From Arthrobacter sp. TMP15 (GTDB lineage: Bacteria; Actinomycetota; Actinomycetes; Actinomycetales; Micrococcaceae): a DNA stretch of 64,000 nt. Under the pieces are notes generated by a model. It was not told the DNA's origin. It saw nothing but the letters and a program-made list of their open reading frames with translations, and ran no database searches. Position numbers and translations under genes: made by a program. Numbering within the stretch: position 1 is the stretch's first letter; each line of letters opens with the position of its first letter. Of this stretch, positions 1-64,000 are shown in pieces. The stretch covers positions 1,922,001-1,986,000 of the forward strand of contig NZ_CP154262.1 in NCBI RefSeq assembly GCF_039529835.1, written 5' to 3'.

Positions 1-1
1 C

Positions 2-310
2 GCGAGGTTTGATGTCCCAGAACGCTCATATTTTCTTTACCATGGGAACCCTACAGAAACTACAGAAACTACAGAGACCGGCAACACCGAGTGGCGAATC
101 GCCGCCTGCGATCGAGCCCCGAGCCAACTGTGGATTCCGGACCCTGCGTTCATCTGGCCGGCGGACCGCTCTTGGTGTGTGGCCAATGACGTAGACCCGC
201 ACTGGGCCGGCATCGGGGCAAGTGGACAAGCCATTGCCGCGCTAAAGGCTGACAAGCGCCTCGATATTGTCTCTGCTGATCCTGCTGCACCCCAACCGGC
301 CTATAGATAG
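2..310 (+). CDS. 3' end of an unrecognised gene (5' truncated by the window edge)
   Basis: Frame 2 is open from the window edge to the TAG at 308-310, giving about 102 C-terminal residues with no internal start needed. The end is tryptophan- and aspartate-rich (LWIPDPAFIWPADRSWCVAN, then DVDPHWAGIGAS), which looks like real protein rather than a chance frame. A 9-bp unit, acagaaact, is repeated about three times at 52-78 and encodes a Thr-Glu-Thr run. I do not recognise the family. The missing start lies to the left of the window, so length and function cannot be judged. Confidence 0.6.
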   Translation, partial: ARFDVPERSYFLYHGNPTETTETTETGNTEWRIAACDRAPSQLWIPDPAFIWPADRSWCVANDVDPHWAGIGASGQAIAALKADKRLDIVSADPAAPQPAYR

Positions 311-629
311 TGTGGAGAAGCGACTCAAACGGGTGGCAAAGTCAACCTACACGAATATGAGCACCCCCTTGGAGTCTCCTGCGAAAAGGTACACGTTACT
401 GAGGTAATGAAACGGAACTGAGGCCTGCTCGCCAACACATCGGTAAGGCGCATCCATGGAACCAATTCGGTTCCTCATGCGCCGGGGAACATCGAAATGC
501 AAGGCCCGCCACTTTACGTCCTGGCCACGTCCGAACAGTCCTGAAGCAACCCTTGCCTTGCCCTTGATCATCCCGCCGATAGGATGGCATCATGACACAG
601 ACACGAGCTGGCGCGCGCCAGACACCGTC
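311..629. other. Intergenic stretch with one strong imperfect hairpin
   Basis: No convincing gene lies in these 319 bases. The frame used by the next gene is open back to an ATG at 456, but the translation is of low quality and the conserved protein begins later. A two-part hairpin lies at 447-483: GGCGCAT (447-453) pairs with ATGCGCC (477-483), and GGAACC (458-463) pairs with GGTTCC (469-474). It has no U run on either side. Confidence 0.4.
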
Positions 630-1352
630 ATGATGTTCTCTCAGACTCCCCTGCGCCATGTTGGTATAAACGATTTCAATGTGCCTGATCCGGATGCGTG
701 GCCGGCAACTCTTCCTTCTGTTCAACAACTCCTTCGCGACGGGCTCGTATTGGGTCGGGCAACGGTTTTTGTTGGGGAGAACGGGTCTGGTAAATCAACC
801 TTGGTTGAGGCGATCGCCATGGCGTGCGGGGTCAATCCGGAGGGCGGATCCACCCATGCCAGGCATCACAGTCGGCCTACGGAGTCTGATCTGCATTCTT
901 TCTTGAAGGTGACGCGCAATGCTGGTGCCAGTAAGTACGGGTACTTTCTGCGTGCGGAGACTATGCACTCGTTCTTTACTTACCTTGAGGAGAACCCCTC
1001 CACCGGGCTTCCAGACACCGATTTTCACAGTCTTTCCCACGGCGAATCGTTCTTGGAGTTGATTGTTAGCAGGTTCCGCGGAGGCGGGCTGTGGATACTT
1101 GATGAGCCCGAATCGGCACTGTCATTTTCCGGCTGCCTCTCCCTGCTCAGCGTGCTCCAGAAATTAATGGACGACGGCGATTCCCAAGTTATTCTCTCCA
1201 CCCACTCCCCGCTGTTGGCTTCCCTGCCGGGTGCCGATATTTATGAGGTGGGGCCTTGGGGCCTGCGTCCAAACAGCTGGGACGATCTGGACTTGGTGAA
1301 AAACTGGCGCTCATTCATGGACGCCCCGCACCGATTCCTCAAATACCTCTAA
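630..1352 (+). CDS. AAA family ATPase (ABC-type fold)
   Basis: Predicted cytoplasmic ATPase of about 240 residues. A Walker A motif GENGSGKST lies at residues 49-57, a signature-like LSHGES near 135-140, a Walker B LWILDEPES near 154-162 and an H-loop STHSP near 190-194. This order is that of a compact ABC/SMC-like ATPase in which the usual long insertion is replaced by a short helical part. The family (COG3910-like) has no well-defined substrate. No membrane or partner gene is adjacent, so a transport role is not supported. The start is taken at the first of two consecutive ATG codons; the ORF can be extended to 456, but the added residues look non-coding. Confidence 0.75.
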   Translation: MMFSQTPLRHVGINDFNVPDPDAWPATLPSVQQLLRDGLVLGRATVFVGENGSGKSTLVEAIAMACGVNPEGGSTHARHHSRPTESDLHSFLKVTRNAGASKYGYFLRAETMHSFFTYLEENPSTGLPDTDFHSLSHGESFLELIVSRFRGGGLWILDEPESALSFSGCLSLLSVLQKLMDDGDSQVILSTHSPLLASLPGADIYEVGPWGLRPNSWDDLDLVKNWRSFMDAPHRFLKYL

Positions 1353-1437
1353 CTCTTGCTCAACAGGCGCAGGCACAGAGCCAGTTCCGCCCTCCTTGAG
1401 AAAGCACCTCCAAGAGAATCCCGCTAAACTCCCATGT

Positions 1438-1845
1438 GTGAATCAAACGAAAGCCGCCTTCGGCACCAAAACGCTCATCTCTACCGCCGCCGCAGACTTC
1501 GTGCTGGTTCTTCTTTTCGCTCTTGCGGGACGCAGTTCTCATCATGAGGCCTTGACGGTGGTGGGTGTCCTAGCGACGGCTTGGCCATTCCTGGCCTCTC
1601 TTGCTCTGGGCTGGCTTGTATGCCAGAGCTGGAAACACCCGCTACGAATTCTTCCTCAGGGAGTCTGCCTGTGGTTGATCACCGTTGCCGGTGGCATGGC
1701 CCTACGCCTGATCTCCGGATCAACAGCAGAACTTCCCTTCGTTGCGGTCGCCACGATCACTCTTGGGGTCTTCTTGCTGGGGCACCGTTTCCTTGCAACT
1801 TTCTTCACGCGCCGTCATCAGGGCAGTGATGCAACTCCCGCTTGA
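1438..1845 (+). CDS. DUF3054 family membrane protein
   Basis: Small integral membrane protein of about 135 residues with four hydrophobic segments, roughly at residues 15-33, 40-60, 70-90 and 100-120. The motif ADFVLVLLFALAGRSSHHE in the first segment is typical of DUF3054, a family of unknown function widespread in Actinobacteria. The start is uncertain: the GTG at 1438 gives a short N-terminus before the first segment, while a TTG at 1396 would add 14 residues; neither has a good ribosome binding site. It is the middle member of a plus-strand series running from the ATPase to cutC. Confidence 0.6.
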   Translation: MNQTKAAFGTKTLISTAAADFVLVLLFALAGRSSHHEALTVVGVLATAWPFLASLALGWLVCQSWKHPLRILPQGVCLWLITVAGGMALRLISGSTAELPFVAVATITLGVFLLGHRFLATFFTRRHQGSDATPA

Positions 1846-1907
1846 GATACCATCGAGATGAGCAAATTGTCTCCCAACCATCACACTCCATGACAAGGAA
1901 CCCACCT

Positions 1908-2189
1908 GTGATCACAGCTTTTGTCCTGATCAAAACTGATGCAACGCGGATCCCCGAATCAGCTCAGGAAATCTCCGAACTCAACGGCATCAGCGAAGTT
2001 TATTCGGTGACCGGGGAGTGGGATCTGATTGCTATTGCCCGCGTGGAGAAACACGAAGACTTAGCTGACGTCATTGCAGATAGACTTTCCAAAGTTAAGT
2101 CAGTTGTCTCCACCACCACACAAATCTCTTTTCGCGCATACTCCCAACACGATTTGGATGCCGCGTTTTCTCTCGGCTTCAACAACTAA
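1908..2189 (+). CDS. Stand-alone Lrp/AsnC-type ligand-binding (RAM) domain protein
   Basis: A 93-residue protein made only of the effector-binding domain of Lrp/AsnC regulators. It opens VITAFVLIKTDATRIPESA and carries the conserved GEWDLIAIARVE strand. No helix-turn-helix precedes it: in frame back to the previous gene there is room for only about 20 residues. Such stand-alone domains bind small ligands, usually amino acids, and assemble into dimers and higher oligomers; some modulate full-length Lrp proteins. The GTG at 1908 is chosen because AAGGAA lies about 9 bases upstream and the domain begins there. It ends 4 bases before cutC, so the two are probably co-transcribed. Confidence 0.8.
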   Translation: MITAFVLIKTDATRIPESAQEISELNGISEVYSVTGEWDLIAIARVEKHEDLADVIADRLSKVKSVVSTTTQISFRAYSQHDLDAAFSLGFNN

Positions 2190-2193
2190 ATCC

Positions 2194-2958
2194 ATGATGC
2201 AACTAGAAATTGCTGTCCAGGATGTCCCCGGCGCCACACTGGCGGCCACGCTTGGGGCCGCTCGCATTGAGTTGTGCTGTGCCCTCCAGCTCGGTGGACT
2301 TACTCCATCACAAGGCTTATTAAAAAGCGTCCACGATGCTGAGCCCAGGCTACCTATTCACGCTCTGATCCGTCCCCGTCCCGGCGACTACGTTTACGAC
2401 GAAGCGGCAGTTGCTCTGATGGCTGCGGAGATCAAAGAAGTCCATAGCGGGGGCGCAGCCGGGGTCGTGATTGGAGCGTTGACACCAGTTGGTGGCATAG
2501 ATTACGCGGCAGTGGAAACCCTTGTTGCAGCTGCTGAGGGCCTGCACATCACCTTCCACCGGGCGGTGGATCACTTAACTTTCGCCGATGCCGTGGCAGC
2601 AGTTCCGCGTCTAGCCGACCTTGGCGTGCAACGCATACTGAGCTCGGGCGGCGCTGGACGGGCCGGCGAGGGTCTCCATCAACTAATTGCCATGCATGAA
2701 GCGGCCGCTGGCAGACTCACGGTGATGGCCGGTGGCGGAGTCGATATCGCTGATATTGCCACCTTCCATGCGGCAGGCTTGCGCGACGTGCATCTCTCCG
2801 CCAAACGCAACATCTGCCAACTCCCACCAGCACCCATGACAGCGTCAGCACTCGCGCAGGACCACAGCTACTTCAGCACAGACGCCGGACTAGTCAAGCA
2901 AGCCGTGCAGGCTGTGCAGAAAACTCAAGAATCTCAAGAAACACTAACGCCGGCCTAG
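2194..2958 (+). CDS. cutC: CutC family protein
   Basis: A TIM-barrel protein of about 254 residues matching the CutC family: [11 protein letters not shown] at the start, then [40 protein letters not shown] and [14 protein letters not shown] in the usual order. The family was first linked to copper homeostasis in E. coli, but its enzymatic role is unsettled. Two ATG codons in tandem (2194, 2197) can start it, 4 bases after the preceding stop, which suggests translational coupling. The stop overlaps the stop of the convergent trpD within the tetranucleotide ctag at 2955-2958, so no separate terminator fits between them. Confidence 0.85.
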
Positions 2959-4016
2959 CTTTCGGTGCTCAGCGCAACCCAAGACTTCAGCACGTTGGCT
3001 GCGGCACCGCCGTCGATCGCTGCCTCGGCGCGGGCTGCGGCAAATTTCATCCGTTCAAGCAGTGGTCCAGAACTTGACCGCTCATAAGCGACGAGCCCGG
3101 CAGCAGCATTGAGCACCACGGCATCACGGATCGGTGAGCGTTCTCCATCCAGAATGCGTTGTACCACTTCAGCATTAAATTCGGCATTCTTCCCGCGCAG
3201 GTCCTCTATGGTTGCCCGGGCTATGCCTAGATCCAGCGGATCGAAACTGCTTTGCGTGATTTCGTTGTTCCGCACCTCCCAAATACTGGAGGTTCCCGTG
3301 GTCGTCAGTTCATCTAGTCCGTCGCTGCCCCTGAAAACCAGGGCGCGGATGTTCCTCGCCGCCAACACGCCAGCCATGAGTGGGGCCATCCGGGCGTCTG
3401 CGACACCAATTGCGGAAGCTACAACGCGAGCCGGGTTTGTCAGCGGCCCAAGGAAGTTAAACGCCGTGGGGACCCCAATCTCTTTGCGCGCTACGGCCGC
3501 GTATCGCATGGACGGGTGGAAGAAGTTCGCGAAACAAAAGGTGATGCCCACTTCGGTGGCAGCGAGGGCTACTTTTTCCAAGGACAGATCCAGGCGAACA
3601 CCTAATTTTTCTAGTACGTCAGCGGAACCGGCGGCGGAGGAAGATGCCCTGTTTCCGTGTTTGATCACAGTGGCACCTGCCCCGGCACAGACGAGCGCTG
3701 CCATGGTGGAGATGTTCACAGTATTGAGTCTGTCCCCTCCAGTGCCCACAATGTCTAAGGCGTCGCCAACAACGTGCAGCGGACGGGCGTTGGCAAGCAT
3801 TGCCTCGACCAGTCCAGTCACCTCGGCAACAGTCTCGCCCTTGGACCGCAGGGCAACAAGGAAGCCGGCAATCTGAACATCCGTAGCATTTCCGGCCATG
3901 ATCGTGTTCATAGCCCACTGGGTGTCATCCTGGCTAAGGTCCTCCCCGCCAATCAGGGCAGCGATCAGATTTGGCCACGTGGGGGTGCTTGGGGATGCGT
4001 TTTGGAGAGGATTCAC
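2955..4016 (-). CDS. trpD: Anthranilate phosphoribosyltransferase
   Basis: Transfers the phosphoribosyl group of PRPP to anthranilate, the second step of tryptophan synthesis. The PRPP-binding loop [14 protein letters not shown] and the KHGNRASSS motif are both present, as are the N-terminal helical part ([15 protein letters not shown]) and the C-terminal GLDELTTTG region. About 353 residues from the GTG at 4016, the usual length; the frame is open to 4094 but the added residues look unlike the family. No other trp gene is adjacent, so trpD stands apart from a trp operon, as often seen in Micrococcaceae. It is divergent from ctaE; the shared region holds a palindrome. Confidence 0.9.
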
Positions 4017-4186
4017 TCTCAAGATGTTAGACGAAAGTGGACCCAACGCACAGATTGTGACCATTGACACAGCGAACATGTTGTGCATGGGCAACTGTGA
4101 TTAACCTGTGAATTCCCCGGAATTTCGCAAGTTTGTAGAAAAAGATCCGTGACTCGGAGTTTTGCATTGGGAACTCTGGGGTTTTA

Positions 4187-4201
4187 TAGACATAATGTCT
4201 A
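4187..4201. promoter_or_regulatory. 15-bp palindrome in the trpD/ctaE divergent promoter region
   Basis: TAGACAT and ATGTCTA flank a single central base, ending one base before the GTG of ctaE. On the plus strand, TTGGGA (4167-4172) and CATAAT (4191-4196) are 18 bases apart and could be a promoter that makes an almost leaderless ctaE mRNA. On the minus strand, TTGTCA and TAAAAC lie 17 bases apart with the palindrome filling the spacer, a possible trpD promoter. A regulator bound here could affect both genes; which one is unknown. Confidence 0.4.
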
Positions 4202-4202
4202 T

Positions 4203-4841
4203 GTGACAACTGTGACCCATGCCCCCAGTAATCCGGCGCATCCGACACTGAATCGACCGAACATGGTTTCTGTAGGAACCGTAGTTTGGTTGGCCAGTGA
4301 GCTGATGTTCTTCGCCGGCCTTTTTGCCATGTACTTCACGCTGCGTTCCACCACTGGTGGGATGTGGGCAGAAGAAACGGCGAAGCTGAACTTCCCGTTC
4401 GCCCTTGTGAACACTCTGATCCTGGTTTCTAGCTCATTTAGCTGCCAGATGGGTGTGTTTACTGCGGAGAACCTTCGGCCTCGCCGCACGGGACGCCGCT
4501 TCCAATTCTCCCAATGGGGAATGACGGAGTGGTTCCTGTTGACCTTCGTTCTTGGAGCCATCTTCGTGGCCGGTCAGACGACCGAATACGCCATGCTGAC
4601 CTCCGAGTACGTGACACTGAACTCAAACCCCTATGGCTCCGCCTTCTACATTACGACCGGCTTCCACGGCCTGCACGTTCTCGGTGGGCTTATTGCATTC
4701 CTCCTCATTATTGGACGCGCCTACGCGGCCAAAAAGTTTGGACACTTCGAAGCCACCAGCGCAATCGTGACTTCTTACTACTGGCACTTTGTGGATGTCG
4801 TGTGGATTGGCCTCTTCTTGGTCATCTACGTCCTCAAGTAA
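4203..4841 (+). CDS. ctaE: Cytochrome c oxidase subunit III
   Basis: Membrane subunit of the aa3-type terminal oxidase, about 212 residues with five hydrophobic segments, the short actinobacterial form. It starts [19 protein letters not shown], followed by the conserved [20 protein letters not shown], and ends with [18 protein letters not shown]. The GTG at 4203 is chosen by family N-terminus. It heads the cluster with qcrC, qcrA and qcrB; subunits I, II and IV (ctaD, ctaC, ctaF) lie 5 kb away on the other strand. This split is normal in Actinobacteria, where bc1 and aa3 form one supercomplex. Confidence 0.95.
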
Positions 4842-4929
4842 GCTGACAAACAGCTCACTTCTACACGTAAGAATTAGCATTTGCGGCCCTCACCCGGGGC
4901 TGCTGGATACAGATCAAAGGAACCACCAA

Positions 4930-5718
4930 GTGAAGGCACTCTCGCAGAAGCGACGTCATCCGCTGGCAGCACTAGCGCTGCTGGTGCTTGGGCTCATGCT
5001 GACAGGTGGGTTATACGCCGTTGTCACAACCGTGAATGAGGCCAAGGCCGATACCACCACTTTTACAGCGCAGCAGGTGGACGAAGGCGAGAAGCTCTTC
5101 GTCGCCAACTGCGCCACCTGTCACGGCCTAGGCGCCAGCGGCACGGACGCTGGACCGTCCCTGGCCGGAGTTGGCGCTGCAGCCGTCGACTTCCAGGTCG
5201 GCACTGGGCGCATGCCCATGCAGATGCAAGGGCCCCAGGCGCGTCAGAAACCGCAGCAATTCACCACTGAACAAACCCGTGAATTGGCCGCCTACGTTGC
5301 CACGTTGGGCGACGGACCGGCTCTGCCGGAGGAGCAGTACATCGACGGCGGCGGCGACGCAGCTGTGGGTGGCGAACTCTTCCGAGTTAACTGCGCCATG
5401 TGCCACAACGCTGCTGCAGCCGGTGGAGCATTGACTCGTGGCAAGTTTGCACCGCCACTGGACGGTGTAACCAGCAGCCACATGTACAGTGCCATGGTGA
5501 CCGGGCCGCAGAACATGCCGGTGTTCAACGACGCCAACATCAGCCCTGAGGGCAAACGCGACATCATCACGTTCTTGAACACCATTGAGAACCAGGGCTC
5601 ACCTGGCGGCGCCAAGCTCGGCTCACTAGGACCAGTATCCGAGGGCTTGTTCCTTTGGACTGCTGTATTGGGTGTCATCATCGGCTTCACCATCTGGTTG
5701 ACCTCACGTACTTCCTAG
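4930..5718 (+). CDS. qcrC: Menaquinol-cytochrome c reductase, dihaem cytochrome c subunit
   Basis: Membrane-anchored dihaem cytochrome c that carries electrons from the bc1 complex directly to the aa3 oxidase in Actinobacteria lacking soluble cytochrome c. About 262 residues. An N-terminal membrane segment (about 12-32) is followed by two haem-binding motifs, CATCH at 61-65 and CAMCH at 155-159, each with the distal Met-containing stretch expected (MPMQMQ and NMPVF), and by a C-terminal membrane segment. The GTG at 4930 has AAAGGA about 9 bases upstream. It lies 88 bases after ctaE and 96 before qcrA. Confidence 0.93.
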   Translation: MKALSQKRRHPLAALALLVLGLMLTGGLYAVVTTVNEAKADTTTFTAQQVDEGEKLFVANCATCHGLGASGTDAGPSLAGVGAAAVDFQVGTGRMPMQMQGPQARQKPQQFTTEQTRELAAYVATLGDGPALPEEQYIDGGGDAAVGGELFRVNCAMCHNAAAAGGALTRGKFAPPLDGVTSSHMYSAMVTGPQNMPVFNDANISPEGKRDIITFLNTIENQGSPGGAKLGSLGPVSEGLFLWTAVLGVIIGFTIWLTSRTS

Positions 5719-5814
5719 TACAAGAAGCTACAGATACTGGCTGCACTGGCAGCCGCGAGAAACTTACATTACGACCCCGGGAACGTACCGGGATAAGAGA
5801 AGGATGAGGGGATT

Positions 5815-6843
5815 ATGGGCAACCATAGTGACGGCTCGCCGACAAGCTCGGACGCCGTAGCTAAGGCTGGTCAGCAAGAGGTGGACAAGTTCCAAGATCC
5901 GGGACTGCCTCCACACAGATTGCGACTAGCTGATACGAATCCCAAGGCGGCAAAACGGGCCGAACGCCAGGTGGCGTGGCTCTTTGTCATATCCATCGTC
6001 GGCACGCTGCTGTTCATGGTTGGTTACTTCGGCGTACGCCTTGATGACACGTTTGCCACCTTGCGGCTCCAAAACACCTTCCTGGGCCTTGGCGTAGCAT
6101 TTGCCATGCTGGGTATTGGAACTGGCATTGTGCACTGGGCCCGCGCCCTCATGCCGGACCACGAAGTGGCCGAAGATCGCCACGAGTTGCGTTCCGAAGA
6201 GGACCGCCTGGCTGCCGTCCAAATCATCGACGATATTGTCGAAGAGACAGGCATCAAGCGTCGACCCTTGATTCGCAACACCCTCATCGGTGCTGTGGCC
6301 TTGGCTCCTCTTCCGGCAATCGCCATTTTCCGCGACCTTGGTCCGTTGCCAGGAAATGCACTGCGCCACTCGCTCTGGAAAGCTGGCGAGCGTCTAGCCC
6401 GCGATCCTGACGGAACACCGATCAAGGCCTCAGATGTGACCATCGGTTCGGCTTTCCACGTGATCCCGGAGTCCCTGAACTCACTCACTGAGGGCAAGAT
6501 CGCCGCCAAGGCTAAGGCCGTGGTGTTGTTGATGCGCCTAAACCCCGAAGACCTTCACCCCTCCGAAGGGCGCGAGGACTGGGGCTACAACGGCATCGTT
6601 GCCTACTCCAAGATCTGTACCCACGTTGGCTGCCCCGTTGCACTCTACGAGCAGCAAACGCACCACTTGCTGTGCCCCTGCCACCAGTCCACCTTCGACT
6701 TGACACAGGAGTGCAAGGTCATCTTTGGACCCGCTGTCCGTCCGCTGCCTCAGCTGCCCATTGCCATTGACGCAGACGGCTACCTTGTCGCCCAGAGCGA
6801 CTTCCATGAACCTGTTGGACCGAGCTTTTGGGAGCGTGGCTAA
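5815..6843 (+). CDS. qcrA: Menaquinol-cytochrome c reductase, Rieske iron-sulfur subunit
   Basis: Rieske [2Fe-2S] subunit of the bc1 complex, 342 residues. It has the actinobacterial form: a long N-terminal part with three membrane segments (about 52-72, 87-108 and 155-175) before the Rieske domain. Cluster ligands are C268 and H270 in CTHVGC and C287 and H290 in CPCH, with C273 and C289 as the disulfide pair. The ATG at 5815 follows a good AAGGATGAGG sequence. The gene ends 2 bases before qcrB, so the two are translationally linked. Confidence 0.95.
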   Translation: MGNHSDGSPTSSDAVAKAGQQEVDKFQDPGLPPHRLRLADTNPKAAKRAERQVAWLFVISIVGTLLFMVGYFGVRLDDTFATLRLQNTFLGLGVAFAMLGIGTGIVHWARALMPDHEVAEDRHELRSEEDRLAAVQIIDDIVEETGIKRRPLIRNTLIGAVALAPLPAIAIFRDLGPLPGNALRHSLWKAGERLARDPDGTPIKASDVTIGSAFHVIPESLNSLTEGKIAAKAKAVVLLMRLNPEDLHPSEGREDWGYNGIVAYSKICTHVGCPVALYEQQTHHLLCPCHQSTFDLTQECKVIFGPAVRPLPQLPIAIDADGYLVAQSDFHEPVGPSFWERG

Positions 6844-6845
6844 TA

Positions 6846-8516
6846 ATGACTACTGCAACGCAAACACCTTTCGAAGCCAAAACACCCGCAGGACGGATCA
6901 CCAACTTTGTTGATGAGCGTGTTGGCGGATCAGGAATACTCCGAGAGTTCGGACGCAAGGTCTTCCCCGACCACTGGTCATTCATGTTTGGCGAAGTCGC
7001 CCTCTACACGTTCGTCATCCTGCTGCTCTCGGGCACCTTTCTGACGTTCTTCTACGATCCCTCCATGGCGGAGACCCATTACAGCGGCCCCTATGTCCCG
7101 CTCAATGGTGTGGAAATGTCAGTGGCCTACGATTCAACTCTGCGCCTGTCCTTTGAGGTTCGTGGCGGCCTGTTCATGCGCCAGGTCCACCACTGGTCGG
7201 CACTATTATTCGTTGCTGCAGTGTCCGTGCACATGCTGCGAGTTTTCTTTACCGGTGCTTTCCGCAAACCTCGTGAACTGAACTGGGTTGTTGGCAGCGT
7301 GCTGCTGATCTTGTCCATGGCGGCAGGCTTCACCGGCTACTCACTACCTGATGATCTGCTCTCCGGCAACGGATTGCGCATTATTGATGGTGTTACCAAA
7401 TCCATTCCCATTGTTGGAACGTACATCTCGTTCTTCCTCTTTGGCGGAGAATTCCCTGGAACCATGATCATCGGTCGCTTGTACATGATGCACATCATGC
7501 TGGTGCCCGCCATGATCCTGCTGATGATCGCCATTCACCTGTTTATGGTAGTTATCCACAAGCACACGCAGTACCCTGGCCCGGGTCGCAACGACCGCAA
7601 TGTGGTTGGTTACCCACTGGGCCCGGTATATGCAGCTAAGGCCGGCGGATTCTTCTTCATTGTCTTTGGCATCATCGCTCTCATCTCCGCGTTCTTCCAG
7701 ATCAACCCGGTCTGGAACTACGGCCCCTACGACCCCTCCCCCGTTTCAGCAGGTACCCAACCTGACTGGTACATCGGATTTGTTGATGGCGCCCTGCGAC
7801 TCATGCCAGGCTGGCTATTCAACATCCCGCTTGAGTGGAATATTCCGTTCCCGTGGGGCGTGAACACGCTCTCGATGAACGTTCTCATACCCGCACTTGT
7901 ACCTGCCGGCATCATCTTTACACTGATGTTTGCTTACCCCTGGATTGAGCGTTGGGTAACCCGCGACAATCGCGAGCACCACGTGCTTGACCGCCCACGC
8001 AATGCGCCGACACGGACCGCCATTGGTGTTGCAGGGTTCATCTTCTACTGCGTCATGTGGGCCGCTGCAAGCTCCGACTTGATCGCCACACACTTTGAAG
8101 TGTCCCTCAACGACGTCCTTTACTGGATGCGTGCATTATTCTTCCTAGGCCCGATCCTTGGTTTCATCGTCAGCAAGCGAGTGTCCCTCGCCTTGCAACG
8201 TAAGGACCGAGAAATCGCTCTACACGGTCGTGAAACCGGACGTATTGTCCGCTTGCCCCATGGTGAGTTCCAGGAAATCCATGCACAGCTCGATGACTAC
8301 AAGCGTTACAAGCTTGTTGCCCACGAGTCTCCTGTTCCCGAGGCAGGCATCCCGAACGAAAACGGGATTGTCACCAAGAAGGAACGGCTACGCAGTAAGC
8401 TCAGCAGCTTCTTCTTCGAAGACCGTGTTGCTACTGCATCACCTTCGGAGCTTGCTGCCGGTCACGATCACGAGGCTATTGACGCCAGTGAAGACGACAA
8501 GGCGATCACGCACTAA
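6846..8516 (+). CDS. qcrB: Menaquinol-cytochrome c reductase, cytochrome b subunit
   Basis: Cytochrome b of the bc1 complex, about 556 residues, the long actinobacterial type with a C-terminal cytoplasmic extension. It has the fused b6/IV topology with about eight membrane helices, paired haem-ligand histidines in MRQVHHWSALLFVAAVSVH and IMLVPAMILLMIAIH, and the quinol-site region around PVWNYGPYDPS. The ATG at 6846 follows qcrA by 2 bases. It is the last gene of the ctaE-qcrCAB unit and is followed by a strong terminator. Confidence 0.95.
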   Translation: MTTATQTPFEAKTPAGRITNFVDERVGGSGILREFGRKVFPDHWSFMFGEVALYTFVILLLSGTFLTFFYDPSMAETHYSGPYVPLNGVEMSVAYDSTLRLSFEVRGGLFMRQVHHWSALLFVAAVSVHMLRVFFTGAFRKPRELNWVVGSVLLILSMAAGFTGYSLPDDLLSGNGLRIIDGVTKSIPIVGTYISFFLFGGEFPGTMIIGRLYMMHIMLVPAMILLMIAIHLFMVVIHKHTQYPGPGRNDRNVVGYPLGPVYAAKAGGFFFIVFGIIALISAFFQINPVWNYGPYDPSPVSAGTQPDWYIGFVDGALRLMPGWLFNIPLEWNIPFPWGVNTLSMNVLIPALVPAGIIFTLMFAYPWIERWVTRDNREHHVLDRPRNAPTRTAIGVAGFIFYCVMWAAASSDLIATHFEVSLNDVLYWMRALFFLGPILGFIVSKRVSLALQRKDREIALHGRETGRIVRLPHGEFQEIHAQLDDYKRYKLVAHESPVPEAGIPNENGIVTKKERLRSKLSSFFFEDRVATASPSELAAGHDHEAIDASEDDKAITH

Positions 8517-8531
8517 AGGCCCCCACGAGAA

Positions 8532-8576
8532 GCCGTGCTGCACTTCCCTTCGGGGCAAGAGCAGCACGGCTTTTTT
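8532..8576 (+). terminator. Rho-independent terminator after qcrB
   Basis: GCCGTGCTGC (8532-8541) pairs perfectly with GCAGCACGGC (8561-8570), followed by six T residues. It lies 15 bases after the qcrB stop. Confidence 0.92.
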
Positions 8577-8712
8577 GTTCAGATTAACTTACTTGTTGGT
8601 CCCCTAGATCACTGCTTTGAGCCCAAGACACAAGGAGATGATACCCGATCACGCTTGCAGCGAGCTCACAGTGGAGCTGCAAGTGGGCGCCAGCTTACTC
8701 AAAATACTCTGG

Positions 8713-9492
8713 CTAATAGATACGGCGTGCACGTACGCCGGGGCGTTGTAGGGGCACACGCAGCTTGTAACGATCTGCGCGGTAGAAAGACACAGAGTAA
8801 TCCACTGTGGAACGCGATACAAAGGCGTGACGTTCGGTGCGCAGCACGGGTGCGCCTATGTCCACCTGTAGTAAGCGCGCAATTGAGGGCGTGGCAGCAT
8901 TTGCCTCGATAGTGTCCTCACCCCATTCAATAACAAGCCCATACCGCTCCCCCAAAATGTTATAGAGGGAGGATGGCGGGCCAGCGTCCAATATCCCTGG
9001 CACGCGCCATGCTGGGATGAAGTTCTCATCCACGCTCATGGGCTCCTCGTCGGCAAGCAAAAGTCTGCGCAGACGAATCACGCCTTGCCCTTCATCAAGT
9101 TGGAGTTCACGGGCCAAACGAGCTGTGGCTGGTATTTGTTCGAACGCCAAGGTTCTGGCAGACGGGCGCATGCCACGTCGAGCCATCTCTTCTGAATATG
9201 ACGTCAATTTCAGTGTCACCTCCAGTTTGGTTCTGGCAACGAAGGTGCCCAAACCAACCACGCGCTCAAGTAACTCTTCCTCAACGAGAGCCTGAACGGC
9301 ATGACGGAGCGTCATACGAGCCACACCGAAATGGGTGGCTAGGTCCCGCTCCGAAGGCAATTGCCGCCCCGCCTTACTGTGGTTCACAATGTAGTTGCGC
9401 AGCAAGTCTCGCAACTGGATGTGAACGGAAACCTTTGAATCTCTGTCCAACGCGCCCGAGATGTCCTTCGCCGACGGCACCGAATAGCCCAT
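8713..9492 (-). CDS. GntR family transcriptional regulator (HutC/UTRA type)
   Basis: A 259-residue regulator. An N-terminal winged helix-turn-helix at about residues 20-85 (LPSERDLATHFGVARMTLRH) is followed by a UTRA effector domain at about 100-250. UTRA domains bind sugar phosphates or related small molecules; the DasR subgroup senses amino-sugar phosphates. It is divergent from ptsH, with 83 bases between the two starts. That makes control of the phosphotransferase system plausible, but I see no clear DasR-type 16-bp operator in the gap. The ATG at 9492 is preceded by GAGGAG-like sequence. Confidence 0.85.
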   Translation of the reverse strand: MGYSVPSAKDISGALDRDSKVSVHIQLRDLLRNYIVNHSKAGRQLPSERDLATHFGVARMTLRHAVQALVEEELLERVVGLGTFVARTKLEVTLKLTSYSEEMARRGMRPSARTLAFEQIPATARLARELQLDEGQGVIRLRRLLLADEEPMSVDENFIPAWRVPGILDAGPPSSLYNILGERYGLVIEWGEDTIEANAATPSIARLLQVDIGAPVLRTERHAFVSRSTVDYSVSFYRADRYKLRVPLQRPGVRARRIY

Positions 9493-9575
9493 GAAACTCC
9501 TCTGTTTACAAGTATCAGCCTAAAACACGACTACTCTCAATACAGAAACATCTTTCAACAAGGAGTAGTAAACGC
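9493..9575. promoter_or_regulatory. Divergent promoter region between the GntR gene and ptsH
   Basis: Holds promoters for both genes. ACTACTC (9530-9536) and GAGTAGT (9563-9569) form a 7-bp inverted repeat with 26 bases between the arms. The right arm overlaps AAGGAG, the ribosome binding site of ptsH, so pairing could hide it, or the arms could be half-sites for the regulator. Neither is proven. Confidence 0.3.
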
Positions 9576-9863
9576 ATGTACACCCGGAAAGCCACTGTGG
9601 CGGCGAGCATTGGCTTGCATGCCCGTCCCGCCGCAGTATTTGTTCGAGCGGTTAATAGGACCGGCTTGCCCATAACCCTGTCCCAAGAAGGCATGGCTGG
9701 CGTGGATGGACGCTCGCTCCTTGAAGTAATGAGCGCGAATTTCGCCCACGGCGTGGAAGTAGAGATTGGTGTTGGCGACTGCGGGGCTGACATGGAGTCT
9801 GTAAAGACAGCCGTGGATCATTTGGCGCAGCTGCTCCGAACGGACCTCACGGACCCTCTATAG
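9576..9863 (+). CDS. ptsH: Phosphocarrier protein HPr
   Basis: Small cytoplasmic carrier of the phosphoenolpyruvate-dependent sugar phosphotransferase system, 95 residues. His15 in the motif GLHARPAAVFV is the phosphorylation site, and Ser47 in GRSLLEVMS matches the regulatory serine region. AAGGAG lies about 10 bases before the ATG. Neither enzyme I (ptsI) nor any sugar permease is in the window, so HPr must work with partners elsewhere in the genome. Its only close neighbour is the divergent GntR regulator. Confidence 0.93.
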   Translation: MYTRKATVAASIGLHARPAAVFVRAVNRTGLPITLSQEGMAGVDGRSLLEVMSANFAHGVEVEIGVGDCGADMESVKTAVDHLAQLLRTDLTDPL

Positions 9864-9958
9864 CGGCACTGAAGCTGGTATAAGTTCCCGGGGACAACAT
9901 GCCCAGTACCAATCACCTGGTTTTCTGCACTCCTAAACCCTAAACACCATGAAACAAC

Positions 9959-10001
9959 AAAAGGGACTGTTTGCACCACGTGGGTGCAAACAGTCCCTTT
10001 T
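9959..10001. terminator. Bidirectional terminator between ptsH and ctaF
   Basis: A perfect 19-bp stem, left arm 9959-9977 and right arm 9983-10001, with a 5-base loop. AAAA on the left and TTTT on the right lie within the stem ends, so it can end transcripts arriving from both the plus-strand ptsH and the minus-strand ctaCDF genes. Confidence 0.9.
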
Positions 10002-10030
10002 ACTTCTCAGTTACTACTCGGCGCAACTTC

Positions 10031-10432
10031 TTAGTGCGCGTGGTCTCCGCGACTGTACTCGTAGACCCAACCAACCAGTGCGATGACCGCCAGGCCGGCA
10101 CCGAACAAGAACACCCACCAGCCAACTGCCAGACCCAGGAAACCGGAGGCGGCTGCAAGTGCAAGCACCAGCGGCCACCAGCTCCAGGGGCTGAAGTGGC
10201 CCTGTTCCCCGGAGCCTTCATGAACTTCGGCGTCGGAACGGTCTTCCGGACGCAGACCAACGCGGTTCCCCGTGTAATAGACGTAGACGCCGATCATCAG
10301 GCACAGTGCCGACATGAGGAAAATAGCAAGGAAGCCAACTGGTTCCATCCATTGGACCATCAGGCCGTAAACAATCCCTACGGGTATAAAGAAAACGCCT
10401 AAGAGGAGAAAGAGCCAGGCTTCAACCTTCAT
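10031..10432 (-). CDS. ctaF: Cytochrome c oxidase subunit IV (actinobacterial type)
   Basis: A 133-residue membrane subunit of the aa3 oxidase. It starts [19 protein letters not shown] and has four hydrophobic segments, with a [24 protein letters not shown]-like pair in the C-terminal half. The family is specific to Actinobacteria. The ATG overlaps the TGA of ctaD in an ATGA tetranucleotide at 10429-10432, so translation is coupled. It is the last gene of ctaC-ctaD-ctaF. Confidence 0.92.
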
Positions 10433-12138
10433 TTGAGGTCCCCTTTCGAGACAGTTCGTACGGGCTGTGCCGGCACATAATGCGGGGCAAGCTCGGGATG
10501 GTGGAGATCCAGTGCCGGGCGTTCCGAGCGGATACGGGGCAGTGAGGTGAAGTTGTGGCGCGGTGGCGGGCAGGATGTTGCCCACTCCAGTGAAGCTCCG
10601 AAGCCCCAAGGGTCGTCAACTTCAACCTTCTTGCCGCTGCGCCAGGTGATGTACACGTTCCAGAACCAAGGAATCATTGAGGCACCCAAGACGAACGAGG
10701 CGATGGTGGAGAATTGGTTCATCCACGTGAAGTTGTCTTCGATCATGTAGTCAGCGTAACGACGGGGCATACCAAGAACACCCAACCAGTGCTGGATCAG
10801 GAAAGTGCCGTGGAAGCCCAGGAACAAGAGCCAGAAGTGGATCTTGCCGAGGCGCTCGTTAAGCATCTTGCCAGTGAACTTGGGCCACCAGAAGTAGAAT
10901 CCGGCAAACATTGCGAACACTACTGTGCCAAACACTACGTAGTGGAAGTGAGCAACCACGAAGTAGGTGTCCGTGACGTGGAAGTCAAGTGGCGGAGAGG
11001 CCAGGATAATACCCGTCAGTCCACCAAAGAGGAATGTCACAATGAAGCCCAGACTCCACAGCATAGGCGTCTCAAACGTCAACGACCCTCGCCACATGGT
11101 GCCAATCCAGTTGAAGAATTTTACTCCCGTTGGAACGGCGATGAGCATTGTCATGAACGAGAAGAACGGCAGAGCAACTTGTCCTGTGGCGTACATGTGG
11201 TGGGCCCACACGGTCACTGACAGTGCAGCAATTGAAATCGTGGCAAACACAAGACCCTTGTAACCAAAGATCGGCTTACGGCTAAAAACGGGGAAAATCT
11301 CCGAGACAATTCCGAAGAACGGCAGCGCAATAATGTAGACCTCAGGGTGCCCGAAGAACCAGAATAGGTGCTGCCAAAGCATCGCACCACCAAATTCGGC
11401 ATCAAATATATGTGCCCCGAATCGCCTGTCCGCACCCAACGCGAACAATGCTGCCGCCAACGGCGGGAACGCCATGAGAACCAAAATACCTGTGATCAAG
11501 GTGTTCCAGGTGAAGATGGGCATACGCCACATCGTCATTCCGGGTGCTCGCAAGCAGATGATGGTGGTGATGAAGTTTACCGAACCCAAAATGGTTCCGA
11601 AGCCGGATAGCGCCAGACCGAACACCCACAAATCTCCGCCCACGCCGGGACTGAAAGTTGTGTTGGACAACGGGGCGTAGGCAAACCAGCCGAAGGCCGC
11701 TGCACCCTGGGGGGTGAGGAACCCTGTCACTGCAATGGTGCTACCAAAGAGGAAGAACCAGAAGGCCAGAGCGTTCAAACGCGGGAATGCCACGTCAGGT
11801 GCACCAATTTGCAAGGGCATGATGACGTTGGCAAAGCCGGCGAACAGAGGCGTAGCAAACATCAACAGCATGATGGTGCCGTGCATGGTGAACAACTGGT
11901 TGTACTGATCTTTGGTTTGCAGGATCTGCATCCCAGGCTCGAAGAGCTCTGCACGGATGATCAGCGCCATGACGCCACCAAGGCAGAAGAAAATAAATGA
12001 TGCAATCAGGTACATGTACCCAATCGTTTTGTGGTCGGTTGACGTGATCCAGTTGACGACAATGCGTCCCTTGGATACGGGAACAACTCTAGGTGCAGCC
12101 GAAGTCACTTCAGCTGCCGAGTACTCGAGCGTAGACAC
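10429..12138 (-). CDS. ctaD: Cytochrome c oxidase subunit I
   Basis: Catalytic subunit of the aa3 oxidase, about 569 residues with twelve membrane helices, carrying haem a, haem a3 and CuB. Visible signatures are [15 protein letters not shown] (CuB histidine and cross-linked tyrosine), AHHMYATG (CuB histidines) and [11 protein letters not shown] (haem ligands). The GTG at 12138 is chosen because GAGAGGAAA lies just upstream and the protein then begins [11 protein letters not shown], as in relatives; the frame is open further up to 12195, overlapping ctaC, which is unlikely. Confidence 0.95.
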
Positions 12139-12151
12139 TTTCCTCTCCCCC

Positions 12152-13033
12152 CTACTTCTGATTCGCAGTGTTGGCGGCATTGGGATTACGGTCATACTTC
12201 TCGGTCAGTTCGCCTGTCTGGCCCTTTGACTTCAGTTCGTTCAGATGCGCATCAAATTCAGCCTGCGTGACCACCTTGACGTTGAACAGCATTTCCGAGT
12301 GGTATTCCCCGCACAGCTCGGCACATTTGCCGTCATACGTACCCAGCGCCGTGGGCGTAAGGGTCATGTAGTTTGTCTTGCCCGGGAGTATATCCTTCTT
12401 GTTCAAGAATGCTGGAACCCAGAAGGAGTGAATAACGTCGCGGGCGTTCAGCTGAAGTTCAACGGAACGGTTCACCGGTAAATACAGCGTGGGCAATGTC
12501 GACTTATCGAACGGCTTCCCGTCAAGTTCAGCCTGCACTCCGACGGAGTAAACAGAGTCCTTGACGTCGTTGCCGGCTAAGTAGTTGAAGTCCCACGACC
12601 ACTGCTTGGCGCGAACATCGATGGTGACATCCGGGTTGTCGTCACGGGCGTCAATTGACTGCGACTCCACATCCGTGAAGTGGAAGAAAACCAGCACCAT
12701 GAACAGCGGCACCAACACATAAAAGACCTCCAGCGGGAGGTTGTAACTGGTCTGACGCGGGAAACCAGTGGCACCCTTGCGACGACGGTAGGCAATGATG
12801 CACCAGATGATCAGTCCCCATGTAATGAGACCAATGATCAAGACTGTGATCCAGGTGTTTACCCATAGATCAATGATCCCAGCTGTGTGATTGGTGGTAT
12901 CACGCTCGGATGGCATCCAGCCGTTCTTATTCTCTGCCGTACATCCTGACAAAGCTAACGCTCCGGCAATTGCCACCCCTGATAGGGAGATGACTTTTGC
13001 GCGTCGGCTGCCGGTTCGGTCCTGCGAACTCAC
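12152..13033 (-). CDS. ctaC: Cytochrome c oxidase subunit II (lipoprotein)
   Basis: Subunit II of the aa3 oxidase, 293 residues, which receives electrons at its CuA centre on the outer face. A signal peptide ends in the lipobox LSGC (Cys at about 30), two membrane helices follow, and the CuA site is seen as [12 protein letters not shown] near residue 230 with an upstream HSFWVPAF. It is the first gene of ctaC-ctaD-ctaF, 13 bases before ctaD. The 183 bases upstream separate it from erpA and hold an unusual inverted repeat. Confidence 0.95.
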
Positions 13034-13100
13034 AGACGGCCCTTCCTCTTCTTACTGTGCTCGGCAGCGATTTAATGCAGCCCGAGCTAAATGGGTTTTA

Positions 13101-13206
13101 CTACTCGATGTAGAGCTTACCGCTATGGCAGGCAAAAAGCGCACCAAACTCTCCGTGCGTCGGATGTCCTTCGGGAATTTTTTCCGACAGGCTCTACATC
13201 GAGTAG
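13101..13206. repeat. 106-bp element bounded by a perfect 16-bp inverted repeat
   Basis: CTACTCGATGTAGAGC (13101-13116) is repeated in exact inverted form at 13191-13206, with 74 bases between. Inside, GTCGGA (13159-13164) pairs with TCCGAC (13183-13188), and on the minus strand CGCAC and GTGCG (13140-13144 and 13155-13159) form a hairpin followed by five U residues, which could terminate erpA transcripts. The shape suggests a miniature mobile or REP-like element, or a structured RNA. Confidence 0.6.
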
Positions 13207-13220
13207 AAATCATGGCTTAG
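13125..13220 (+). CDS. Possible 31-residue basic peptide inside the inverted-repeat element
   Basis: An ATG at 13125 opens a frame of 31 codons ending in TAG at 13218-13220. The product is rich in Lys and Arg (starts MAGKKRTKLSVRRMSF). No ribosome binding site is visible, and the frame lies inside an inverted repeat and against a terminator on the other strand, so it may well be chance. Its end overlaps the stop of erpA. No family is recognised. Confidence 0.2.
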   Translation: MAGKKRTKLSVRRMSFGNFFRQALHRVEIMA

Positions 13221-13603
13221 TGGAATGAATCACCGCAGGCGCAAGAGCCGCCGGCGTTGGGGTTATCAATGGTGAAACCCTGCTTTGAAATAGTGTCTTC
13301 AAAGTCAATGCTTGCGCCCTCCAAGTACGGCACGCTCATCTTGTCAATGACAACTTCGACGCCTTCAAAATTGCGCACAGCATCCCCGTCAAGCATGCGC
13401 TCGTCAAAGTAGAGCTGGTAGATCAGCCCTGAACAACCGCCAGGCTGCACCGCGACGCGCAAACGAAGGTCCGTGCGGCCTTCTTGTTCAAGCAGGCTGC
13501 GCACCTTACCGGCAGCAACATCGCTGATGAGCACACCGTGGGTGGGCAGTTCGACATCTGCAATAGCGGCAGATGAGGTTTCTTCGTGGACATTTGCTGT
13601 CAT
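13217..13603 (-). CDS. erpA: Iron-sulfur cluster insertion protein (A-type carrier)
   Basis: A-type Fe-S carrier of 128 residues, longer than the usual core of about 107 because of an N-terminal tail. The three cluster-binding cysteines are present: C57 in PGGCSGL and C121 and C123 in SCACGDSFH at the C-terminus. These proteins pass [2Fe-2S] or [4Fe-4S] clusters to target enzymes. It sits directly upstream of the oxidase genes but is separated from them by 183 bases holding a possible terminator, so it is likely its own unit. Confidence 0.9.
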   Translation of the reverse strand: MTANVHEETSSAAIADVELPTHGVLISDVAAGKVRSLLEQEGRTDLRLRVAVQPGGCSGLIYQLYFDERMLDGDAVRNFEGVEVVIDKMSVPYLEGASIDFEDTISKQGFTIDNPNAGGSCACGDSFH

Positions 13604-13680
13604 GGCATTTCCTTACGTGAGGGTACAACTACATGCTACGTCGAGCCCGGCAGGGGCGCTAACTTATGTCAACCATAGCC

Positions 13681-15159
13681 CTACGCCTTCTGTTCCCCGG
13701 GCTCCCCTGATTTCTCTGGTTGCCCCAATGCGCCGGCATTGATGGCCGCCAGCAGGAGCGTCTGCGCCACAATGGCTTTTTCAAAATCTCCCAAGTGCAA
13801 AGACTCGTTGGCGCTGTGGGCGCGCGAATCCGGATCCTCCACGCCTGTGACCAGGATCTGTGCATGGGGGTAGGTTGCCTTCAAGTCAGCAATGAACGGA
13901 ATGGATCCGCCCATCCCTGTTTCCACCGCGGAAACACCCCAAGACTCCCCTAGCGCCCATAGGGCGGCCTGGGCCGCCGGAGCGTGGGTGTCAGTGGCGA
14001 ACGCCTGCCCGGCTTCACCTGCAGTGAAGCTGACCTGCGCGCCAAAGGGTGCATGGGCCACAACATGCTTTTCCAAGGCCTCCATGGCCGACGCCGGATC
14101 CTGGCCAGGTGCCAGGCGCAGGCTAATCTTGGCCCGGGTTGAGGCCAGCAAAGTATTTGAGCTCATCTCCACGGATGGAATGTCCATACCAATCACTGAC
14201 AGGGCCGGCTGGGTCCAGAGACGGGAGGTGATGCTTCCCATTCCGGCTAATTTGACGCCGTCCAGCACGCCGGCATCAGCCCGGAACGCTTCTTCTTCAT
14301 AGTCCACCGCTGCGGCTTCCCCGTGATGGAGACCCTTGATGGCAACGGAGCCCTGATCATCGTGAAAGGTTGAAATGAGCCGCGCCATAAGAGTCGGTGC
14401 GTCCAGGATCGGGCCCCCGAACATGCCGGAGTGCACGGCATGACTTGTCACCCGGACTTCCACTGTGCCATCGACCAAGCCACGCAGGCTGGTGGTGAGA
14501 GCGGGGACGCCCACCTGCCAGTTGGCCGAGTCAGCAACAACAATCACGTCTCCGGCGAGGAGCTCCCGGTGCGTTTCTAGGAAGGTGGCGAAAGTGGGTG
14601 AGCCGGCTTCCTCCTCACCTTCAATAAAGAACGTCACACCGATCCCGAACGTGTCCCCAAGAGTTTCGGTGATGGCCCGGAACGCGGCAACATGGGCCAT
14701 GATGCCGGCCTTGTCATCTGCTGCCCCACGACCATAGAGGCGACCATCGCGTTCCACTGCCGTAAATGGTTCGCTGTTCCATAGCTCGCTGTCACCGGGA
14801 GGTTGCACATCGTGGTGGGCGTACAACACAACTGTTGGCATACCCGGCGCCGCGGCTTTCCTGGCGACAATGGCGGGACCGCCCTGTCCGCCGTCGTCCT
14901 TGGCCACACGAAGGATCTGCACGTCATCAAGTCCGGTGGAACGAATCAGTGCGGCAACGGCTTCTGAGCTGCGCTCAAGCTGGGCGGCGTCGAAGGCATC
15001 CCACGCGATGCCGGGGATAGCAACAAGTTGAACAAGTTCTGCCACCGTTTTAGAGAAGTTCTCTGCCACGCTTTGACGCAGCGCGGTGGTTGGCAAGTGG
15101 GCTGTAAGATTTGCAAGATTGGCGCCAGGAGTATTGGCTACCGGTTGGTGAGGTCTCAT
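13681..15159 (-). CDS. M20 family metallopeptidase (dipeptidase)
   Basis: Zinc-dependent M20 peptidase/deacylase of 492 residues. Metal-ligand motifs are in order: YAHHDVQPPGD, GRGAADDKAGI and EGEEEAGSP; the dimerisation domain follows and the last metal histidine is near the C-terminus in AHSANESLHLGDF. This arrangement fits the broad dipeptidase group rather than DapE or ArgE proper. It probably cleaves dipeptides in the cytoplasm; the exact substrate cannot be read. It is divergent from the DUF3043 gene, with 70 bases between starts. Confidence 0.88.
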   Translation of the reverse strand: MRPHQPVANTPGANLANLTAHLPTTALRQSVAENFSKTVAELVQLVAIPGIAWDAFDAAQLERSSEAVAALIRSTGLDDVQILRVAKDDGGQGGPAIVARKAAAPGMPTVVLYAHHDVQPPGDSELWNSEPFTAVERDGRLYGRGAADDKAGIMAHVAAFRAITETLGDTFGIGVTFFIEGEEEAGSPTFATFLETHRELLAGDVIVVADSANWQVGVPALTTSLRGLVDGTVEVRVTSHAVHSGMFGGPILDAPTLMARLISTFHDDQGSVAIKGLHHGEAAAVDYEEEAFRADAGVLDGVKLAGMGSITSRLWTQPALSVIGMDIPSVEMSSNTLLASTRAKISLRLAPGQDPASAMEALEKHVVAHAPFGAQVSFTAGEAGQAFATDTHAPAAQAALWALGESWGVSAVETGMGGSIPFIADLKATYPHAQILVTGVEDPDSRAHSANESLHLGDFEKAIVAQTLLLAAINAGALGQPEKSGEPGEQKA

Positions 15160-15229
15160 ATTGCAAAGACTACAGTCGGCGAAGTCCTTGCGGTCAAGCT
15201 CAGCAGTTGGTTCGGGGTATCCTTTATGG

Positions 15230-15850
15230 GTGTTTGGACGTAAGAAAGATCAAGCCCCTGCCCAGCAGATAACGCCTGCCTCCCCCGATCAGTTTGCTCG
15301 GTCCAAGGACCCGCAGACGGCCAAGGGCGTGCCCACGCCCTCCCGGAAGGCCCAGGAAGAGGCACGCAAACGGCCTTTGGTGCCCAACGACCGCGCTGCG
15401 GCCAAGGTTGCCGCTCGTGATGCCCGACGCGTGGAACAAGCACGGATGCGCCGCGCCCTTGACACCGGTGAAGAGCGATTCCTGCCTGCCCGTGACAAGG
15501 GTCCACAGAAGCGATATGCCCGTGACTACGTTGACGCCAGGTTCAGTCTGGGAGAATTTGTGATGTTTGCTGCCCTGGCAATCGTGTTGTTGACAGTGCT
15601 CATTCCTGTGCGCAACGCCGACGGCAGCTCCAATAATTCGCAGCTGATTGTGTTTGGTATCTTCTGGGCCATGGTGGCTTTTGTTGCCGTGGACGTGTTG
15701 CTGATGTCGCGCAAGCTCAAACGCTTAATGGCGGCAAAATTTGGTTCTGTTGACTCCGGTGTTATTTGGTATGGAGCTATGCGCTCCATGCAGTTCCGCC
15801 GGTTGCGTTTGCCCAAGCCCCTTGTCAGCCGTGGTGAATGGCCCACCTGA
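15230..15850 (+). CDS. DUF3043 family membrane protein
   Basis: About 206 residues starting VFGRKKDQAPAQQ. The N-terminal half is highly charged and rich in Ala, Lys and Arg, with conserved KRPLVPNDRAAAK and RRALDTGEERFLPARDKGP; two membrane helices follow near residues 113-131 and 142-160, and the C-terminus is basic. It is a member of DUF3043, found across Actinobacteria and of unknown function. The GTG at 15230 is chosen by family N-terminus. A terminator follows. Confidence 0.85.
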   Translation: MFGRKKDQAPAQQITPASPDQFARSKDPQTAKGVPTPSRKAQEEARKRPLVPNDRAAAKVAARDARRVEQARMRRALDTGEERFLPARDKGPQKRYARDYVDARFSLGEFVMFAALAIVLLTVLIPVRNADGSSNNSQLIVFGIFWAMVAFVAVDVLLMSRKLKRLMAAKFGSVDSGVIWYGAMRSMQFRRLRLPKPLVSRGEWPT

Positions 15851-15894
15851 GCTCCAGCTCAGTGATGCCTGCCTCAGAGAACCCGAGCGCAACC

Positions 15895-15937
15895 CGCCGG
15901 CCCTTCCTTAACGGAAGCGGCCGGCGTCGTTCTTTTA
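15895..15937 (+). terminator. Rho-independent terminator after the DUF3043 gene
   Basis: CGCCGGCC and an inner CTTCC pair with GGAAG and CGGCCGGCG around a TTAAC loop, followed by a T-rich tail (TTCTTTT). It lies 45 bases after the stop. Confidence 0.85.
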
Positions 15938-16003
15938 AAACTGGTAGCCATTATTCGGCCAAACTCCCTGCCGCCAGGTAGCCGGAATCGCTAGGCTGGG
16001 TAG

Positions 16004-17008
16004 ATGGAATACCGCTACCTTGGCCGGTCAGGCCTGAAGATCACTGAAATCACCTACGGCAATTGGCTTACCCACGGCTCCCAAGTGGAAAATGATGTGG
16101 CCGCGGCATGTGTACGCGCAGCCCTCGACGCCGGCATCACAACTTTTGACACGGCTGACGCCTACGCCAACGGTGCCGCTGAGGAGGTGCTCGGGGCCGC
16201 GTTGTCTTCCGAAAGACGCGAATCCCTTGAGGTCTTCACCAAGGTGTACTGGCCGGTTGGGCCCAAAGGACCAAACGATACAGGTCTCTCGCGCAAACAC
16301 ATCATGGAAGGCATCAATAACTCCCTGCGCCGGCTCAACATGGACTATGTGGATCTTTACCAGGCACACCGCTACGACTTTGAAACCCCGCTTGAGGAAA
16401 CCATTGCCGCTTTCGCAGACGTGGTACGAGAAGGCAAGGCACTCTACATTGGGGTCTCTGAATGGAATGCCGAGCAGTTGCGCGAAGGACAGCGGCTGGC
16501 TCGGGAGGCAGGGTTCTCATTGGTCTCCAACCAGCCCCAGTACTCTGCGCTGTGGCGTGTGATAGAGCCCGACGTCATCCCGGCTTGCCTTGAACTGGGC
16601 ATATCCCAGGTTGTTTGGTCACCTATGGCGCAGGGAGTACTAAGTGGAAAGTACCTGCCCGGGGCTCCTGTGCCAGCCGGATCCCGTGCCACGGATGAGC
16701 AGGGTGGCAAGAACACCATCAAGGACTTCCTCAATGAGGACATTCTCACAAATGTGCAAAAGCTGCGCCCCATCGCTGATGAGCTGAATCTGAGCATGCC
16801 CCAATTAGCCATCGCCTGGGTGCTGCAGAACGAGAACGTGGCAACAGCCTTGGTAGGCGCCTCACGCCCTGAACAGGTTGCCGAAAACGTCAAGGCCTCC
16901 GGAGTTAAGATTCCGGCCGAGCTCATGACTGTGATCGACACTGCTCTGGCGCCGAGCGTCGTGAACGATCCTTCGAAGACGATCAGCCCGGCGACAAGAG
17001 TGGCCTAG
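16004..17008 (+). CDS. Aldo/keto reductase (potassium-channel beta-subunit-like)
   Basis: NADPH-dependent oxidoreductase of 334 residues, TIM barrel. It starts MEYRYLGRSGLKITEITYGN and has the catalytic set D (FDTADAYANG), Y, K (VFTKVYW) and H (YQAHRYD), with the cofactor-binding C-terminal part ALVGASRPEQV. The sequence is nearest to the AKR subgroup that includes Kv-channel beta subunits and bacterial YghZ/methylglyoxal reductases. The substrate is not predictable. It ends one base before the convergent pyrD. Confidence 0.88.
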   Translation: MEYRYLGRSGLKITEITYGNWLTHGSQVENDVAAACVRAALDAGITTFDTADAYANGAAEEVLGAALSSERRESLEVFTKVYWPVGPKGPNDTGLSRKHIMEGINNSLRRLNMDYVDLYQAHRYDFETPLEETIAAFADVVREGKALYIGVSEWNAEQLREGQRLAREAGFSLVSNQPQYSALWRVIEPDVIPACLELGISQVVWSPMAQGVLSGKYLPGAPVPAGSRATDEQGGKNTIKDFLNEDILTNVQKLRPIADELNLSMPQLAIAWVLQNENVATALVGASRPEQVAENVKASGVKIPAELMTVIDTALAPSVVNDPSKTISPATRVA

Positions 17009-17009
17009 G

Positions 17010-18092
17010 TTACTGACCCAGTTTTGCGCGCCGCAGCTGCACTAGTTCCTTATTGATCCGGGCCGCCCAGAAAGGCCCCTCATACAGGAATGCTGTGTAG
17101 CCCTGCACAAGTGTGGCTCCGGCGTCGAGGCGTTCCTGCACTTCAGCGCCTGTTTCCACACCGCCTACGGAGATCAATGTCAGCTGGTCATTTACGGCTG
17201 CCTTGAGCTGACGCAACACCTCAAGTGAACGTGCCTTCAGCGGCGCACCAGAAAGCCCGCCAGCACCCGTCTGCGCAACGTCAGCGGCGGTGCTGGCCAA
17301 TCCGTCGCGGCTGATGGTGGTGTTGGTGGCGATAATACCGTCCAGTTCCAGCTCAAGAGCAAGCGCGGCGACGTCGGCTATGTCCGCATCGGCCAAATCC
17401 GGTGCGATCTTCACCAACAACGGCACATGACGTCCGGCAGCCGTGTCGGCAGCCTCGCGAACACCTGTCAGCAAAGGACGCAGCGTTGCCACGTCCTGAA
17501 GCAGGCGAAGCCCGGGAGTGTTAGGTGAACTGACATTGACCACCAGGTAGTCAGCCGACGGGGCAAGAGTGCTGGCACTAAGAAGGTAATCCGCCAAAGC
17601 ATCTTCGAGCTCAACCGTCTTGGTTTTACCAATGTTCACACCAACGATCGGGCGAACCGACGAATAACTTTTGCCCAAGCCTGCCAAAGCCTGCGCAAGT
17701 CTGGGCGCCACGGTGGCAGCGCCGTCGTTGTTAAAGCCCATACGGTTAATCACGGCACGATCAGCCACCAGACGGAACAATCGAGGCTGCGGGTTGCCGG
17801 ATTGCGCCTGGGCCGTGATGGTGCCTACCTCTACGTGGCCAAAGCCCAGATTGGCCAACGCATTGATGCCTTTGCCCTCCTTATCAAACCCGGCGGCGAG
17901 TCCGAACGGAGTGGGGAACGTGAGGCCAAGCGCCTGCGTCTGTAGCGATGCCGGCGGTGCGAACATTCTGCGCAACACGGCGCCGGCCCCTGTTGCTTGA
18001 GTTGCCTTGACCAGGCAGAAACCGATTTTGTGCGCCCGTTCGGCGTCCATCCAGGAAAAACAGAGCCGGAAAACTGTGGGATATATTCGCAT
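17010..18092 (-). CDS. pyrD: Dihydroorotate dehydrogenase (quinone), class 2
   Basis: Membrane-associated flavoenzyme of pyrimidine synthesis that oxidises dihydroorotate and passes electrons to menaquinone; 360 residues. Class 2 is shown by the N-terminal membrane-binding helices ([16 protein letters not shown]) and the active-site serine in [15 protein letters not shown]-binding motifs [12 protein letters not shown] and [16 protein letters not shown] are in place. It stands alone, away from other pyr genes, and ends beside the convergent aldo/keto reductase gene. Confidence 0.95.
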
Positions 18093-18185
18093 GTCTCTAG
18101 TTTTCCGGTTCTACGCCGGAACTGCAAAACCTCCTGAAGAATTCATTGCGTAAAACCACCGGTTAAAGAGGGTTAGCATGTCCTC

Positions 18186-19859
18186 ATGGACAGCAATAGT
18201 GGATTGACATGGCAGCACGCGGACGTTGTGGTTGTTGGAGCCGGGCTCTCCGGTTTGGTGTGCGCGGCCGAGGCCTACAATGCCGGGCGAACGGTGCTGA
18301 TAGTGGATCAGGAACCGCAGGCTTCCATGGGTGGGCAGGCACACTGGTCCTTTGGTGGGCTGTTCCTGGTTGACTCCCCCGAGCAACGCCGACTGGGTGT
18401 GAAGGATTCAGCTGAACTCGCCCTGGCCGATTGGCTTGGTTCGGCCGCCTTTGACCGCCTTGAGGATACATGGCCCAGACGTTGGGCGGAAGCTTATGTC
18501 GATTTTGCAGCCGGCGAGAAGCGGGCGTGGCTCCACGCCTTGGGCGTGCGATTCTTTCCCCTGGTCCAGTGGGCGGAGCGTGGCGGCTATGACGCTCAAG
18601 GCCACGGAAACTCTGTTCCCCGTTTCCACGTTGTGTGGGGAACAGGGCCCGGCATACTGGCCCCTTTCCTAGCAAAAATCCAAGAAGGTGTTGGTGCAGG
18701 AAAGATCCAGCTTGCTTTCCGGCACCGGGCCACCGAGCTGATGTTCGACGCCGGAGCCGTCACCGGAGTGCGCGGTGAAATACTTCAAGCCTCTGACGTG
18801 GACCGTGGCGTGGCCAGCAGCAGGAGCGTTGCCGGGGAATTCAGCGTCTCTTCAAGTGCGGTTATTGTCACGACCGGGGGAATTGGTGGGAACCATAAAA
18901 TGGTCCGTGAACAATGGCCCAACGGTAGCGGTCCCCAGTCCATGCTCACCGGTGTTCCGGCCTCGGTGGATGGTGAATTCCAACAAGTAGTGGCTCGTGC
19001 GGGTGCCAATTTGATAAACACAGACCGCATGTGGCACTACCCAGAAGGTATTCACAACCCTGACCCAGTGTGGCCAAACCACGGGATCCGTATTCTCTCC
19101 GGTCCGTCTCCACTGTGGTTGGATGCAACAGGTCACCGCTTACCCATTCCGCTCTTCCCCGGCTTCGATTCTCTGGGCACCCTGCGGCATCTGGAAACCA
19201 CTGGCCATTCTCACTCATGGTTTGTGCTGAATCAGACGATTATCAGCAAAGAGTTTGCACTTTCAGGTTCCGAACAAAATCCAGACTTGACGGGAAAGGA
19301 CATGAAACTACTGGCCAAACGGGCTCTCCCAGGTGTTGGAGGGCAAGTGCAAAAATTTATTGACAGTGGAATAGATTTTGTTCAGTCACAGAGCGCGACT
19401 GAGTTGGCCGCAAAAATGAATAAACTCGTGGGCGCCAATCTCATCGACCCCGCCGGACTCCTGGAAACTCTCAGCGCCAGGGACCGTCAGGTCACCAGTG
19501 GTTTAGGCAAGGACACCCAGCTCAATGCCATCCGGGAGGCCCGCCGGTTCGCAACGGATAAGCTCATGCGTGTTGTGCCTCCCCATCCGATCCTTGCTCC
19601 AGAACACGGACCCCTGATTGCCGTCCGGCTATCGACTCTCACGCGCAAGAGCCTTGGCGGGTTGGCTACCGATCTTTCCGCCCGGGTTCTCCGCTCCGAT
19701 GGTTCCCCCATAGCAGGACTTTACGCAGCCGGTGAGGCTGCAGGTTTTGGTGGCGGAGGGATGCACGGGCACAGATCTCTTGAAGGGACGTTCCTAGGCG
19801 GCTGCCTCTTCTCCGGACGCATTGCCGGGCGCCATGCGGCAAGTGTCACGGACGCATGA
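18186..19859 (+). CDS. FAD-binding dehydrogenase (ketosteroid dehydrogenase-like)
   Basis: Flavoprotein of 557 residues. An N-terminal dinucleotide-binding motif VVVVGAGLSGLVCAAEA (about 12-28) is followed by GGQAHWSFGGLFLV, and the C-terminus has GEAAGFGGGGMHGHRSLEG near 515-533, the second FAD contact. This pattern is that of the fumarate-reductase/3-ketosteroid dehydrogenase flavoprotein group, sub-branch of plain FAD-binding dehydrogenases whose substrate is unknown. Its stop overlaps the start of the next gene in an ATGA, so the hydrolase is made with it. Confidence 0.85.
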   Translation: MDSNSGLTWQHADVVVVGAGLSGLVCAAEAYNAGRTVLIVDQEPQASMGGQAHWSFGGLFLVDSPEQRRLGVKDSAELALADWLGSAAFDRLEDTWPRRWAEAYVDFAAGEKRAWLHALGVRFFPLVQWAERGGYDAQGHGNSVPRFHVVWGTGPGILAPFLAKIQEGVGAGKIQLAFRHRATELMFDAGAVTGVRGEILQASDVDRGVASSRSVAGEFSVSSSAVIVTTGGIGGNHKMVREQWPNGSGPQSMLTGVPASVDGEFQQVVARAGANLINTDRMWHYPEGIHNPDPVWPNHGIRILSGPSPLWLDATGHRLPIPLFPGFDSLGTLRHLETTGHSHSWFVLNQTIISKEFALSGSEQNPDLTGKDMKLLAKRALPGVGGQVQKFIDSGIDFVQSQSATELAAKMNKLVGANLIDPAGLLETLSARDRQVTSGLGKDTQLNAIREARRFATDKLMRVVPPHPILAPEHGPLIAVRLSTLTRKSLGGLATDLSARVLRSDGSPIAGLYAAGEAAGFGGGGMHGHRSLEGTFLGGCLFSGRIAGRHAASVTDA

Positions 19860-21007
19860 GCGTGTCTGAACCCCACGGTCTTTCAGACACGCAGTGGGTC
19901 CCCGATATCCTTGGAGCGGACTACCAGAACACCACGCTGCTGGTTCCCGTGCGCGAGAACACCAATACCCGATCCGGAGGACAACCCGGAGAGGGTGCGA
20001 GAAGTTCTGGCTCACTCTCCGGCGCCACCGCTGCCCATACAAGTGAGGAACCGCCTTTAGCGGACACCTATAGGGCCACTTTAATTCGGCATAAGCCAGC
20101 TGCAAGTCTTGCACGTGATTATGAACCGAATGGACATGCTGTGCTGTTCATCCATGGCTGGAGCGACTACTTCTTCAACACCGGGCTAGCCGAATTCTTC
20201 ACGGAGCGTGGCTATTTTTTCTACGCCTTGGATCTCCACAACCATGGTCGCAGTCTGGGATCTCCGGAGATGGGCGGCTATGTTGGCAACCTTGCGGACT
20301 ACGACGCTGAGATCCTTGCCGCGCATGCCCTCATCGCCAGGGAATCCATGACCAATCCGGGACTCCCTGACCCATCAAGAGAGCCCGCACCAGGGGCAGA
20401 TTCACAGCACCCAGTGATCCTCATGGGCCACTCCACCGGTGGGTTGATTGCAACATTGTGGGCACACCACCACCCCGGCCTTGTCAGTCACCTGATACTC
20501 AACAGCCCGTGGCTGGAAATTCAGGGCGGTGCAGCCATCCGGCGCGCTGCAAGTCCGCTGGTGCAACTAGCCGACCTGCGCCCCCTCATGCGCATGCGCG
20601 TTCCCGAGCGGTCTTTTTACTGGCGAGGTATTAGTTCCGCCGCTTACGGGGAATGGAACGTGGACAGGAACTTGCGTCCACCTCATGCATTCCCAGTTCG
20701 GGCCGGGTGGATGAAAGCAATCTTGGCGGGACAGCAAGAAGTTGCCGCTGGTTTGAAACTGCCCATGCCAGTGCTGGTACTGCTCGCAGCCAAAAGCATG
20801 CTCGGTCCGGTCTGGAGCGATCTAATGCTTAAGGCAGACGTTGTTCTTGACGTGCGTTCGCTAGCCTTACGGACGCTTTCGTTGGGTAACAGTGTCACGC
20901 TGGAGAGAATCGACGGTGCCCTCCACGAGGTGTTTCTTTCGAGTAAACCTGTTCGTGAGGATGGATATGCTCGCCTGGAGCGGTGGCTGCGCGGCTACGT
21001 TGACTAA
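19856..21007 (+). CDS. Alpha/beta hydrolase (lysophospholipase-like, S33 group)
   Basis: About 383 residues with an N-terminal region of around 95 residues before the hydrolase fold. The oxyanion region VLFIHGWSDYF and the nucleophile elbow ILMGHSTGGLIA (serine in GHSTG) are clear; the catalytic histidine is probably in DGALHEVFLSS near the C-terminus. This resembles monoacylglycerol lipases and lysophospholipases. It is translationally coupled to the FAD dehydrogenase, which suggests the two act on the same compound or its ester; this is inference. Confidence 0.85.
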   Translation: MSVSEPHGLSDTQWVPDILGADYQNTTLLVPVRENTNTRSGGQPGEGARSSGSLSGATAAHTSEEPPLADTYRATLIRHKPAASLARDYEPNGHAVLFIHGWSDYFFNTGLAEFFTERGYFFYALDLHNHGRSLGSPEMGGYVGNLADYDAEILAAHALIARESMTNPGLPDPSREPAPGADSQHPVILMGHSTGGLIATLWAHHHPGLVSHLILNSPWLEIQGGAAIRRAASPLVQLADLRPLMRMRVPERSFYWRGISSAAYGEWNVDRNLRPPHAFPVRAGWMKAILAGQQEVAAGLKLPMPVLVLLAAKSMLGPVWSDLMLKADVVLDVRSLALRTLSLGNSVTLERIDGALHEVFLSSKPVREDGYARLERWLRGYVD

Positions 21008-21091
21008 CTACTACACTGCAAACGTACGCAGCGACAATTATTTAGCACTGCTGTACTAATATCTAATACGTACGTACTAAATTTTCTCGAG

Positions 21092-21925
21092 TCAGGAAGC
21101 AGAGGCGTTTCCATTGGCCGCCGCTGCATCGACGGCCCCACCGTAGCGGCGGTCTCTGCGCGCGTATTCATCCACGGCTTCCCACAGAATCAGACGGTCC
21201 ACATCCGGCCACAGGGTGTTCATGAACACAAATTCTGCATAGGCTGACTGCCACAGCAAAAAATTGGACAACCTCTGCTCTCCGCTGGAGCGAAGGAACA
21301 AGTCAACATCCGGAACATCCGGAAGGTACATGTATTTTTGGATTGTCTTTTCATTCACCGCCCTGGGGCTCAGACGCCCGGCAGCAACGTCGGAGGCCAA
21401 TGCCGAAACAGCGTCGGCAATTTCTGCTCGCCCCCCGTAATTAACACACATGGTTAAAGTTATGACGTCGTTGTCTTTTGTGTGCTCCTGCGCTTCTTCT
21501 AGCTCTTTAATAACGGAGCCCCAAAGTTTTGGCTTACGCCCAGCCCACCGAATACGTACACCCCACGCGTCCAACTGATCCCTTTGACGTCTTAATACAT
21601 CCTTATTAAATCCCATTAAGAAACGAATTTCTTCGGGCGATCGCTTCCAGTTCTCGGTGGAAAAAGCATAGACGCTAACGTATTTAATACCCATCTCGAT
21701 GGCACCGGCCATAACGTCAAGCAGCGCTGGCTCACCTGCTTTATGACCTTCCACTCTGGGCAGTCCGCGCTGATTGGCCCATCGCCCGTTTCCGTCCATG
21801 ACAATGGCAACATGTCTGGGAATCAGTTCGCCGGGTAAAGCCGGAACGCTTCTCCCCGATTCATGCGGCCACGGTGCCACAACTTGGGGTTTGGATTTGC
21901 TCCGAGTACTGCGTTGGATAGCCAT
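21092..21925 (-). CDS. uppS: Isoprenyl transferase (undecaprenyl diphosphate synthase type)
   Basis: Cis-prenyltransferase making the lipid carrier for cell-wall synthesis, about 277 residues. The conserved [10 protein letters not shown] (catalytic Asp44), the GHKAG region, [13 protein letters not shown] and the C-terminal [22 protein letters not shown] motif are all present. The N-terminus has a basic tail of about 35 residues. The ATG at 21925 is 4 bases after the recO stop; an in-frame TTG at 21946 overlaps recO and is less likely. recO-uppS is a common actinobacterial pair. The carrier is used by enzymes such as the LCP protein nearby. Confidence 0.95.
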
Positions 21926-21929
21926 ATAT

Positions 21930-22676
21930 TTATACACGCTCCACAAGTTTCAAGGAGCGTAAAGTACGCTCCAGATGCCACTGGACATATCCGGCCACCA
22001 AACCAGCGGCTTCCCGTCGGTGGATGGTCATTGAGGCGTCCGCCCCGGGCCAGTTCCCGCTCAATAGATGTGCCAGCAGAGCCATTGTTTCTGGCGCCGG
22101 GGCAGGAGAGCCTGGTGGGCGGCAGTCGTGGCAAACGGCCCCTCCCAAAGCAGCGTTGAAGGCCCCGTGCGGGCCTGGCTCCCCGCAGCGGGCGCAGTCC
22201 AAGAAGCTTGGCGCCCAGCCTCCTATGGAGACGGCCCGCAGCAGATAGGAGTCAAGGATCAGCTCAGGTGCATGCGCGCCACGACTCAGGGACGCTAGTG
22301 CACCTACCAGAAGCAGATAATGAGAGGTTGACGTTTCGCCATCTACATCTGTGAGTCGTTCGGCAGTTTCGGTCATGGCTGCTGCAACAACATAACGGTC
22401 ATAGTTGGCGCAGATGGCGTCACCGTAACTGGCCCGGGCAACTGCCTGAGTCACAATATCCAGGGAACGTCCCTTAACCAATTGCAGATCGGCCACCATG
22501 AACGGTTCCAATCGTGCACCAAACTTGCTACTGGTGCGTCGGACTCCTTTAGCCACTGCGCGCAGCTGACCGTGGCGGTGGGTCAGCAAAGTGATGATCC
22601 TATCCGCTTCGCCCAACTTATGGGTGCGCAACACAACAGCATCATCCCGATAGGTGCGAAGTGCATGATTGGACAT
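21930..22676 (-). CDS. recO: DNA repair protein RecO
   Basis: Recombination mediator that helps RecA onto single-stranded DNA with RecF and RecR; 248 residues. It has an N-terminal OB-fold ([23 protein letters not shown]) and a helical domain with a zinc-binding set, CARCG near 161-165 and CHDC near 179-182. It is the first gene of recO-uppS. leuA lies upstream on the same strand with a hairpin between. Confidence 0.95.
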
Positions 22677-22772
22677 TCTTATATTCTCCCACCTTTGCCC
22701 ACCAGGGAGGCAGTGGGCTCACCGGAGTCTAGAGTGTCCTTTGCCCCAAAACTTGAGAGCAGGCACTCAGGC

Positions 22773-22813
22773 CACCGGGCATGTGTGCCTCAGCACTGGG
22801 AACATGCCCGGTG
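22773..22813 (-). terminator. Hairpin after leuA
   Basis: CACCGGGCATGT (22773-22784) pairs perfectly with ACATGCCCGGTG (22802-22813) around a 17-base loop. No U run follows on the minus strand, so it may be a weak terminator or an mRNA end stabiliser. Confidence 0.5.
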
Positions 22814-22819
22814 TCACCG

Positions 22820-24583
<1,764 letters not shown>

Positions 24584-24618
24584 TCAACGAATGGGAAGCC
24601 GGCCGGGCAACACAAACA

Positions 24619-24680
24619 CCGCAGCGAGGGTGGCCAGATTCCACGTTGATCAATTCAACGGGCTACAAGCCTCGCCGCGG
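24619..24680 (-). promoter_or_regulatory. Possible attenuator stem upstream of leuA
   Basis: On the mRNA, CCGCGGCGAGG (24680 to 24670, inside the leader reading frame) can pair with CCUCGCUGCGG (24629 to 24619) over 11 positions with one G-U pair. A second small hairpin, GTGG/CCAC, lies in the loop. A ribosome in the leader frame would cover the first arm. I see no following U-rich terminator, so control could be on translation rather than termination. Confidence 0.3.
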
Positions 24681-24711
24681 CAGCTAAGAAGAAGCATTCC
24701 AGTGCGCACAT
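24655..24711 (-). CDS. Possible leader peptide upstream of leuA
   Basis: An 18-codon frame starting ATG at 24711 and ending TGA at 24655-24657: MCALECFFLAAAARLVAR. Three codons are leucine, including TTA, which is rare in high-GC genomes, but there is no tandem leucine run. TAGGGT, a possible -10 box, lies 4 bases upstream of the ATG, so the mRNA could start at or near it. Confidence 0.3.
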   Translation of the reverse strand: MCALECFFLAAAARLVAR

Positions 24712-24856
24712 TTTTACCCTAACACGACACGTAGGATGATGGTGAAAGAAGTCACCATTGACCTCAGTACGGTGTCAGCTCAGTACGGTTTCAGCAGGTA
24801 CTGATGTAAGCAAGCAGCTGAACTACACAGCTAGAAAAGAAGGGGAACCGATCCAT

Positions 24857-26821
24857 TTGACCCATTCCGGTATTAATCTCTTGAACATTGACCACAGCAC
24901 AAGGCCACAGGATGATTTATTCAAGCATGTGAACGGTCTCTGGTTGGCCTCGGAGGTGATTCCCGACGACAGAGCACTGACCGGCTCCTTCATCACCTTG
25001 CGTGATGAATCCGAAGCTGCCGTCAAGGCAATCATCGAACACGCCGGCACCGAAGCCACCAACCCTGATGCAGAAAACCCGATACTTTCAGCCAAGATCG
25101 GGGCGCTGTACTCAGACTTTATGGATGAAGCGGCTATTGAGCGTGCAGGGGCTTCCCCCCTGACGGAAAAGCTTGAGGCAATCCACTCCGCAGCTAGTAT
25201 CACCGAAATTGTGCGCCTAATGGGTGAGCTTGACCGAACTGGTGGCAGCACTCTGTTTGGCGCCTATGTCAATAACGACGCCGGAAATCCTGACCGGGCT
25301 TTGCTGCACCTTTTCCAGGCTGGGCTGGGACTGCCAGATGAGTCCTACTACCGTGAGGAAAAGTTCGAGCCTATCCGATCCGCCTATATCAGCCATGTCC
25401 AGGCCATGCTTGAACTGGCTGGTGTCAAGGATGCCGCTGGCAAGGCTCCCCGTATTATGGCGCTAGAAACAGAGATTGCCGCCACGCATCTGGACAAGGT
25501 CTCATTGCGGGATCCGCAAAAAACCTACAACCTTAAGAGTTTTGCGGAAACCTTGGAGTTGTTGCCTGCCCTGGAAACCTGGCTGGAAGCACTGGGTGTC
25601 ACGCCCGAGCAGAGCGCAGACCTGGTGGTGGCAACTCCTGGGTTCTTCACCGGCCAGAATGCGCTACTGGTGGAAGAACGCCGTGCAGACTGGCAGGCAT
25701 GGTTGGCCATGCGGACCATTTCAAGCATGGCAGGCTACCTATCCAAGGACTTTGTCGACACGAACTTTGCCTTCTACGGAACAACGCTCAGCGGAACTCC
25801 AGCCATCCGAGACCGGTGGAAACGCGGGGTTGCCTTGGTTGAGGGCGTACTTGGTGAGGCGGTGGGCCAACTCTACGTGGCCCAGCACTTCCCGGAGTCA
25901 CACAAGGCACACATGGAAAAGCTCGTGGCCAACCTCATTGAGGCATACCGCACAAGCATCGTTGAATTGAGGTGGATGAGCGAAGAAACCAAGGATAGGG
26001 CGCTGGAGAAACTGGCTGCCTTCACCCCTAAAATCGGGTACCCCGCCAAATGGCGCGACTACTCCAAACTGGAGATAGTGGCTGGGGAATTACTGGCGAA
26101 CGTTGAACGCAGCAATGCCTTTGAGCTGGCCCGCCAGCTGGCTAAGATCGGGGCCCCGATTGACCGGGAAGAGTGGTTAATGAGCCCTCAAACAGTCAAT
26201 GCTTACTACAACCCCACCATGAATGAGGTGGTTTTCCCAGCAGCAATACTCCAACCGCCTTTCTACGACGCCGAAGCTGACGACGCTGCAAACTACGGTG
26301 GCATTGGGGCCGTGATCGGACATGAAATTGGCCACGGATTCGACGATCAGGGCTCCCAGTTCGACGGTACCGGTGCCTTAAGGAACTGGTGGACAGATGA
26401 GGACAGGGCAGCTTTTGAAAAGTTGACGGCCAGACTTGTTCAGCAGTACAACAAGCTCTCCCCCACGGCCGCCCCCCAGGAGTTTGTCAACGGCGAACTC
26501 ACCCTCGGTGAGAATATTGGTGACCTTGGCGGTTTGGCCATTGGTTTCAAGGCCTACCAGCTCAGCCTGAACGGCACGGCGTCACCGGTTGTTGACGGAC
26601 TGACAGGGGCTCAACGGTTCTTTTTCTCCTGGGCCGAATGCTGGCGCACCAAAATCCGAACAGAGGAAGCAATCCGACGCCTGACTATTGATCCGCACTC
26701 CCCCGGAGAATTGCGCTGCAATGCTGTGGCCAGCAACTTGGATGCCTTTCACGAGGCCTTTGGTACCAAAACAACAGATGCCATGTGGCTTGAACCTGCG
26801 CAACGCGTGAGTATTTGGTAG
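24857..26821 (+). CDS. M13 family zinc metallopeptidase (neprilysin/PepO-like)
   Basis: Endopeptidase of about 654 residues. The zinc-binding HEIGH is at about 489-493 (VIGHEIGHGFDDQGSQFDG), the third ligand is in GENIGDLGG near 552, and NAYYNP and NEVVFPAAILQPPF are the usual substrate-binding stretches. M13_N occupies about 20-400. The TTG at 24857 is chosen because AAGAAGGGGA lies upstream and the following LTHSGINLLNID matches relatives; the frame extends to 24758. No signal peptide is seen, so it is probably cytoplasmic and breaks down oligopeptides. Confidence 0.92.
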   Translation: MTHSGINLLNIDHSTRPQDDLFKHVNGLWLASEVIPDDRALTGSFITLRDESEAAVKAIIEHAGTEATNPDAENPILSAKIGALYSDFMDEAAIERAGASPLTEKLEAIHSAASITEIVRLMGELDRTGGSTLFGAYVNNDAGNPDRALLHLFQAGLGLPDESYYREEKFEPIRSAYISHVQAMLELAGVKDAAGKAPRIMALETEIAATHLDKVSLRDPQKTYNLKSFAETLELLPALETWLEALGVTPEQSADLVVATPGFFTGQNALLVEERRADWQAWLAMRTISSMAGYLSKDFVDTNFAFYGTTLSGTPAIRDRWKRGVALVEGVLGEAVGQLYVAQHFPESHKAHMEKLVANLIEAYRTSIVELRWMSEETKDRALEKLAAFTPKIGYPAKWRDYSKLEIVAGELLANVERSNAFELARQLAKIGAPIDREEWLMSPQTVNAYYNPTMNEVVFPAAILQPPFYDAEADDAANYGGIGAVIGHEIGHGFDDQGSQFDGTGALRNWWTDEDRAAFEKLTARLVQQYNKLSPTAAPQEFVNGELTLGENIGDLGGLAIGFKAYQLSLNGTASPVVDGLTGAQRFFFSWAECWRTKIRTEEAIRRLTIDPHSPGELRCNAVASNLDAFHEAFGTKTTDAMWLEPAQRVSIW

Positions 26822-26836
26822 CTCTGTAAGAACAAG

Positions 26837-26910
26837 ACTGCAATGTATGTGGCGGAGTTGCCCGGATCATCCAGGGCAACTCCGCCACTTACATCGCAGT
26901 TCAACTTTTT
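26837..26910. terminator. Terminator between the M13 peptidase and LCP genes
   Basis: A 15-bp perfect core, GTGGCGGAGTTGCCC with GGGCAACTCCGCCAC, is extended by imperfect pairing (TGCAATGTAT with ACATCGCA) and followed by TTTTT on the plus strand. It lies between convergent genes and could serve both. Confidence 0.88.
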
Positions 26911-26936
26911 CCATCACCGCGACAGAACGTGATGGT

Positions 26937-28505
26937 TTACTGCGCGTAATTCTCGGCATAGAACTGAGGGTTCACCCTCAGGCATTCCCCACCTTTGTCC
27001 GCGGTGCTGGCCACGATATCCTCAGGCACCACAGCACTGCCAAACTGCGTCCCAGAACCCCAATCGGTGCCAACCACTACGCGTACCCCTGAGATGGTGG
27101 GATCAGATTGAACCGCTGATGCGGGAAGTTTGAACAATGTGGCAACGTCGGCAGCCACGTCCGCCATGTCAGAACCATAAAAGACTTTCGATTCTTTCTC
27201 AGCTGGAAATTCACCCAACTGATAAGAGTTGCTAAACCCTGCTGTGGTGAGAGCCTGGAGGAGTTCTATTGGCCTGCCCACTACTGCTGACGCGTTGGCT
27301 ATACCCACTGGTTGCAGGGCCTTATCGTAGGCGGGGACAACCGGATCCGTTGTGGGCGCAACCTCCGAGGTGGGAGCTGCCGCAGGTGCAGTGGTGGCAG
27401 GGGTTAGTGACTTGTCGTTCCGTAGCGCAGCGAAGAACTGCCCCGACTGAGGTTCCTTGAGCTGAACCTTGTTGGGATCCCCTGCATAGGGTTCGTAGGG
27501 CACTGTGACAAAGGCGACGTTAGCGAGGTCAATTTTGGCCAGTCGGTTGGCAATTGTCACCATCGAAGGAATATTTGCCAGCCCATCGTCAATCGTCAGA
27601 TTCTTAGTGACAACATCGGCTAGGTTGTAGAGCTTTGGCAGGTTAAGCAGCGTTCCTTCACTTTTGACTTTGCGGACCATTGATCCCAGGAAGTACTGCT
27701 GAGCCTTGATGCGCTCAAGGTCGCTGGCGTCCCCAAATGCGTGACGGGTGCGCAGGAATGCTAGTGCCTGCTCGCCCTGGACTAGGCTTTCACCCTTTGG
27801 GAGTTTAAGCCACGAGCCGTTGTAGTCATACACGGCATGATCAACACACACTTCAACTCCACCTAGGGCATTGGAGAGTTCTTTTACCGCGGTAAAGTCC
27901 GCCAACATGAAGTGGTCAATGGTCAATCCGGTAACGTCATTGATGGCCGCTACCGTGCACCCCGGTCCGGCTTGCAGGGCTGCGTTTAGCTGCCCTACTG
28001 CGGCACCCGGCATGACGGTGCCGCCACCAACCGGCTTACACGCGGGTATGGGCACCATCAAGTCTCGAGGAAAACTCGTCACGGAGACTCTGCTGTTATC
28101 TGCCGAGATGTCCATCAGCAACATGACGTCGGAGTTACCCTCACCTGCGGAGTCATCGGCGGTGCCGTACTCACTGTTGGCACCTGCACGAGTATCGGTG
28201 CCAAGGATCAATATCTGTACCGATCCTGTGTCTTCAACCTGTGGCTTATCCGAGGATTTGTTGCCAACCCCGGCGTTCAAGGGCGAGGTGGTGACATTGG
28301 ACTGCAGTTTATAAAAGAGTAGGCCAGCAGTTCCCAGACCCAGAACAAGCACGGCCGAGAGCGCCAGAGCGGTAACTCTCAACCACAAGGGAGCCCGGCG
28401 GGAGATTTTGAAGTGTCTGCCAAGTGGTTTCTGTACAGTATGGATCCTGGTGCGAGGGGTGCTGGCGGCGCTGACTGCTCCCGTTTCGGCACGACGTCGC
28501 CCCAT
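26937..28505 (-). CDS. LytR-CpsA-Psr (LCP) family protein
   Basis: Membrane-anchored enzyme of about 522 residues that probably joins glycopolymers to peptidoglycan using undecaprenyl-linked donors. A basic cytoplasmic tail is followed by a membrane helix at about 42-64, the LCP domain at about 100-330 (ILILGTDTRAG, DVMLLMDISADNSRVSVTSFP, LRTRHAFGDASDLERIKAQQ) and a C-terminal LytR_C domain after a Pro/Thr-rich linker. The ATG at 28505 has AAAGG 8 bases upstream. It lies downstream of era on the same strand but with a 189-base gap. Confidence 0.92.
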   Translation of the reverse strand: MGRRRAETGAVSAASTPRTRIHTVQKPLGRHFKISRRAPLWLRVTALALSAVLVLGLGTAGLLFYKLQSNVTTSPLNAGVGNKSSDKPQVEDTGSVQILILGTDTRAGANSEYGTADDSAGEGNSDVMLLMDISADNSRVSVTSFPRDLMVPIPACKPVGGGTVMPGAAVGQLNAALQAGPGCTVAAINDVTGLTIDHFMLADFTAVKELSNALGGVEVCVDHAVYDYNGSWLKLPKGESLVQGEQALAFLRTRHAFGDASDLERIKAQQYFLGSMVRKVKSEGTLLNLPKLYNLADVVTKNLTIDDGLANIPSMVTIANRLAKIDLANVAFVTVPYEPYAGDPNKVQLKEPQSGQFFAALRNDKSLTPATTAPAAAPTSEVAPTTDPVVPAYDKALQPVGIANASAVVGRPIELLQALTTAGFSNSYQLGEFPAEKESKVFYGSDMADVAADVATLFKLPASAVQSDPTISGVRVVVGTDWGSGTQFGSAVVPEDIVASTADKGGECLRVNPQFYAENYAQ

Positions 28506-28694
28506 GTAAGAACCTTTCACTGTGAATAATGACTTTGTTGAGCTTAGCGGTCAAGACTGGGAAGTTCCCACATGCCGCGCACGCAGGACACGATATCGCC
28601 TCTTATTGATACTTCTGCGTCTTCATCTGTGCTGAGACGGCGATGCGGCGTGCTGATGCCGGGCTACAGTTCCCCACCTTCTAGACGTTTGTGT

Positions 28695-29660
28695 CTAGAA
28701 CCCAAGCTTGACAAGCTGCTTCGGATCTCTCTGCCAATCCTTGGCAACCTTCACATGAAGATCAAGATAAATTTTTGTCCCTAGGAGGGCTTCGATACCC
28801 TTCCGCGCGTTAGTGCCTACTTCACGCAAACGTGCGCCGCCCTTGCCAATAATGATCGCCTTTTGCGAAGACCGCTCCACATAGAGGTTTACGCGCACAT
28901 CAAGAAGCGGATTGTCCTCCGTGCGTCCCTCACGCGCCACAATCTCCTCAACAACCACGGCCAAAGAGTGTGGCAATTCATCGCGTACACCCTCAAGGGC
29001 TGCCTCCCGGATGAGCTCGGCGACCATGACGGCTTCCGGCTCATCGGTAAGTTCACCGTCAGGATAAAGTGCCGGAGAAAGCGGAAGATATTCGGCAAAG
29101 ACAGCGGCCAAAGTCTGAACTTGAAAGTCCTCCACTGCTGAGACAGGGACGACGGCGGCGAAACCTCTCTCACCGATCACCTCACGGCCCAACGCTTCAA
29201 CAGCAATCAGCTGATCTGTGACTGCTTGGCGATCGACCGTGTCAGTTTTAGTCACGATTGCCACGACAGGCTTGTTGCCAACGTTTCCCAACTGCGCTGC
29301 AATATACCGGTCCCCGGGACCAATTTTCTCATTGGCCGGAAGGCAAAACCCAATGACATCAACTTCTGAAAGCGTGTCGGCCACGAGATCGTTGAGGCGC
29401 TTTCCCAGCAGGGTCCGTGGCCTATGCAGTCCAGGCGTGTCTACTAAAACCAGCTGGAAAGCATCACTGTGGACAATACCGCGGATGGTGTGCCGGGTAG
29501 TCTGCGGTTTGGCCGAAGTTATAGCTACCTTCTGGCCTACTAGTGCATTTGTCAGTGTTGACTTCCCGGCGTTGGGCCGTCCAGCTAGAACAGCAAAGCC
29601 GGCACGGAACCCCTCAGCCTTGGCTTCAATGAGGCCTGACGTGCCCTTTGACTTACTCAT
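28695..29660 (-). CDS. era: GTPase Era
   Basis: Ribosome-assembly GTPase that binds the 3' end of 16S rRNA, about 321 residues. G1 GRPNAGKST, G3 DTPG, G4 TKTD and the C-terminal KH domain with IIGKGGARLREVGTNARKGIE are all present. The ATG at 29660 overlaps the preceding gene by 8 bases, so it is translated with it. The frame is open further upstream, but the family N-terminus fits MSKSKGTSG. It is the last gene of phoH-ybeY-hemolysin-era. Confidence 0.95.
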   Translation of the reverse strand: MSKSKGTSGLIEAKAEGFRAGFAVLAGRPNAGKSTLTNALVGQKVAITSAKPQTTRHTIRGIVHSDAFQLVLVDTPGLHRPRTLLGKRLNDLVADTLSEVDVIGFCLPANEKIGPGDRYIAAQLGNVGNKPVVAIVTKTDTVDRQAVTDQLIAVEALGREVIGERGFAAVVPVSAVEDFQVQTLAAVFAEYLPLSPALYPDGELTDEPEAVMVAELIREAALEGVRDELPHSLAVVVEEIVAREGRTEDNPLLDVRVNLYVERSSQKAIIIGKGGARLREVGTNARKGIEALLGTKIYLDLHVKVAKDWQRDPKQLVKLGF

Positions 29661-30972
29661 GTTCGCTCCTGTGGTGCTCTTCGGTGGGGTTGCTGCTGTC
29701 TGTACGCTCATTCTCGGCTGGTTCAATGGTGCTGGCAATGACGTGGCTGACCCTATTACGGGAAGCTTCCATCCTGTCGGCAACCAAAAGAAGTCCGTTT
29801 ACTTCTACGCGGCTACCTAGCGTTGGGATCTTACCCAGATGTTTGGCCAGGAACCCGCCCACGGTGTCCACTTCGTCGTCGTCAATGTCTTTGCCGAACA
29901 GTTCGCCAAACTCATCAACTGCCATGCGAGCCTTAATTCTGTACTTACCGTCTCCCAGGTTCGCCACCTCTGGCGAAACGAGATCATATTCATCAGCGAT
30001 TTCACCAACAATTTCCTCAATCAAATCCTCGAGCGTCACCAGGCCAGCAGTACCGCCATACTCATCAACCACAATGGCTACATGCGTAGATTCTCGTTGG
30101 AGTTCCTTCAACAGGTCATCAACAGGTTTGGACTCAGGGACATACCTGACGCTGCGAGCCAGGTGTTCAACCAAGGGGCGGGCTTCCTCGTCCCCAAGCC
30201 GGTGCAGGGTGGCCACAACGTCTTTCAGGTACAAGATGCCCAGGATGTGATCTGCACTCTCACCTATGACAGGAATCCGCGAATAACCCGAGTTAAGGAA
30301 GATTTCAAGTGCATCGTCCAACGCATCGTTTTGATTGATGCTGACGATGTCCATGCGCGGGACCATGACTGCACGCACCATTGTTTCACCGAGGTCAAAT
30401 ACGCTGTGGATGAGCTCAGCCTCATTGTCCTCAATCATCTCCGATTCACTGGCTCGGTCTACAAACTCACGGAATTCCTCTTCACTGACAAAAGCGTCGT
30501 TGGCCGACGCGGCATCCTTTGTCATGATAGAGCCTAGGCGGATCAGCCACTGGGGAATGGGTCCTAAGATACGACGCAGAATATGCACCAACCACGCCGT
30601 CCGGGCAATAAGGGTGGTGGCATGCATTCGACCAAGTCTGCGCGGGGAAACGCCCACAAGCATGAAGCCCAGGACTGCCATAACGATCGTGGCAATGAGC
30701 CCGGCTAGCCATTCGTTGCCAAGTAGCCCCACAAGGAAGATGGCAACTGCTACGGCTGCGGCCATTTCACACCACACCCGCCAGAAACGCAGTGCGTTGA
30801 TGTGCACCAACGGCTGGGCTAACACCTTTTCTAGAGACGCCCCAGGACCGTGTGCGGACACAGAGTCGGCATCATGTCGTGGAAAGAAGTTCAGCGCTGA
30901 TTCGATGGCCGCTAAAAACGCGGCCATGGCCGTGAAGAGAACTCCCATGACCGGCAAAACAACTAGCGTCAC
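29653..30972 (-). CDS. Hemolysin C/CorC family membrane protein (CNNM-CBS type)
   Basis: About 439 residues. A CNNM-type membrane domain with four helices (about 1-170) is followed by a CBS pair (about 210-330; MVPRMDIVSINQNDALDD and SRIPVIGESADHILGILYLKD) and a CorC_HlyC transporter-associated domain at the C-terminus. Such proteins are linked to divalent cation, mainly magnesium, export or homeostasis. The GTG at 30972 overlaps the ybeY stop in a GTGA. In Gram-positive genomes this gene is usually found between ybeY and era, as here. Confidence 0.92.
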   Translation of the reverse strand: MTLVVLPVMGVLFTAMAAFLAAIESALNFFPRHDADSVSAHGPGASLEKVLAQPLVHINALRFWRVWCEMAAAVAVAIFLVGLLGNEWLAGLIATIVMAVLGFMLVGVSPRRLGRMHATTLIARTAWLVHILRRILGPIPQWLIRLGSIMTKDAASANDAFVSEEEFREFVDRASESEMIEDNEAELIHSVFDLGETMVRAVMVPRMDIVSINQNDALDDALEIFLNSGYSRIPVIGESADHILGILYLKDVVATLHRLGDEEARPLVEHLARSVRYVPESKPVDDLLKELQRESTHVAIVVDEYGGTAGLVTLEDLIEEIVGEIADEYDLVSPEVANLGDGKYRIKARMAVDEFGELFGKDIDDDEVDTVGGFLAKHLGKIPTLGSRVEVNGLLLVADRMEASRNRVSHVIASTIEPAENERTDSSNPTEEHHRSEHE

Positions 30973-31442
30973 TGCATTGTCTCCCGGGGAGCGTCCTTGC
31001 CCAGGAAGTTGGAGAGTAGTTCACGCTGGATACCAAACATCTCTTCTTTTTCTTCCGGTTCGCCGTGGTCGTAGCCCATGAGGTGCAGCATGCCGTGTGT
31101 GGTCAACAGCAACAATTCATCTTCCATGGAGTGCCCGGCGGCGCTCGCTTGTTCCTGGGCAATAACGGGGCACAACACAATATCGCCGAGCAGACCAGCG
31201 GGGGTACTCATTGAGGAAGTCCCCGGACGCAGTTCGTCCATCGGGAATGAGAGCACATCTGTTGCGCCAGGTTCATCCATCCATTCAAGGTGGAGTTTCT
31301 CCATGGTTTCAACATCTGCCAAGATAACCGACACCTCTGTTTGGGGGTGCAAAAACATGGCGTTCAAAATGTGCCTGATGAGCCTCACTAGCTCTTCCTG
31401 GCGCACCTCCACGCCTGATTCATTGTTTACTTCGATGCTCAT
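30969..31442 (-). CDS. ybeY: Endoribonuclease YbeY (rRNA maturation factor)
   Basis: Zinc-dependent single-strand endoribonuclease for 16S rRNA 3'-end maturation and ribosome quality control, 157 residues. The metal motif is HGMLHLMGYDH with His116, His120 and His126. The ATG overlaps the phoH stop in an ATGA at 31439-31442. It sits with phoH and era, both also tied to ribosome or RNA processing. Confidence 0.95.
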   Translation of the reverse strand: MSIEVNNESGVEVRQEELVRLIRHILNAMFLHPQTEVSVILADVETMEKLHLEWMDEPGATDVLSFPMDELRPGTSSMSTPAGLLGDIVLCPVIAQEQASAAGHSMEDELLLLTTHGMLHLMGYDHGEPEEKEEMFGIQRELLSNFLGKDAPRETMQ

Positions 31443-32536
31443 CGCGAGGTGCTTTCTTTCTGTGGCTGTGGTTGTGTTGTTGGGCCGGGACGGGCATCAT
31501 CCCAATTGTTGTAGGCGCTGACTATGGCGCCAACCAAACGGTGCCGGAGAACATCTGAGGCATCCAAAATGGAGAAGTTGATGTCATCAAGGCCATCAAG
31601 AATCTCCCGTACCACTCGAAGCCCGGACTTTGTCCCGCTGGGTAGGTCAACCTGGGTGATGTCACCTGTGATGACAATCTTAGAGCCAAAGCCCAACCGG
31701 GTCAGGAACATCTTCATTTGTTCAGGCGTAGTGTTTTGCGCTTCATCCAAGATGATGAAAGCGTCATTGAGTGTCCGTCCACGCATGTAGGCCAACGGGG
31801 CAACTTCTATTGTGCCTGCAGCCATGAGGCGCGGGATGGTTTCCGGATCCATCATCTCGTGTAGGGCGTCGTAGAGAGGGCGAAGATACGGATCTATCTT
31901 GTCGTTGAGTGTCCCGGGTAGGAAGCCCAAGCGTTCCCCCGCCTCAACGGCTGGACGGGTCAATATTATGCGGCTTACTTCCTTGTGCTGCAGTGCTTGC
32001 ACAGCTTTGGCCATGGCCAAATAGGTTTTCCCTGTGCCTGCCGGACCAATGCCGAACACCACGGTATTACGATCGATCGCGTCAACATAGTCTTTTTGGT
32101 TCGTGGTCTTGGGGCGGATGGTCCTGCCACGGCTGGAAAGAATATCATGGCTGAAAACGTCAACAATTGACGTCTGCGGGTGGGTTTTAAGCATGGTCAC
32201 CAGTTGTTCCCACATATCCGCGCTCATGGGACAGTCTCTGGCTACCATGCCGCGCGCTTCTTCCATCAAGTGCATAATCCGTGGAACAACACCGGAGGGA
32301 CCAGTAATGGTCAGAACATTACCGCGCGCCAAGAAAGTTACTTCCGGATACAGATTTTCAACAATCCGCAGACCTTCGTCCTCGGCACCCAAAGCGGCAA
32401 CCATCTGTTCAGTCGATAAGAAATGCACCACTTCCGTGCGCGTTCCATCAACAGAATGTGGGAAGTGCCGTCCCGGGCCCTGGTCCGAGAAGGAGTCCTG
32501 AGGGTGCGCTGTTCTCTCTGTCATAAGTTCGGCCAT
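31439..32536 (-). CDS. PhoH-like ATPase
   Basis: Cytoplasmic P-loop ATPase of the PhoH family, about 365 residues. Walker A GIGPAGTGKTYLAMA (about 165), Walker B NDAFIILDEAQNTTPEQMKMFLTRLG and the arginine-containing GDITQVDLP motif are seen. The family is thought to work in RNA metabolism and is nearly always next to ybeY. The ATG at 32536 has AAGGAGAG 12 bases upstream; a second ATG at 32524 is possible. It is the first gene of the four-gene unit ending in era. Confidence 0.92.
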   Translation of the reverse strand: MAELMTERTAHPQDSFSDQGPGRHFPHSVDGTRTEVVHFLSTEQMVAALGAEDEGLRIVENLYPEVTFLARGNVLTITGPSGVVPRIMHLMEEARGMVARDCPMSADMWEQLVTMLKTHPQTSIVDVFSHDILSSRGRTIRPKTTNQKDYVDAIDRNTVVFGIGPAGTGKTYLAMAKAVQALQHKEVSRIILTRPAVEAGERLGFLPGTLNDKIDPYLRPLYDALHEMMDPETIPRLMAAGTIEVAPLAYMRGRTLNDAFIILDEAQNTTPEQMKMFLTRLGFGSKIVITGDITQVDLPSGTKSGLRVVREILDGLDDINFSILDASDVLRHRLVGAIVSAYNNWDDARPGPTTQPQPQKESTSR

Positions 32537-32940
32537 CCGGCCTGAAATCTCTCCTTGATTTGCCCGGTACCATTTCCGGAATTCTTGACATTGCTAACTA
32601 TTCTCGATTCTAGTGCACAGCCTTGGACCTGTGCTCATATAGCAGTTATGCCGAGGGCACATCTTTGTGCCATATGCCACGGGAAGTGTTTCGATACGGT
32701 TTCAGTTCCTGCGCTAACCCTTTTTTAAGGGCATCTGGAGAACTTGCTGTGCCAAGCTGAGAAAGGTTCAAAGTCTTGTGGGGAAGCTTGGAACTACCAA
32801 GAACATTGTGGCGCCGGGAACAACCGGCTGCCTTTAACACTCAAGATTAACGAGAGCGTTTCAACATGTCTGCCTTCTTCCCCGCACCTTCAGGGCGCCC
32901 CGGCGCCTGTGCTGGTCCTGCCTGCCGGCAGCGCCGCTCG
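32537..32940. other. 404-base stretch with no gene I can support
   Basis: Contains the promoter region of the phoH unit and possibly the 5' end of the lipoprotein gene. The only short frames here have no ribosome binding site or recognisable sequence. A small hairpin CCCTTTTTTAAGGG lies near 32718. No tRNA or known small RNA shape was recognised. Confidence 0.4.
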
Positions 32941-33873
32941 ATGGCGCGCATGCGGATCGTAGACAGAATCGCCATTATTGGGCTCTCACTCTCACTGGCC
33001 CTTGTCGGTTGCACGCCCAACGAAGCGCAACAGCACGACGCGACGATGCCTACAACGAATGCTTCAACCGCGTCCGGGCGTGTAACAAGTGCGCCGCTTG
33101 AAACAGCGATAGCCGCCCAGACATTGCCCGTGTACTGGCTCGGCCATAGCAATGACGACGTTTTCTTGTACCGCGAGTTTTTTCCCGCTCAGCCCACAGA
33201 CGATCCGCTGGTGACAGCGTTGCGAACAATGATGGGCAGCCAACCCCACGACCCTGATTACTTTTCACTTTGGAACAGTCCCTCCAGGCTTGGTGCCTCC
33301 ATTTCGGCAAAAAACATCATCACCATTGATATATCGGCTGATGCTTTCGCTAAAAAAGCGGATCAAGGTCTGGCTGAGCGCTCAATTTCACAGTTGATCT
33401 ATACAGCTACGGCCGCCGCTGCAATGGCCGGCCTCGTCGACACCGATAGCTCCATACAGGTTTCTGTCCTCGTTGACGGACACACTGGTTATAAGGCTTT
33501 TGGTCAGGTGCTCCTGGATCGTCCACTCACTCGCAAGGCGACATTTCTGGCACCTGTCTGGATTATTGACCCAGCTGACGGTGCTACGCACAAGAGTCTG
33601 CCTCTGAAAGTCAGCGGTCAGGGCGTCTCACCCACCGGAGCCCTCTTGTGGTCACTTGACCGATTCTCGGACGGCAAAGTCGGTGAACAGTATTTGAACG
33701 GGACAGTGTCCATTCCAGCGGGTGCCAAGGAATTGGGTGAGTTCAGCTTCAACATTGCCCCACCGCCCGGCAGCTACCAACTCTCGGTGTACATTGCTGA
33801 CCCTTCACTCCCAGGTCAAAAGGTAGGTATTGACAGCAAAAGGGTCTCCATCGTGGAGCCCTCCCCCAAATAA
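32941..33873 (+). CDS. GerMN/Gmad2 domain lipoprotein
   Basis: Exported lipoprotein of about 310 residues. The signal peptide RIVDRIAIIGLSLSLALVGC ends in a lipobox LVGC, then a Thr/Ser-rich linker, a GerMN domain (about 75-190; LPVYWLGHSNDDVFLYREF) and a C-terminal Gmad2 domain (about 205-305; FLAPVWIIDPADGAT). In spore formers these domains occur in germination proteins, but in Actinobacteria they appear in cell-envelope lipoproteins of unknown role. The start is uncertain: ATG codons at 32866, 32941 and 32950 are in frame; 32941 or 32950 gives a normal signal peptide length. Confidence 0.8.
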   Translation: MARMRIVDRIAIIGLSLSLALVGCTPNEAQQHDATMPTTNASTASGRVTSAPLETAIAAQTLPVYWLGHSNDDVFLYREFFPAQPTDDPLVTALRTMMGSQPHDPDYFSLWNSPSRLGASISAKNIITIDISADAFAKKADQGLAERSISQLIYTATAAAAMAGLVDTDSSIQVSVLVDGHTGYKAFGQVLLDRPLTRKATFLAPVWIIDPADGATHKSLPLKVSGQGVSPTGALLWSLDRFSDGKVGEQYLNGTVSIPAGAKELGEFSFNIAPPPGSYQLSVYIADPSLPGQKVGIDSKRVSIVEPSPK

Positions 33874-33882
33874 TTATCTGAG

Positions 33883-34044
33883 GGCCCCGCAGTCGTCCTT
33901 TAGACAGTGCAGTGAGCTGGCGAACTGTGGCAGGCGCCGGGTGGGCCCACGGTTGCGAGGGCCCCGCAGTGAGCTGGCGAACTGTGGAACGTGCCGGGTG
34001 GGCCCACGGTTGCGAGGGCCCCGCAGTGAGCTGGCGAACTGTGG
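33883..34044. repeat. 57-bp tandem repeats, nearly three copies
   Basis: Copies begin at 33909, 33966 and 34023 with the shared start GCAGTGAGCTGGCGAACTG; the third is cut after about 22 bases. A fragment of the unit's end (GAGGGCCCCGCAGT) precedes them at 33883. Each copy holds the palindrome GTGGGCCCAC, and CCGCAGT can pair with ACTGTGG across it. The array fills the gap between the convergent lipoprotein and rsmE genes, where a terminator would be expected. Confidence 0.85.
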
Positions 34045-34057
34045 GAGCAACCGGGGA

Positions 34058-34840
34058 CTACCAGCGGCCCAGTTCTTGGCTTAAAAGTACGACGGCGGCG
34101 GGTCCAGCTGTGGAGGAGCGCAGCACATGCTTGCCCAGGAGTGCTCGCCTGGCACCGGCGGCAACGAATGCTTCGACCTCGGCGGCGCTCATGCCGCCTT
34201 CCGGCCCTACTATCAGCAACACAGAGTATTGCCGAGCCACAGTGCTCTTCGCGTCTGGGTTGGCTAGTAACCACTCGTGGGCACGCGTCGCCACCGAATC
34301 TACGGCGTCCTCGTGTAGGACTAATGCAAGGTCAGCTCCTTGAATATGTTCACATACGGCCGCGGTTCCTGCCAGTTCTCCCACACGTGGCACAGTAGCT
34401 CGTCTGGCTTGTTTGGCGGCAGCAACCACGACTTGACGCCATTTCTCCGGCCCCTTGACGGCTTTGTCCATTTTCCAGCGCACAATGGATCGCTCCGCCT
34501 GCCACGGCACAACTGCATCGATCCCCAACTCTGTGGCCATTTCAATGGCCAATTCATCTCTGTCGCCCTTGGCCAGAGCCTGGACAAGAGTGAATTCGAC
34601 GGCTGGTTTTTGCTCAGGCAAAACAGCTTCCACCTGCACCGTCAGGATGCCTTTTTCGGCGTTGGTGACGGTGCAGGTCAAACGCAACCCTGCGCCGTCG
34701 CACACGTCAACCGGCTCACCAATGCTGAGCCGTTTGACAGTTGCCGCGTGGCGTCCTTCAGCACCGTCCAGGGAAAATCGGGCGCCGGGGCATAGCGCGC
34801 CAATTGACTCTGGGGCAGCGTAAAAGACCGGGTTACTCAT
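34058..34840 (-). CDS. rsmE: 16S rRNA (uracil(1498)-N(3))-methyltransferase
   Basis: SPOUT-class RNA methyltransferase of 260 residues that modifies U1498 of 16S rRNA. An N-terminal PUA-like part (FYAAPESIGALCPGARFSLDGAEGRHAATV) is followed by the knotted SAM-binding domain with IVGPEGGMSAAEVEAF and LGKHVLRSSTAGPAAV. It follows dnaJ by 6 bases, a widespread Gram-positive arrangement. The stop lies just past the tandem repeats. Confidence 0.95.
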   Translation of the reverse strand: MSNPVFYAAPESIGALCPGARFSLDGAEGRHAATVKRLSIGEPVDVCDGAGLRLTCTVTNAEKGILTVQVEAVLPEQKPAVEFTLVQALAKGDRDELAIEMATELGIDAVVPWQAERSIVRWKMDKAVKGPEKWRQVVVAAAKQARRATVPRVGELAGTAAVCEHIQGADLALVLHEDAVDSVATRAHEWLLANPDAKSTVARQYSVLLIVGPEGGMSAAEVEAFVAAGARRALLGKHVLRSSTAGPAAVVLLSQELGRW

Positions 34841-34846
34841 GGCCGC

Positions 34847-35992
34847 TTAGAGACTGCCGAACTTATCACGCAGTTTGGCGAACATGCCGCCACTTGTGAC
34901 TAGTTTGCCTTCGCTGTACGTTTCTCCGCGCAAGGCGGCCAGTTGCTTTAGTAGCTCTTCCTGGGCTGCATCCGGTTTGGTGGGCGTTTCAACATGCACA
35001 TGGACCTTCAGATCGCCTCGACCGAACCCACGCAGATGTGTGACACCTAGACCGCGCAAATTAACCACTTCGCCGGCTTGTGTGCCCGGCTTGATGCTGA
35101 CTGGTTGTTCGCCGTCGAACGTTTCAAAGCTGAGCTCTGTGCCCAAAGCCGCAGCTGTCATGGGGACACTGAGTGTGGCGTGCAGGTCATCGCCGTCGCG
35201 TAGGAATGCGGGGTCATTATTGACCTTCATCTCCACATACAGGTCACCGGCCGGTCCACCGGCAGGTCCTGCTTCGCCCTGGCCGCCAAGCTGAATACGT
35301 GTGCCGGTGCTAACTCCGGCCGGAACCTTTATGGTGAAGGAGCGGCGGTTGCGGACACGACCTTCTCCCATGCATTCATTACAGGGGTCAATGATCATGG
35401 TGCCAAAACCCTGGCAGGAATTGCAGGTTGCCAGGGTCATGACATTACCCAAAATGGAGCGCATGGGTCGCTGGATCTGGCCGCTGCCGTGGCAGACATC
35501 GCAGGTGGTGGGTGAGGTACCTTTGCGGCAGCAGCTGCCATCGCAGGTGGGGCACGTGATGGCAGTGTCAATTTCAAGTTTCTTATTGACGCCAAACACG
35601 GCTTCGCGCAGTTCAACACGTACCGTGATGAGGGCATCTTGGCCACGGCGCATACGTGATGCCGGGCCCCGGCCACCGCCTCCACCGCCGCCTCCGCCGC
35701 CTCCAAAGAAGGTTTCAAAGATGTCTTGGAAGGCGAACCCCTCGCCGCCAAAGTTACCTCCACCACCGCCGTTGTCATTGCCGTTTTCGTTGCCGGTGGT
35801 GTCATAGACACGTCGCTTTTGCGGGTCGGAAAGGACCTCATAGGCATGGGTCACTGCCTTGAAGCTGTCCTGAGCGTCCGGGGCGTCGTTGACGTCCGGA
35901 TGAAGTTTGCGTGCCAGCTTGCGGTAGGCCTTTTTGATTTCTTCGGCTGTTGCGTCGCGGGCAACGCCCAATGCGTCGTAGTGATTACTCAA
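34847..35992 (-). CDS. dnaJ: Chaperone DnaJ
   Basis: Hsp40 co-chaperone of DnaK, 381 residues. J domain at 1-70 with HPD at 31-33, a Gly/Phe linker with an eleven-glycine run, a zinc finger domain with four CxxC modules (about 140-215) and a C-terminal substrate domain. The first module reads CPTCDGSCC, with Cys in place of the usual Gly after the second Ser; the rest ([24 protein letters not shown]) are normal. It is paired with hrcA rather than dnaK, the second dnaJ type of Actinobacteria. Confidence 0.95.
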
Positions 35993-36026
35993 AATGTTGC
36001 TCTCTTTACGTGGAAACGGTGGCCGT

Positions 36027-37040
36027 TTAGCCGGCCAGAATTCTAGACAGGTACTGCGCTACTGCTCGCACACTTGACATGGTGTTGGGGTAATCCATCC
36101 GGGTAGGTCCAACCACACCCAGCTTGGCGCTTTCGCCGGGGCCGTAAATGCTTGCCACGACGGAGGCTTCAGACAGGGAATCATGGGGGTTCTCGCGGCC
36201 AATGACAACCGCCATTCCTAAGGTGTCCTGTGCCATAGCCTCAAGGAGTCGCAGTAACACCACTTGTTCCTCCAAGGCGTCAAGGACAGGACCAATACTC
36301 AGTGGGAAGTCATTGTTTGATCGGGCCAGGTTGGCCGTGCCCGCCATCACGATCCTGTCTTCGCGGGCGTTTTGAGCCAAGAGGACCAAGCCCTGTGCGA
36401 GCCTCGCCGCCGGGCCTTGTTCGGCACGCGGTACAGTCGCAGGAATTTTTATCGCCACGGCTGGGATCTTCGCTACTGCCAAGCCGTTGAGGCTTAGCAG
36501 AAACGCCTGCCGCAGCTGTGCCAGGCTCGCATCGTCAAGACAACTCCCGACGTCGATCACGTTTTGCTCCACTTTTCCCGAGGCCAGAATCAGCACAACA
36601 AGCACCTGGCTCGCGGCAAGGGCAACAAACTCAATATGACGGACAGTGGCTGCGGCCGAACGGGGATACTGGACAACGGCAACTTGGTTAGTCAGATGCG
36701 CCAGCGCACGCACCGTTCGCTCCAGCACGTCATCCAAATCCGTTGAGCCTTCAAGCAGGACAGATATCGCTCGACGCTCAGCAGCGGAGAGTGGCTTTAC
36801 CGAGGAAAGCTGATCAACGAAGAGCCTGTACCCCTTGTCAGTGGGGATTCGTCCGGAACTTGTGTGCGGTGCTGCAATCAAGCCCTCTTCTTCCAAGGCC
36901 GCCATGTCGTTGCGGATGGTGGCGCTTGAAACACCCAGCTGGTGCCTTTCAACCAAGGCCTTGGAGCCGACGGGCTCGCGTGTATGCACATAATCTTCAA
37001 CGATCGCCCGAAGGACCTCTAACTTACGTGGTTCGCTCAT
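36027..37040 (-). CDS. hrcA: Heat-inducible transcription repressor HrcA
   Basis: Repressor that binds CIRCE elements and controls chaperone genes, about 337 residues. An N-terminal winged helix ([26 protein letters not shown]) is followed by a GAF-like domain. The start at 37040 is set by GGAGGTGAT, a near-perfect ribosome binding site, 8 bases upstream; ATG 37046 is too close to it. A CIRCE element lies 100 bases upstream, so the gene is self-regulated. dnaJ follows by 34 bases. Confidence 0.95.
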
Positions 37041-37053
37041 ACCCATCACCTCC

Positions 37054-37116
37054 CTGTTTGCTGGCCGTCTAGACCCTGCTGTTTGTTGGTCGTGTAGACC
37101 CTGCTGTTTGTTGCGG
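37054..37116. repeat. 25-bp tandem repeat in the hrcA 5' untranslated region
   Basis: Units at 37054-37078 and 37079-37103 differ at a few positions, and a third partial unit runs 37104-37116; all begin CTGTTTGYTGG. The array lies between the CIRCE element and the hrcA ribosome binding site. Confidence 0.8.
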
Positions 37117-37139
37117 AAGCAGGGACCACGTCTTCAACG

Positions 37140-37166
37140 TTGGCACTCTAGACATCCAAGTGCCAA
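37140..37166. promoter_or_regulatory. CIRCE element (HrcA operator)
   Basis: TTGGCACTC (37140-37148), nine spacer bases, then AAGTGCCAA (37158-37166). The known consensus is TTAGCACTC-N9-GAGTGCTAA; one base of the arms does not pair. Position upstream of hrcA-dnaJ fits HrcA autoregulation in response to heat or unfolded protein. A possible -10 box (TAGAAT on the minus strand) lies just upstream. Confidence 0.9.
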
Positions 37167-37309
37167 TTCTAATACTTTTACGCTGACCCACAAATGGCCG
37201 CAACCTCCACCAATGCTCGAATTGGTGCACTTCCACCGGATAGCATGGGTTTTCAGCGAGCAGCGTTCGCCATGAGCGTTGCATTGAACGTCGAGAGTTA
37301 GGGTTTTTT

Positions 37310-38158
37310 GTGCATTACAACCAGTGGGGCCCCCAAGACCTCAGCCCACCGCCCGCGCGCATCTTACGCCGAGTTGAGGCTCGCTCGGGGCTGGTTGTGG
37401 AGGAAGTGCCCTCCGGCTGGGTTGGGGCGGTGGTTCGGCTTGAGAAATCCGGTGGCATGCACATTGTCGAACTTGCCGACAGACGAGAAAAGATCCGCGC
37501 TTTCCCCCTTGGTTTCGGATTTTTGCTTGAGGGTGAGCCCATTGAACTCATTGCACCGGTGATCAACGCGCCCAAAGCGGCGCTGCGAACGGCTTCGGGC
37601 TCCGTTAAAGTTGCTGATACCCGAGCGAAAGTTGCCAAGGCCAGCCGCATTTGGGTTGAAGGTAAGCACGACGCCGAACTGGTTGAGAAGGTATGGGGTG
37701 ATGATCTTCGAGTTGAAGGCATTGTGGTGGAACCGCTGCGAGGCATTGACGATTTAACAGGCGCTGTCGCCGAATTTTCCCCTGGGCCCAACCGTCGGCT
37801 CGGTATCTTGGTTGACCATCTGGTGCCCGGATCCAAAGAAACCCGCATTGTGGGAAATCTCATGAAAGTTCCACGAATGGCCGCCAACGTCTTAGTTGTT
37901 GGTCACCCTTATGTCGACGTGTGGCAGGCCATCAAACCATCGACCCTGGGCATTCCCGCCTGGCCTGTAGTCCCGAGAACAATGGAGTGGAAGCTAGGAA
38001 TCCTCAAAGCCTTCGGCTGGCCCCACACAACCGCCGAAGACGTTGGGCTTGGCTGGCAGCGATTACTCTCCAAAGTGAATTCCTACTCAGACCTGGAACC
38101 TTCGCTGCTGGGACGCGTTGAAGAAGTCATAGATTTCCTAACGGCACCGGTACCCTAG
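37310..38158 (+). CDS. DUF3097 family protein
   Basis: Cytoplasmic protein of 282 residues. It matches DUF3097, an actinobacterial family with a TOPRIM-like core: RIWVEGKHDAELVEKVWGDD (about 112-131) followed by LGILVDHLVPGSKE (about 164-177), with acidic residues positioned as in TOPRIM nucleic-acid enzymes. The function has not been shown. It starts with GTG at 37310 and is divergent from hrcA. Confidence 0.85.
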   Translation: MHYNQWGPQDLSPPPARILRRVEARSGLVVEEVPSGWVGAVVRLEKSGGMHIVELADRREKIRAFPLGFGFLLEGEPIELIAPVINAPKAALRTASGSVKVADTRAKVAKASRIWVEGKHDAELVEKVWGDDLRVEGIVVEPLRGIDDLTGAVAEFSPGPNRRLGILVDHLVPGSKETRIVGNLMKVPRMAANVLVVGHPYVDVWQAIKPSTLGIPAWPVVPRTMEWKLGILKAFGWPHTTAEDVGLGWQRLLSKVNSYSDLEPSLLGRVEEVIDFLTAPVP

Positions 38159-38226
38159 TGCTGAGGCCTATTTCCTACAAGCCTTGGTATCGCCCGCTTT
38201 TTTAGTATGTTGAAAGGCTTGTCATT

Positions 38227-38619
38227 GTGAGTCAACCGGATAACCAAACCGATGCTGTCCGCGAACGGCCGCTCACGCCGTCAGAAGATAGGCAGTGGGC
38301 TTTCTTGGCCCACTGCGGCGGCATCCTTGGCTGCATTCCATCATTTTTGATCTACAAGGTCTTTGGCCCCCGTGGCCGGTTTACTGCACAAGAATCTTTT
38401 GAAGCTCTGAACTTCACGTTGCCACCCACAATTGCAGCCGTCTTCTTGAACATCTTGGCCCTGGTGTTTTCAATGTTCAACCCATCAGTGGGTACCATCT
38501 TCGCCCTACTAGCTCTCCTTGTATGGGCAGCCCTGACAGTCTTCTCAGTCATCGGTGCAATCCATGTCAACAAGGGCCAGCCGTACCGCTACTCAATGAA
38601 CCTTCGTCTACTCAAATAG
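38227..38619 (+). CDS. DUF4870 family membrane protein
   Basis: A 130-residue membrane protein with three hydrophobic segments (about 24-44, 60-85 and 88-112). It carries the family features FLAHCGGILGCIPSFLIYKVF and RFTAQESFEALNF(T). The family is Tic20-like in topology and of unknown function. GTG start at 38227 with AAAGG upstream. Confidence 0.85.
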   Translation: MSQPDNQTDAVRERPLTPSEDRQWAFLAHCGGILGCIPSFLIYKVFGPRGRFTAQESFEALNFTLPPTIAAVFLNILALVFSMFNPSVGTIFALLALLVWAALTVFSVIGAIHVNKGQPYRYSMNLRLLK

Positions 38620-38650
38620 GTCCTCTGGCAATTAGCGGTGTAGGAAATCG

Positions 38651-39880
38651 CTAGTCCAGCAACGCCCTCGTGACAGCGTCACCCAAGAGACGTCCCTTCA
38701 GGGTGAGCACAAGTGTCCCGGCAAACGCTTTAATCGGATCTACCAGCTCCTGCGCGATGAGTCCCGCAACAGCTTTGCGTGCCGAAGCAGACAATGTCTT
38801 GATCTCCAGACCTTCCACTAATCGCGAAACCAGCATAATCCGTTCAACCTCGCGCGTCTGCGCATCGAGAGTTTCCCGGCCGGCAGCAGGGGATTCCCCT
38901 GCATCCAACCTAGTCGCATAGGCGGTTGGATGCTTGACATTCCACCAACGCACGCCACCCATGTGTGAGTGCGCTCCGGGTCCAATTCCCCACCAGTCAT
39001 CACCACGCCAGTAGGCCAGATTGTGCTGGCAAGCATCTTCCGGGGTTCTTGACCAATTACTGACCTCGTACCAGGACATTCCGGCTTCCTGAAACAGGGC
39101 GTCAGCAAGTTCATACTTGATGGCGTGATCGTCGTCGTCAATGTTTGGTACCTGCCCGCGACGTATCTGGGCTGCGAGCTTGGTGCCCTCTTCAACGATA
39201 AGTGAGTAGGCGGAAATATGGTCAGGGCAATAACTCAACGCTGTGCGTACCGAGGTTTCCCAATCCGCGACTGACTCCCCCGGCGTGCCATAAATCAAGT
39301 CCACGCTGACCTTCAGCCCCACCTCACGCGCCCAGGCGACTGCCTGCGGGACTCGCTCCGGTTTGTGTGTGCGGTCCAGCACCTTCAAAACATGGGGCAC
39401 AGCAGATTGCATGCCGAAAGAGACTCTGGTGAATCCGCCGTCGAACAGTTCCTGCAAGGACTCCCTGGTAACAGAATCCGGGTTGGCTTCGGTAGTCACC
39501 TCCGCGCCTGCCTCAAGCCCCCAGCGTGCGACGGCGGAATTCAGTACCCGGGTGAGGTCACCAGCGGGTAAAAGAGTAGGTGTGCCCCCGCCAAAGAAGA
39601 CTGTGCTCAGCTTGCGCTGCGGCATTCCGGAAGCGGCCATGGCAAGAGCCGCGAACTCCACCTCACGCACGGCAGTGGCTGCGTACGCATCTTGCGAGGC
39701 TCCCCCACCCAATTCCGTAGCCGTATAGGTGTTGAAATCGCAGTAACCGCAGCGCACAGCGCAAAAGGGTATGTGCGCGTACAAACTGAACTTGCGATTC
39801 TGCACGCCGACGGCAGCTTGCGCGGGCAGGATCCCGTCGGCCGGAGCAGGGTCTCCGAGGGGTAAAGCGCTGGGTGTCAC
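38651..39880 (-). CDS. hemW: Radical SAM protein HemW (coproporphyrinogen oxidase-like)
   Basis: Radical SAM enzyme of 409 residues. The cluster motif [10 protein letters not shown] is near residue 38-47, with [13 protein letters not shown] following. Members with the CxxxCxxC pattern and this C-terminal HemW domain bind haem and act as haem chaperones; they were earlier called oxygen-independent coproporphyrinogen oxidase but lack that activity. The GTG start overlaps the lepA stop in a GTGA, so it is translated with lepA, a common bacterial pair. Confidence 0.92.
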
Positions 39881-41733
39881 TTCTTTGACTTGTCCTTGGG
39901 TGCTTCGGCAGTTGTCAGTGCGGCAATGAACGCTTCCTGGGGAACCTCAACACGGCCCACCATCTTCATGCGTTTCTTGCCTTCCTTCTGCTTTTCAAGC
40001 AGTTTGCGCTTACGCGAGATGTCGCCGCCGTAACATTTGGCCAAGACGTCCTTTCGGATGGCCCGGATACTTTCCCGGGCGATGATGCGCGCTCCAATGG
40101 CCGCCTGAATTGGCACCTCGAACTGCTGACGAGGGATGAGCTCACGTAGTTTCCCCGTCATCATGACACCGTAGGCATACGCCTTATCTCGGTGAGTGAT
40201 GGCACTAAAAGCATCGACCTGCTCGCCCTGCAACAGAATGTCTACCTTGACCAGATCGGCGGCCTGATCGCCGTCGGCCTTCCAGTCCAGCGAGCCATAT
40301 CCACGAGTTTTGGACTTTAAAATATCAAAGAAATCAAACACGATCTCGGCCAGTGGCAGTCTGTACCGGATTTCAACGCGATCCTCGGAGAGGTAGTCCA
40401 TGCCGCCGAGGATGCCACGGCGACTCTGGCACAGCTCCATGATCGCACCAACAAATTCCGTTGGGGCCAGAATGGTGGCCGCCACCATCGGTTCGCGTAC
40501 TTCAGCAATTTTCCCTGCCGGGTATTCGCTGGGGTTCGTCACATGGACTAGTTTCTTATCCTCAAGAGTTACCTCGTACTCCACGTTCGGAGCAGTCGAG
40601 ATCAAATCCAGGTTGTGTTCGCGCTCAAGACGTTCACGGGTGATTTCCAAGTGCAGCAAGCCAAGGAAACCAACTCGGAACCCAAAACCAAGAGCCGCGG
40701 AGGTTTCCGGTTCATAGATGAGGGCAGCATCATTGAGCATGAGCTTCTCAAGTGCATCCCGCAGCACCGGATAATCTGTGCCGTCCATGGGGTATAAACC
40801 CGAGAACACCATGGGTTTGGCTTCCTGATAACCAGGCAACGATTGCGTTGCCGGCTTGTGGAACGTAGTAACGGTGTCGCCCACCTTAGATAGGCGCACA
40901 TCTTTCACACCAGTAATGAGGTACCCCACTTCGCCAACGCCCAAGCCCTTGGAAGGTTTCGGTTCCGGTGAGCTGACACCAATTTCCAGGAGTTCGTGCG
41001 TAGCACGTGTGGACATCATCTGGATTTTCTCGCGCGGACTCAGGCTGCCATCGATGACTCGAACATACGTGACAACGCCACGGTAAGTGTCATAGACCGA
41101 GTCGAAAATCATGGCCCGTGCCGGAGCATCGGGGTCACCCACGGGAGCTGGTAAGTCCCGAACAATAAGATCCAGCAGGGCCTCAACGCCGACCCCGGTT
41201 TTACCTGAGACCATCAACACGTCTTCGGGTTTTCCACCAATGAGATTCGCCAGTTCCAACGCATACTTTTCTGGCTGCGCGGCAGGCAGATCAATTTTGT
41301 TCAAAACCGGAATGATCGTGAGGTTGTTCTCCATGGCCAGGTATAGGTTCGCCAAAGTCTGGGCCTCGATGCCTTGCGCAGCATCCACAAGTAAAATGGC
41401 ACCTTCACACGCAGCCAACGAACGCGATACTTCGTAGGTGAAGTCAACGTGTCCAGGGGTGTCGATCATATTCAGGCAATAGGCCGTACCGTCCACTTCC
41501 CATGGGATGCGCACTGCTTGGGACTTGATGGTGATGCCGCGTTCGCGCTCAATGTCCATGCGGTCAAGATATTGCGCCTTCATGTCACGCTGCTGAACCA
41601 CTCCGGTGAGCTGGAGCATCCGATCGGCCAGGGTTGATTTACCGTGGTCAATGTGCGCGATGATGCAGAAATTCCTGATGATCGCCGGATCGGTCGCGGC
41701 GGGCACCGGGGCAGTGCGGGCCATGGGTGACAC
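39877..41733 (-). CDS. lepA: Elongation factor 4 (LepA)
   Basis: Translational GTPase that acts in ribosome assembly or back-translocation, 618 residues. G1 AHIDHGKST, switch [11 protein letters not shown]4 NKID and the LepA-specific C-terminal domain (ending [17 protein letters not shown]) are seen. The GTG at 41733 has AAGGAA about 6 bases upstream; an ATG three codons later is the alternative. Confidence 0.96.
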
Positions 41734-41975
41734 TAGTGTTCCTTACTGTTGCGTGAGCGCAGGGACAGCGGTGGAATCACCGAACCGTGCAGGAGGTTGC
41801 GTCCGCACGTTCCACGTCGGACACTCATTGCCATCAAGTCTGCCATGAATACGTGCCGGGCACAGAACTGACGGGCCAAGCCAAGCCACCGGTTCACGTG
41901 CGATTATGCGTCATCACTGCAAGATACGCTCCCAGTTCAGCCCAAAGAGGCTCTCTTGTCGATACTGTAGAAACC

Positions 41976-42551
41976 ATGCCAACCACATCCGAGCGCATTT
42001 TCCGTCTCCTCCGTTCACTGACGGGCTCACTGTTAAAGCCCGGCAAATCATTGCCTCCCAGCGGCAAGCCAAGCAGCTCTAGACGCACCACGCCAAGGGT
42101 CAAGCAGGCGGCGCCTTCGGCGTCGAACGGTGTTTTCACTGGACTTAGTGCACCATATCCAGGAGATTTCAATGGAAGCTCCACCGTAAGCTACTCCCCC
42201 GAAATTGACGGCGCTGCTGACCCCGGAGAGATCGTATGGACATGGGTACCGTATGAGGAGGATTACAACCAAGGCAAAGACAGGCCAGTCTTGGTAGTTG
42301 GCAAATCTGGAAAGCGACTACTGGCACTCATGCTCACCAGCAAGGATCACAGCAATGACCGGCGCGCCGACTTGGATTACATTGACATTGGTACCGGCGC
42401 CTGGGATAAACAAGGCCGGCCCAGCGAAGTGAAGTTGGATCGGATCCTGCAGGTCTCCCCAGCCGACATGCGCCGCGAGGGGGCGATCCTTGACGCTAAA
42501 CGTTTTGCCGTGGTGGCCTCTGCTCTGAGAAAGCAGCACGGTTGGAAGTAA
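41976..42551 (+). CDS. PemK/MazF-like protein
   Basis: About 191 residues. The C-terminal two thirds fit the PemK/MazF fold: DPGEIVWTWVPYEEDYNQGK, DRPVLVVG, LALMLTSKDH and a C-terminal helix. Classical MazF toxins are about 110 residues and are paired with an antitoxin; here an N-terminal Ser/Pro/Lys-rich tail of about 80 residues is present and no antitoxin gene is adjacent. It sits between lepA and rpsT. Either an mRNA-cleaving toxin without a partner or a domesticated housekeeping member; I favour the second but cannot tell from sequence. Confidence 0.75.
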   Translation: MPTTSERIFRLLRSLTGSLLKPGKSLPPSGKPSSSRRTTPRVKQAAPSASNGVFTGLSAPYPGDFNGSSTVSYSPEIDGAADPGEIVWTWVPYEEDYNQGKDRPVLVVGKSGKRLLALMLTSKDHSNDRRADLDYIDIGTGAWDKQGRPSEVKLDRILQVSPADMRREGAILDAKRFAVVASALRKQHGWK

Positions 42552-42730
42552 GCAAGACGGATACAGCACGGGAATCTGATAAGATTTATCACTGTGTGTG
42601 TTCGTGCAGGTCGGCGGACACAACAGCTTGACCTGACGTTCACCATAATTCGAGCATCCCCACGCCGCTGTCAACGGTCAAGCTACGCCCTCTACGACCG
42701 AATTTACGTATCAAAAGAGAGTTAAACAAC

Positions 42731-42991
42731 GTGGCTAATATTAAGTCCCAGAAGAAGCGCATCCTCACTAACGAGAAGGCGCGTCAGCGCAATCTTGCGG
42801 TCCGCTCAGGAGTCAAGACCGCCATCCGCGCAGTTAACACTGCCGTGGCCGCTGGCGATAAGGATGCAGCTACGGCTGCACTGGTGAATGCAGGCCGCAA
42901 GCTGGACAAGGCTGTCGGCAAAGGCGTCTTGCACGCTAACAATGCTGCCAACCGCAAGTCAGCCATCTCCAAGAAGGTTAACGCCATCTAA
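42731..42991 (+). CDS. rpsT: 30S ribosomal protein S20
   Basis: Primary-binding small-subunit protein of 86 residues, rich in Lys, Arg and Ala: [20 protein letters not shown] at the start and [19 protein letters not shown] at the end. GTG start at 42731; AAAGAGAG lies upstream. A leader of around 140 bases precedes it after a possible -10 TAAGAT near 42577. It is followed by a strong terminator. Confidence 0.97.
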
Positions 42992-43019
42992 GAGAAGCTG
43001 ATCTGCTTCGCAACGCTGA

Positions 43020-43057
43020 CGAAGGGACCCCACCATTTGGTGGGGTCCCTTCGTGTT
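43020..43057 (+). terminator. Rho-independent terminator after rpsT
   Basis: GAAGGGACCCCACC pairs perfectly with GGTGGGGTCCCTTC around ATTT, with a short GTGTTT tail. It begins 29 bases after the rpsT stop. Confidence 0.9.
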
Positions 43058-43115
43058 TAGCGGGTCAGTTCTAACAGGAGAGCACTCACAGGCGAGTACT
43101 CAAAGGCTGGGGCCA

Positions 43116-43153
43116 ACAGGCTAGGGCCCACAGGCTAGGGCCCACAGGCTAGG
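43116..43153. repeat. 14-bp tandem repeat ending in the holA stop codon
   Basis: ACAGGCTAGGGCCC is repeated at 43116-43129 and 43130-43143, with a 10-base partial copy at 43144-43153. The last copy holds the stop codon of holA (CTA on the plus strand at 43149-43151), so the array lies just past the gene's end. Confidence 0.8.
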
Positions 43154-44192
43154 GACGCGCCGCCGTGGCGATGACTGTCACAGCATGTTCCACCGCATAC
43201 ACCGGATCCTTTGCTGCGCCCTTAACCTGGGCGTCGGCTTCGGCCAAAACCTTGATGGCAGTTATCAAAGCCGCACCGCTCCAGTGTCCTGCATCCCGAC
43301 GGGCCGAATCCACCTGCCAGGGAGACATGCCGAGGTCCCGGGCCAACTGGGCCGAACTACCCCGCAGTGAAAACACCTTGGCAACCTGGCGCACCTTCAT
43401 TGCCAGGGCACCCACCAAGGGAACGGGATCCACGCCTGTTGCCAGTGCGTGCCTCAGCGTTGACAAGGCAACGGGGGCATTGCCAGCCAGGGCCGCGTCT
43501 GCCACGCGGAACGCAGTTGCTTCTACCCGGCCACCGTAATACTTATCGACGTCGTCGGTGCTGACCGTCCCCGTAGTATCGGCAATCAGCTGTGAGCACG
43601 CGGCAGCCAGCTCGGACAGACTTGCTCCAACTGCTGCAACCAATCCACGAACGGCTTGGGCGTCGATCCGCCTCCGGGCAAGGGAGAACTCTGCACTGAC
43701 AAATTGGGTCTTTTCCGCGTCCTTCTTCAACGGCTGGCATTCGATCCGGGTAGCACCCACAACTTTCAAGGCGTCCAAGAGTTTCTTACCGCGAGTACCC
43801 CCACCATGGGCTAGCACAAGCGTAACGTCCGGAGCGGGGTCCTTGATGTATGTCAGGGCATCCAGCAGAAAATCATCATTCATGGTGGCAAGTGCACCCA
43901 CTTCGATTAATTTCGGTTCGCTAAACAGTGATGGGCTGGCAACCATGCCCAGCTGACCGGCTGTGTAATGAGCGGCATCAAGGGAGGTCAGTTCCAACTC
44001 CGGGTTTTTCTCCCGTAATTTCTTGCGCACATCATCCACAGCCCGACTAGCAATAAAATCTTCGGGACCAAAGAGTAGCACCACTGGTGCTAGCGGAACG
44101 TCTCGCCAATCAGCACTATTTGTGGAGCGCTGTGTGGTTCTAGCTCCTTGGGTTGCTCTCGGTGCTGGGCTCACTGGTATGTTCCTGTCCAT
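43149..44192 (-). CDS. holA: DNA polymerase III subunit delta
   Basis: Clamp-loader subunit that opens the beta clamp, about 347 residues. It has the N-terminal AAA-like domain (PVVLLFGPEDFIASRAVDDV), the FSEPKLIEV region, and the C-terminal helical collar domain (SWQVDSARR-like GMSPWQVDSARRDAG). The ATG at 44192 begins a tail of about 30 residues rich in Ala, Arg and Thr before the domain; the frame extends to 44315 but is unlikely to be used. It follows comEC by 76 bases, the normal actinobacterial order comEA-comEC-holA. Confidence 0.92.
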   Translation of the reverse strand: MDRNIPVSPAPRATQGARTTQRSTNSADWRDVPLAPVVLLFGPEDFIASRAVDDVRKKLREKNPELELTSLDAAHYTAGQLGMVASPSLFSEPKLIEVGALATMNDDFLLDALTYIKDPAPDVTLVLAHGGGTRGKKLLDALKVVGATRIECQPLKKDAEKTQFVSAEFSLARRRIDAQAVRGLVAAVGASLSELAAACSQLIADTTGTVSTDDVDKYYGGRVEATAFRVADAALAGNAPVALSTLRHALATGVDPVPLVGALAMKVRQVAKVFSLRGSSAQLARDLGMSPWQVDSARRDAGHWSGAALITAIKVLAEADAQVKGAAKDPVYAVEHAVTVIATAARP

Positions 44193-44268
44193 GCTGTATT
44201 CACAGCGTCTACTCTGCCACCCCTGCGCAGTATTCCCTATCCGCCCTTGCAGTATATCCGCGCCCTGT

Positions 44269-46125
44269 TCACAACCGAAGAACAGCTGCTGTCCACCACG
44301 CTGTTGTTGCCGCAACGAGGGTCACCAATACTCCAAAAACAAATCGTTTTGGCACAAAATGATCAATACAACCCAGTAGTCTCGTTTGAAGAACCGCTAC
44401 TCGCTGCGTCTGGACAATACTAAACAAACAGGCCAATACTGCCATGTTCAAAACTGCCATGAGGATCACTCCCTGTGGACCTTCCGGCCAAGGAAGACTG
44501 GCTGCCGGCAGGGCTGACATTGTGCGCGCCACCCAACCAACCCACCAAGCGCCCGATCCACTAATGGCAGCACACAGCGCACCCACTGGTGGCAATATAG
44601 CCGCGCTGACCATGCCCAGGGTTCCCACAGTCGTCACCAGGGCCACAACAGGGGCGGCAAGCATGTTGGCAGGAATAGTGTACGGCGTGAGCCGAGCCTG
44701 CAGAAGGACAATGACAGGTGCACAGAACAGTTGTGCGGAAAGTGGAATAGCCACTGCCTGGGCAAGCCAGAGCGGCATCAGCACCGAAAGCCAACCCACA
44801 CAGCGTCGGCCAACCAGATGTAGCCCCAAGGTAGCCAGCACTGACAGGATGAACGCATAGTCCACGGCAAGCCACGGATCAGCCAGAATCAGCACCAGAA
44901 TACTTGCCGATAGCAGGGCACCAACACGTTTTGGCCGACCACTCAAGATAGCCATGGCTCCCATGGCACCCATAACGGCAGCCCGCAACACACTGGGATC
45001 AGGTCCAACCAGCAAAACGAACACCAGAAGTCCCGCACCGGAGACACCTATAGCAAGGAGTTGAGGCGTTCGCATAGAACGCAAGGCAAGCATCAGCGAG
45101 GCCAATACGAGTGTGCAGTTTGCGCCGCTGACGGCGGTCAGATGTGTCAATCCCACGGTTTTCATGGCGTCGTTGAGCTCGCTGTTCATACCGCCTCGGT
45201 CACCCATGACCATACCGGGCAGGAGTCCGGCAGTGTCTTTTGAATGGGTATCCCAGACACCGTGAACCGCCGATACCCACGCTTTCCGAATGGCGGCGAG
45301 CGAACGTTGGGCCCAACCTTTGGCAGCCGCCTGTGACTGTGGCCCCGTTGTAGGGTGCAGGATTCCAGAGACTTTCACGCGCGCCTGCGCAGGAGCAATT
45401 CTTCCAGCTGTATCCGCCCGATCCCCTGGTTTTAGTTGCGCCCAGCTTGTATCTGCCATGACTCTGACAGTCATTCTGCCGGTAAGTACGCGTTGATGGG
45501 CACTGGCGCGAACAACGAATGCGTCAAAGGTAACAATCGGTGGGCCGTTGGCCGAGTCCAGCGTTCTCGGAGTTGTTCCCACCTCAAGAGTGAGCACCCA
45601 ATCAGAACCGTCTGAGACCGCCAGTTCAAGTGGAGAGTTGGCGGCAGTGTAGATCCTTAAACCCGCAGACAGAAGCACGGCGAAGATGCACAGGCCAGCA
45701 AGCAGTACAGTGGGTCCGGATGCAGCAACGAAGGCAACGGGTACCCTCCATCCGTTCGGGCGGCGGTCCGTACGACTGAGCTTTGGACCGTTGCCTCGCG
45801 AGCCGTTCCGCACCAGCCATTGAACACTTGTGCTGACCAGCATTCCGCCACCTAAAACGATCACCCATACCAGGAGGATGCTCACCGGCGCTGCGATGGC
45901 GATGGCCGCTGTTGCCCAAGCAGCCACCACCGCAGGCAATAATCTGATGTCTGCACGGTGTGTTGGTTCCGCTGCGGCTTGCTCTGTATGGGCAGCAGCC
46001 AGCTTACGCTTCAGGTCTTCAACGTGCCGGCGCAGGCGCCAACGACGTCTTTTTGCCGGTTCGGAACCTACATCTCCCACAGCAGCTTTGGTAAAACGCG
46101 CCCACCGCGGCTCCCGCTCCCTCAT
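44269..46125 (-). CDS. comEC: ComEC/Rec2-type membrane protein, without the metallo-beta-lactamase domain
   Basis: Putative DNA-uptake channel of 618 residues. The N-terminal region is basic, followed by membrane helices, an OB-like outer domain (about 180-290) and the competence domain (about 300-560: LTHLTAVSGANCTLVLA, PSVLRAAVMGAMGAMAILSGR). Many ComEC proteins continue with a metallo-beta-lactamase nuclease-like domain of about 200 residues; here the frame ends at TGA after the last helix (WWTAAVLRL). Either a naturally short form or a loss; the following 76 bases show no remnant of it. Confidence 0.85.
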   Translation of the reverse strand: MREREPRWARFTKAAVGDVGSEPAKRRRWRLRRHVEDLKRKLAAAHTEQAAAEPTHRADIRLLPAVVAAWATAAIAIAAPVSILLVWVIVLGGGMLVSTSVQWLVRNGSRGNGPKLSRTDRRPNGWRVPVAFVAASGPTVLLAGLCIFAVLLSAGLRIYTAANSPLELAVSDGSDWVLTLEVGTTPRTLDSANGPPIVTFDAFVVRASAHQRVLTGRMTVRVMADTSWAQLKPGDRADTAGRIAPAQARVKVSGILHPTTGPQSQAAAKGWAQRSLAAIRKAWVSAVHGVWDTHSKDTAGLLPGMVMGDRGGMNSELNDAMKTVGLTHLTAVSGANCTLVLASLMLALRSMRTPQLLAIGVSGAGLLVFVLLVGPDPSVLRAAVMGAMGAMAILSGRPKRVGALLSASILVLILADPWLAVDYAFILSVLATLGLHLVGRRCVGWLSVLMPLWLAQAVAIPLSAQLFCAPVIVLLQARLTPYTIPANMLAAPVVALVTTVGTLGMVSAAILPPVGALCAAISGSGAWWVGWVARTMSALPAASLPWPEGPQGVILMAVLNMAVLACLFSIVQTQRVAVLQTRLLGCIDHFVPKRFVFGVLVTLVAATTAWWTAAVLRL

Positions 46126-46186
46126 GCTGCACGGCTCTTATGGCTAAGCCCATGTGGCTGCGCCGCAGTATTCCCGCGATGCGCGG

Positions 46187-47113
46187 TCATGACACTGTCA
46201 CCAAATCCCGAAGCCCCGCCAGCAATTTGGCCCCAATCCCACTCACGGCGTCCAAAGCATCTACAGAGGAATAGCGTCCGTGATCTGTGCGCCAAGCCAC
46301 TATCCTGTCAGCCAGCACCGGCCCAATACCGGGCAATTCGTCAAATTCTGCTGCCGTAGCGGTGTTGAGGTTTAGCAGTGGGGCACTGCCCACCCCTGGG
46401 TTGCCGAGAGGCTGTCCTACTGCTCCCGGCACATGAGCAGTTTCTGGCAGTTCCGCCACCCCCGGCTGTGCAGGCATGCTGGCCGCCTGCTCTTGCGTCA
46501 GAACGAGAATCTGCATACCGTCTATTAAGGGCGCTGCCAGGTTCAAGGCAGACAACTCGGCCGTGGGGAGAGCCCCGCCGGCAGCACCCAAAGCCTGGAA
46601 AATTCTCTTGCCCTGCTCCAGTACGAAAACTCCCGGATTCTTGACTGCGCCGACAACGTGGACCACGAGAGAATTCTGCGTCTGCTGTACGTCTAATCCT
46701 AAAGGTGCCCCGGGCGTTGATGCGGCGTCAGCTCCGGCACCAGTAGCTGGAATCGACGCACTTGCTCCAGCTGATGCTTTAGCCGCGTTCAATGACTCTT
46801 CTGAACTCACAGGGGCTGGGCCATCCATGGCAGGGACCGCGACTTTGCCGCCATGTTCAGTAGATAATTCGGCGGAGGCTACCTGCACCCCGGCCGATTC
46901 AATCCACAGTATCCCCAGGGTGGCAGCCATCATGGCCAACACCACTACTATGGCACGCAGAGAAATTACCCATCTGGGTCCCCGCAAGGGCAAGCGTGCG
47001 CCAACAACATGCGCGGTGTTTCTGGGCAAAGGCCCAGGCGAGTTAGACTCACCGCGGCCAGTGTTCTCAGGCCCGGTTGATCGCGTATTGAAGTCGTCGT
47101 TGGAACTACCCAT
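46187..47113 (-). CDS. comEA: ComEA family DNA-binding protein
   Basis: Membrane-anchored receptor for double-stranded DNA, 308 residues. A short cytoplasmic tail, one membrane helix (about 49-70), an Ala/Ser/Pro-rich linker, an SLBB domain (VVHVVGAVKNPGVFVL, about 149-200) and a helix-hairpin-helix pair at the C-terminus (LNLNTATAAEFDELPGIGPVLADRIV). It lies upstream of comEC, so the two probably form one unit. Confidence 0.93.
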   Translation of the reverse strand: MGSSNDDFNTRSTGPENTGRGESNSPGPLPRNTAHVVGARLPLRGPRWVISLRAIVVVLAMMAATLGILWIESAGVQVASAELSTEHGGKVAVPAMDGPAPVSSEESLNAAKASAGASASIPATGAGADAASTPGAPLGLDVQQTQNSLVVHVVGAVKNPGVFVLEQGKRIFQALGAAGGALPTAELSALNLAAPLIDGMQILVLTQEQAASMPAQPGVAELPETAHVPGAVGQPLGNPGVGSAPLLNLNTATAAEFDELPGIGPVLADRIVAWRTDHGRYSSVDALDAVSGIGAKLLAGLRDLVTVS

Positions 47114-47217
47114 AGGCTAACGGTAGGCCGAGGATCGCCCACCCCGGCGGTGCTTTACTTGATCTGTCCTAAATCTGTGCGTAACTCATATTTTGTGCGC
47201 CGCTGTGGAGGAAAAGG

Positions 47218-48240
47218 TTAGTGCAGACCGGCTAATGGATAGTCGGGGTTCTGGATGTCCGGGGCGGCAGGAGCGTCCGCAACAACCACAACTAGTACGC
47301 CAAGGCCTGCATGGGCGGCCAGTACTGCGGGCAGACGCGTGAGAGTCACAGCAGCCAAACCGGGAAAGCGTACCGCCAAAGAATCCCCGAGTTTTCGGCC
47401 CTGGATCTCGTTGCCAAAATAGTGGACGCTAATCTGGGTGGCTTCATCCCCCCTTGCCGCGATATTCCCAGCTGCCAATGCTTCCAATCGAGCGATGGCT
47501 CTCGCCGCAGAGCGCACTTTTTCCAAGGGGACCACGGCGCCGTCCCTTATCCCCAGGATCGGTTTGATATCCAAAACTGTTCCCAGCCATGAAGATGCCA
47601 TACTGATCCGTCCACCTCGACGAAGCTGCTCCAAACTAGGAACGTAAAAATAGACTGACGTTCCCACCACCGCCGCATGGGCAGCGGCCACAACCTCATC
47701 CGCCCCCGCACCGTGGGCAGCGGCAGAAAGTGCTGCCTGGACACCTCTGCCCTGTCCCATTCCCACAGTCCCAGAGTCAACGACGTGGACAGGGATCTGG
47801 ACGCGGTCAGCACCTATCTGGGCGGCATCGAAGGTACCCGAAAGTTTGGTTGAAATATGCAACGACACCACCGCGTCAAAGCCTGCGTCAGCGGCGGCCT
47901 TGTACGCGCGCTCGAACTGCCCGGGCGATGGCCTCGATGTTTTCACTGACTTGCCCGCAGCCAAAGCCAGCGAAATATGCGTTTCCAGTTCTGCATCATC
48001 GTCTGAATAAACATTCTCGCCAATAATAACCGGCATAGGCACCACGTTCAGGTACCCGTTCTCGGCAAACTTAAGTACCCACTCAGGAGGCAGCGCTGCA
48101 GCCGAATCAGTGACGATGGCGATTGCCGGCCGCGGTGGTCCTGGAGTCTCATCGGCATCCGGTGTTTGCCCGATGGTTTTGGGAAGGAGACGTTGGAGAT
48201 GTTGGAGCAGCCACGCACCTGCTGGCGTTTTCGTAGTCAC
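47218..48240 (-). CDS. DegV family fatty-acid-binding protein
   Basis: About 340 residues with a proline-rich N-terminal extension of 40 residues before the DegV fold. AIVTDSAAALPPEW and the HISTKLSGTFDAAQ motif are the family's lipid-contact stretches. DegV (FakB-like) proteins bind a fatty acid and present it to a kinase (FakA); no FakA/DAK gene is seen here. GTG start at 48240. It lies between leuS and comEA on the same strand, separated from leuS by a terminator. Confidence 0.9.
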   Translation of the reverse strand: MTTKTPAGAWLLQHLQRLLPKTIGQTPDADETPGPPRPAIAIVTDSAAALPPEWVLKFAENGYLNVVPMPVIIGENVYSDDDAELETHISLALAAGKSVKTSRPSPGQFERAYKAAADAGFDAVVSLHISTKLSGTFDAAQIGADRVQIPVHVVDSGTVGMGQGRGVQAALSAAAHGAGADEVVAAAHAAVVGTSVYFYVPSLEQLRRGGRISMASSWLGTVLDIKPILGIRDGAVVPLEKVRSAARAIARLEALAAGNIAARGDEATQISVHYFGNEIQGRKLGDSLAVRFPGLAAVTLTRLPAVLAAHAGLGVLVVVVADAPAAPDIQNPDYPLAGLH

Positions 48241-48282
48241 AGCTTCCCTTCCCTTAAACAGTCCTTGGGCGTTCCTGACAAA

Positions 48283-48315
48283 AGTGCCTTCCCTGCCTCT
48301 GGCAGGGAAGGCACT
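48283..48315 (-). terminator. Rho-independent terminator after leuS
   Basis: AGTGCCTTCCCTGCC (48283-48297) pairs perfectly with GGCAGGGAAGGCACT (48301-48315) around TCT. On the minus strand it is followed by TTTGTC. Confidence 0.88.
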
Positions 48316-48336
48316 AACAAGCAGTGGCTCTCCCCG

Positions 48337-50841
48337 CTAGGCAGGAACGATATTGACCAGCTTAGGCGCACGAACGATCACTGTGCGGATTCCACGGCCG
48401 TCAAGAACCTTTTGTACAACCGGCGATGCCAACGCCAACTCGCGCAGATCATCTTCAGAGATATCAGGTGACACTTCCAAACGCTCGCGGACCTTGCCTT
48501 GGATTTGCACAACGGCGGTAATGCTCGCCTGCACCAGAAGTGACTCATCGACAGCTGGGAAGCCAGCGTTCGCTACCGAGGCTGGATGGCCAAGAGCACT
48601 CCACATGTCTTCTGCGGTGTACGGCGCGAAGAGACTCAGAATAATAGCGACAGCTTCTGCAGCCTCTCGCACCGCGGGATCCAACGCACCAGCACCGGAA
48701 TCAATGACCTTGCGTGTAGCATTTACCAATTCCATGATCTTGGCGACCACAACATTGAATTTGTGTCCTTCAAGGAGTGCCTTGGACTCGTGGACGGTCC
48801 TGTGGGTCAGAGACCGCAAGGAGGCGTCGCCAGCCAATACATCGGCGCCGGGCTCGCTGTTAACATCGTTACCCAAACGCCAAGCCCGTGCCAGGAACTT
48901 CGCCGAGCCCGACGGCGAAACATCCGCCCAATCGACGTCGTCCTCGGGCGGACCGGCAAAGACCATGGTGAGGCGGACGGCGTCGACCCCGTATTTATCC
49001 AGCTGCTCGCCCAGATCAACCCCGTTGCCTAGGGACTTACTCATGGCTTTGCCCCCGTTCAGCACCTGCCCCTGGTTCAACAGGGCACTGAAAGGCTCGG
49101 TGGCCTCCAACATGCCCATGTCGTGGATGACCTTGGTGAAGAAGCGGGCGTACAGCAGATGCAAAATGGCGTGCTCAACACCGCCGACGTACTGACCAAC
49201 CGGCATCCAGTCATTGACCTTGGCCGGATCGAAGGGGCCCTGCGTGAACTGCGGTGAGACAAAACGCAAGAAGTACCAGGAGGAATCAACAAAAGTATCC
49301 ATTGTGTCGGTGTCACGCTTGGCTGCCCCGCCGCACGTGGGGCAAGCAACGTTGACCCAATCCGTGGCAGCCGCCAGCGGGGAGGTGCCCTTGGGTGAGA
49401 GGTCCTCGCCGCGCAGGTTCTCCGGCAGGCGGACAGGTAGTTGCTCGTCAGGAACCGGGACCTCACCGCAAGCGGCACAATGAATGATGGGAATCGGGGT
49501 GCCCCAGAAACGCTGGCGTGAGAGCAACCAGTCGCGAAGACGGAAGTTCACAAACTTCTCACCCGTGCCCAGTTTCTCCAAAATTTCAATTGCCGCGGGG
49601 ATGGCCTCAGACTTCGAGAGCCCGCTGAGCTCCCCGGAATTCATCAAGGTACCCTCACCCGTGCTGGCGATGCCACTTTCAGCGGGATCTTCCATGCCTG
49701 TGTCCAAGACTGCCCGCACTGGCAATTTGAAGGCCTTAGCGAAGTCCAGGTCACGCTGGTCGTGTGCGGGAACGGCCATAATGGCGCCCGTGCCGTAATC
49801 AGCTAGGACGTAATCAGCCGCCCACACCGGCAGCTTTTCACCCGTGAGCGGGTTAATAGCGTAGCGGCCAGTGAACACGCCGGACTTCGGGCGTTCCGTT
49901 GACTGGCGCTCAATGTCACTAAGTGCCTTGACTTGTTCACGGTATTCGCTCAATGCCTCAGCGTTCTCGGCCGTGACAAGATCCAGAGCCAACGGAGCAT
50001 CAGCTGCAACCACAAAGAACGTTGCCCCGTAGAGGGTGTCCGGACGGGTGGTAAAAACTTTCAGTTCCTGCTCAGGTTTCTGCTCCCCCGCAGCTTCAAT
50101 CAAAAATGTGACGTGAGCGCCTTCGGAGCGGCCAATCCAGTTTTTCTGCATAGCCAGGACACGGTCAGGCCAGTGCCCCTTCAGCGCGTCCATGTCATCC
50201 AAGAGTCGATCGGCGTAATCAGTGATCTTGAAATACCACTGGTTCAGGGACTTCTTAGTCACAACTGTGCCGCAGCGCTCACAGGCACCACCGACAACTT
50301 GTTCGTTAGCTAGGACCGTCTGGTCCTTGGGGCACCAGTTAACGGGTGAGTTCTTCCTATACGCCAGTCCACGCTCATGAAAGCGTTTAAACAACCACTG
50401 GGTCCACCGGTAGTACTCCGGGTCAGAGGTCTGTAGCCGCCGTGACCAATCAACCGAGATGGCATAACGCTTGAACGACTCGGCCTGCGTGTCAATGTTT
50501 GCATACGTCCACTCGCTGGGGTGGGCATTGCGTTTAATCGCAGCATTCTCGGCAGGCAACCCAAAAGAGTCCCAACCGATCGGGTGCAGGACGTCGTAGC
50601 CCAGCTGACGCCAGTAGCGTGAAACAACGTCGCCCATGGCGAACGCTTCAGCATGGCCCATATGCAGGTCCCCGGAAGGATACGGGAACATATCCAGGAC
50701 GTAGCGGCGTTCCTTGGATCCGTCATCAAGTGGAGCAAAAACGTTCAGTTCATCCCAGACGGCCGGCCATTTGGCTTCCATCGAGGTGAAACTGTAGACG
50801 CCCTCTTCGCTGTTCTCTTCAGTCTGGGACTGCACGCTCAC
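48337..50841 (-). CDS. leuS: Leucyl-tRNA synthetase
   Basis: Class I synthetase charging tRNA-Leu, about 834 residues from the GTG at 50841. The HIGH-type motif is HMGH at about 60-63 ([14 protein letters not shown]), the KMSKS-type motif is KAMSKS, and the CP1 editing domain lies between ([16 protein letters not shown]). Start choice: GTG 50841 has AAAAGG about 8 bases upstream and begins [10 protein letters not shown]; the in-frame ATG at 50862 has no such site. The leader region upstream carries a leucine-codon peptide and a terminator, so leuS is likely controlled by attenuation. Confidence 0.95.
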
Positions 50842-50897
50842 GTACCCTGCCTTTTCATTCATCTATGGCTTATTGCACTTTCCGGCCCTTTACACGC

Positions 50898-50923
50898 AAA
50901 AGCCCCTCGACGTAGCAAGGGGC
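50898..50923 (-). terminator. Attenuator terminator in the leuS leader
   Basis: On the minus strand GCCCCT (50923 to 50918) pairs with AGGGGC (50907 to 50902), then UUUU. It lies 57 bases before the leuS start and after a leucine-rich leader frame, so it would stop transcription before leuS unless pre-empted. Confidence 0.75.
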
Positions 50924-50925
50924 GC

Positions 50926-50945
50926 ACCGCAACACTTGTTGCGGT
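50926..50945 (-). promoter_or_regulatory. First hairpin of the leuS leader
   Basis: ACCGCAAC pairs perfectly with GTTGCGGT around a four-base loop. It begins at the last base of the leader stop codon, so a ribosome stalled on the leucine codons would cover its 5' arm, while a ribosome that finishes would release it. Confidence 0.7.
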
Positions 50946-50971
50946 TAGCTAAGGAGGAGAAGTTTGTGCAC
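50945..50971 (-). CDS. leuS leader peptide with four consecutive leucine codons
   Basis: GTG at 50971 opens GTG CAC AAA, then CTT CTC CTC CTT, AGC and the stop TAA: (M)HKLLLLS. Such runs are the sensor in ribosome-mediated attenuation: low charged tRNA-Leu stalls the ribosome here. A -10-like TAAAGT lies 6 bases upstream of the GTG, so the leader could be translated from a leaderless mRNA. Confidence 0.75.
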   Translation of the reverse strand: MHKLLLLS

Positions 50972-50977
50972 ACCCTT

Positions 50978-50983
50978 ACTTTA
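50978..50983 (-). promoter_or_regulatory. Possible -10 box of leuS
   Basis: TAAAGT on the minus strand, 6 bases before the leader GTG. No clear -35 hexamer is seen at the right distance. Confidence 0.35.
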
Positions 50984-51027
50984 CCGCACCTTCAAAGTTG
51001 ACCAGCGCGCCTGCACACCGTTAACGA

Positions 51028-51064
51028 CGAATATGGCGCAGCAAGCACTGCTGCGCCATATTCG
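51028..51064 (-). terminator. Hairpin after glpK
   Basis: CGAATATGGCGCAGCA (51028-51043) pairs perfectly with TGCTGCGCCATATTCG (51049-51064) around five bases. It lies 48 bases after the glpK stop but has no U run, so termination efficiency is uncertain. Confidence 0.6.
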
Positions 51065-51111
51065 ATCTCAACCATGCGCAGATGCGAGGTTGGGGTGCTA
51101 CTTGGTGCTTG

Positions 51112-52629
51112 TTACTTCACGTCTTCGTCAACCCAGTCCATGGACTTGGTGACAGCCTTCTTCCAGAGACGCATCTGACGGTCACGCTCAGATGATTCCA
51201 TGTTCGGCTCCCAACGCTTATCTTCAGACCAGTTCGAGGACAGCTCGCCGAGGTCTTTCCAGAAACCAACAGCCAGGCCAGCTGCATAGGCAGCACCCAG
51301 AGCCGTGGTCTCGGTGACCTTGGGACGGATCACCGGAACGCCGAGAATATCAGCCTGGAACTGCATGAGCGCGTCGTTGGCGACCATTCCGCCGTCGACC
51401 TTCAACTCAGTCAGGTCAACACCAGAGTCAGCATTGACGGCATCAAGTACTTCGCGCGTCTGGAATGCTGTTGCTTCCAGCGCAGCCCGGGCAATATGGT
51501 TTTTGTTCACAAAGCGGGTGAGGCCAACAATGGCGCCGCGAGCATCTGAACGCCAGTACGGTGCAAACAGACCGGAGAACGCGGGGACAATGTAAACGCC
51601 ACCGTTGTCCTCTACTGCCGCAGCCAACTCCTCAACTTCAGGTGCAGACTTTATCATCCCGATGTTGTCACGCAACCACTGGATCAGGGACCCGGTGACG
51701 GCGATTGAACCTTCAAGTGCGTAGTGCGGGGCAGCATCGCCAAGCTTGTAGCCAAGCGTGGTGAGCAGGCCGTTCTTCGAGTGGACAATTTCCTCGCCCG
51801 TGTTGAAGATCAGGAAGCAACCCGTGCCATAAGTGTTCTTGGCTTCACCAGTCTTGAACGCCGCCTGACCGAAGGTGGCAGCCTGCTGATCGCCAAGGAT
51901 GCCGGCTACGGGAACTTCGCGCAGCAGCTGGCTGCCGTGGACGTGGCCATAAACCTCAGAGGATGACTTGATGGCAGGCATCATTGACTTCGGAACACCA
52001 AAGATCTCGAGAATCTCTTCGTCCCACTGCAGCGTTTCCAGATCCATGAACAGTGTGCGTGATGCATTGGTGACATCGGTGATGTGCACACCCCCATCAA
52101 TGCCACCGGTCAGGTTCCACGTGACCCAGCTATCGGTGTTGCCGAAGAGGAGATCCCCAGCTTCTGCCTTGGCGCGGGCACCCTCAACGTTGTCAAGGAT
52201 CCACTTGATCTTGGTACCTGAGAAGTAGGTAGCCAGTGGCAAGCCAACCTTGGACTTGAAACGCTCAACGCCACCGTCGGCAGCCAGTTCATCAACGATC
52301 GGCTGGGTGCGGGTGTCCTGCCACACGATGGCGTTGTATACGGGAATGCCAGTGTTCTTGTCCCAAACAACCGCGGTTTCACGCTGGTTGGTGATGCCAA
52401 CTCCGACAATGTCGTGACGGGTCAAGTTGGCTTGTGCCAACGCAGTACCAATCACTTCGCGAATATTGTTCCAGATCTCTGTCGCGTTGTGCTCAACCCA
52501 GCCGGCCTTGGGGAAAATCTGCTCGTGTTCAAGCTGGCCCGTGGAAACAATGTTCCCGTCGTGGTCAAACACAATGGCACGGCTGCTGGTAGTTCCTTGA
52601 TCAATGGCAATTACATACTGAGACATCAT
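51112..52629 (-). CDS. glpK: Glycerol kinase
   Basis: Phosphorylates glycerol to glycerol 3-phosphate; 505 residues. It starts [24 protein letters not shown] after a leading Met, with FGGY-kinase motifs [19 protein letters not shown], the [12 protein letters not shown] stretch and [16 protein letters not shown]. Two ATG codons in tandem (52629, 52626) follow AAAGGAAAC. It is the last gene of glpD-glpF-glpK. Confidence 0.97.
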
Positions 52630-52676
52630 TGTTTCCTTTGCTCGTGATTCGTTTTAAGAACACATTGGTGAGTGGA

Positions 52677-53417
52677 TTAGCCCACTACCAGCGGCAGCGC
52701 TGCTGCCACACCGCCACCCAAAGCTCCGCCAATCATCGGTCCTACAACCGGTACCCAGGCGTAGCTCCAGTCACTTGAGCCCTTGCCCTTGATGGGCAGC
52801 AATGCGTGGGCAATACGCGGGCCAAGGTCACGAGCAGGGTTGATGGCGTAACCGGTAGGTCCACCGAGTGAAGCACCGATTCCAACAACCAGCAAGGCCA
52901 CCGGCAACGCGCCAAGTTCGGCTGGGCCATTTGAGAAGTGAAGGATAACAAATACAAGAACGAAGGTACCGATGACTTCAGTGGCAACGTTCCAGCCGTA
53001 GCTGCGGATGGCAGGACCTGTGGAGAATACGCCCAGTTTGGTGGCTGCATCCGGTTCGCTATCGAAGTGCTGCTTGTAGGCGATGTAGCAGAACACCGCA
53101 CCGATAATGGCACCAACCATTTCGCCACCGAAGTAGGTCATGGTAGATGCGAACGTTACTGCCACATCCGGGGCGTACTCGGCTTTGCCGTTGGCCAGGA
53201 GACCAATCGTGACTGCCGGGTTGAGGTGGGCGCCTGACTTCGCGGCAACAAATACACCTGCGAACACGGCCAAGCCCCAGCCCCAGTTGACGAGAAGAAA
53301 ACCGCCGGAATTACCCTTGGTTCCTTTCAGTGCAACGTTTGCAACGACACCGCAACCCAACAGGGTGAGCATCATGGTTCCCATCACTTCGGACGCGAAC
53401 ACTATTCCAAGAGACAT
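52677..53417 (-). CDS. glpF: Glycerol uptake facilitator (aquaglyceroporin)
   Basis: MIP family channel of about 246 residues with six membrane segments. The two half-helix motifs are NPA at 66-68 and NPARD at 193-197; the Asp after the second marks a glycerol rather than water channel. The ATG at 53417 has GGAG 8 bases upstream; the frame extends into glpD but the family N-terminus is at MSLGIVFASE. It lies between glpD and glpK. Confidence 0.95.
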   Translation of the reverse strand: MSLGIVFASEVMGTMMLTLLGCGVVANVALKGTKGNSGGFLLVNWGWGLAVFAGVFVAAKSGAHLNPAVTIGLLANGKAEYAPDVAVTFASTMTYFGGEMVGAIIGAVFCYIAYKQHFDSEPDAATKLGVFSTGPAIRSYGWNVATEVIGTFVLVFVILHFSNGPAELGALPVALLVVGIGASLGGPTGYAINPARDLGPRIAHALLPIKGKGSSDWSYAWVPVVGPMIGGALGGGVAAALPLVVG

Positions 53418-53499
53418 CTTTGACTCCAACTGGTTATTTTTACATGAAAGGGCCAGCCCGTATTGACTGGCCCTCTTGAGCCCCCTTCGCCCTAGGGGC

Positions 53500-55275
53500 T
53501 TAGGCAATCAAGCTTTCTACCTGGACACCGTGGAAACGCGCCAGCACGTCGATGGCATGATCAATTTCCTGTGCTACCTTCTCTTTGTTCCAGCCCAGCG
53601 GCTTGGCAAGGGCTGCCGCCGTCTCTGCCAGTAGTTCACTGGTGACAAGACCACGGAACGCCAGAGAGGTGCGGCGGATCATGACATCGATGAGGTGTCC
53701 AATTTGTTCGTTCTCAACCATGAAGAGCACTTCGCGGTCGCTGAGCTCATCCGTTGAGTCAAACACCGTGTCTTCACCGTCGTTCAAGAAAGCCAACACC
53801 TCTTCGGCACGGGTGCCGTAACGGGTCAGCAATACCCCTGATCGGGCCACGTCGACTGATCCGCTGGTGTGCGAGGCAATCCAGGCTTCAACGCCCTCAC
53901 TGGTTGCGGGGAAGTTCACGCCGCCACCGATGGGTAGCTTGGCTGTGGAAGTTTTCCGAGCAGTCCCCAGAATGGCCAGTACGTCATTGGCCATGTGCTC
54001 GGACAGGGCACGGAAGGTTGTCCACTTACCGCCAACCAGGCTCAAGACGGGCACCGATGAACCGCCAATGGTGCGCTCTGCTCGCTCAATGCGGTAGTCG
54101 CGGGACACGAAGCCCGGCGCTGTTTCATCGTGGCGAGGTAGTGGGCGAACACCCGAGAAGCTATAGACGATGTCATCGCGGGTCACCAGGACCCTGGGGA
54201 AGACATGGCCAATCAGGTCGAAGAAGTAATCGATTTCAGTTTCTGTGCAGACAGCATCCTTGGTCATATCCGCATCAACATCTGTTGTCCCCACGAGAAC
54301 TCGGTCACCCATGGGGTAGATCAGAACTATGCGGCCATCAGTGTGCTCAAAGAATATTTCACGTCCGTTGCAGGCGGCCAGCAGACCCGGGTGGTCCAGC
54401 ACAATGTGCGAGCCTTTAGTACCGCCCATGAAACGAGAGGCGTTGCCCATGGCGCTGTTGGTCATATCAACCCAAGCACCAGTGGTGTTGACAATGACGT
54501 CAGCTGTGAACGTAAACGTCTCACCTGTCAGCTGATCGGTAACTTCCACACCCTTGTCATTAACTGCAGTGACACCAACGTAGTTGCTGGCACGGGCGTG
54601 CTCGGTACCGTCCGCTGCCGTTCCGGCCTTCTCCCCGTCTTGCAGGACGTCAAGGGTGAGTCGTTCCGGGTTGTGCACAGACGCGTCGTAGTAAGTTGCT
54701 GCGTACTTCAGGTTCGCCGGCAGCTGGGGAAGCTCGGCAAGAGCCTTCTTCCGGCCCTTGAATTCGTGCCGAGGGACGGTCCCACCGTCGCGAGAGAACG
54801 CGTCATAAAGTGTTAGGCCCGCCTTGATTAGGAAGGCTCCACGCTCCTGAGGCTTGCCCTGCTTGTGAGTTAGGAAGCGAATGGGGGCGCTTAGAATCCC
54901 TGAGAAGGTGCTGAAGATGGGGATGGTTGTCTGCAACGGCTTAACGTAATGCGGTGCGATCTTCAGCAACCCGTTGCGCTCTTCGACAGATTCCTTCACA
55001 AGACGGAATTCACCATTTTCAAGGTAACGGATACCGCCGTGGATCATATGGGAAGAGGCGCCGGAGGCTCCTTGGCAGAAGTCTCCCCGTTCAACGAGCG
55101 CAACATCAATACCTTGCAGTGCCAAATCACGGAACGTGCCAACACCATTGATGCCGCCGCCAATGATCAAAACCTGAGCGTGCGGGCGCTTCTTCAGCGC
55201 CTCCACTTCTGCACGAACTACGGGGTGCTGGTCCTGGGATTCTTGATTCTTGCCACTGCTGCCGACGATACTCAT
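53500..55275 (-). CDS. glpD: Glycerol-3-phosphate dehydrogenase (FAD, membrane-associated)
   Basis: Oxidises glycerol 3-phosphate to dihydroxyacetone phosphate and feeds electrons to menaquinone; about 591 residues. FAD motif VLIIGGGINGVGTFRDLALQ (about 35-54), GASGASSHMIHGGIRYLE, and the C-terminal DAO_C domain are seen. The ATG at 55275 has GAGG about 6 bases upstream. First gene of the glp operon and divergent from a SorC-type regulator. Confidence 0.96.
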   Translation of the reverse strand: MSIVGSSGKNQESQDQHPVVRAEVEALKKRPHAQVLIIGGGINGVGTFRDLALQGIDVALVERGDFCQGASGASSHMIHGGIRYLENGEFRLVKESVEERNGLLKIAPHYVKPLQTTIPIFSTFSGILSAPIRFLTHKQGKPQERGAFLIKAGLTLYDAFSRDGGTVPRHEFKGRKKALAELPQLPANLKYAATYYDASVHNPERLTLDVLQDGEKAGTAADGTEHARASNYVGVTAVNDKGVEVTDQLTGETFTFTADVIVNTTGAWVDMTNSAMGNASRFMGGTKGSHIVLDHPGLLAACNGREIFFEHTDGRIVLIYPMGDRVLVGTTDVDADMTKDAVCTETEIDYFFDLIGHVFPRVLVTRDDIVYSFSGVRPLPRHDETAPGFVSRDYRIERAERTIGGSSVPVLSLVGGKWTTFRALSEHMANDVLAILGTARKTSTAKLPIGGGVNFPATSEGVEAWIASHTSGSVDVARSGVLLTRYGTRAEEVLAFLNDGEDTVFDSTDELSDREVLFMVENEQIGHLIDVMIRRTSLAFRGLVTSELLAETAAALAKPLGWNKEKVAQEIDHAIDVLARFHGVQVESLIA

Positions 55276-55394
55276 TTTGACCTCGTTCGAGTCCCGTTGT
55301 GTTGCGCGTTTAGCGCCTGTTCCCACTATTGTTTGAATAAATGGAAAATATAGTCAACACGTCTGCACGAACGTGCAGAAAGGACGCAGATCAC
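55276..55394. promoter_or_regulatory. glpD/SorC-regulator divergent promoter region with a palindrome
   Basis: TCTGCACG (55362-55369) and CGTGCAGA (55372-55379) form an 18-bp palindrome with an AA centre, just before the regulator's start. On the minus strand TTGACT (55357 to 55352) could be the -35 of glpD. The palindrome is a good candidate operator for the regulator; its position suggests autoregulation. Confidence 0.5.
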
Positions 55395-56405
55395 ATGCCT
55401 GTGAAGCGAACAAAACAGCAAGATGCCCTCCGCGCTGCACAAATGTACTACTTGCAGGATCAAACAATGGATGCCATTGCCCGTGAACTTCGCACCTCGC
55501 GGTCAACCGTTTCCAGGCTGCTTTCTACTGCTCGTGAAACAGGACTTGTGCAGGTCCAAATCAAGACACCCTCAGATAGGGCTCCGGAGTTGGAGCGTGT
55601 GATCCGTAAGCGCCACAAAGTGGAGGTGCATGTTGTTCCAGTATCGGACATGCTCAACGAGGTGGAGGTGCTTGAGCGTGTCAGCATGCAAGCTGCACGC
55701 ACCATTGGTCCATTAGTTGACTCCAACGCTGTGATAGGTGTGGCGTGGGGATCAACCGTCAGCACTGTCAGCCGACACCTGACACGGAAAACAACCCACG
55801 GCACCACCATTGTCCAGTTGAACGGTGCAGGGAACACACAGACCTCTGGCATCACGTACGCTTCTGAGATCGTCCGCCGCTTCGGCACGGCCTACGGAGC
55901 GAAAGTTGAACAATTTCCTGTGCCTGCCTTCTTTGACCAAGCCGAGACAAAAAACATGATGTGGCAAGAACGCAGTGTCCAACGCATTCTCGACTTACAA
56001 GACCGCATGACGATCGCTATCTTTGGTGTCGGCTCCATGGACGCTGAAATTCCCAGTCATGTGTACTCCGGTGGCTACCTTGACTCCACTGACCTGGACG
56101 CCCTTGAAGCCAGTGGTGTGGCGGGCGATGTGGCGACAGTCTTCTTCCGCTCGGATGGGAGCGATGACGGCATTGTGCTCAACGATCGCTCGAGCGGACC
56201 TAGCCTTGACACCCTGCGCAAGGTCCGCCGTCGTATCTGCGTAGTCTCTGGACGCAAAAAGATCACTGGCCTGCGCGGGGCGCTCGCAGCCGGACTTGCC
56301 ACTGACCTGATTTTGGATGAGGGCACAGCCCGGGAATTAGTAGAGCAAGACAGTCACGCAACGGACCCGATCTTTGGCTTCCTCAACGGACTGGACGGTC
56401 TCTGA
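55395..56405 (+). CDS. SorC/DeoR-type sugar-binding transcriptional regulator
   Basis: About 336 residues. N-terminal helix-turn-helix at about 20-50 (DQTMDAIARELRTSRSTVSRLL) and a SorC-type sugar-phosphate sensor domain (about 65-330: IGVAWGSTVSTVSRHL, VQLNGAGNTQTSG, FGVGSMDAE). It sits divergent from glpDFK, so control of glycerol genes by glycerol 3-phosphate or a related compound is likely, but it is not of the GlpR or GylR family. The ATG at 55395 is preceded by AAAGGA; an ATG at 55341 is in frame but lies over the promoter. Confidence 0.88.
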   Translation: MPVKRTKQQDALRAAQMYYLQDQTMDAIARELRTSRSTVSRLLSTARETGLVQVQIKTPSDRAPELERVIRKRHKVEVHVVPVSDMLNEVEVLERVSMQAARTIGPLVDSNAVIGVAWGSTVSTVSRHLTRKTTHGTTIVQLNGAGNTQTSGITYASEIVRRFGTAYGAKVEQFPVPAFFDQAETKNMMWQERSVQRILDLQDRMTIAIFGVGSMDAEIPSHVYSGGYLDSTDLDALEASGVAGDVATVFFRSDGSDDGIVLNDRSSGPSLDTLRKVRRRICVVSGRKKITGLRGALAAGLATDLILDEGTARELVEQDSHATDPIFGFLNGLDGL

Positions 56406-56476
56406 GCAGCAACAGCTGCAAGTATTGGCCGCGCGGCACTGAGCGCTGGCGCCCGCGGATAGGTAAAGTTGCGCGT

Positions 56477-57310
56477 ATGCAACTCTCCCCCAAATATGAG
56501 CTCAACAACGGCGTCAAAATCGATGTCCTTGGCTATGGTGTCTACAAAGTGCCTGCCGAAGAGTGCCTGGACCTGGTCTCGACCGCGCTGGATGCCGGGT
56601 ACCGGACGGTGGATACGGCCGCGCTGTATGGCAACGAGGAGGGTGTGGGGGCGGCTATCAATCACTCCATAGCGGCCGGGACTCCTCGAGAAGAACTTTT
56701 TGTCACCTCCAAAGTGTGGAACACGGAGCAAGGCTATGCCTCAACGCTTGCCGCATTTGCGTCAAGCATGGAGCGTCTGGGACTGGATTATTTGGATATG
56801 TACCTGATCCATTGGCCCTGCCCAGCCCAAGACCTGTTCATCCCCACCTACAAAGCACTTGAAACCCTGTACCACCAAGGGCGCGTGCGGGCCATTGGGG
56901 TGAGTAACTTTGAAGAACCCCACCTGCGTCAGCTCCTTGAGGCTGTGGACGTTGTTCCAGCAGTGAACCAAATTGAGCTGCATCCTTGGCTGACCCAGAC
57001 TAAATTACGCGCAGTTCACGCTGAACTCGGGATTGCCACTCAGGCGTGGAGCCCACTATCCCGAGGCACCATCCTGGACGATCCTGTGCTGCTTGAGATT
57101 GCTGGACTGCACGGCCGCTCGGTTGCCCAAATTGTGTTGCGCTGGCATGTTCAATCCGGACATCTAGTGATCCCCAAAGCAAGTTCGGCGCAACGAATTG
57201 CAGAGAATTTGGCCGTCTTTGACTTTATTCTCGACGCGTCGGAGATGTCCCGGATTAATGCCATGGACAAGGGCCAACGCGCTGGCTCCCACCCGAGCGA
57301 GGTCAACTAG
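56477..57310 (+). CDS. Aldo/keto reductase (2,5-diketo-D-gluconate reductase group)
   Basis: NADPH-dependent reductase of 277 residues. Motifs GYRTVDTAALYGNEEGVG (Asp and Tyr), VTSKVWN (Lys), YLIHWPCP (His), IGVSNFEEPHL and VIPKASSAQRIAENLAVFDF are those of AKR5. Substrates of this group range from keto-sugars to methylglyoxal. It is followed 2 bases later by the alpha/beta hydrolase gene. Confidence 0.92.
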   Translation: MQLSPKYELNNGVKIDVLGYGVYKVPAEECLDLVSTALDAGYRTVDTAALYGNEEGVGAAINHSIAAGTPREELFVTSKVWNTEQGYASTLAAFASSMERLGLDYLDMYLIHWPCPAQDLFIPTYKALETLYHQGRVRAIGVSNFEEPHLRQLLEAVDVVPAVNQIELHPWLTQTKLRAVHAELGIATQAWSPLSRGTILDDPVLLEIAGLHGRSVAQIVLRWHVQSGHLVIPKASSAQRIAENLAVFDFILDASEMSRINAMDKGQRAGSHPSEVN

Positions 57311-57312
57311 CC

Positions 57313-58305
57313 TTGGTCCTAAAATTTCTAGCCGAAAAGAAGAGTACGACGGCGTCCGGCTCACCAATCGGGTTGAACCTGGCCAACCGCGAGAGTGCCC
57401 ACGTCCTCGAGGTCGCCGACACTGCGGTGCACTACTGGGAATACGCAGCTGTGCCGCGTAGCGATGCTGTTGCTGACTCAGACGCTGTGCATGCCGCCAC
57501 CTCACCAGCGGTGCCCGCACGCACCATTGTGATGGTCCATGGTTTCCGTGGTGACCATCACGGACTGGAACGCGTGGTTGAACTGCTGCCTGATTTTCGT
57601 GTCATCATGGCCGATCTCCCCGGGTTTGGCGCATCCCCAGCGTTCGCCCATGGCCAGCATGACATAGCCGGCTACGGGAACTTCCTTGAGAACTTCCTCA
57701 GGGCCTTGGACCTGGGACCGGACACTGTCTTGCTGGGCCACTCTTTTGGTTCAATCGTTGTCAGCCATTTTGTGGCAACACGGCCGAAGCGCGTGTATCC
57801 GCTGATTCTTGTGAACCCCATCGCAGCCCCTGCTTTGGAAGGCCCAAAGGGCATTATGACCACGCTTGCGGTTTTCTATTACTGGGCTGCAGCGAAACTT
57901 CCCGCCGCCTTGGGTAATGCGTTATTGCGCAGCAAACTCATTGTCCATGTCATGAGCGTGACTATGGCTAAAACGCGCGACCCACAGCTGCTCAAGTTCA
58001 TCCATGGCCAGCATCATGCGTACTTTAGCGGTTTCGCAGACAGGGATATGCTGCTTGAGTCCTTCCGCGCCTCCGTCAGTGGCACTGTACGCCAAGTCGC
58101 CACTGAACTTTCCTTGCCTACACTCTTGATTGCCGGATCCGAGGATGAAATAGCAACTCTGCCCAATCAGCACAAGCTGATGGAACTTCTACCCGACGGT
58201 GAACTCCAAGTCATTAACAACGTTGGCCATCTGATCCACTACGAAACACCCGAGCCGGCTGCCGCCGCTATCATCGAGTTTCTTGAAAGGCACCCCGCAC
58301 CGTGA
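57313..58305 (+). CDS. Alpha/beta hydrolase
   Basis: About 330 residues. VMVHGFRGDHHGL (oxyanion), VLLGHSFGSIVVSHF (serine elbow GHSFG) and a C-terminal NVGHLIHYETPE (His) complete the triad with the Asp in AGSEDEI. The first 65 residues are low complexity. The start is uncertain: TTG at 57313 has no clear ribosome binding site and an internal start is possible. The next gene overlaps it by 4 bases. Substrate unknown. Confidence 0.85.
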   Translation: MVLKFLAEKKSTTASGSPIGLNLANRESAHVLEVADTAVHYWEYAAVPRSDAVADSDAVHAATSPAVPARTIVMVHGFRGDHHGLERVVELLPDFRVIMADLPGFGASPAFAHGQHDIAGYGNFLENFLRALDLGPDTVLLGHSFGSIVVSHFVATRPKRVYPLILVNPIAAPALEGPKGIMTTLAVFYYWAAAKLPAALGNALLRSKLIVHVMSVTMAKTRDPQLLKFIHGQHHAYFSGFADRDMLLESFRASVSGTVRQVATELSLPTLLIAGSEDEIATLPNQHKLMELLPDGELQVINNVGHLIHYETPEPAAAAIIEFLERHPAP

Positions 58306-59429
58306 GTATTTCCGACTCCCTGAACAACCACGAAAATGCGCTCCAGAAACAAGCAGACGGTAGGCCAGCCATCGTCATGGATGCCCGATTCACCCGCATG
58401 GACCACCACGACGGCATCAGCCGCTACGGCGCAAGCCTCATGGCCGCCGTCGCCCCTTACGCTGATGTGACAATGCTCATTCATGACGAACGTCAGCTGG
58501 CATTGCTACCGGATTTGCCCTGGGTGAAAATCAACTCACCGCTCTCGCCCATGGAATTGTTCGTGGCCCGCCATGTGAACAAGCTTGGCGCCGACGTGGT
58601 GTTTTGTCCCATGCAGACAATGGGAAGTTGGGGCAGAAAATACCCGCTGGTTCTGACACTGCACGACCTCATTTACTATGAGCACCCGGCACCCCCCGGG
58701 TTCCTCCCAGCCCCCGTCCGGGTGCTGTGGCGTCTCTACCACAAGGCGTATTGGCCGCAGCGGATGTTGCTCAACCGGGCCAATACTGTGGCGACTATCA
58801 GCGAAACCACTCTGTCTCTGATGCGCAAACACAGGCTCACCAAACGCCCTGTCCGGATCATTGGAAATGCACCCCAAGGGCAGCGGACCCCACGAGATCC
58901 GTCGGTTTCGCCGGAGAAATCGCTCACCTATATGGGTTCATTCATGCCCTATAAAAACGTGGAAACGTTGATCCGGGCTATGGCCGAACTGCCAGATTTC
59001 ACGCTTAACTTACTCAGCCGCATCACCGACGAACGCCGTAGAGAACTCGCGGCTTTGGTGCCCTCTGGTGCCAAAGTGGTGTTCCACAACGGTGTCACGG
59101 ACGAGCAGTACGATCAGATGCTTCTGCGCACAACTGCGCTAGTTACTCTAAGTAAAGCCGAAGGCTACGGCCTGCCGCTGGTTGAGGCGATGGCCTTGGG
59201 GACACCGGTGGTGGTGGCGGACACTGAGATTTTCCGTGAAGTTGGCGGAGATGCCGCTCATTATGTGCCAGCTGATTCACCTGAGGCTTTTGCGGCTGCT
59301 GTGCATGCTCTGGCTGAACCCGCTCAATGGGCGGAGAGTTCGACGGCGTCCATTGCCCAAGCGGGTACGTTCAGCTGGGATTCCTCCGCGCGCGAACTGT
59401 TGGCAATTGCACAGGAGCTGCGCCGCTAG
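58302..59429 (+). CDS. Glycosyltransferase family 4/1 (GT-B)
   Basis: About 375 residues. An N-terminal Rossmann half with DARFTRMDHHDGISRYGASL, then LTYMGSFMPYKNVETLIRAM and a C-terminal sugar-nucleotide motif LVTLSKAEGYGLPLVEAMALGTPVVVADTEIFREV (EX7E-type glutamates). Probably moves a sugar, often mannose, onto a lipid or glycan in the cytoplasm. The GTG overlaps the hydrolase stop in a GTGA. Confidence 0.88.
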   Translation: MSISDSLNNHENALQKQADGRPAIVMDARFTRMDHHDGISRYGASLMAAVAPYADVTMLIHDERQLALLPDLPWVKINSPLSPMELFVARHVNKLGADVVFCPMQTMGSWGRKYPLVLTLHDLIYYEHPAPPGFLPAPVRVLWRLYHKAYWPQRMLLNRANTVATISETTLSLMRKHRLTKRPVRIIGNAPQGQRTPRDPSVSPEKSLTYMGSFMPYKNVETLIRAMAELPDFTLNLLSRITDERRRELAALVPSGAKVVFHNGVTDEQYDQMLLRTTALVTLSKAEGYGLPLVEAMALGTPVVVADTEIFREVGGDAAHYVPADSPEAFAAAVHALAEPAQWAESSTASIAQAGTFSWDSSARELLAIAQELRR

Positions 59430-59545
59430 CAATGACCACGCAGCTGATCCGCGCCTCCCAAAAGCCTCACTTCGGCCGCCCTATTTCTCAGCAGAGCTTA
59501 GAAGCCGTGGTTCGCGAACCCATTAGGACCTAGAAGCCGCTGCGA

Positions 59546-60331
59546 ATGCTTGTCACCCCTGGGCACCTGCGTCTCGAGGAGAAGTTGGGACGCGAAGATC
59601 CGGGTGCTGAGGTCATTTTATCCACCACCATCACGAATGCTCAGGGGATCCGCGCCCAGGAATACCGGTACTGGAGCGCAGGTATCTATCCTGCCGAGGC
59701 TGAGCATCTGGAAACCTCTCAATCCGCACTTCAGATATACAGGGCCTACGAGTCCAATGTGACACTGGGACATGGCCCCACGGCCGTTGCGGCAGCAGCA
59801 CAACGAACGGCCAAACTCCTGGATACGGGTCCTATCCAATCTCCGTTATTCTGGCTCACAGGAACTGTCACCGGTCTTGGTCTGACGATACTGACGCTGG
59901 CGTTCTCACTCTCCAAACGCAAACGTCATGAGTCGATCTTTCGCAGACTCACCACTGCTCAGCACCTGCTCGCCGGCGTGGTGCTGAGCCTCGATGCACT
60001 TGAGCTTGCCCTGGCCCTGGATGACACACGGCTGAACACCGCAGTGATGCTTGGGACAGCTCCAAAGAACATGTCAGCTGAATCTGACCAGCGGATATTT
60101 GAAAGCGCCTTGGCTATGGCATGGCGCTTGGCCGATGACCTCCAGGAACGTCCCTTATCGCAGCGCCTTGACCCCGGGTACGTGGCTGAAGTTGCGAAGT
60201 TGAAACAATCGGTTCAGACGCTTGTCCTACGCAACACCGACGTCCACCGACGTACTCAATCCCTACTCGATGCAGCACGTGGCCGAAACCCGAAACGCAA
60301 CACCTCAGAGATCCCCAAGGTGACCTCCTAA
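59546..60331 (+). CDS. Unrecognised membrane protein, possibly N-terminally broken
   Basis: About 261 residues with one membrane segment at about 102-122 (LFWLTGTVTGLGLTILTLAF) followed by a long helical, Leu- and Ala-rich cytoplasmic part. I do not recognise the family. No ribosome binding site is seen before the ATG at 59546. The same frame is open upstream from an ATG at 59432, 2 bases after the glycosyltransferase stop, and is interrupted only by a TAG at 59531-59533. So the gene may once have begun at 59432, or the two are separate. Confidence 0.5.
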   Translation: MLVTPGHLRLEEKLGREDPGAEVILSTTITNAQGIRAQEYRYWSAGIYPAEAEHLETSQSALQIYRAYESNVTLGHGPTAVAAAAQRTAKLLDTGPIQSPLFWLTGTVTGLGLTILTLAFSLSKRKRHESIFRRLTTAQHLLAGVVLSLDALELALALDDTRLNTAVMLGTAPKNMSAESDQRIFESALAMAWRLADDLQERPLSQRLDPGYVAEVAKLKQSVQTLVLRNTDVHRRTQSLLDAARGRNPKRNTSEIPKVTS

Positions 60332-60417
60332 AACCTGTATACCCTCACGCCGTGGCTTGGGGCTCCCGGACATCCAGCACACCTGTTGGTTTTGCGCGTT
60401 TGTCATGATCGATTGGC

Positions 60418-60912
60418 TTACAGCCTTCTTGTTGTCCTAGTAATAAGAGCCTTTAGCCATTTGGAGTATTGGGGCCGGTGCGGATCGGTGATCAAGGGTG
60501 GAGAATAACTGCCACTAGTCGTAATCCACCCAATCTTGCCGTCCGGGCCAAGTTTGGGAGTCCACCTGCGCCACTTGGTTCCTTGCCGATCGGGTTCATC
60601 TATGCAGCGCCGGAGTCCGTGCCGATTCTCCTCATCCTTGAAGTGCTTCATCGTGTGATGGCGTGCGCAGGCGGGGCGTTAGTTTCCAATGGTTGAGGCA
60701 CCACCAAACTCAAAAGCTCGTAAGTGATCAAACTCAGTGTCCATCTCAGGATCGGGACAATTGGGCATTTAACAGCCTTCGGCCAACGCCTGCAACACGG
60801 CCTTCTCGGCAGCCGCAATGTACAATGTTGTGTGTCCAGCACCAACGGCTCCGGCAATAGTGGATTTAGCACTATATGGTGACGCGCCAGCTTTGACAGC
60901 CCCTCCAGAAAC
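60418..60912 (-). pseudogene. Remnant of an HNH endonuclease (DUF222-type) gene
   Basis: One minus-strand frame reads AAEKAVLQALAEGC, stop, MPNCPDPEMDTEFDHLRAFE then FGGASTIGN, stop, RPACARHHTMKHFKDEENRH. This is the C-terminal HNH motif of the large DUF222/HNH family of Micrococcaceae, ending with GLRRC and the WTPKLGPDGKIGW tail. Both TAA codons (60771-60769 and 60681-60679) are in frame, and the frame shifts near 60900. The protein cannot be made whole, so this is a decayed copy. Confidence 0.75.
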
Positions 60913-61305
60913 GTGCAGCGATATACATGCCCGAAGCGCTGACAGTCAACACGTACAACGTTGGCCATGACATCCCTTCGCTTCCAGCGTCACAGCTGCG
61001 TCTGCGCTCTATCAGCGCTTCCTTCACACGAGTGACGACGGTCTCGGGTACATCTTCTCCCGTGTCCTGCCCGCCTTTCCCGCAAAAGAGCACACCGTGG
61101 TATGTCCCGCCAGAACTAACAACCGAGTCTCCATCGCAGCCGCATTTTCCATCGAGAGACTCGCAGTGTACGCCAGCAGCGGCCGTCAATTCGGGAATCC
61201 CCAGAGACATCCGAGACGAGCTAAGGGTTCACGACTGCCGATGATTCCCTCGGGGACGTCATTATCTCCAACCTCAACCGAGGGTGAAGGCTAGTTGCAC
61301 AGCAG
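60913..61305. other. Unassigned stretch upstream of the HNH remnant
   Basis: A minus-strand frame of about 112 codons (61210 to 60872) starting MSLGIPELTAAAGVHCESLD overlaps the remnant in another frame and may be its shifted upstream part, but it has no recognisable domain. On the plus strand nothing convincing is seen. Confidence 0.35.
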
Positions 61306-63447
61306 CTACAAAACGTCTAGGCCATCGCACCGAACTTGTACAGGAGAGCCCACTCGTCGAGCCGCGTTGGAAGCCTTCAATGCCCTCATGTTCGTTGTGA
61401 CAGTCGCCGCCAGTGCGTATGGGAAAAGTAGAATCGTTCGATAATCTGGAGCCTCTTCACCTGTCTGGCCGGAAGTGCCACCCGAGGCGGGCCTGCCCAC
61501 AGACACAGGAGCGGGGCCAATGCTGCGCACGGACTCAGGGAGTTGCAAGGCCGCCGCAAATGCCGCAACGTCCTTTTCTGCTCCAGTCAGCGAGGCAAGG
61601 CGCATGGCCGGGGGAAGCCCGAGCTCCTGCCGCAAAGTAAATTCCCGCTCAGCATGCCCGGCGGGGTCCCATCTAACTAGCGCCGAAACCTCAACTGAGT
61701 CCTCAGCCGTGACTACAACAATTCCTCCGTCTTTGGCAGATCTCACCAGGGCTGCGGCATTCATCCACCGACGGAGTGTCTCTTCACCAGCACGCAACGA
61801 CTCACGCCGGAGCATAGAATCTCCGTCCAAGAGCAGTGCCGCGGAGTAGCCGTGATGAGCCACCGGTTCAGCACCTATAGTTGCCACAACTATGGCGGGC
61901 CTGTCAGGCACAGTTGTCCTAATGTGATCCCCTGAAGAGGAAATCACTGGCACTGAGGGGAAAGCCCTGCCCAATTCCTCTGCGGTCCGCAGTGCACCGA
62001 TGGAAATAGCCCGCAATTGGCGGTTCCCACACGTACCGCAGCTAAAGGCCGTTTCCGCCTGCCCGCACCATTTGCACGTGACCATGGAAGAAGCCGACCC
62101 CGGGGACCGTGTTTGCATCAGAGGCCCTGTGCAATGTCTGCATCTGGCCACCTCTCGACAGCGCTGGCAGGCTAATGCCGGAGCGTAGCCGGTTCGGGCC
62201 ACCTGAACCAATACCGGGCCCGTCTTCAGCGCGGCCTTTGCGGTTTCCCAGGCCCTGTGTGGCAGCCGGGCCATGGCGGCGGCGGGGTCACGTTCCAGCT
62301 CATAGGAATCCGCCGTGCTAATGACCCGCGCCGTGGCCTTGCGCACCTCTGGGCGTTCAGCTAAGAGCTCTTGGGCCCATCCTGTGGCGACCAACCGCTG
62401 GGACTCACTGCTTCGGCTGTGCCCGGCCATCAACACCGCCGTTGCCTCAACTTCAGAGCGTAACAACAGAACGTCACGGCTGTGTTGGTAGGGAGCTCTA
62501 CGTTCAATATGAAGCTCGTCACCGTCATCCCAGCAACAAACCAAACCTAGCTCTGCTACTGGCGCGTACGCCGCGGAACGAGTACCGATCACAATGCGCA
62601 CGTCCCCTGAAAGAACTCGCAGGAAGTTGGCGTATCTCTTGCTGGGACCATCGTCAGCGGTGAGCTTGACGAAGCTGCCCTTCGGAAGGACCGCGGTAAA
62701 TGCCTGCTCCAATAATTCGAGGTCACGTAGATCGGGAACAACCACGATGGCTCCCCGCCCTGACAATTGGCAGTATGCAACTACTTGAGCCAGTTGGTGG
62801 TGCCATGACCGGGGCCCCCAACCGTGGAGTGCGCCGAGTACGCCTTTGGGGCACTGGCCCAAAGCCAATTTCGTCAAGAAGTCCTCGGCATGAGCAAACT
62901 CAGTGAAGAGAGAATGCCCGGGTTTAGCCTCGGGAAGCATCTCCACGGGCGCGGGTCCGGTTTCCTTCTTCAGGTAGATCTTCTCGAGGCTGGCGACACG
63001 CGGTGGGACAGCAACCCGCAACACATCAGCTACTGTGCCGGCGTACCGTGCGGCAACCCTCCGCGCCAGCTCAAGTACCTGTGGGGTGAGCACAGGGACA
63101 GCTGAATAAACCCTGCTCAGTGGCACCAGCCTTTCGCTTTCAGACTCAGCAGTGCGCGCAACGAGATACCCGTTGAGGTCTTGGCCAGAGAACTTTACCT
63201 TCACCCGAACCCCTGGCTGGGCCTCTGCGTCCAACTCCAGGGGGACGGAGTAATCAAACATTCGGTCAAGATGGGGCAGCGGTGAATCAATCGCAACTTG
63301 GGCAACTGGTAGCGACGGCGCCAACACGACTCCACTGTGCGGATCTGCTACACGATCCTTGGTGACGAATCCACTCAAAAGACTTAACTGCACACCGTGA
63401 TTGGGCGAAGCGTGACTAGCGGCAGTGTGGTTCTCGGCTTCGGTCAC
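61306..63447 (-). CDS. priA: Primosomal protein N' (PriA), actinobacterial form
   Basis: Replication-restart protein of 713 residues. The N-terminal DNA-binding domain and the zinc-binding cysteine pairs (CQRCREVARCRHC, CKWCG, CGTCG; about 437-487) are kept. The helicase part is degenerate: where a Walker A GxxxxGKT should be it reads HGWGPRSWHHQLAQ at about 209-221. This is usual in actinobacterial PriA, which probably lacks helicase activity, and is not evidence of decay. It lies downstream of metK on the same strand. Confidence 0.93.
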   Translation of the reverse strand: MTEAENHTAASHASPNHGVQLSLLSGFVTKDRVADPHSGVVLAPSLPVAQVAIDSPLPHLDRMFDYSVPLELDAEAQPGVRVKVKFSGQDLNGYLVARTAESESERLVPLSRVYSAVPVLTPQVLELARRVAARYAGTVADVLRVAVPPRVASLEKIYLKKETGPAPVEMLPEAKPGHSLFTEFAHAEDFLTKLALGQCPKGVLGALHGWGPRSWHHQLAQVVAYCQLSGRGAIVVVPDLRDLELLEQAFTAVLPKGSFVKLTADDGPSKRYANFLRVLSGDVRIVIGTRSAAYAPVAELGLVCCWDDGDELHIERRAPYQHSRDVLLLRSEVEATAVLMAGHSRSSESQRLVATGWAQELLAERPEVRKATARVISTADSYELERDPAAAMARLPHRAWETAKAALKTGPVLVQVARTGYAPALACQRCREVARCRHCTGPLMQTRSPGSASSMVTCKWCGQAETAFSCGTCGNRQLRAISIGALRTAEELGRAFPSVPVISSSGDHIRTTVPDRPAIVVATIGAEPVAHHGYSAALLLDGDSMLRRESLRAGEETLRRWMNAAALVRSAKDGGIVVVTAEDSVEVSALVRWDPAGHAEREFTLRQELGLPPAMRLASLTGAEKDVAAFAAALQLPESVRSIGPAPVSVGRPASGGTSGQTGEEAPDYRTILLFPYALAATVTTNMRALKASNAARRVGSPVQVRCDGLDVL

Positions 63448-63554
63448 GGCATCCTCCTCTGATATGTGTTGCCAGACCTACGGGCAAAAACTGTAGGCCA
63501 TGGACAGGGCCTCCAAACCCAACTGTGCAGGTCCACATTAGTCGTCCTGAAACC

Positions 63555-63602
63555 AGCTAAGCACAGCCCGCTGACAAAGGAGTCGGCGAACTGTGCTTGG
63601 CT
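63555..63602 (-). terminator. Hairpin after metK
   Basis: GCTAAGCACAG and CTGTGCTTGGC pair over 11 positions with one G-U, and an inner CGCTGAC can pair with GTCGGCG. On the minus strand it follows metK; a short GGTTTC tail follows. Probably ends metK transcripts before priA. Confidence 0.6.
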
Positions 63603-63618
63603 GTGGACAACTTCGAGC

Positions 63619-64000
63619 TTAGGCGTTGAAGAACGCCTTCAGTGCAGCTACCCGGTCAAGATTTTCCCACGTGAAATCGGGGTCGTCGCGGCCAAAGTGA
63701 CCATGTGCTGCCGTTTTGGCGTAAATGGGGCGTTTCAGATCAAGGCTGTCGATGATGGCCAGCGGACGCAAATCGAAGATAGCCGCAATGGCTTCTTCAA
63801 TCATGCGAGGGTCAACATGCTCGGTGCCAAAAGTCTCAACATAGGTTCCCACCGGCTTGGCCACCCCAATGGCATAGCCCACCTGAATTTCGGCACGATC
63901 CGCAAGGCCGGCGGCCACCACATTTTTGGCAACCCAGCGCATGGCATAGGCCGCTGAACGGTCAACTTTTGATGGGTCCTTACCCGAGAAGGCACCACCT
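63619..64000 (-). CDS. metK: S-adenosylmethionine synthase, 3' part
   Basis: Makes SAM from methionine and ATP. Only the C-terminal 126 or so residues lie in the window; the rest continues past the right edge. [40 protein letters not shown] and the ending [16 protein letters not shown] are those of the MetK C-terminal domain, including the GGAFSGKD phosphate-binding loop. The metK-priA order is common in Actinobacteria. Confidence 0.95.

Follow-up and report, generated by a model that had tools for sequence, protein, structure and literature searches.

The leucyl-tRNA synthetase gene (leuS) of Arthrobacter sp. TMP15 is preceded, within the 64,000-nucleotide stretch of DNA analysed here (hereafter the window), by a short frame with four leucine codons and by two hairpins, the second of which has the form of an intrinsic terminator. 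This arrangement raises two questions: whether the leader couples synthetase expression to the charging of tRNA-Leu, and by which means a ribosome stalled on the leucine codons would keep the terminator from acting. We reason that the leader is probably (at a rough probability of 0.7) an attenuator of transcription that senses the ribosome and so ties leuS expression to the charging of tRNA-Leu. This reading, already put forward in a preliminary description of the locus, is supported by the conservation of the leader, the covariation of its first hairpin, the fixed spacing between the -10-like element and the start codon, the exchange of control codons between genes and the published RNA-seq data on S. 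lividans LeuL2 (PMC8079986). The antitermination mechanism is the interesting part of the finding.

Architecture of the leuS leader

The eight-codon frame (GTG CAC AAA, four Leu codons, AGC and a stop), the 8-bp hairpin abutting its end and the -10-like TAAAGT six bases before the leader GTG were all read as previously described (Table 1). The terminator with its UUUU upstream of leuS was likewise recovered, whereas its distance to the gene, earlier given as 57 bases, was counted as 56 nt between UUUU and GTG 50841. On the minus strand the leader TAA is followed, in order, by CCGCAACAAGTGTTGCGG, TGC, GCCCCTTGCTACGTCGAGGGGC and TTTT, and the most likely leuS start (GTG 50841) is preceded by AAGGCAGGG. 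The downstream protein is LeuS (TIGR00396, E 4.4e-287). The leader sits between leuS and a gene ending at 51112, by its look a putative glycerol kinase. The U tract of the terminator in the window consists of four Us only.

Table 1. Features of the leuS leader region in the window
Feature	Position	Strand	Remarks
-10-like hexamer TAAAGT	50978..50983	-	6-nt spacer aagggt to leader GTG
Leader peptide ORF GTG CAC AAA CTT CTC CTC CTT AGC TAA (VHKLLLLS*)	50945..50971	-	8 codons, four Leu; probably leaderless
Key control codon CTT (codon 7)	50951..50953	-	5 nt 5' of hairpin 1 first pair
Hairpin 1, ACCGCAAC-AAGU-GUUGCGGU, 8 bp	50926..50945	-	RNAfold centroid; last base of stop codon is in first pair
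Intrinsic terminator GCCCCUUG..(C)GAGGGGC + UUUU	50898..50923	-	GC-rich stem 50902-50923, UUUU 50898-50901
leuS, leucyl-tRNA synthetase	48337..50841	-	GTG 50841 likely start; longest ORF begins ATG 50862

Both hairpins appear in the RNAfold centroid of the 145-nt strand, and the minimum-energy fold differs from it. The long helix of the latter was set aside, as it uses bases upstream of the probable transcription start. The folding energy of this strand resembles that of shuffled sequence (z-score 0.07), no Rfam covariance match (T-box or other family) was obtained up to E 1 in 50000-52000, and a sigma-70 consensus scan, which is not informative for actinobacterial promoters, gave no promoter. 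What speaks against chance is the comparison across genomes. In the whole genome, the Rfam families Trp_leader and His_leader were not found.

Conservation and taxonomic breadth

Loci around leuS were fetched in two sets (80 and 30), and four of 112 loci were dropped for want of a LeuS signature (L002, L036, L057, L074). Thirty-eight of 108 upstream regions, a number of identical ones among them, carry the exact eight-codon frame with three Leu at codons 5-7. Within the window's genus (23 loci, L083-L105), three to four consecutive Leu codons were present in 18 leaders, and the remaining five have two Leu split by another residue (Leu-Arg-Leu, Leu-Phe-Leu or Leu-Pro-Leu). In 22 of these 23 loci CTT is the final Leu codon, in the other CTC. 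The sister clade (L106, L107, L110) reads MAYFLG*, with one Leu, no separate hairpin 1 and the stop directly at the terminator. Considering the split runs in the genus and the single Leu in the sister clade, the leucine run is not essential; what stays constant is the last Leu codon. Aligning relatives, as had been suggested beforehand, hence bore out the retention of the last Leu codon and the covariation of hairpin 1, but not an unbroken leucine run (18 of 23 genus leaders). Hairpins without such a run, which the preliminary description held to speak against attenuation, do occur to a degree, namely as interruptions in five of 23 genus members and as the single Leu of the sister clade.

A covariance model (R1) was trained on alignment A1, which comprises 43 of 51 references and leaves out L106 and L110 (no hairpin 1) together with L005, L040, L061, L096, L105 and L112. 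R1 matched 160 of 295 genomes and 18 of 32 genera in the family (with one match per matching genome), and 154 of 393 genomes and 51 of 123 genera in the class. All 23 genomes of the window's genus match, a figure that is not independent, since 19 of the 43 training rows stem from this genus (plus L003, whose leader is that of L100). Our own genome has a single match, at leuS (E up to 10). R1 hits 29 of the 80 loci, at the LeuS match or a short way ahead of it; the 51 without a hit include Kocuria, Yaniella, Microbacteriaceae and freshwater lineages, some with little upstream DNA.

The searches yielded 172 matches, 151 of them distinct, and setting six non-leuS leaders aside gave 145 leuS leaders (L215 was set aside by its peptide alone). 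A LeuS signature lies at most 900 nt downstream in 58 of 58 loci of L113-L171 (L144 being outside the test). LeuS was verified behind 126 of the 145 distinct leaders, the other 19 having less than 240 nt of DNA fetched past the match. L002, L083, L144, L181, L193, L197, L199 and L211 are outside the cmsearch alignments; counts over 143 leaders exclude two of the 145 with a very short hairpin 1, and all counts from R1 alignments are biased towards R1.

Control codon and leader start

At a fixed distance ahead of hairpin 1 (5 nt before its first pair, or 8 nt if the codon itself is counted), all 145 leaders have a Leu codon. As counted from alignments A2-A4, which are fitted to the model, it is CTT in 139 and CTC in six (122 and four among the 126 LeuS-verified leaders); counted over five ORFs of the window, CTT accounts for 30 of the 231 Leu codons (13%). 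Leu is also found one codon earlier in 134 and two codons earlier in 130 of the 145. The control codon is separated from the stop by one codon in 80 leaders and by four in 55; the position of the stop thus varies at a constant codon-to-hairpin distance.

In 142 of 145 leaders a TAnnnT motif lies 6 nt (121) or 7 nt (21) ahead of the start codon, the parser having preferred such starts. This spacing suggests that the leader transcript in the window is leaderless and starts at or next to the GTG.

Covariation of the hairpins

Across the 43 aligned leaders the covariation score of both hairpins was 0.267; shuffled alignments gave 0.131, none of the 500 coming up to the observed score, and sliding the structure gave 0.097 at most. 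Paired cells reached 93.5% (85.4% in the comparison) and cells with changes on both sides numbered 63 (22.8 in the comparison). Two of the five covariation measures fail to exceed the shuffles: pairs with a both-side change (5, a number reached or passed in 189 of 500 shuffles) and the count of additional pair types (15, likewise in 472 of 500).

In hairpin 1, both-side changes were seen in four pairs, the one involving the stop-codon base among them. Its outermost pair, formed by the last base of the codon before CCGC and the base after GCGG, is present in 43 of 43 leaders (GC 32, GU 7, AU 4), being A-U in the four aligned leaders that end in TAA. On the aligned sequences, hairpin 1 covaries and is a conserved element. 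The basal pair of the terminator is G-C in 33, A-U in five and G-U in two of the 43 leaders, and unpaired in three.

Related leaders upstream of ilvB and citramalate synthase

Second R1 matches in other genomes precede ilvB (L172 VHRILVVS.., L176 MRLGILVLH*, L178 VRFGILVLH*; the gene was identified by NCBIfam for L172 and L176 and by motif for L178), and further leaders stand before citramalate synthase (TIGR00977; L174 VLHHVIIIR*, L180 VQRTAIIIP*). These keep the plan of hairpin and terminator, and at the control position carry GTT or CTT before ilvB and ATT before citramalate synthase. Hence the control codons fit the regulated gene: Leu for leuS, Ile for citramalate synthase, and Ile, Leu or Val for ilvB. 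The codon swap between the three kinds of leader is the best evidence for the predicted regulatory role of the codons.

The ilvB leaders of the window's own genus (L235-L246, n=12) have ATT as last control codon in 11 cases and CTT in one, followed by a hairpin and a terminator; the one in our own genome (L241) reads ATG CAA CGA AAG CTT CCA AGC GTC ATT AGC TAG. A TAnnnT at 5-7 nt was present in just two of the six non-leuS leaders, for which a leaderless start is weakly indicated, and a scan of the 12 own-genus ilvB leaders reported no leaderless frames.

Search for an antiterminator

The preliminary description had seen no obvious antiterminator pairing, a doubt that proved right: we searched for one mutually exclusive with the terminator, and no conserved one was found among 143 leaders. 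The 5' arm of the terminator pairs upstream with a probability of 0.160, against 0.432 in shuffled leaders (a value that is raised, since shuffling breaks up the top of hairpin 1 as well), and exceeds the shuffle in 12 of 143 leaders. Of 143 predicted folds of the free RNA, 133 contain the two hairpins side by side, which leaves a classical three-strand switch unsupported for most members. With the base of hairpin 1 covered, the terminator is still the best fold in 139 of 143.

A control run on E. coli leaders, done nearly the same way, was clear for two of them and weak for the other two. For the first and the last control codon, respectively, the shuffles (of 50) lying below the observed value numbered 49 and 50 for thr, 48 and 46 for trp, 32 and 35 for leu, and 35 and 22 for his.

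Beyond 42:90 and 93:124, the other covarying column pairs listed are single ones (several with promoter columns) and form no helix; isolated pairs of this sort are 30:129 and 124:131. Two candidate pairings were rejected. That of the Leu codons with the 3' arm of the terminator (CUCCUU with GAGGGG) fails, by eye, in CTG-bearing leaders, and that of the terminator 5' arm with the 3' side of hairpin 1 is strong in L086 and L109 and is not conserved.

Geometry and proposed mechanism

The gap between hairpin 1 and the terminator is 0-3 nt in 144 of 145 leaders. Among 143 leaders the distance from the P site to the terminator end ranges from 45 to 90 nt (sd 10.1); once hairpin 1 (14-58 nt) is subtracted, it narrows to 30-44 nt (median 33, sd 2.1), a tightness owed in part to the fixed lengths that enter this sum.

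We picture the following course of events. Transcription would begin at or next to the GTG, and a 70S ribosome would start on the leaderless RNA. With charged tRNA-Leu scarce, the ribosome would stop on the Leu codons, the CTT of codon 7 being the last stall site that would leave hairpin 1 (its base 5-6 nt further on) standing against it. Pinned between the stalled ribosome and RNA polymerase, hairpin 1 might then itself bring about antitermination and so do the work of a long exchange of strands. With leucine plentiful, the ribosome would reach the stop, open hairpin 1 and leave, and the terminator would end transcription before leuS. We infer both the polarity of this response and how, physically, termination would be blocked by hairpin 1 or by the ribosome; likewise, the leuS leader of Arthrobacter sp. 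TMP15 would be expected to respond to leucine. The edge of a ribosome lies at +15/16. With the ribosome at CTT, such an edge would cover the base of hairpin 1, and the claim of a standing hairpin depends on which edge matters. In E. coli, ribosomes close to a terminator suppress termination (PMC4824070). This effect, together with the conserved geometry and the search that found no conserved antiterminator, leads us to favour hairpin 1 held against the ribosome as the antitermination device.

Tentatively, and with more reserve than for attenuation as such, the scheme may extend to the class as a whole: an attenuator without an antiterminator, controlled by geometry and not by strand exchange, in which hairpin 1 would hold the stalled ribosome and RNA polymerase about 33 nt apart and thereby block the terminator, the passage of the ribosome would open hairpin 1 and release the slack, and the exchange of one U-ending codon (CTT, ATT, GTT) would serve leuS, ilvB and citramalate synthase. 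The sister clade L106/L107/L110, which keeps one Leu and has no hairpin 1, stands against this hairpin model, which does not explain it. For other actinobacterial leaders the published mutants give a mixed picture: regulation of S. coelicolor ilvB was unaltered when codons of its leader were changed (work cited in PMC1262725).

A strand exchange over a short overlap, like that of C. glutamicum ilvBNC, could play the same part. Hairpin 1 would extend outward by 2-3 pairs into codons 8-9 and take the first nucleotides of the terminator, so that stalling would yield the antiterminator and passage the terminator. In the mutational model of that system the antiterminator and the terminator share a GCC trinucleotide, 3 nt (PMC11857589). 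The close adjacency of hairpin 1 and terminator in our leaders would suit such an overlap, and in 21 of 143 leaders (e.g., L006-L010) pairing of the first 3 terminator nt with the 11 nt that precede hairpin 1 does reach P > 0.5. The overlap is nevertheless absent in 122 of 143, the window's leader (L001) included, with a mean P of 0.215 over all; the outward extension would fall inside a ribosome stalled at CTT, and no outward pair is among the listed covarying column pairs. We thus regard it as rather unlikely. Less likely again is that hairpin 1 is a mere pause hairpin for ribosome loading, antitermination being left to the stalled ribosome or to a structure that thermodynamic prediction misses. 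Pause hairpins occupy the place of hairpin 1 in classical leaders, so the position agrees, and in C. glutamicum the first hairpin has been proposed to cause pausing (PMC11857589); a pause hairpin alone, though, would have no need of a gap of 0-3 nt to the terminator or of a constant 5 nt to the control codon.

Readings that dispense with a leucine-sensing terminator fare worse. The drop to one or two Leu in some relatives would be compatible with a constitutive terminator behind a short ORF kept for other reasons (e.g., as a housekeeping stop or an mRNA stability element), but this is very improbable in view of a key codon that is Leu in every leuS leader and Ile, Val or Leu before ilvB and citramalate synthase, of the conserved -10 spacing and of a covarying hairpin 1. 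Least probable of all, by a hair's breadth, is translational control, in which the pyrimidine-rich Leu codons (CUUCUCCUCCUU) would pair with the leuS ribosome-binding site after the manner of the leuA LEU element. By eye the codons show partial complementarity to AAGGCAGGG, and a LEU-element base stem of this kind has been described for leuA (PMC1262725), yet the complementarity is lost (again by eye) in other leaders with CTG codons, and leader and leuS are separated by a conserved terminator. We therefore retain attenuation, with hairpin 1 held against the stalled ribosome as its favoured device.

Relation to known attenuators

Attenuators of this kind before leuS are already known from Streptomyces. 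Classical attenuators were predicted in 2005 before leuS in S. avermitilis and S. coelicolor (PMC1262725), and a leaderless transcript before leuS in S. lividans TK24, LeuL2 (MRAVRLLLSEPR), with a hairpin and uridines after it, was detected by RNA-seq in 2021 (PMC8079986). The leaders that R1 recovered from large, Streptomyces-like genomes (L184/L185) also read MRAVRLLLSEPR. LeuL2 shares with our leader the gene, a leaderless frame with a Leu triplet, and a hairpin followed by a uridine-tailed terminator, but its ORF runs to ..EPR with the TGA inside the hairpin, whereas the window ORF has four Leu and reaches its TAA stop ahead of hairpin 1. For the Streptomyces leuS attenuators a classical antiterminator had been claimed (PMC1262725), in contrast to the leaders examined here, among which no conserved one was found. 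The part of PMC2965389 used here does not mention leuS. A literature search, weak on this point since most subscription papers were outside its scope, found no report of the element in Micrococcaceae or before citramalate synthase. What appears to be new is the breadth of the leader, the fixed codon-to-hairpin geometry and the tested absence of a conserved antiterminator. The Streptomyces-type leuS leader is widespread in the class, and 145 distinct leaders are enough to ask how leaderless attenuators work; with a fixed codon-hairpin distance, a tight ribosome-terminator distance and no conserved antiterminator, the question of leaderless antitermination becomes answerable by spacing mutants.

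Other actinobacterial leaders place branched-chain control codons before a terminator as well, namely those of C. glutamicum ilvBNC (PMC11857589) and M. tuberculosis ilvB1 (PMC13236596); both differ from the leuS leader in gene and codons. The C. glutamicum antiterminator hairpin adjoins the terminator, as hairpin 1 does, but shares bases with it (PMC11857589), and the M. tuberculosis ilvB1 leader is unusually long (166 nt; PMC13236596). Mycobacterial leaderless poly-cysteine ORFs resemble our leader in being short ORFs that sense the supply of one amino acid, but are described as translation attenuation that does not rely on a terminator (via PMC13236596).

The trp, his, leu and thr leaders of E. 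coli likewise carry leader-peptide control codons before an intrinsic terminator. The E. coli pheST attenuator also controls a synthetase, and E. coli attenuator leaders are not known to be leaderless. Upstream pairing of the terminator 5' arm reaches or exceeds the shuffled mean in the four E. coli leaders tested and falls below it in the leuS leaders.

Variant leuS leaders and the flanking inverted repeat

A sister clade of relatives (loci L106, L107 and L110) carries a leuS leader, MAYFLG*, in which only one Leu codon is found; these leaders have no separate hairpin 1, their terminator begins at the stop codon, and they score only weakly against R1, the covariance model built from aligned leuS leaders. 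Upstream of leuS in Glutamicibacter (L012), a leaderless frame that is possibly degenerate, MNSQHNLA*, holds a single Leu codon (CTA); R1 gave no match at this locus. Within the window itself, the space separating the leuS leader promoter from the gene that ends at 51112 contains a large inverted repeat, which has no T tract; its arms are 38 nt long and 76% complementary, with GAATATGGCGCAGCA/TGCTGCGCCATATTC at the centre.

Leaders of ilvB and citramalate synthase genes

The ilvB match of the TMP15 genome is preceded by a leader (L241; peptide MQRKLPSVIS*) whose final codons, ATT AGC TAG, are followed by a hairpin (by eye, CGCGTG..CACGTGC) and then by a terminator; our scan of it recovered no TAnnnT hexamer at leaderless distance. 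Leaders with three Ile codons, accompanied by hairpin and terminator, were observed on citramalate synthase genes (L174 and L180), and we found no prior account of them in the literature searched.

Coordinates and peptides of the features
Feature	Coordinates	Peptide
Inverted repeat	window 51006-51086	
ilvB match, own genome	G000:C1:2446414-2447307, minus strand	
Sister-clade leader	L106:1371-1449	
Sister-clade leader	L107:2152-2238	
Sister-clade leader	L110:2152-2229	
Citramalate-synthase leader, L174		VLHHVIIIR*
Citramalate-synthase leader, L180		VQRTAIIIP*

At the last control codon of leuS, ilvB and citramalate-synthase leaders the TT ending (CTT, ATT, GTT) predominates, and does so even where the genome is GC-rich; the control codons before it, by contrast, often end otherwise.
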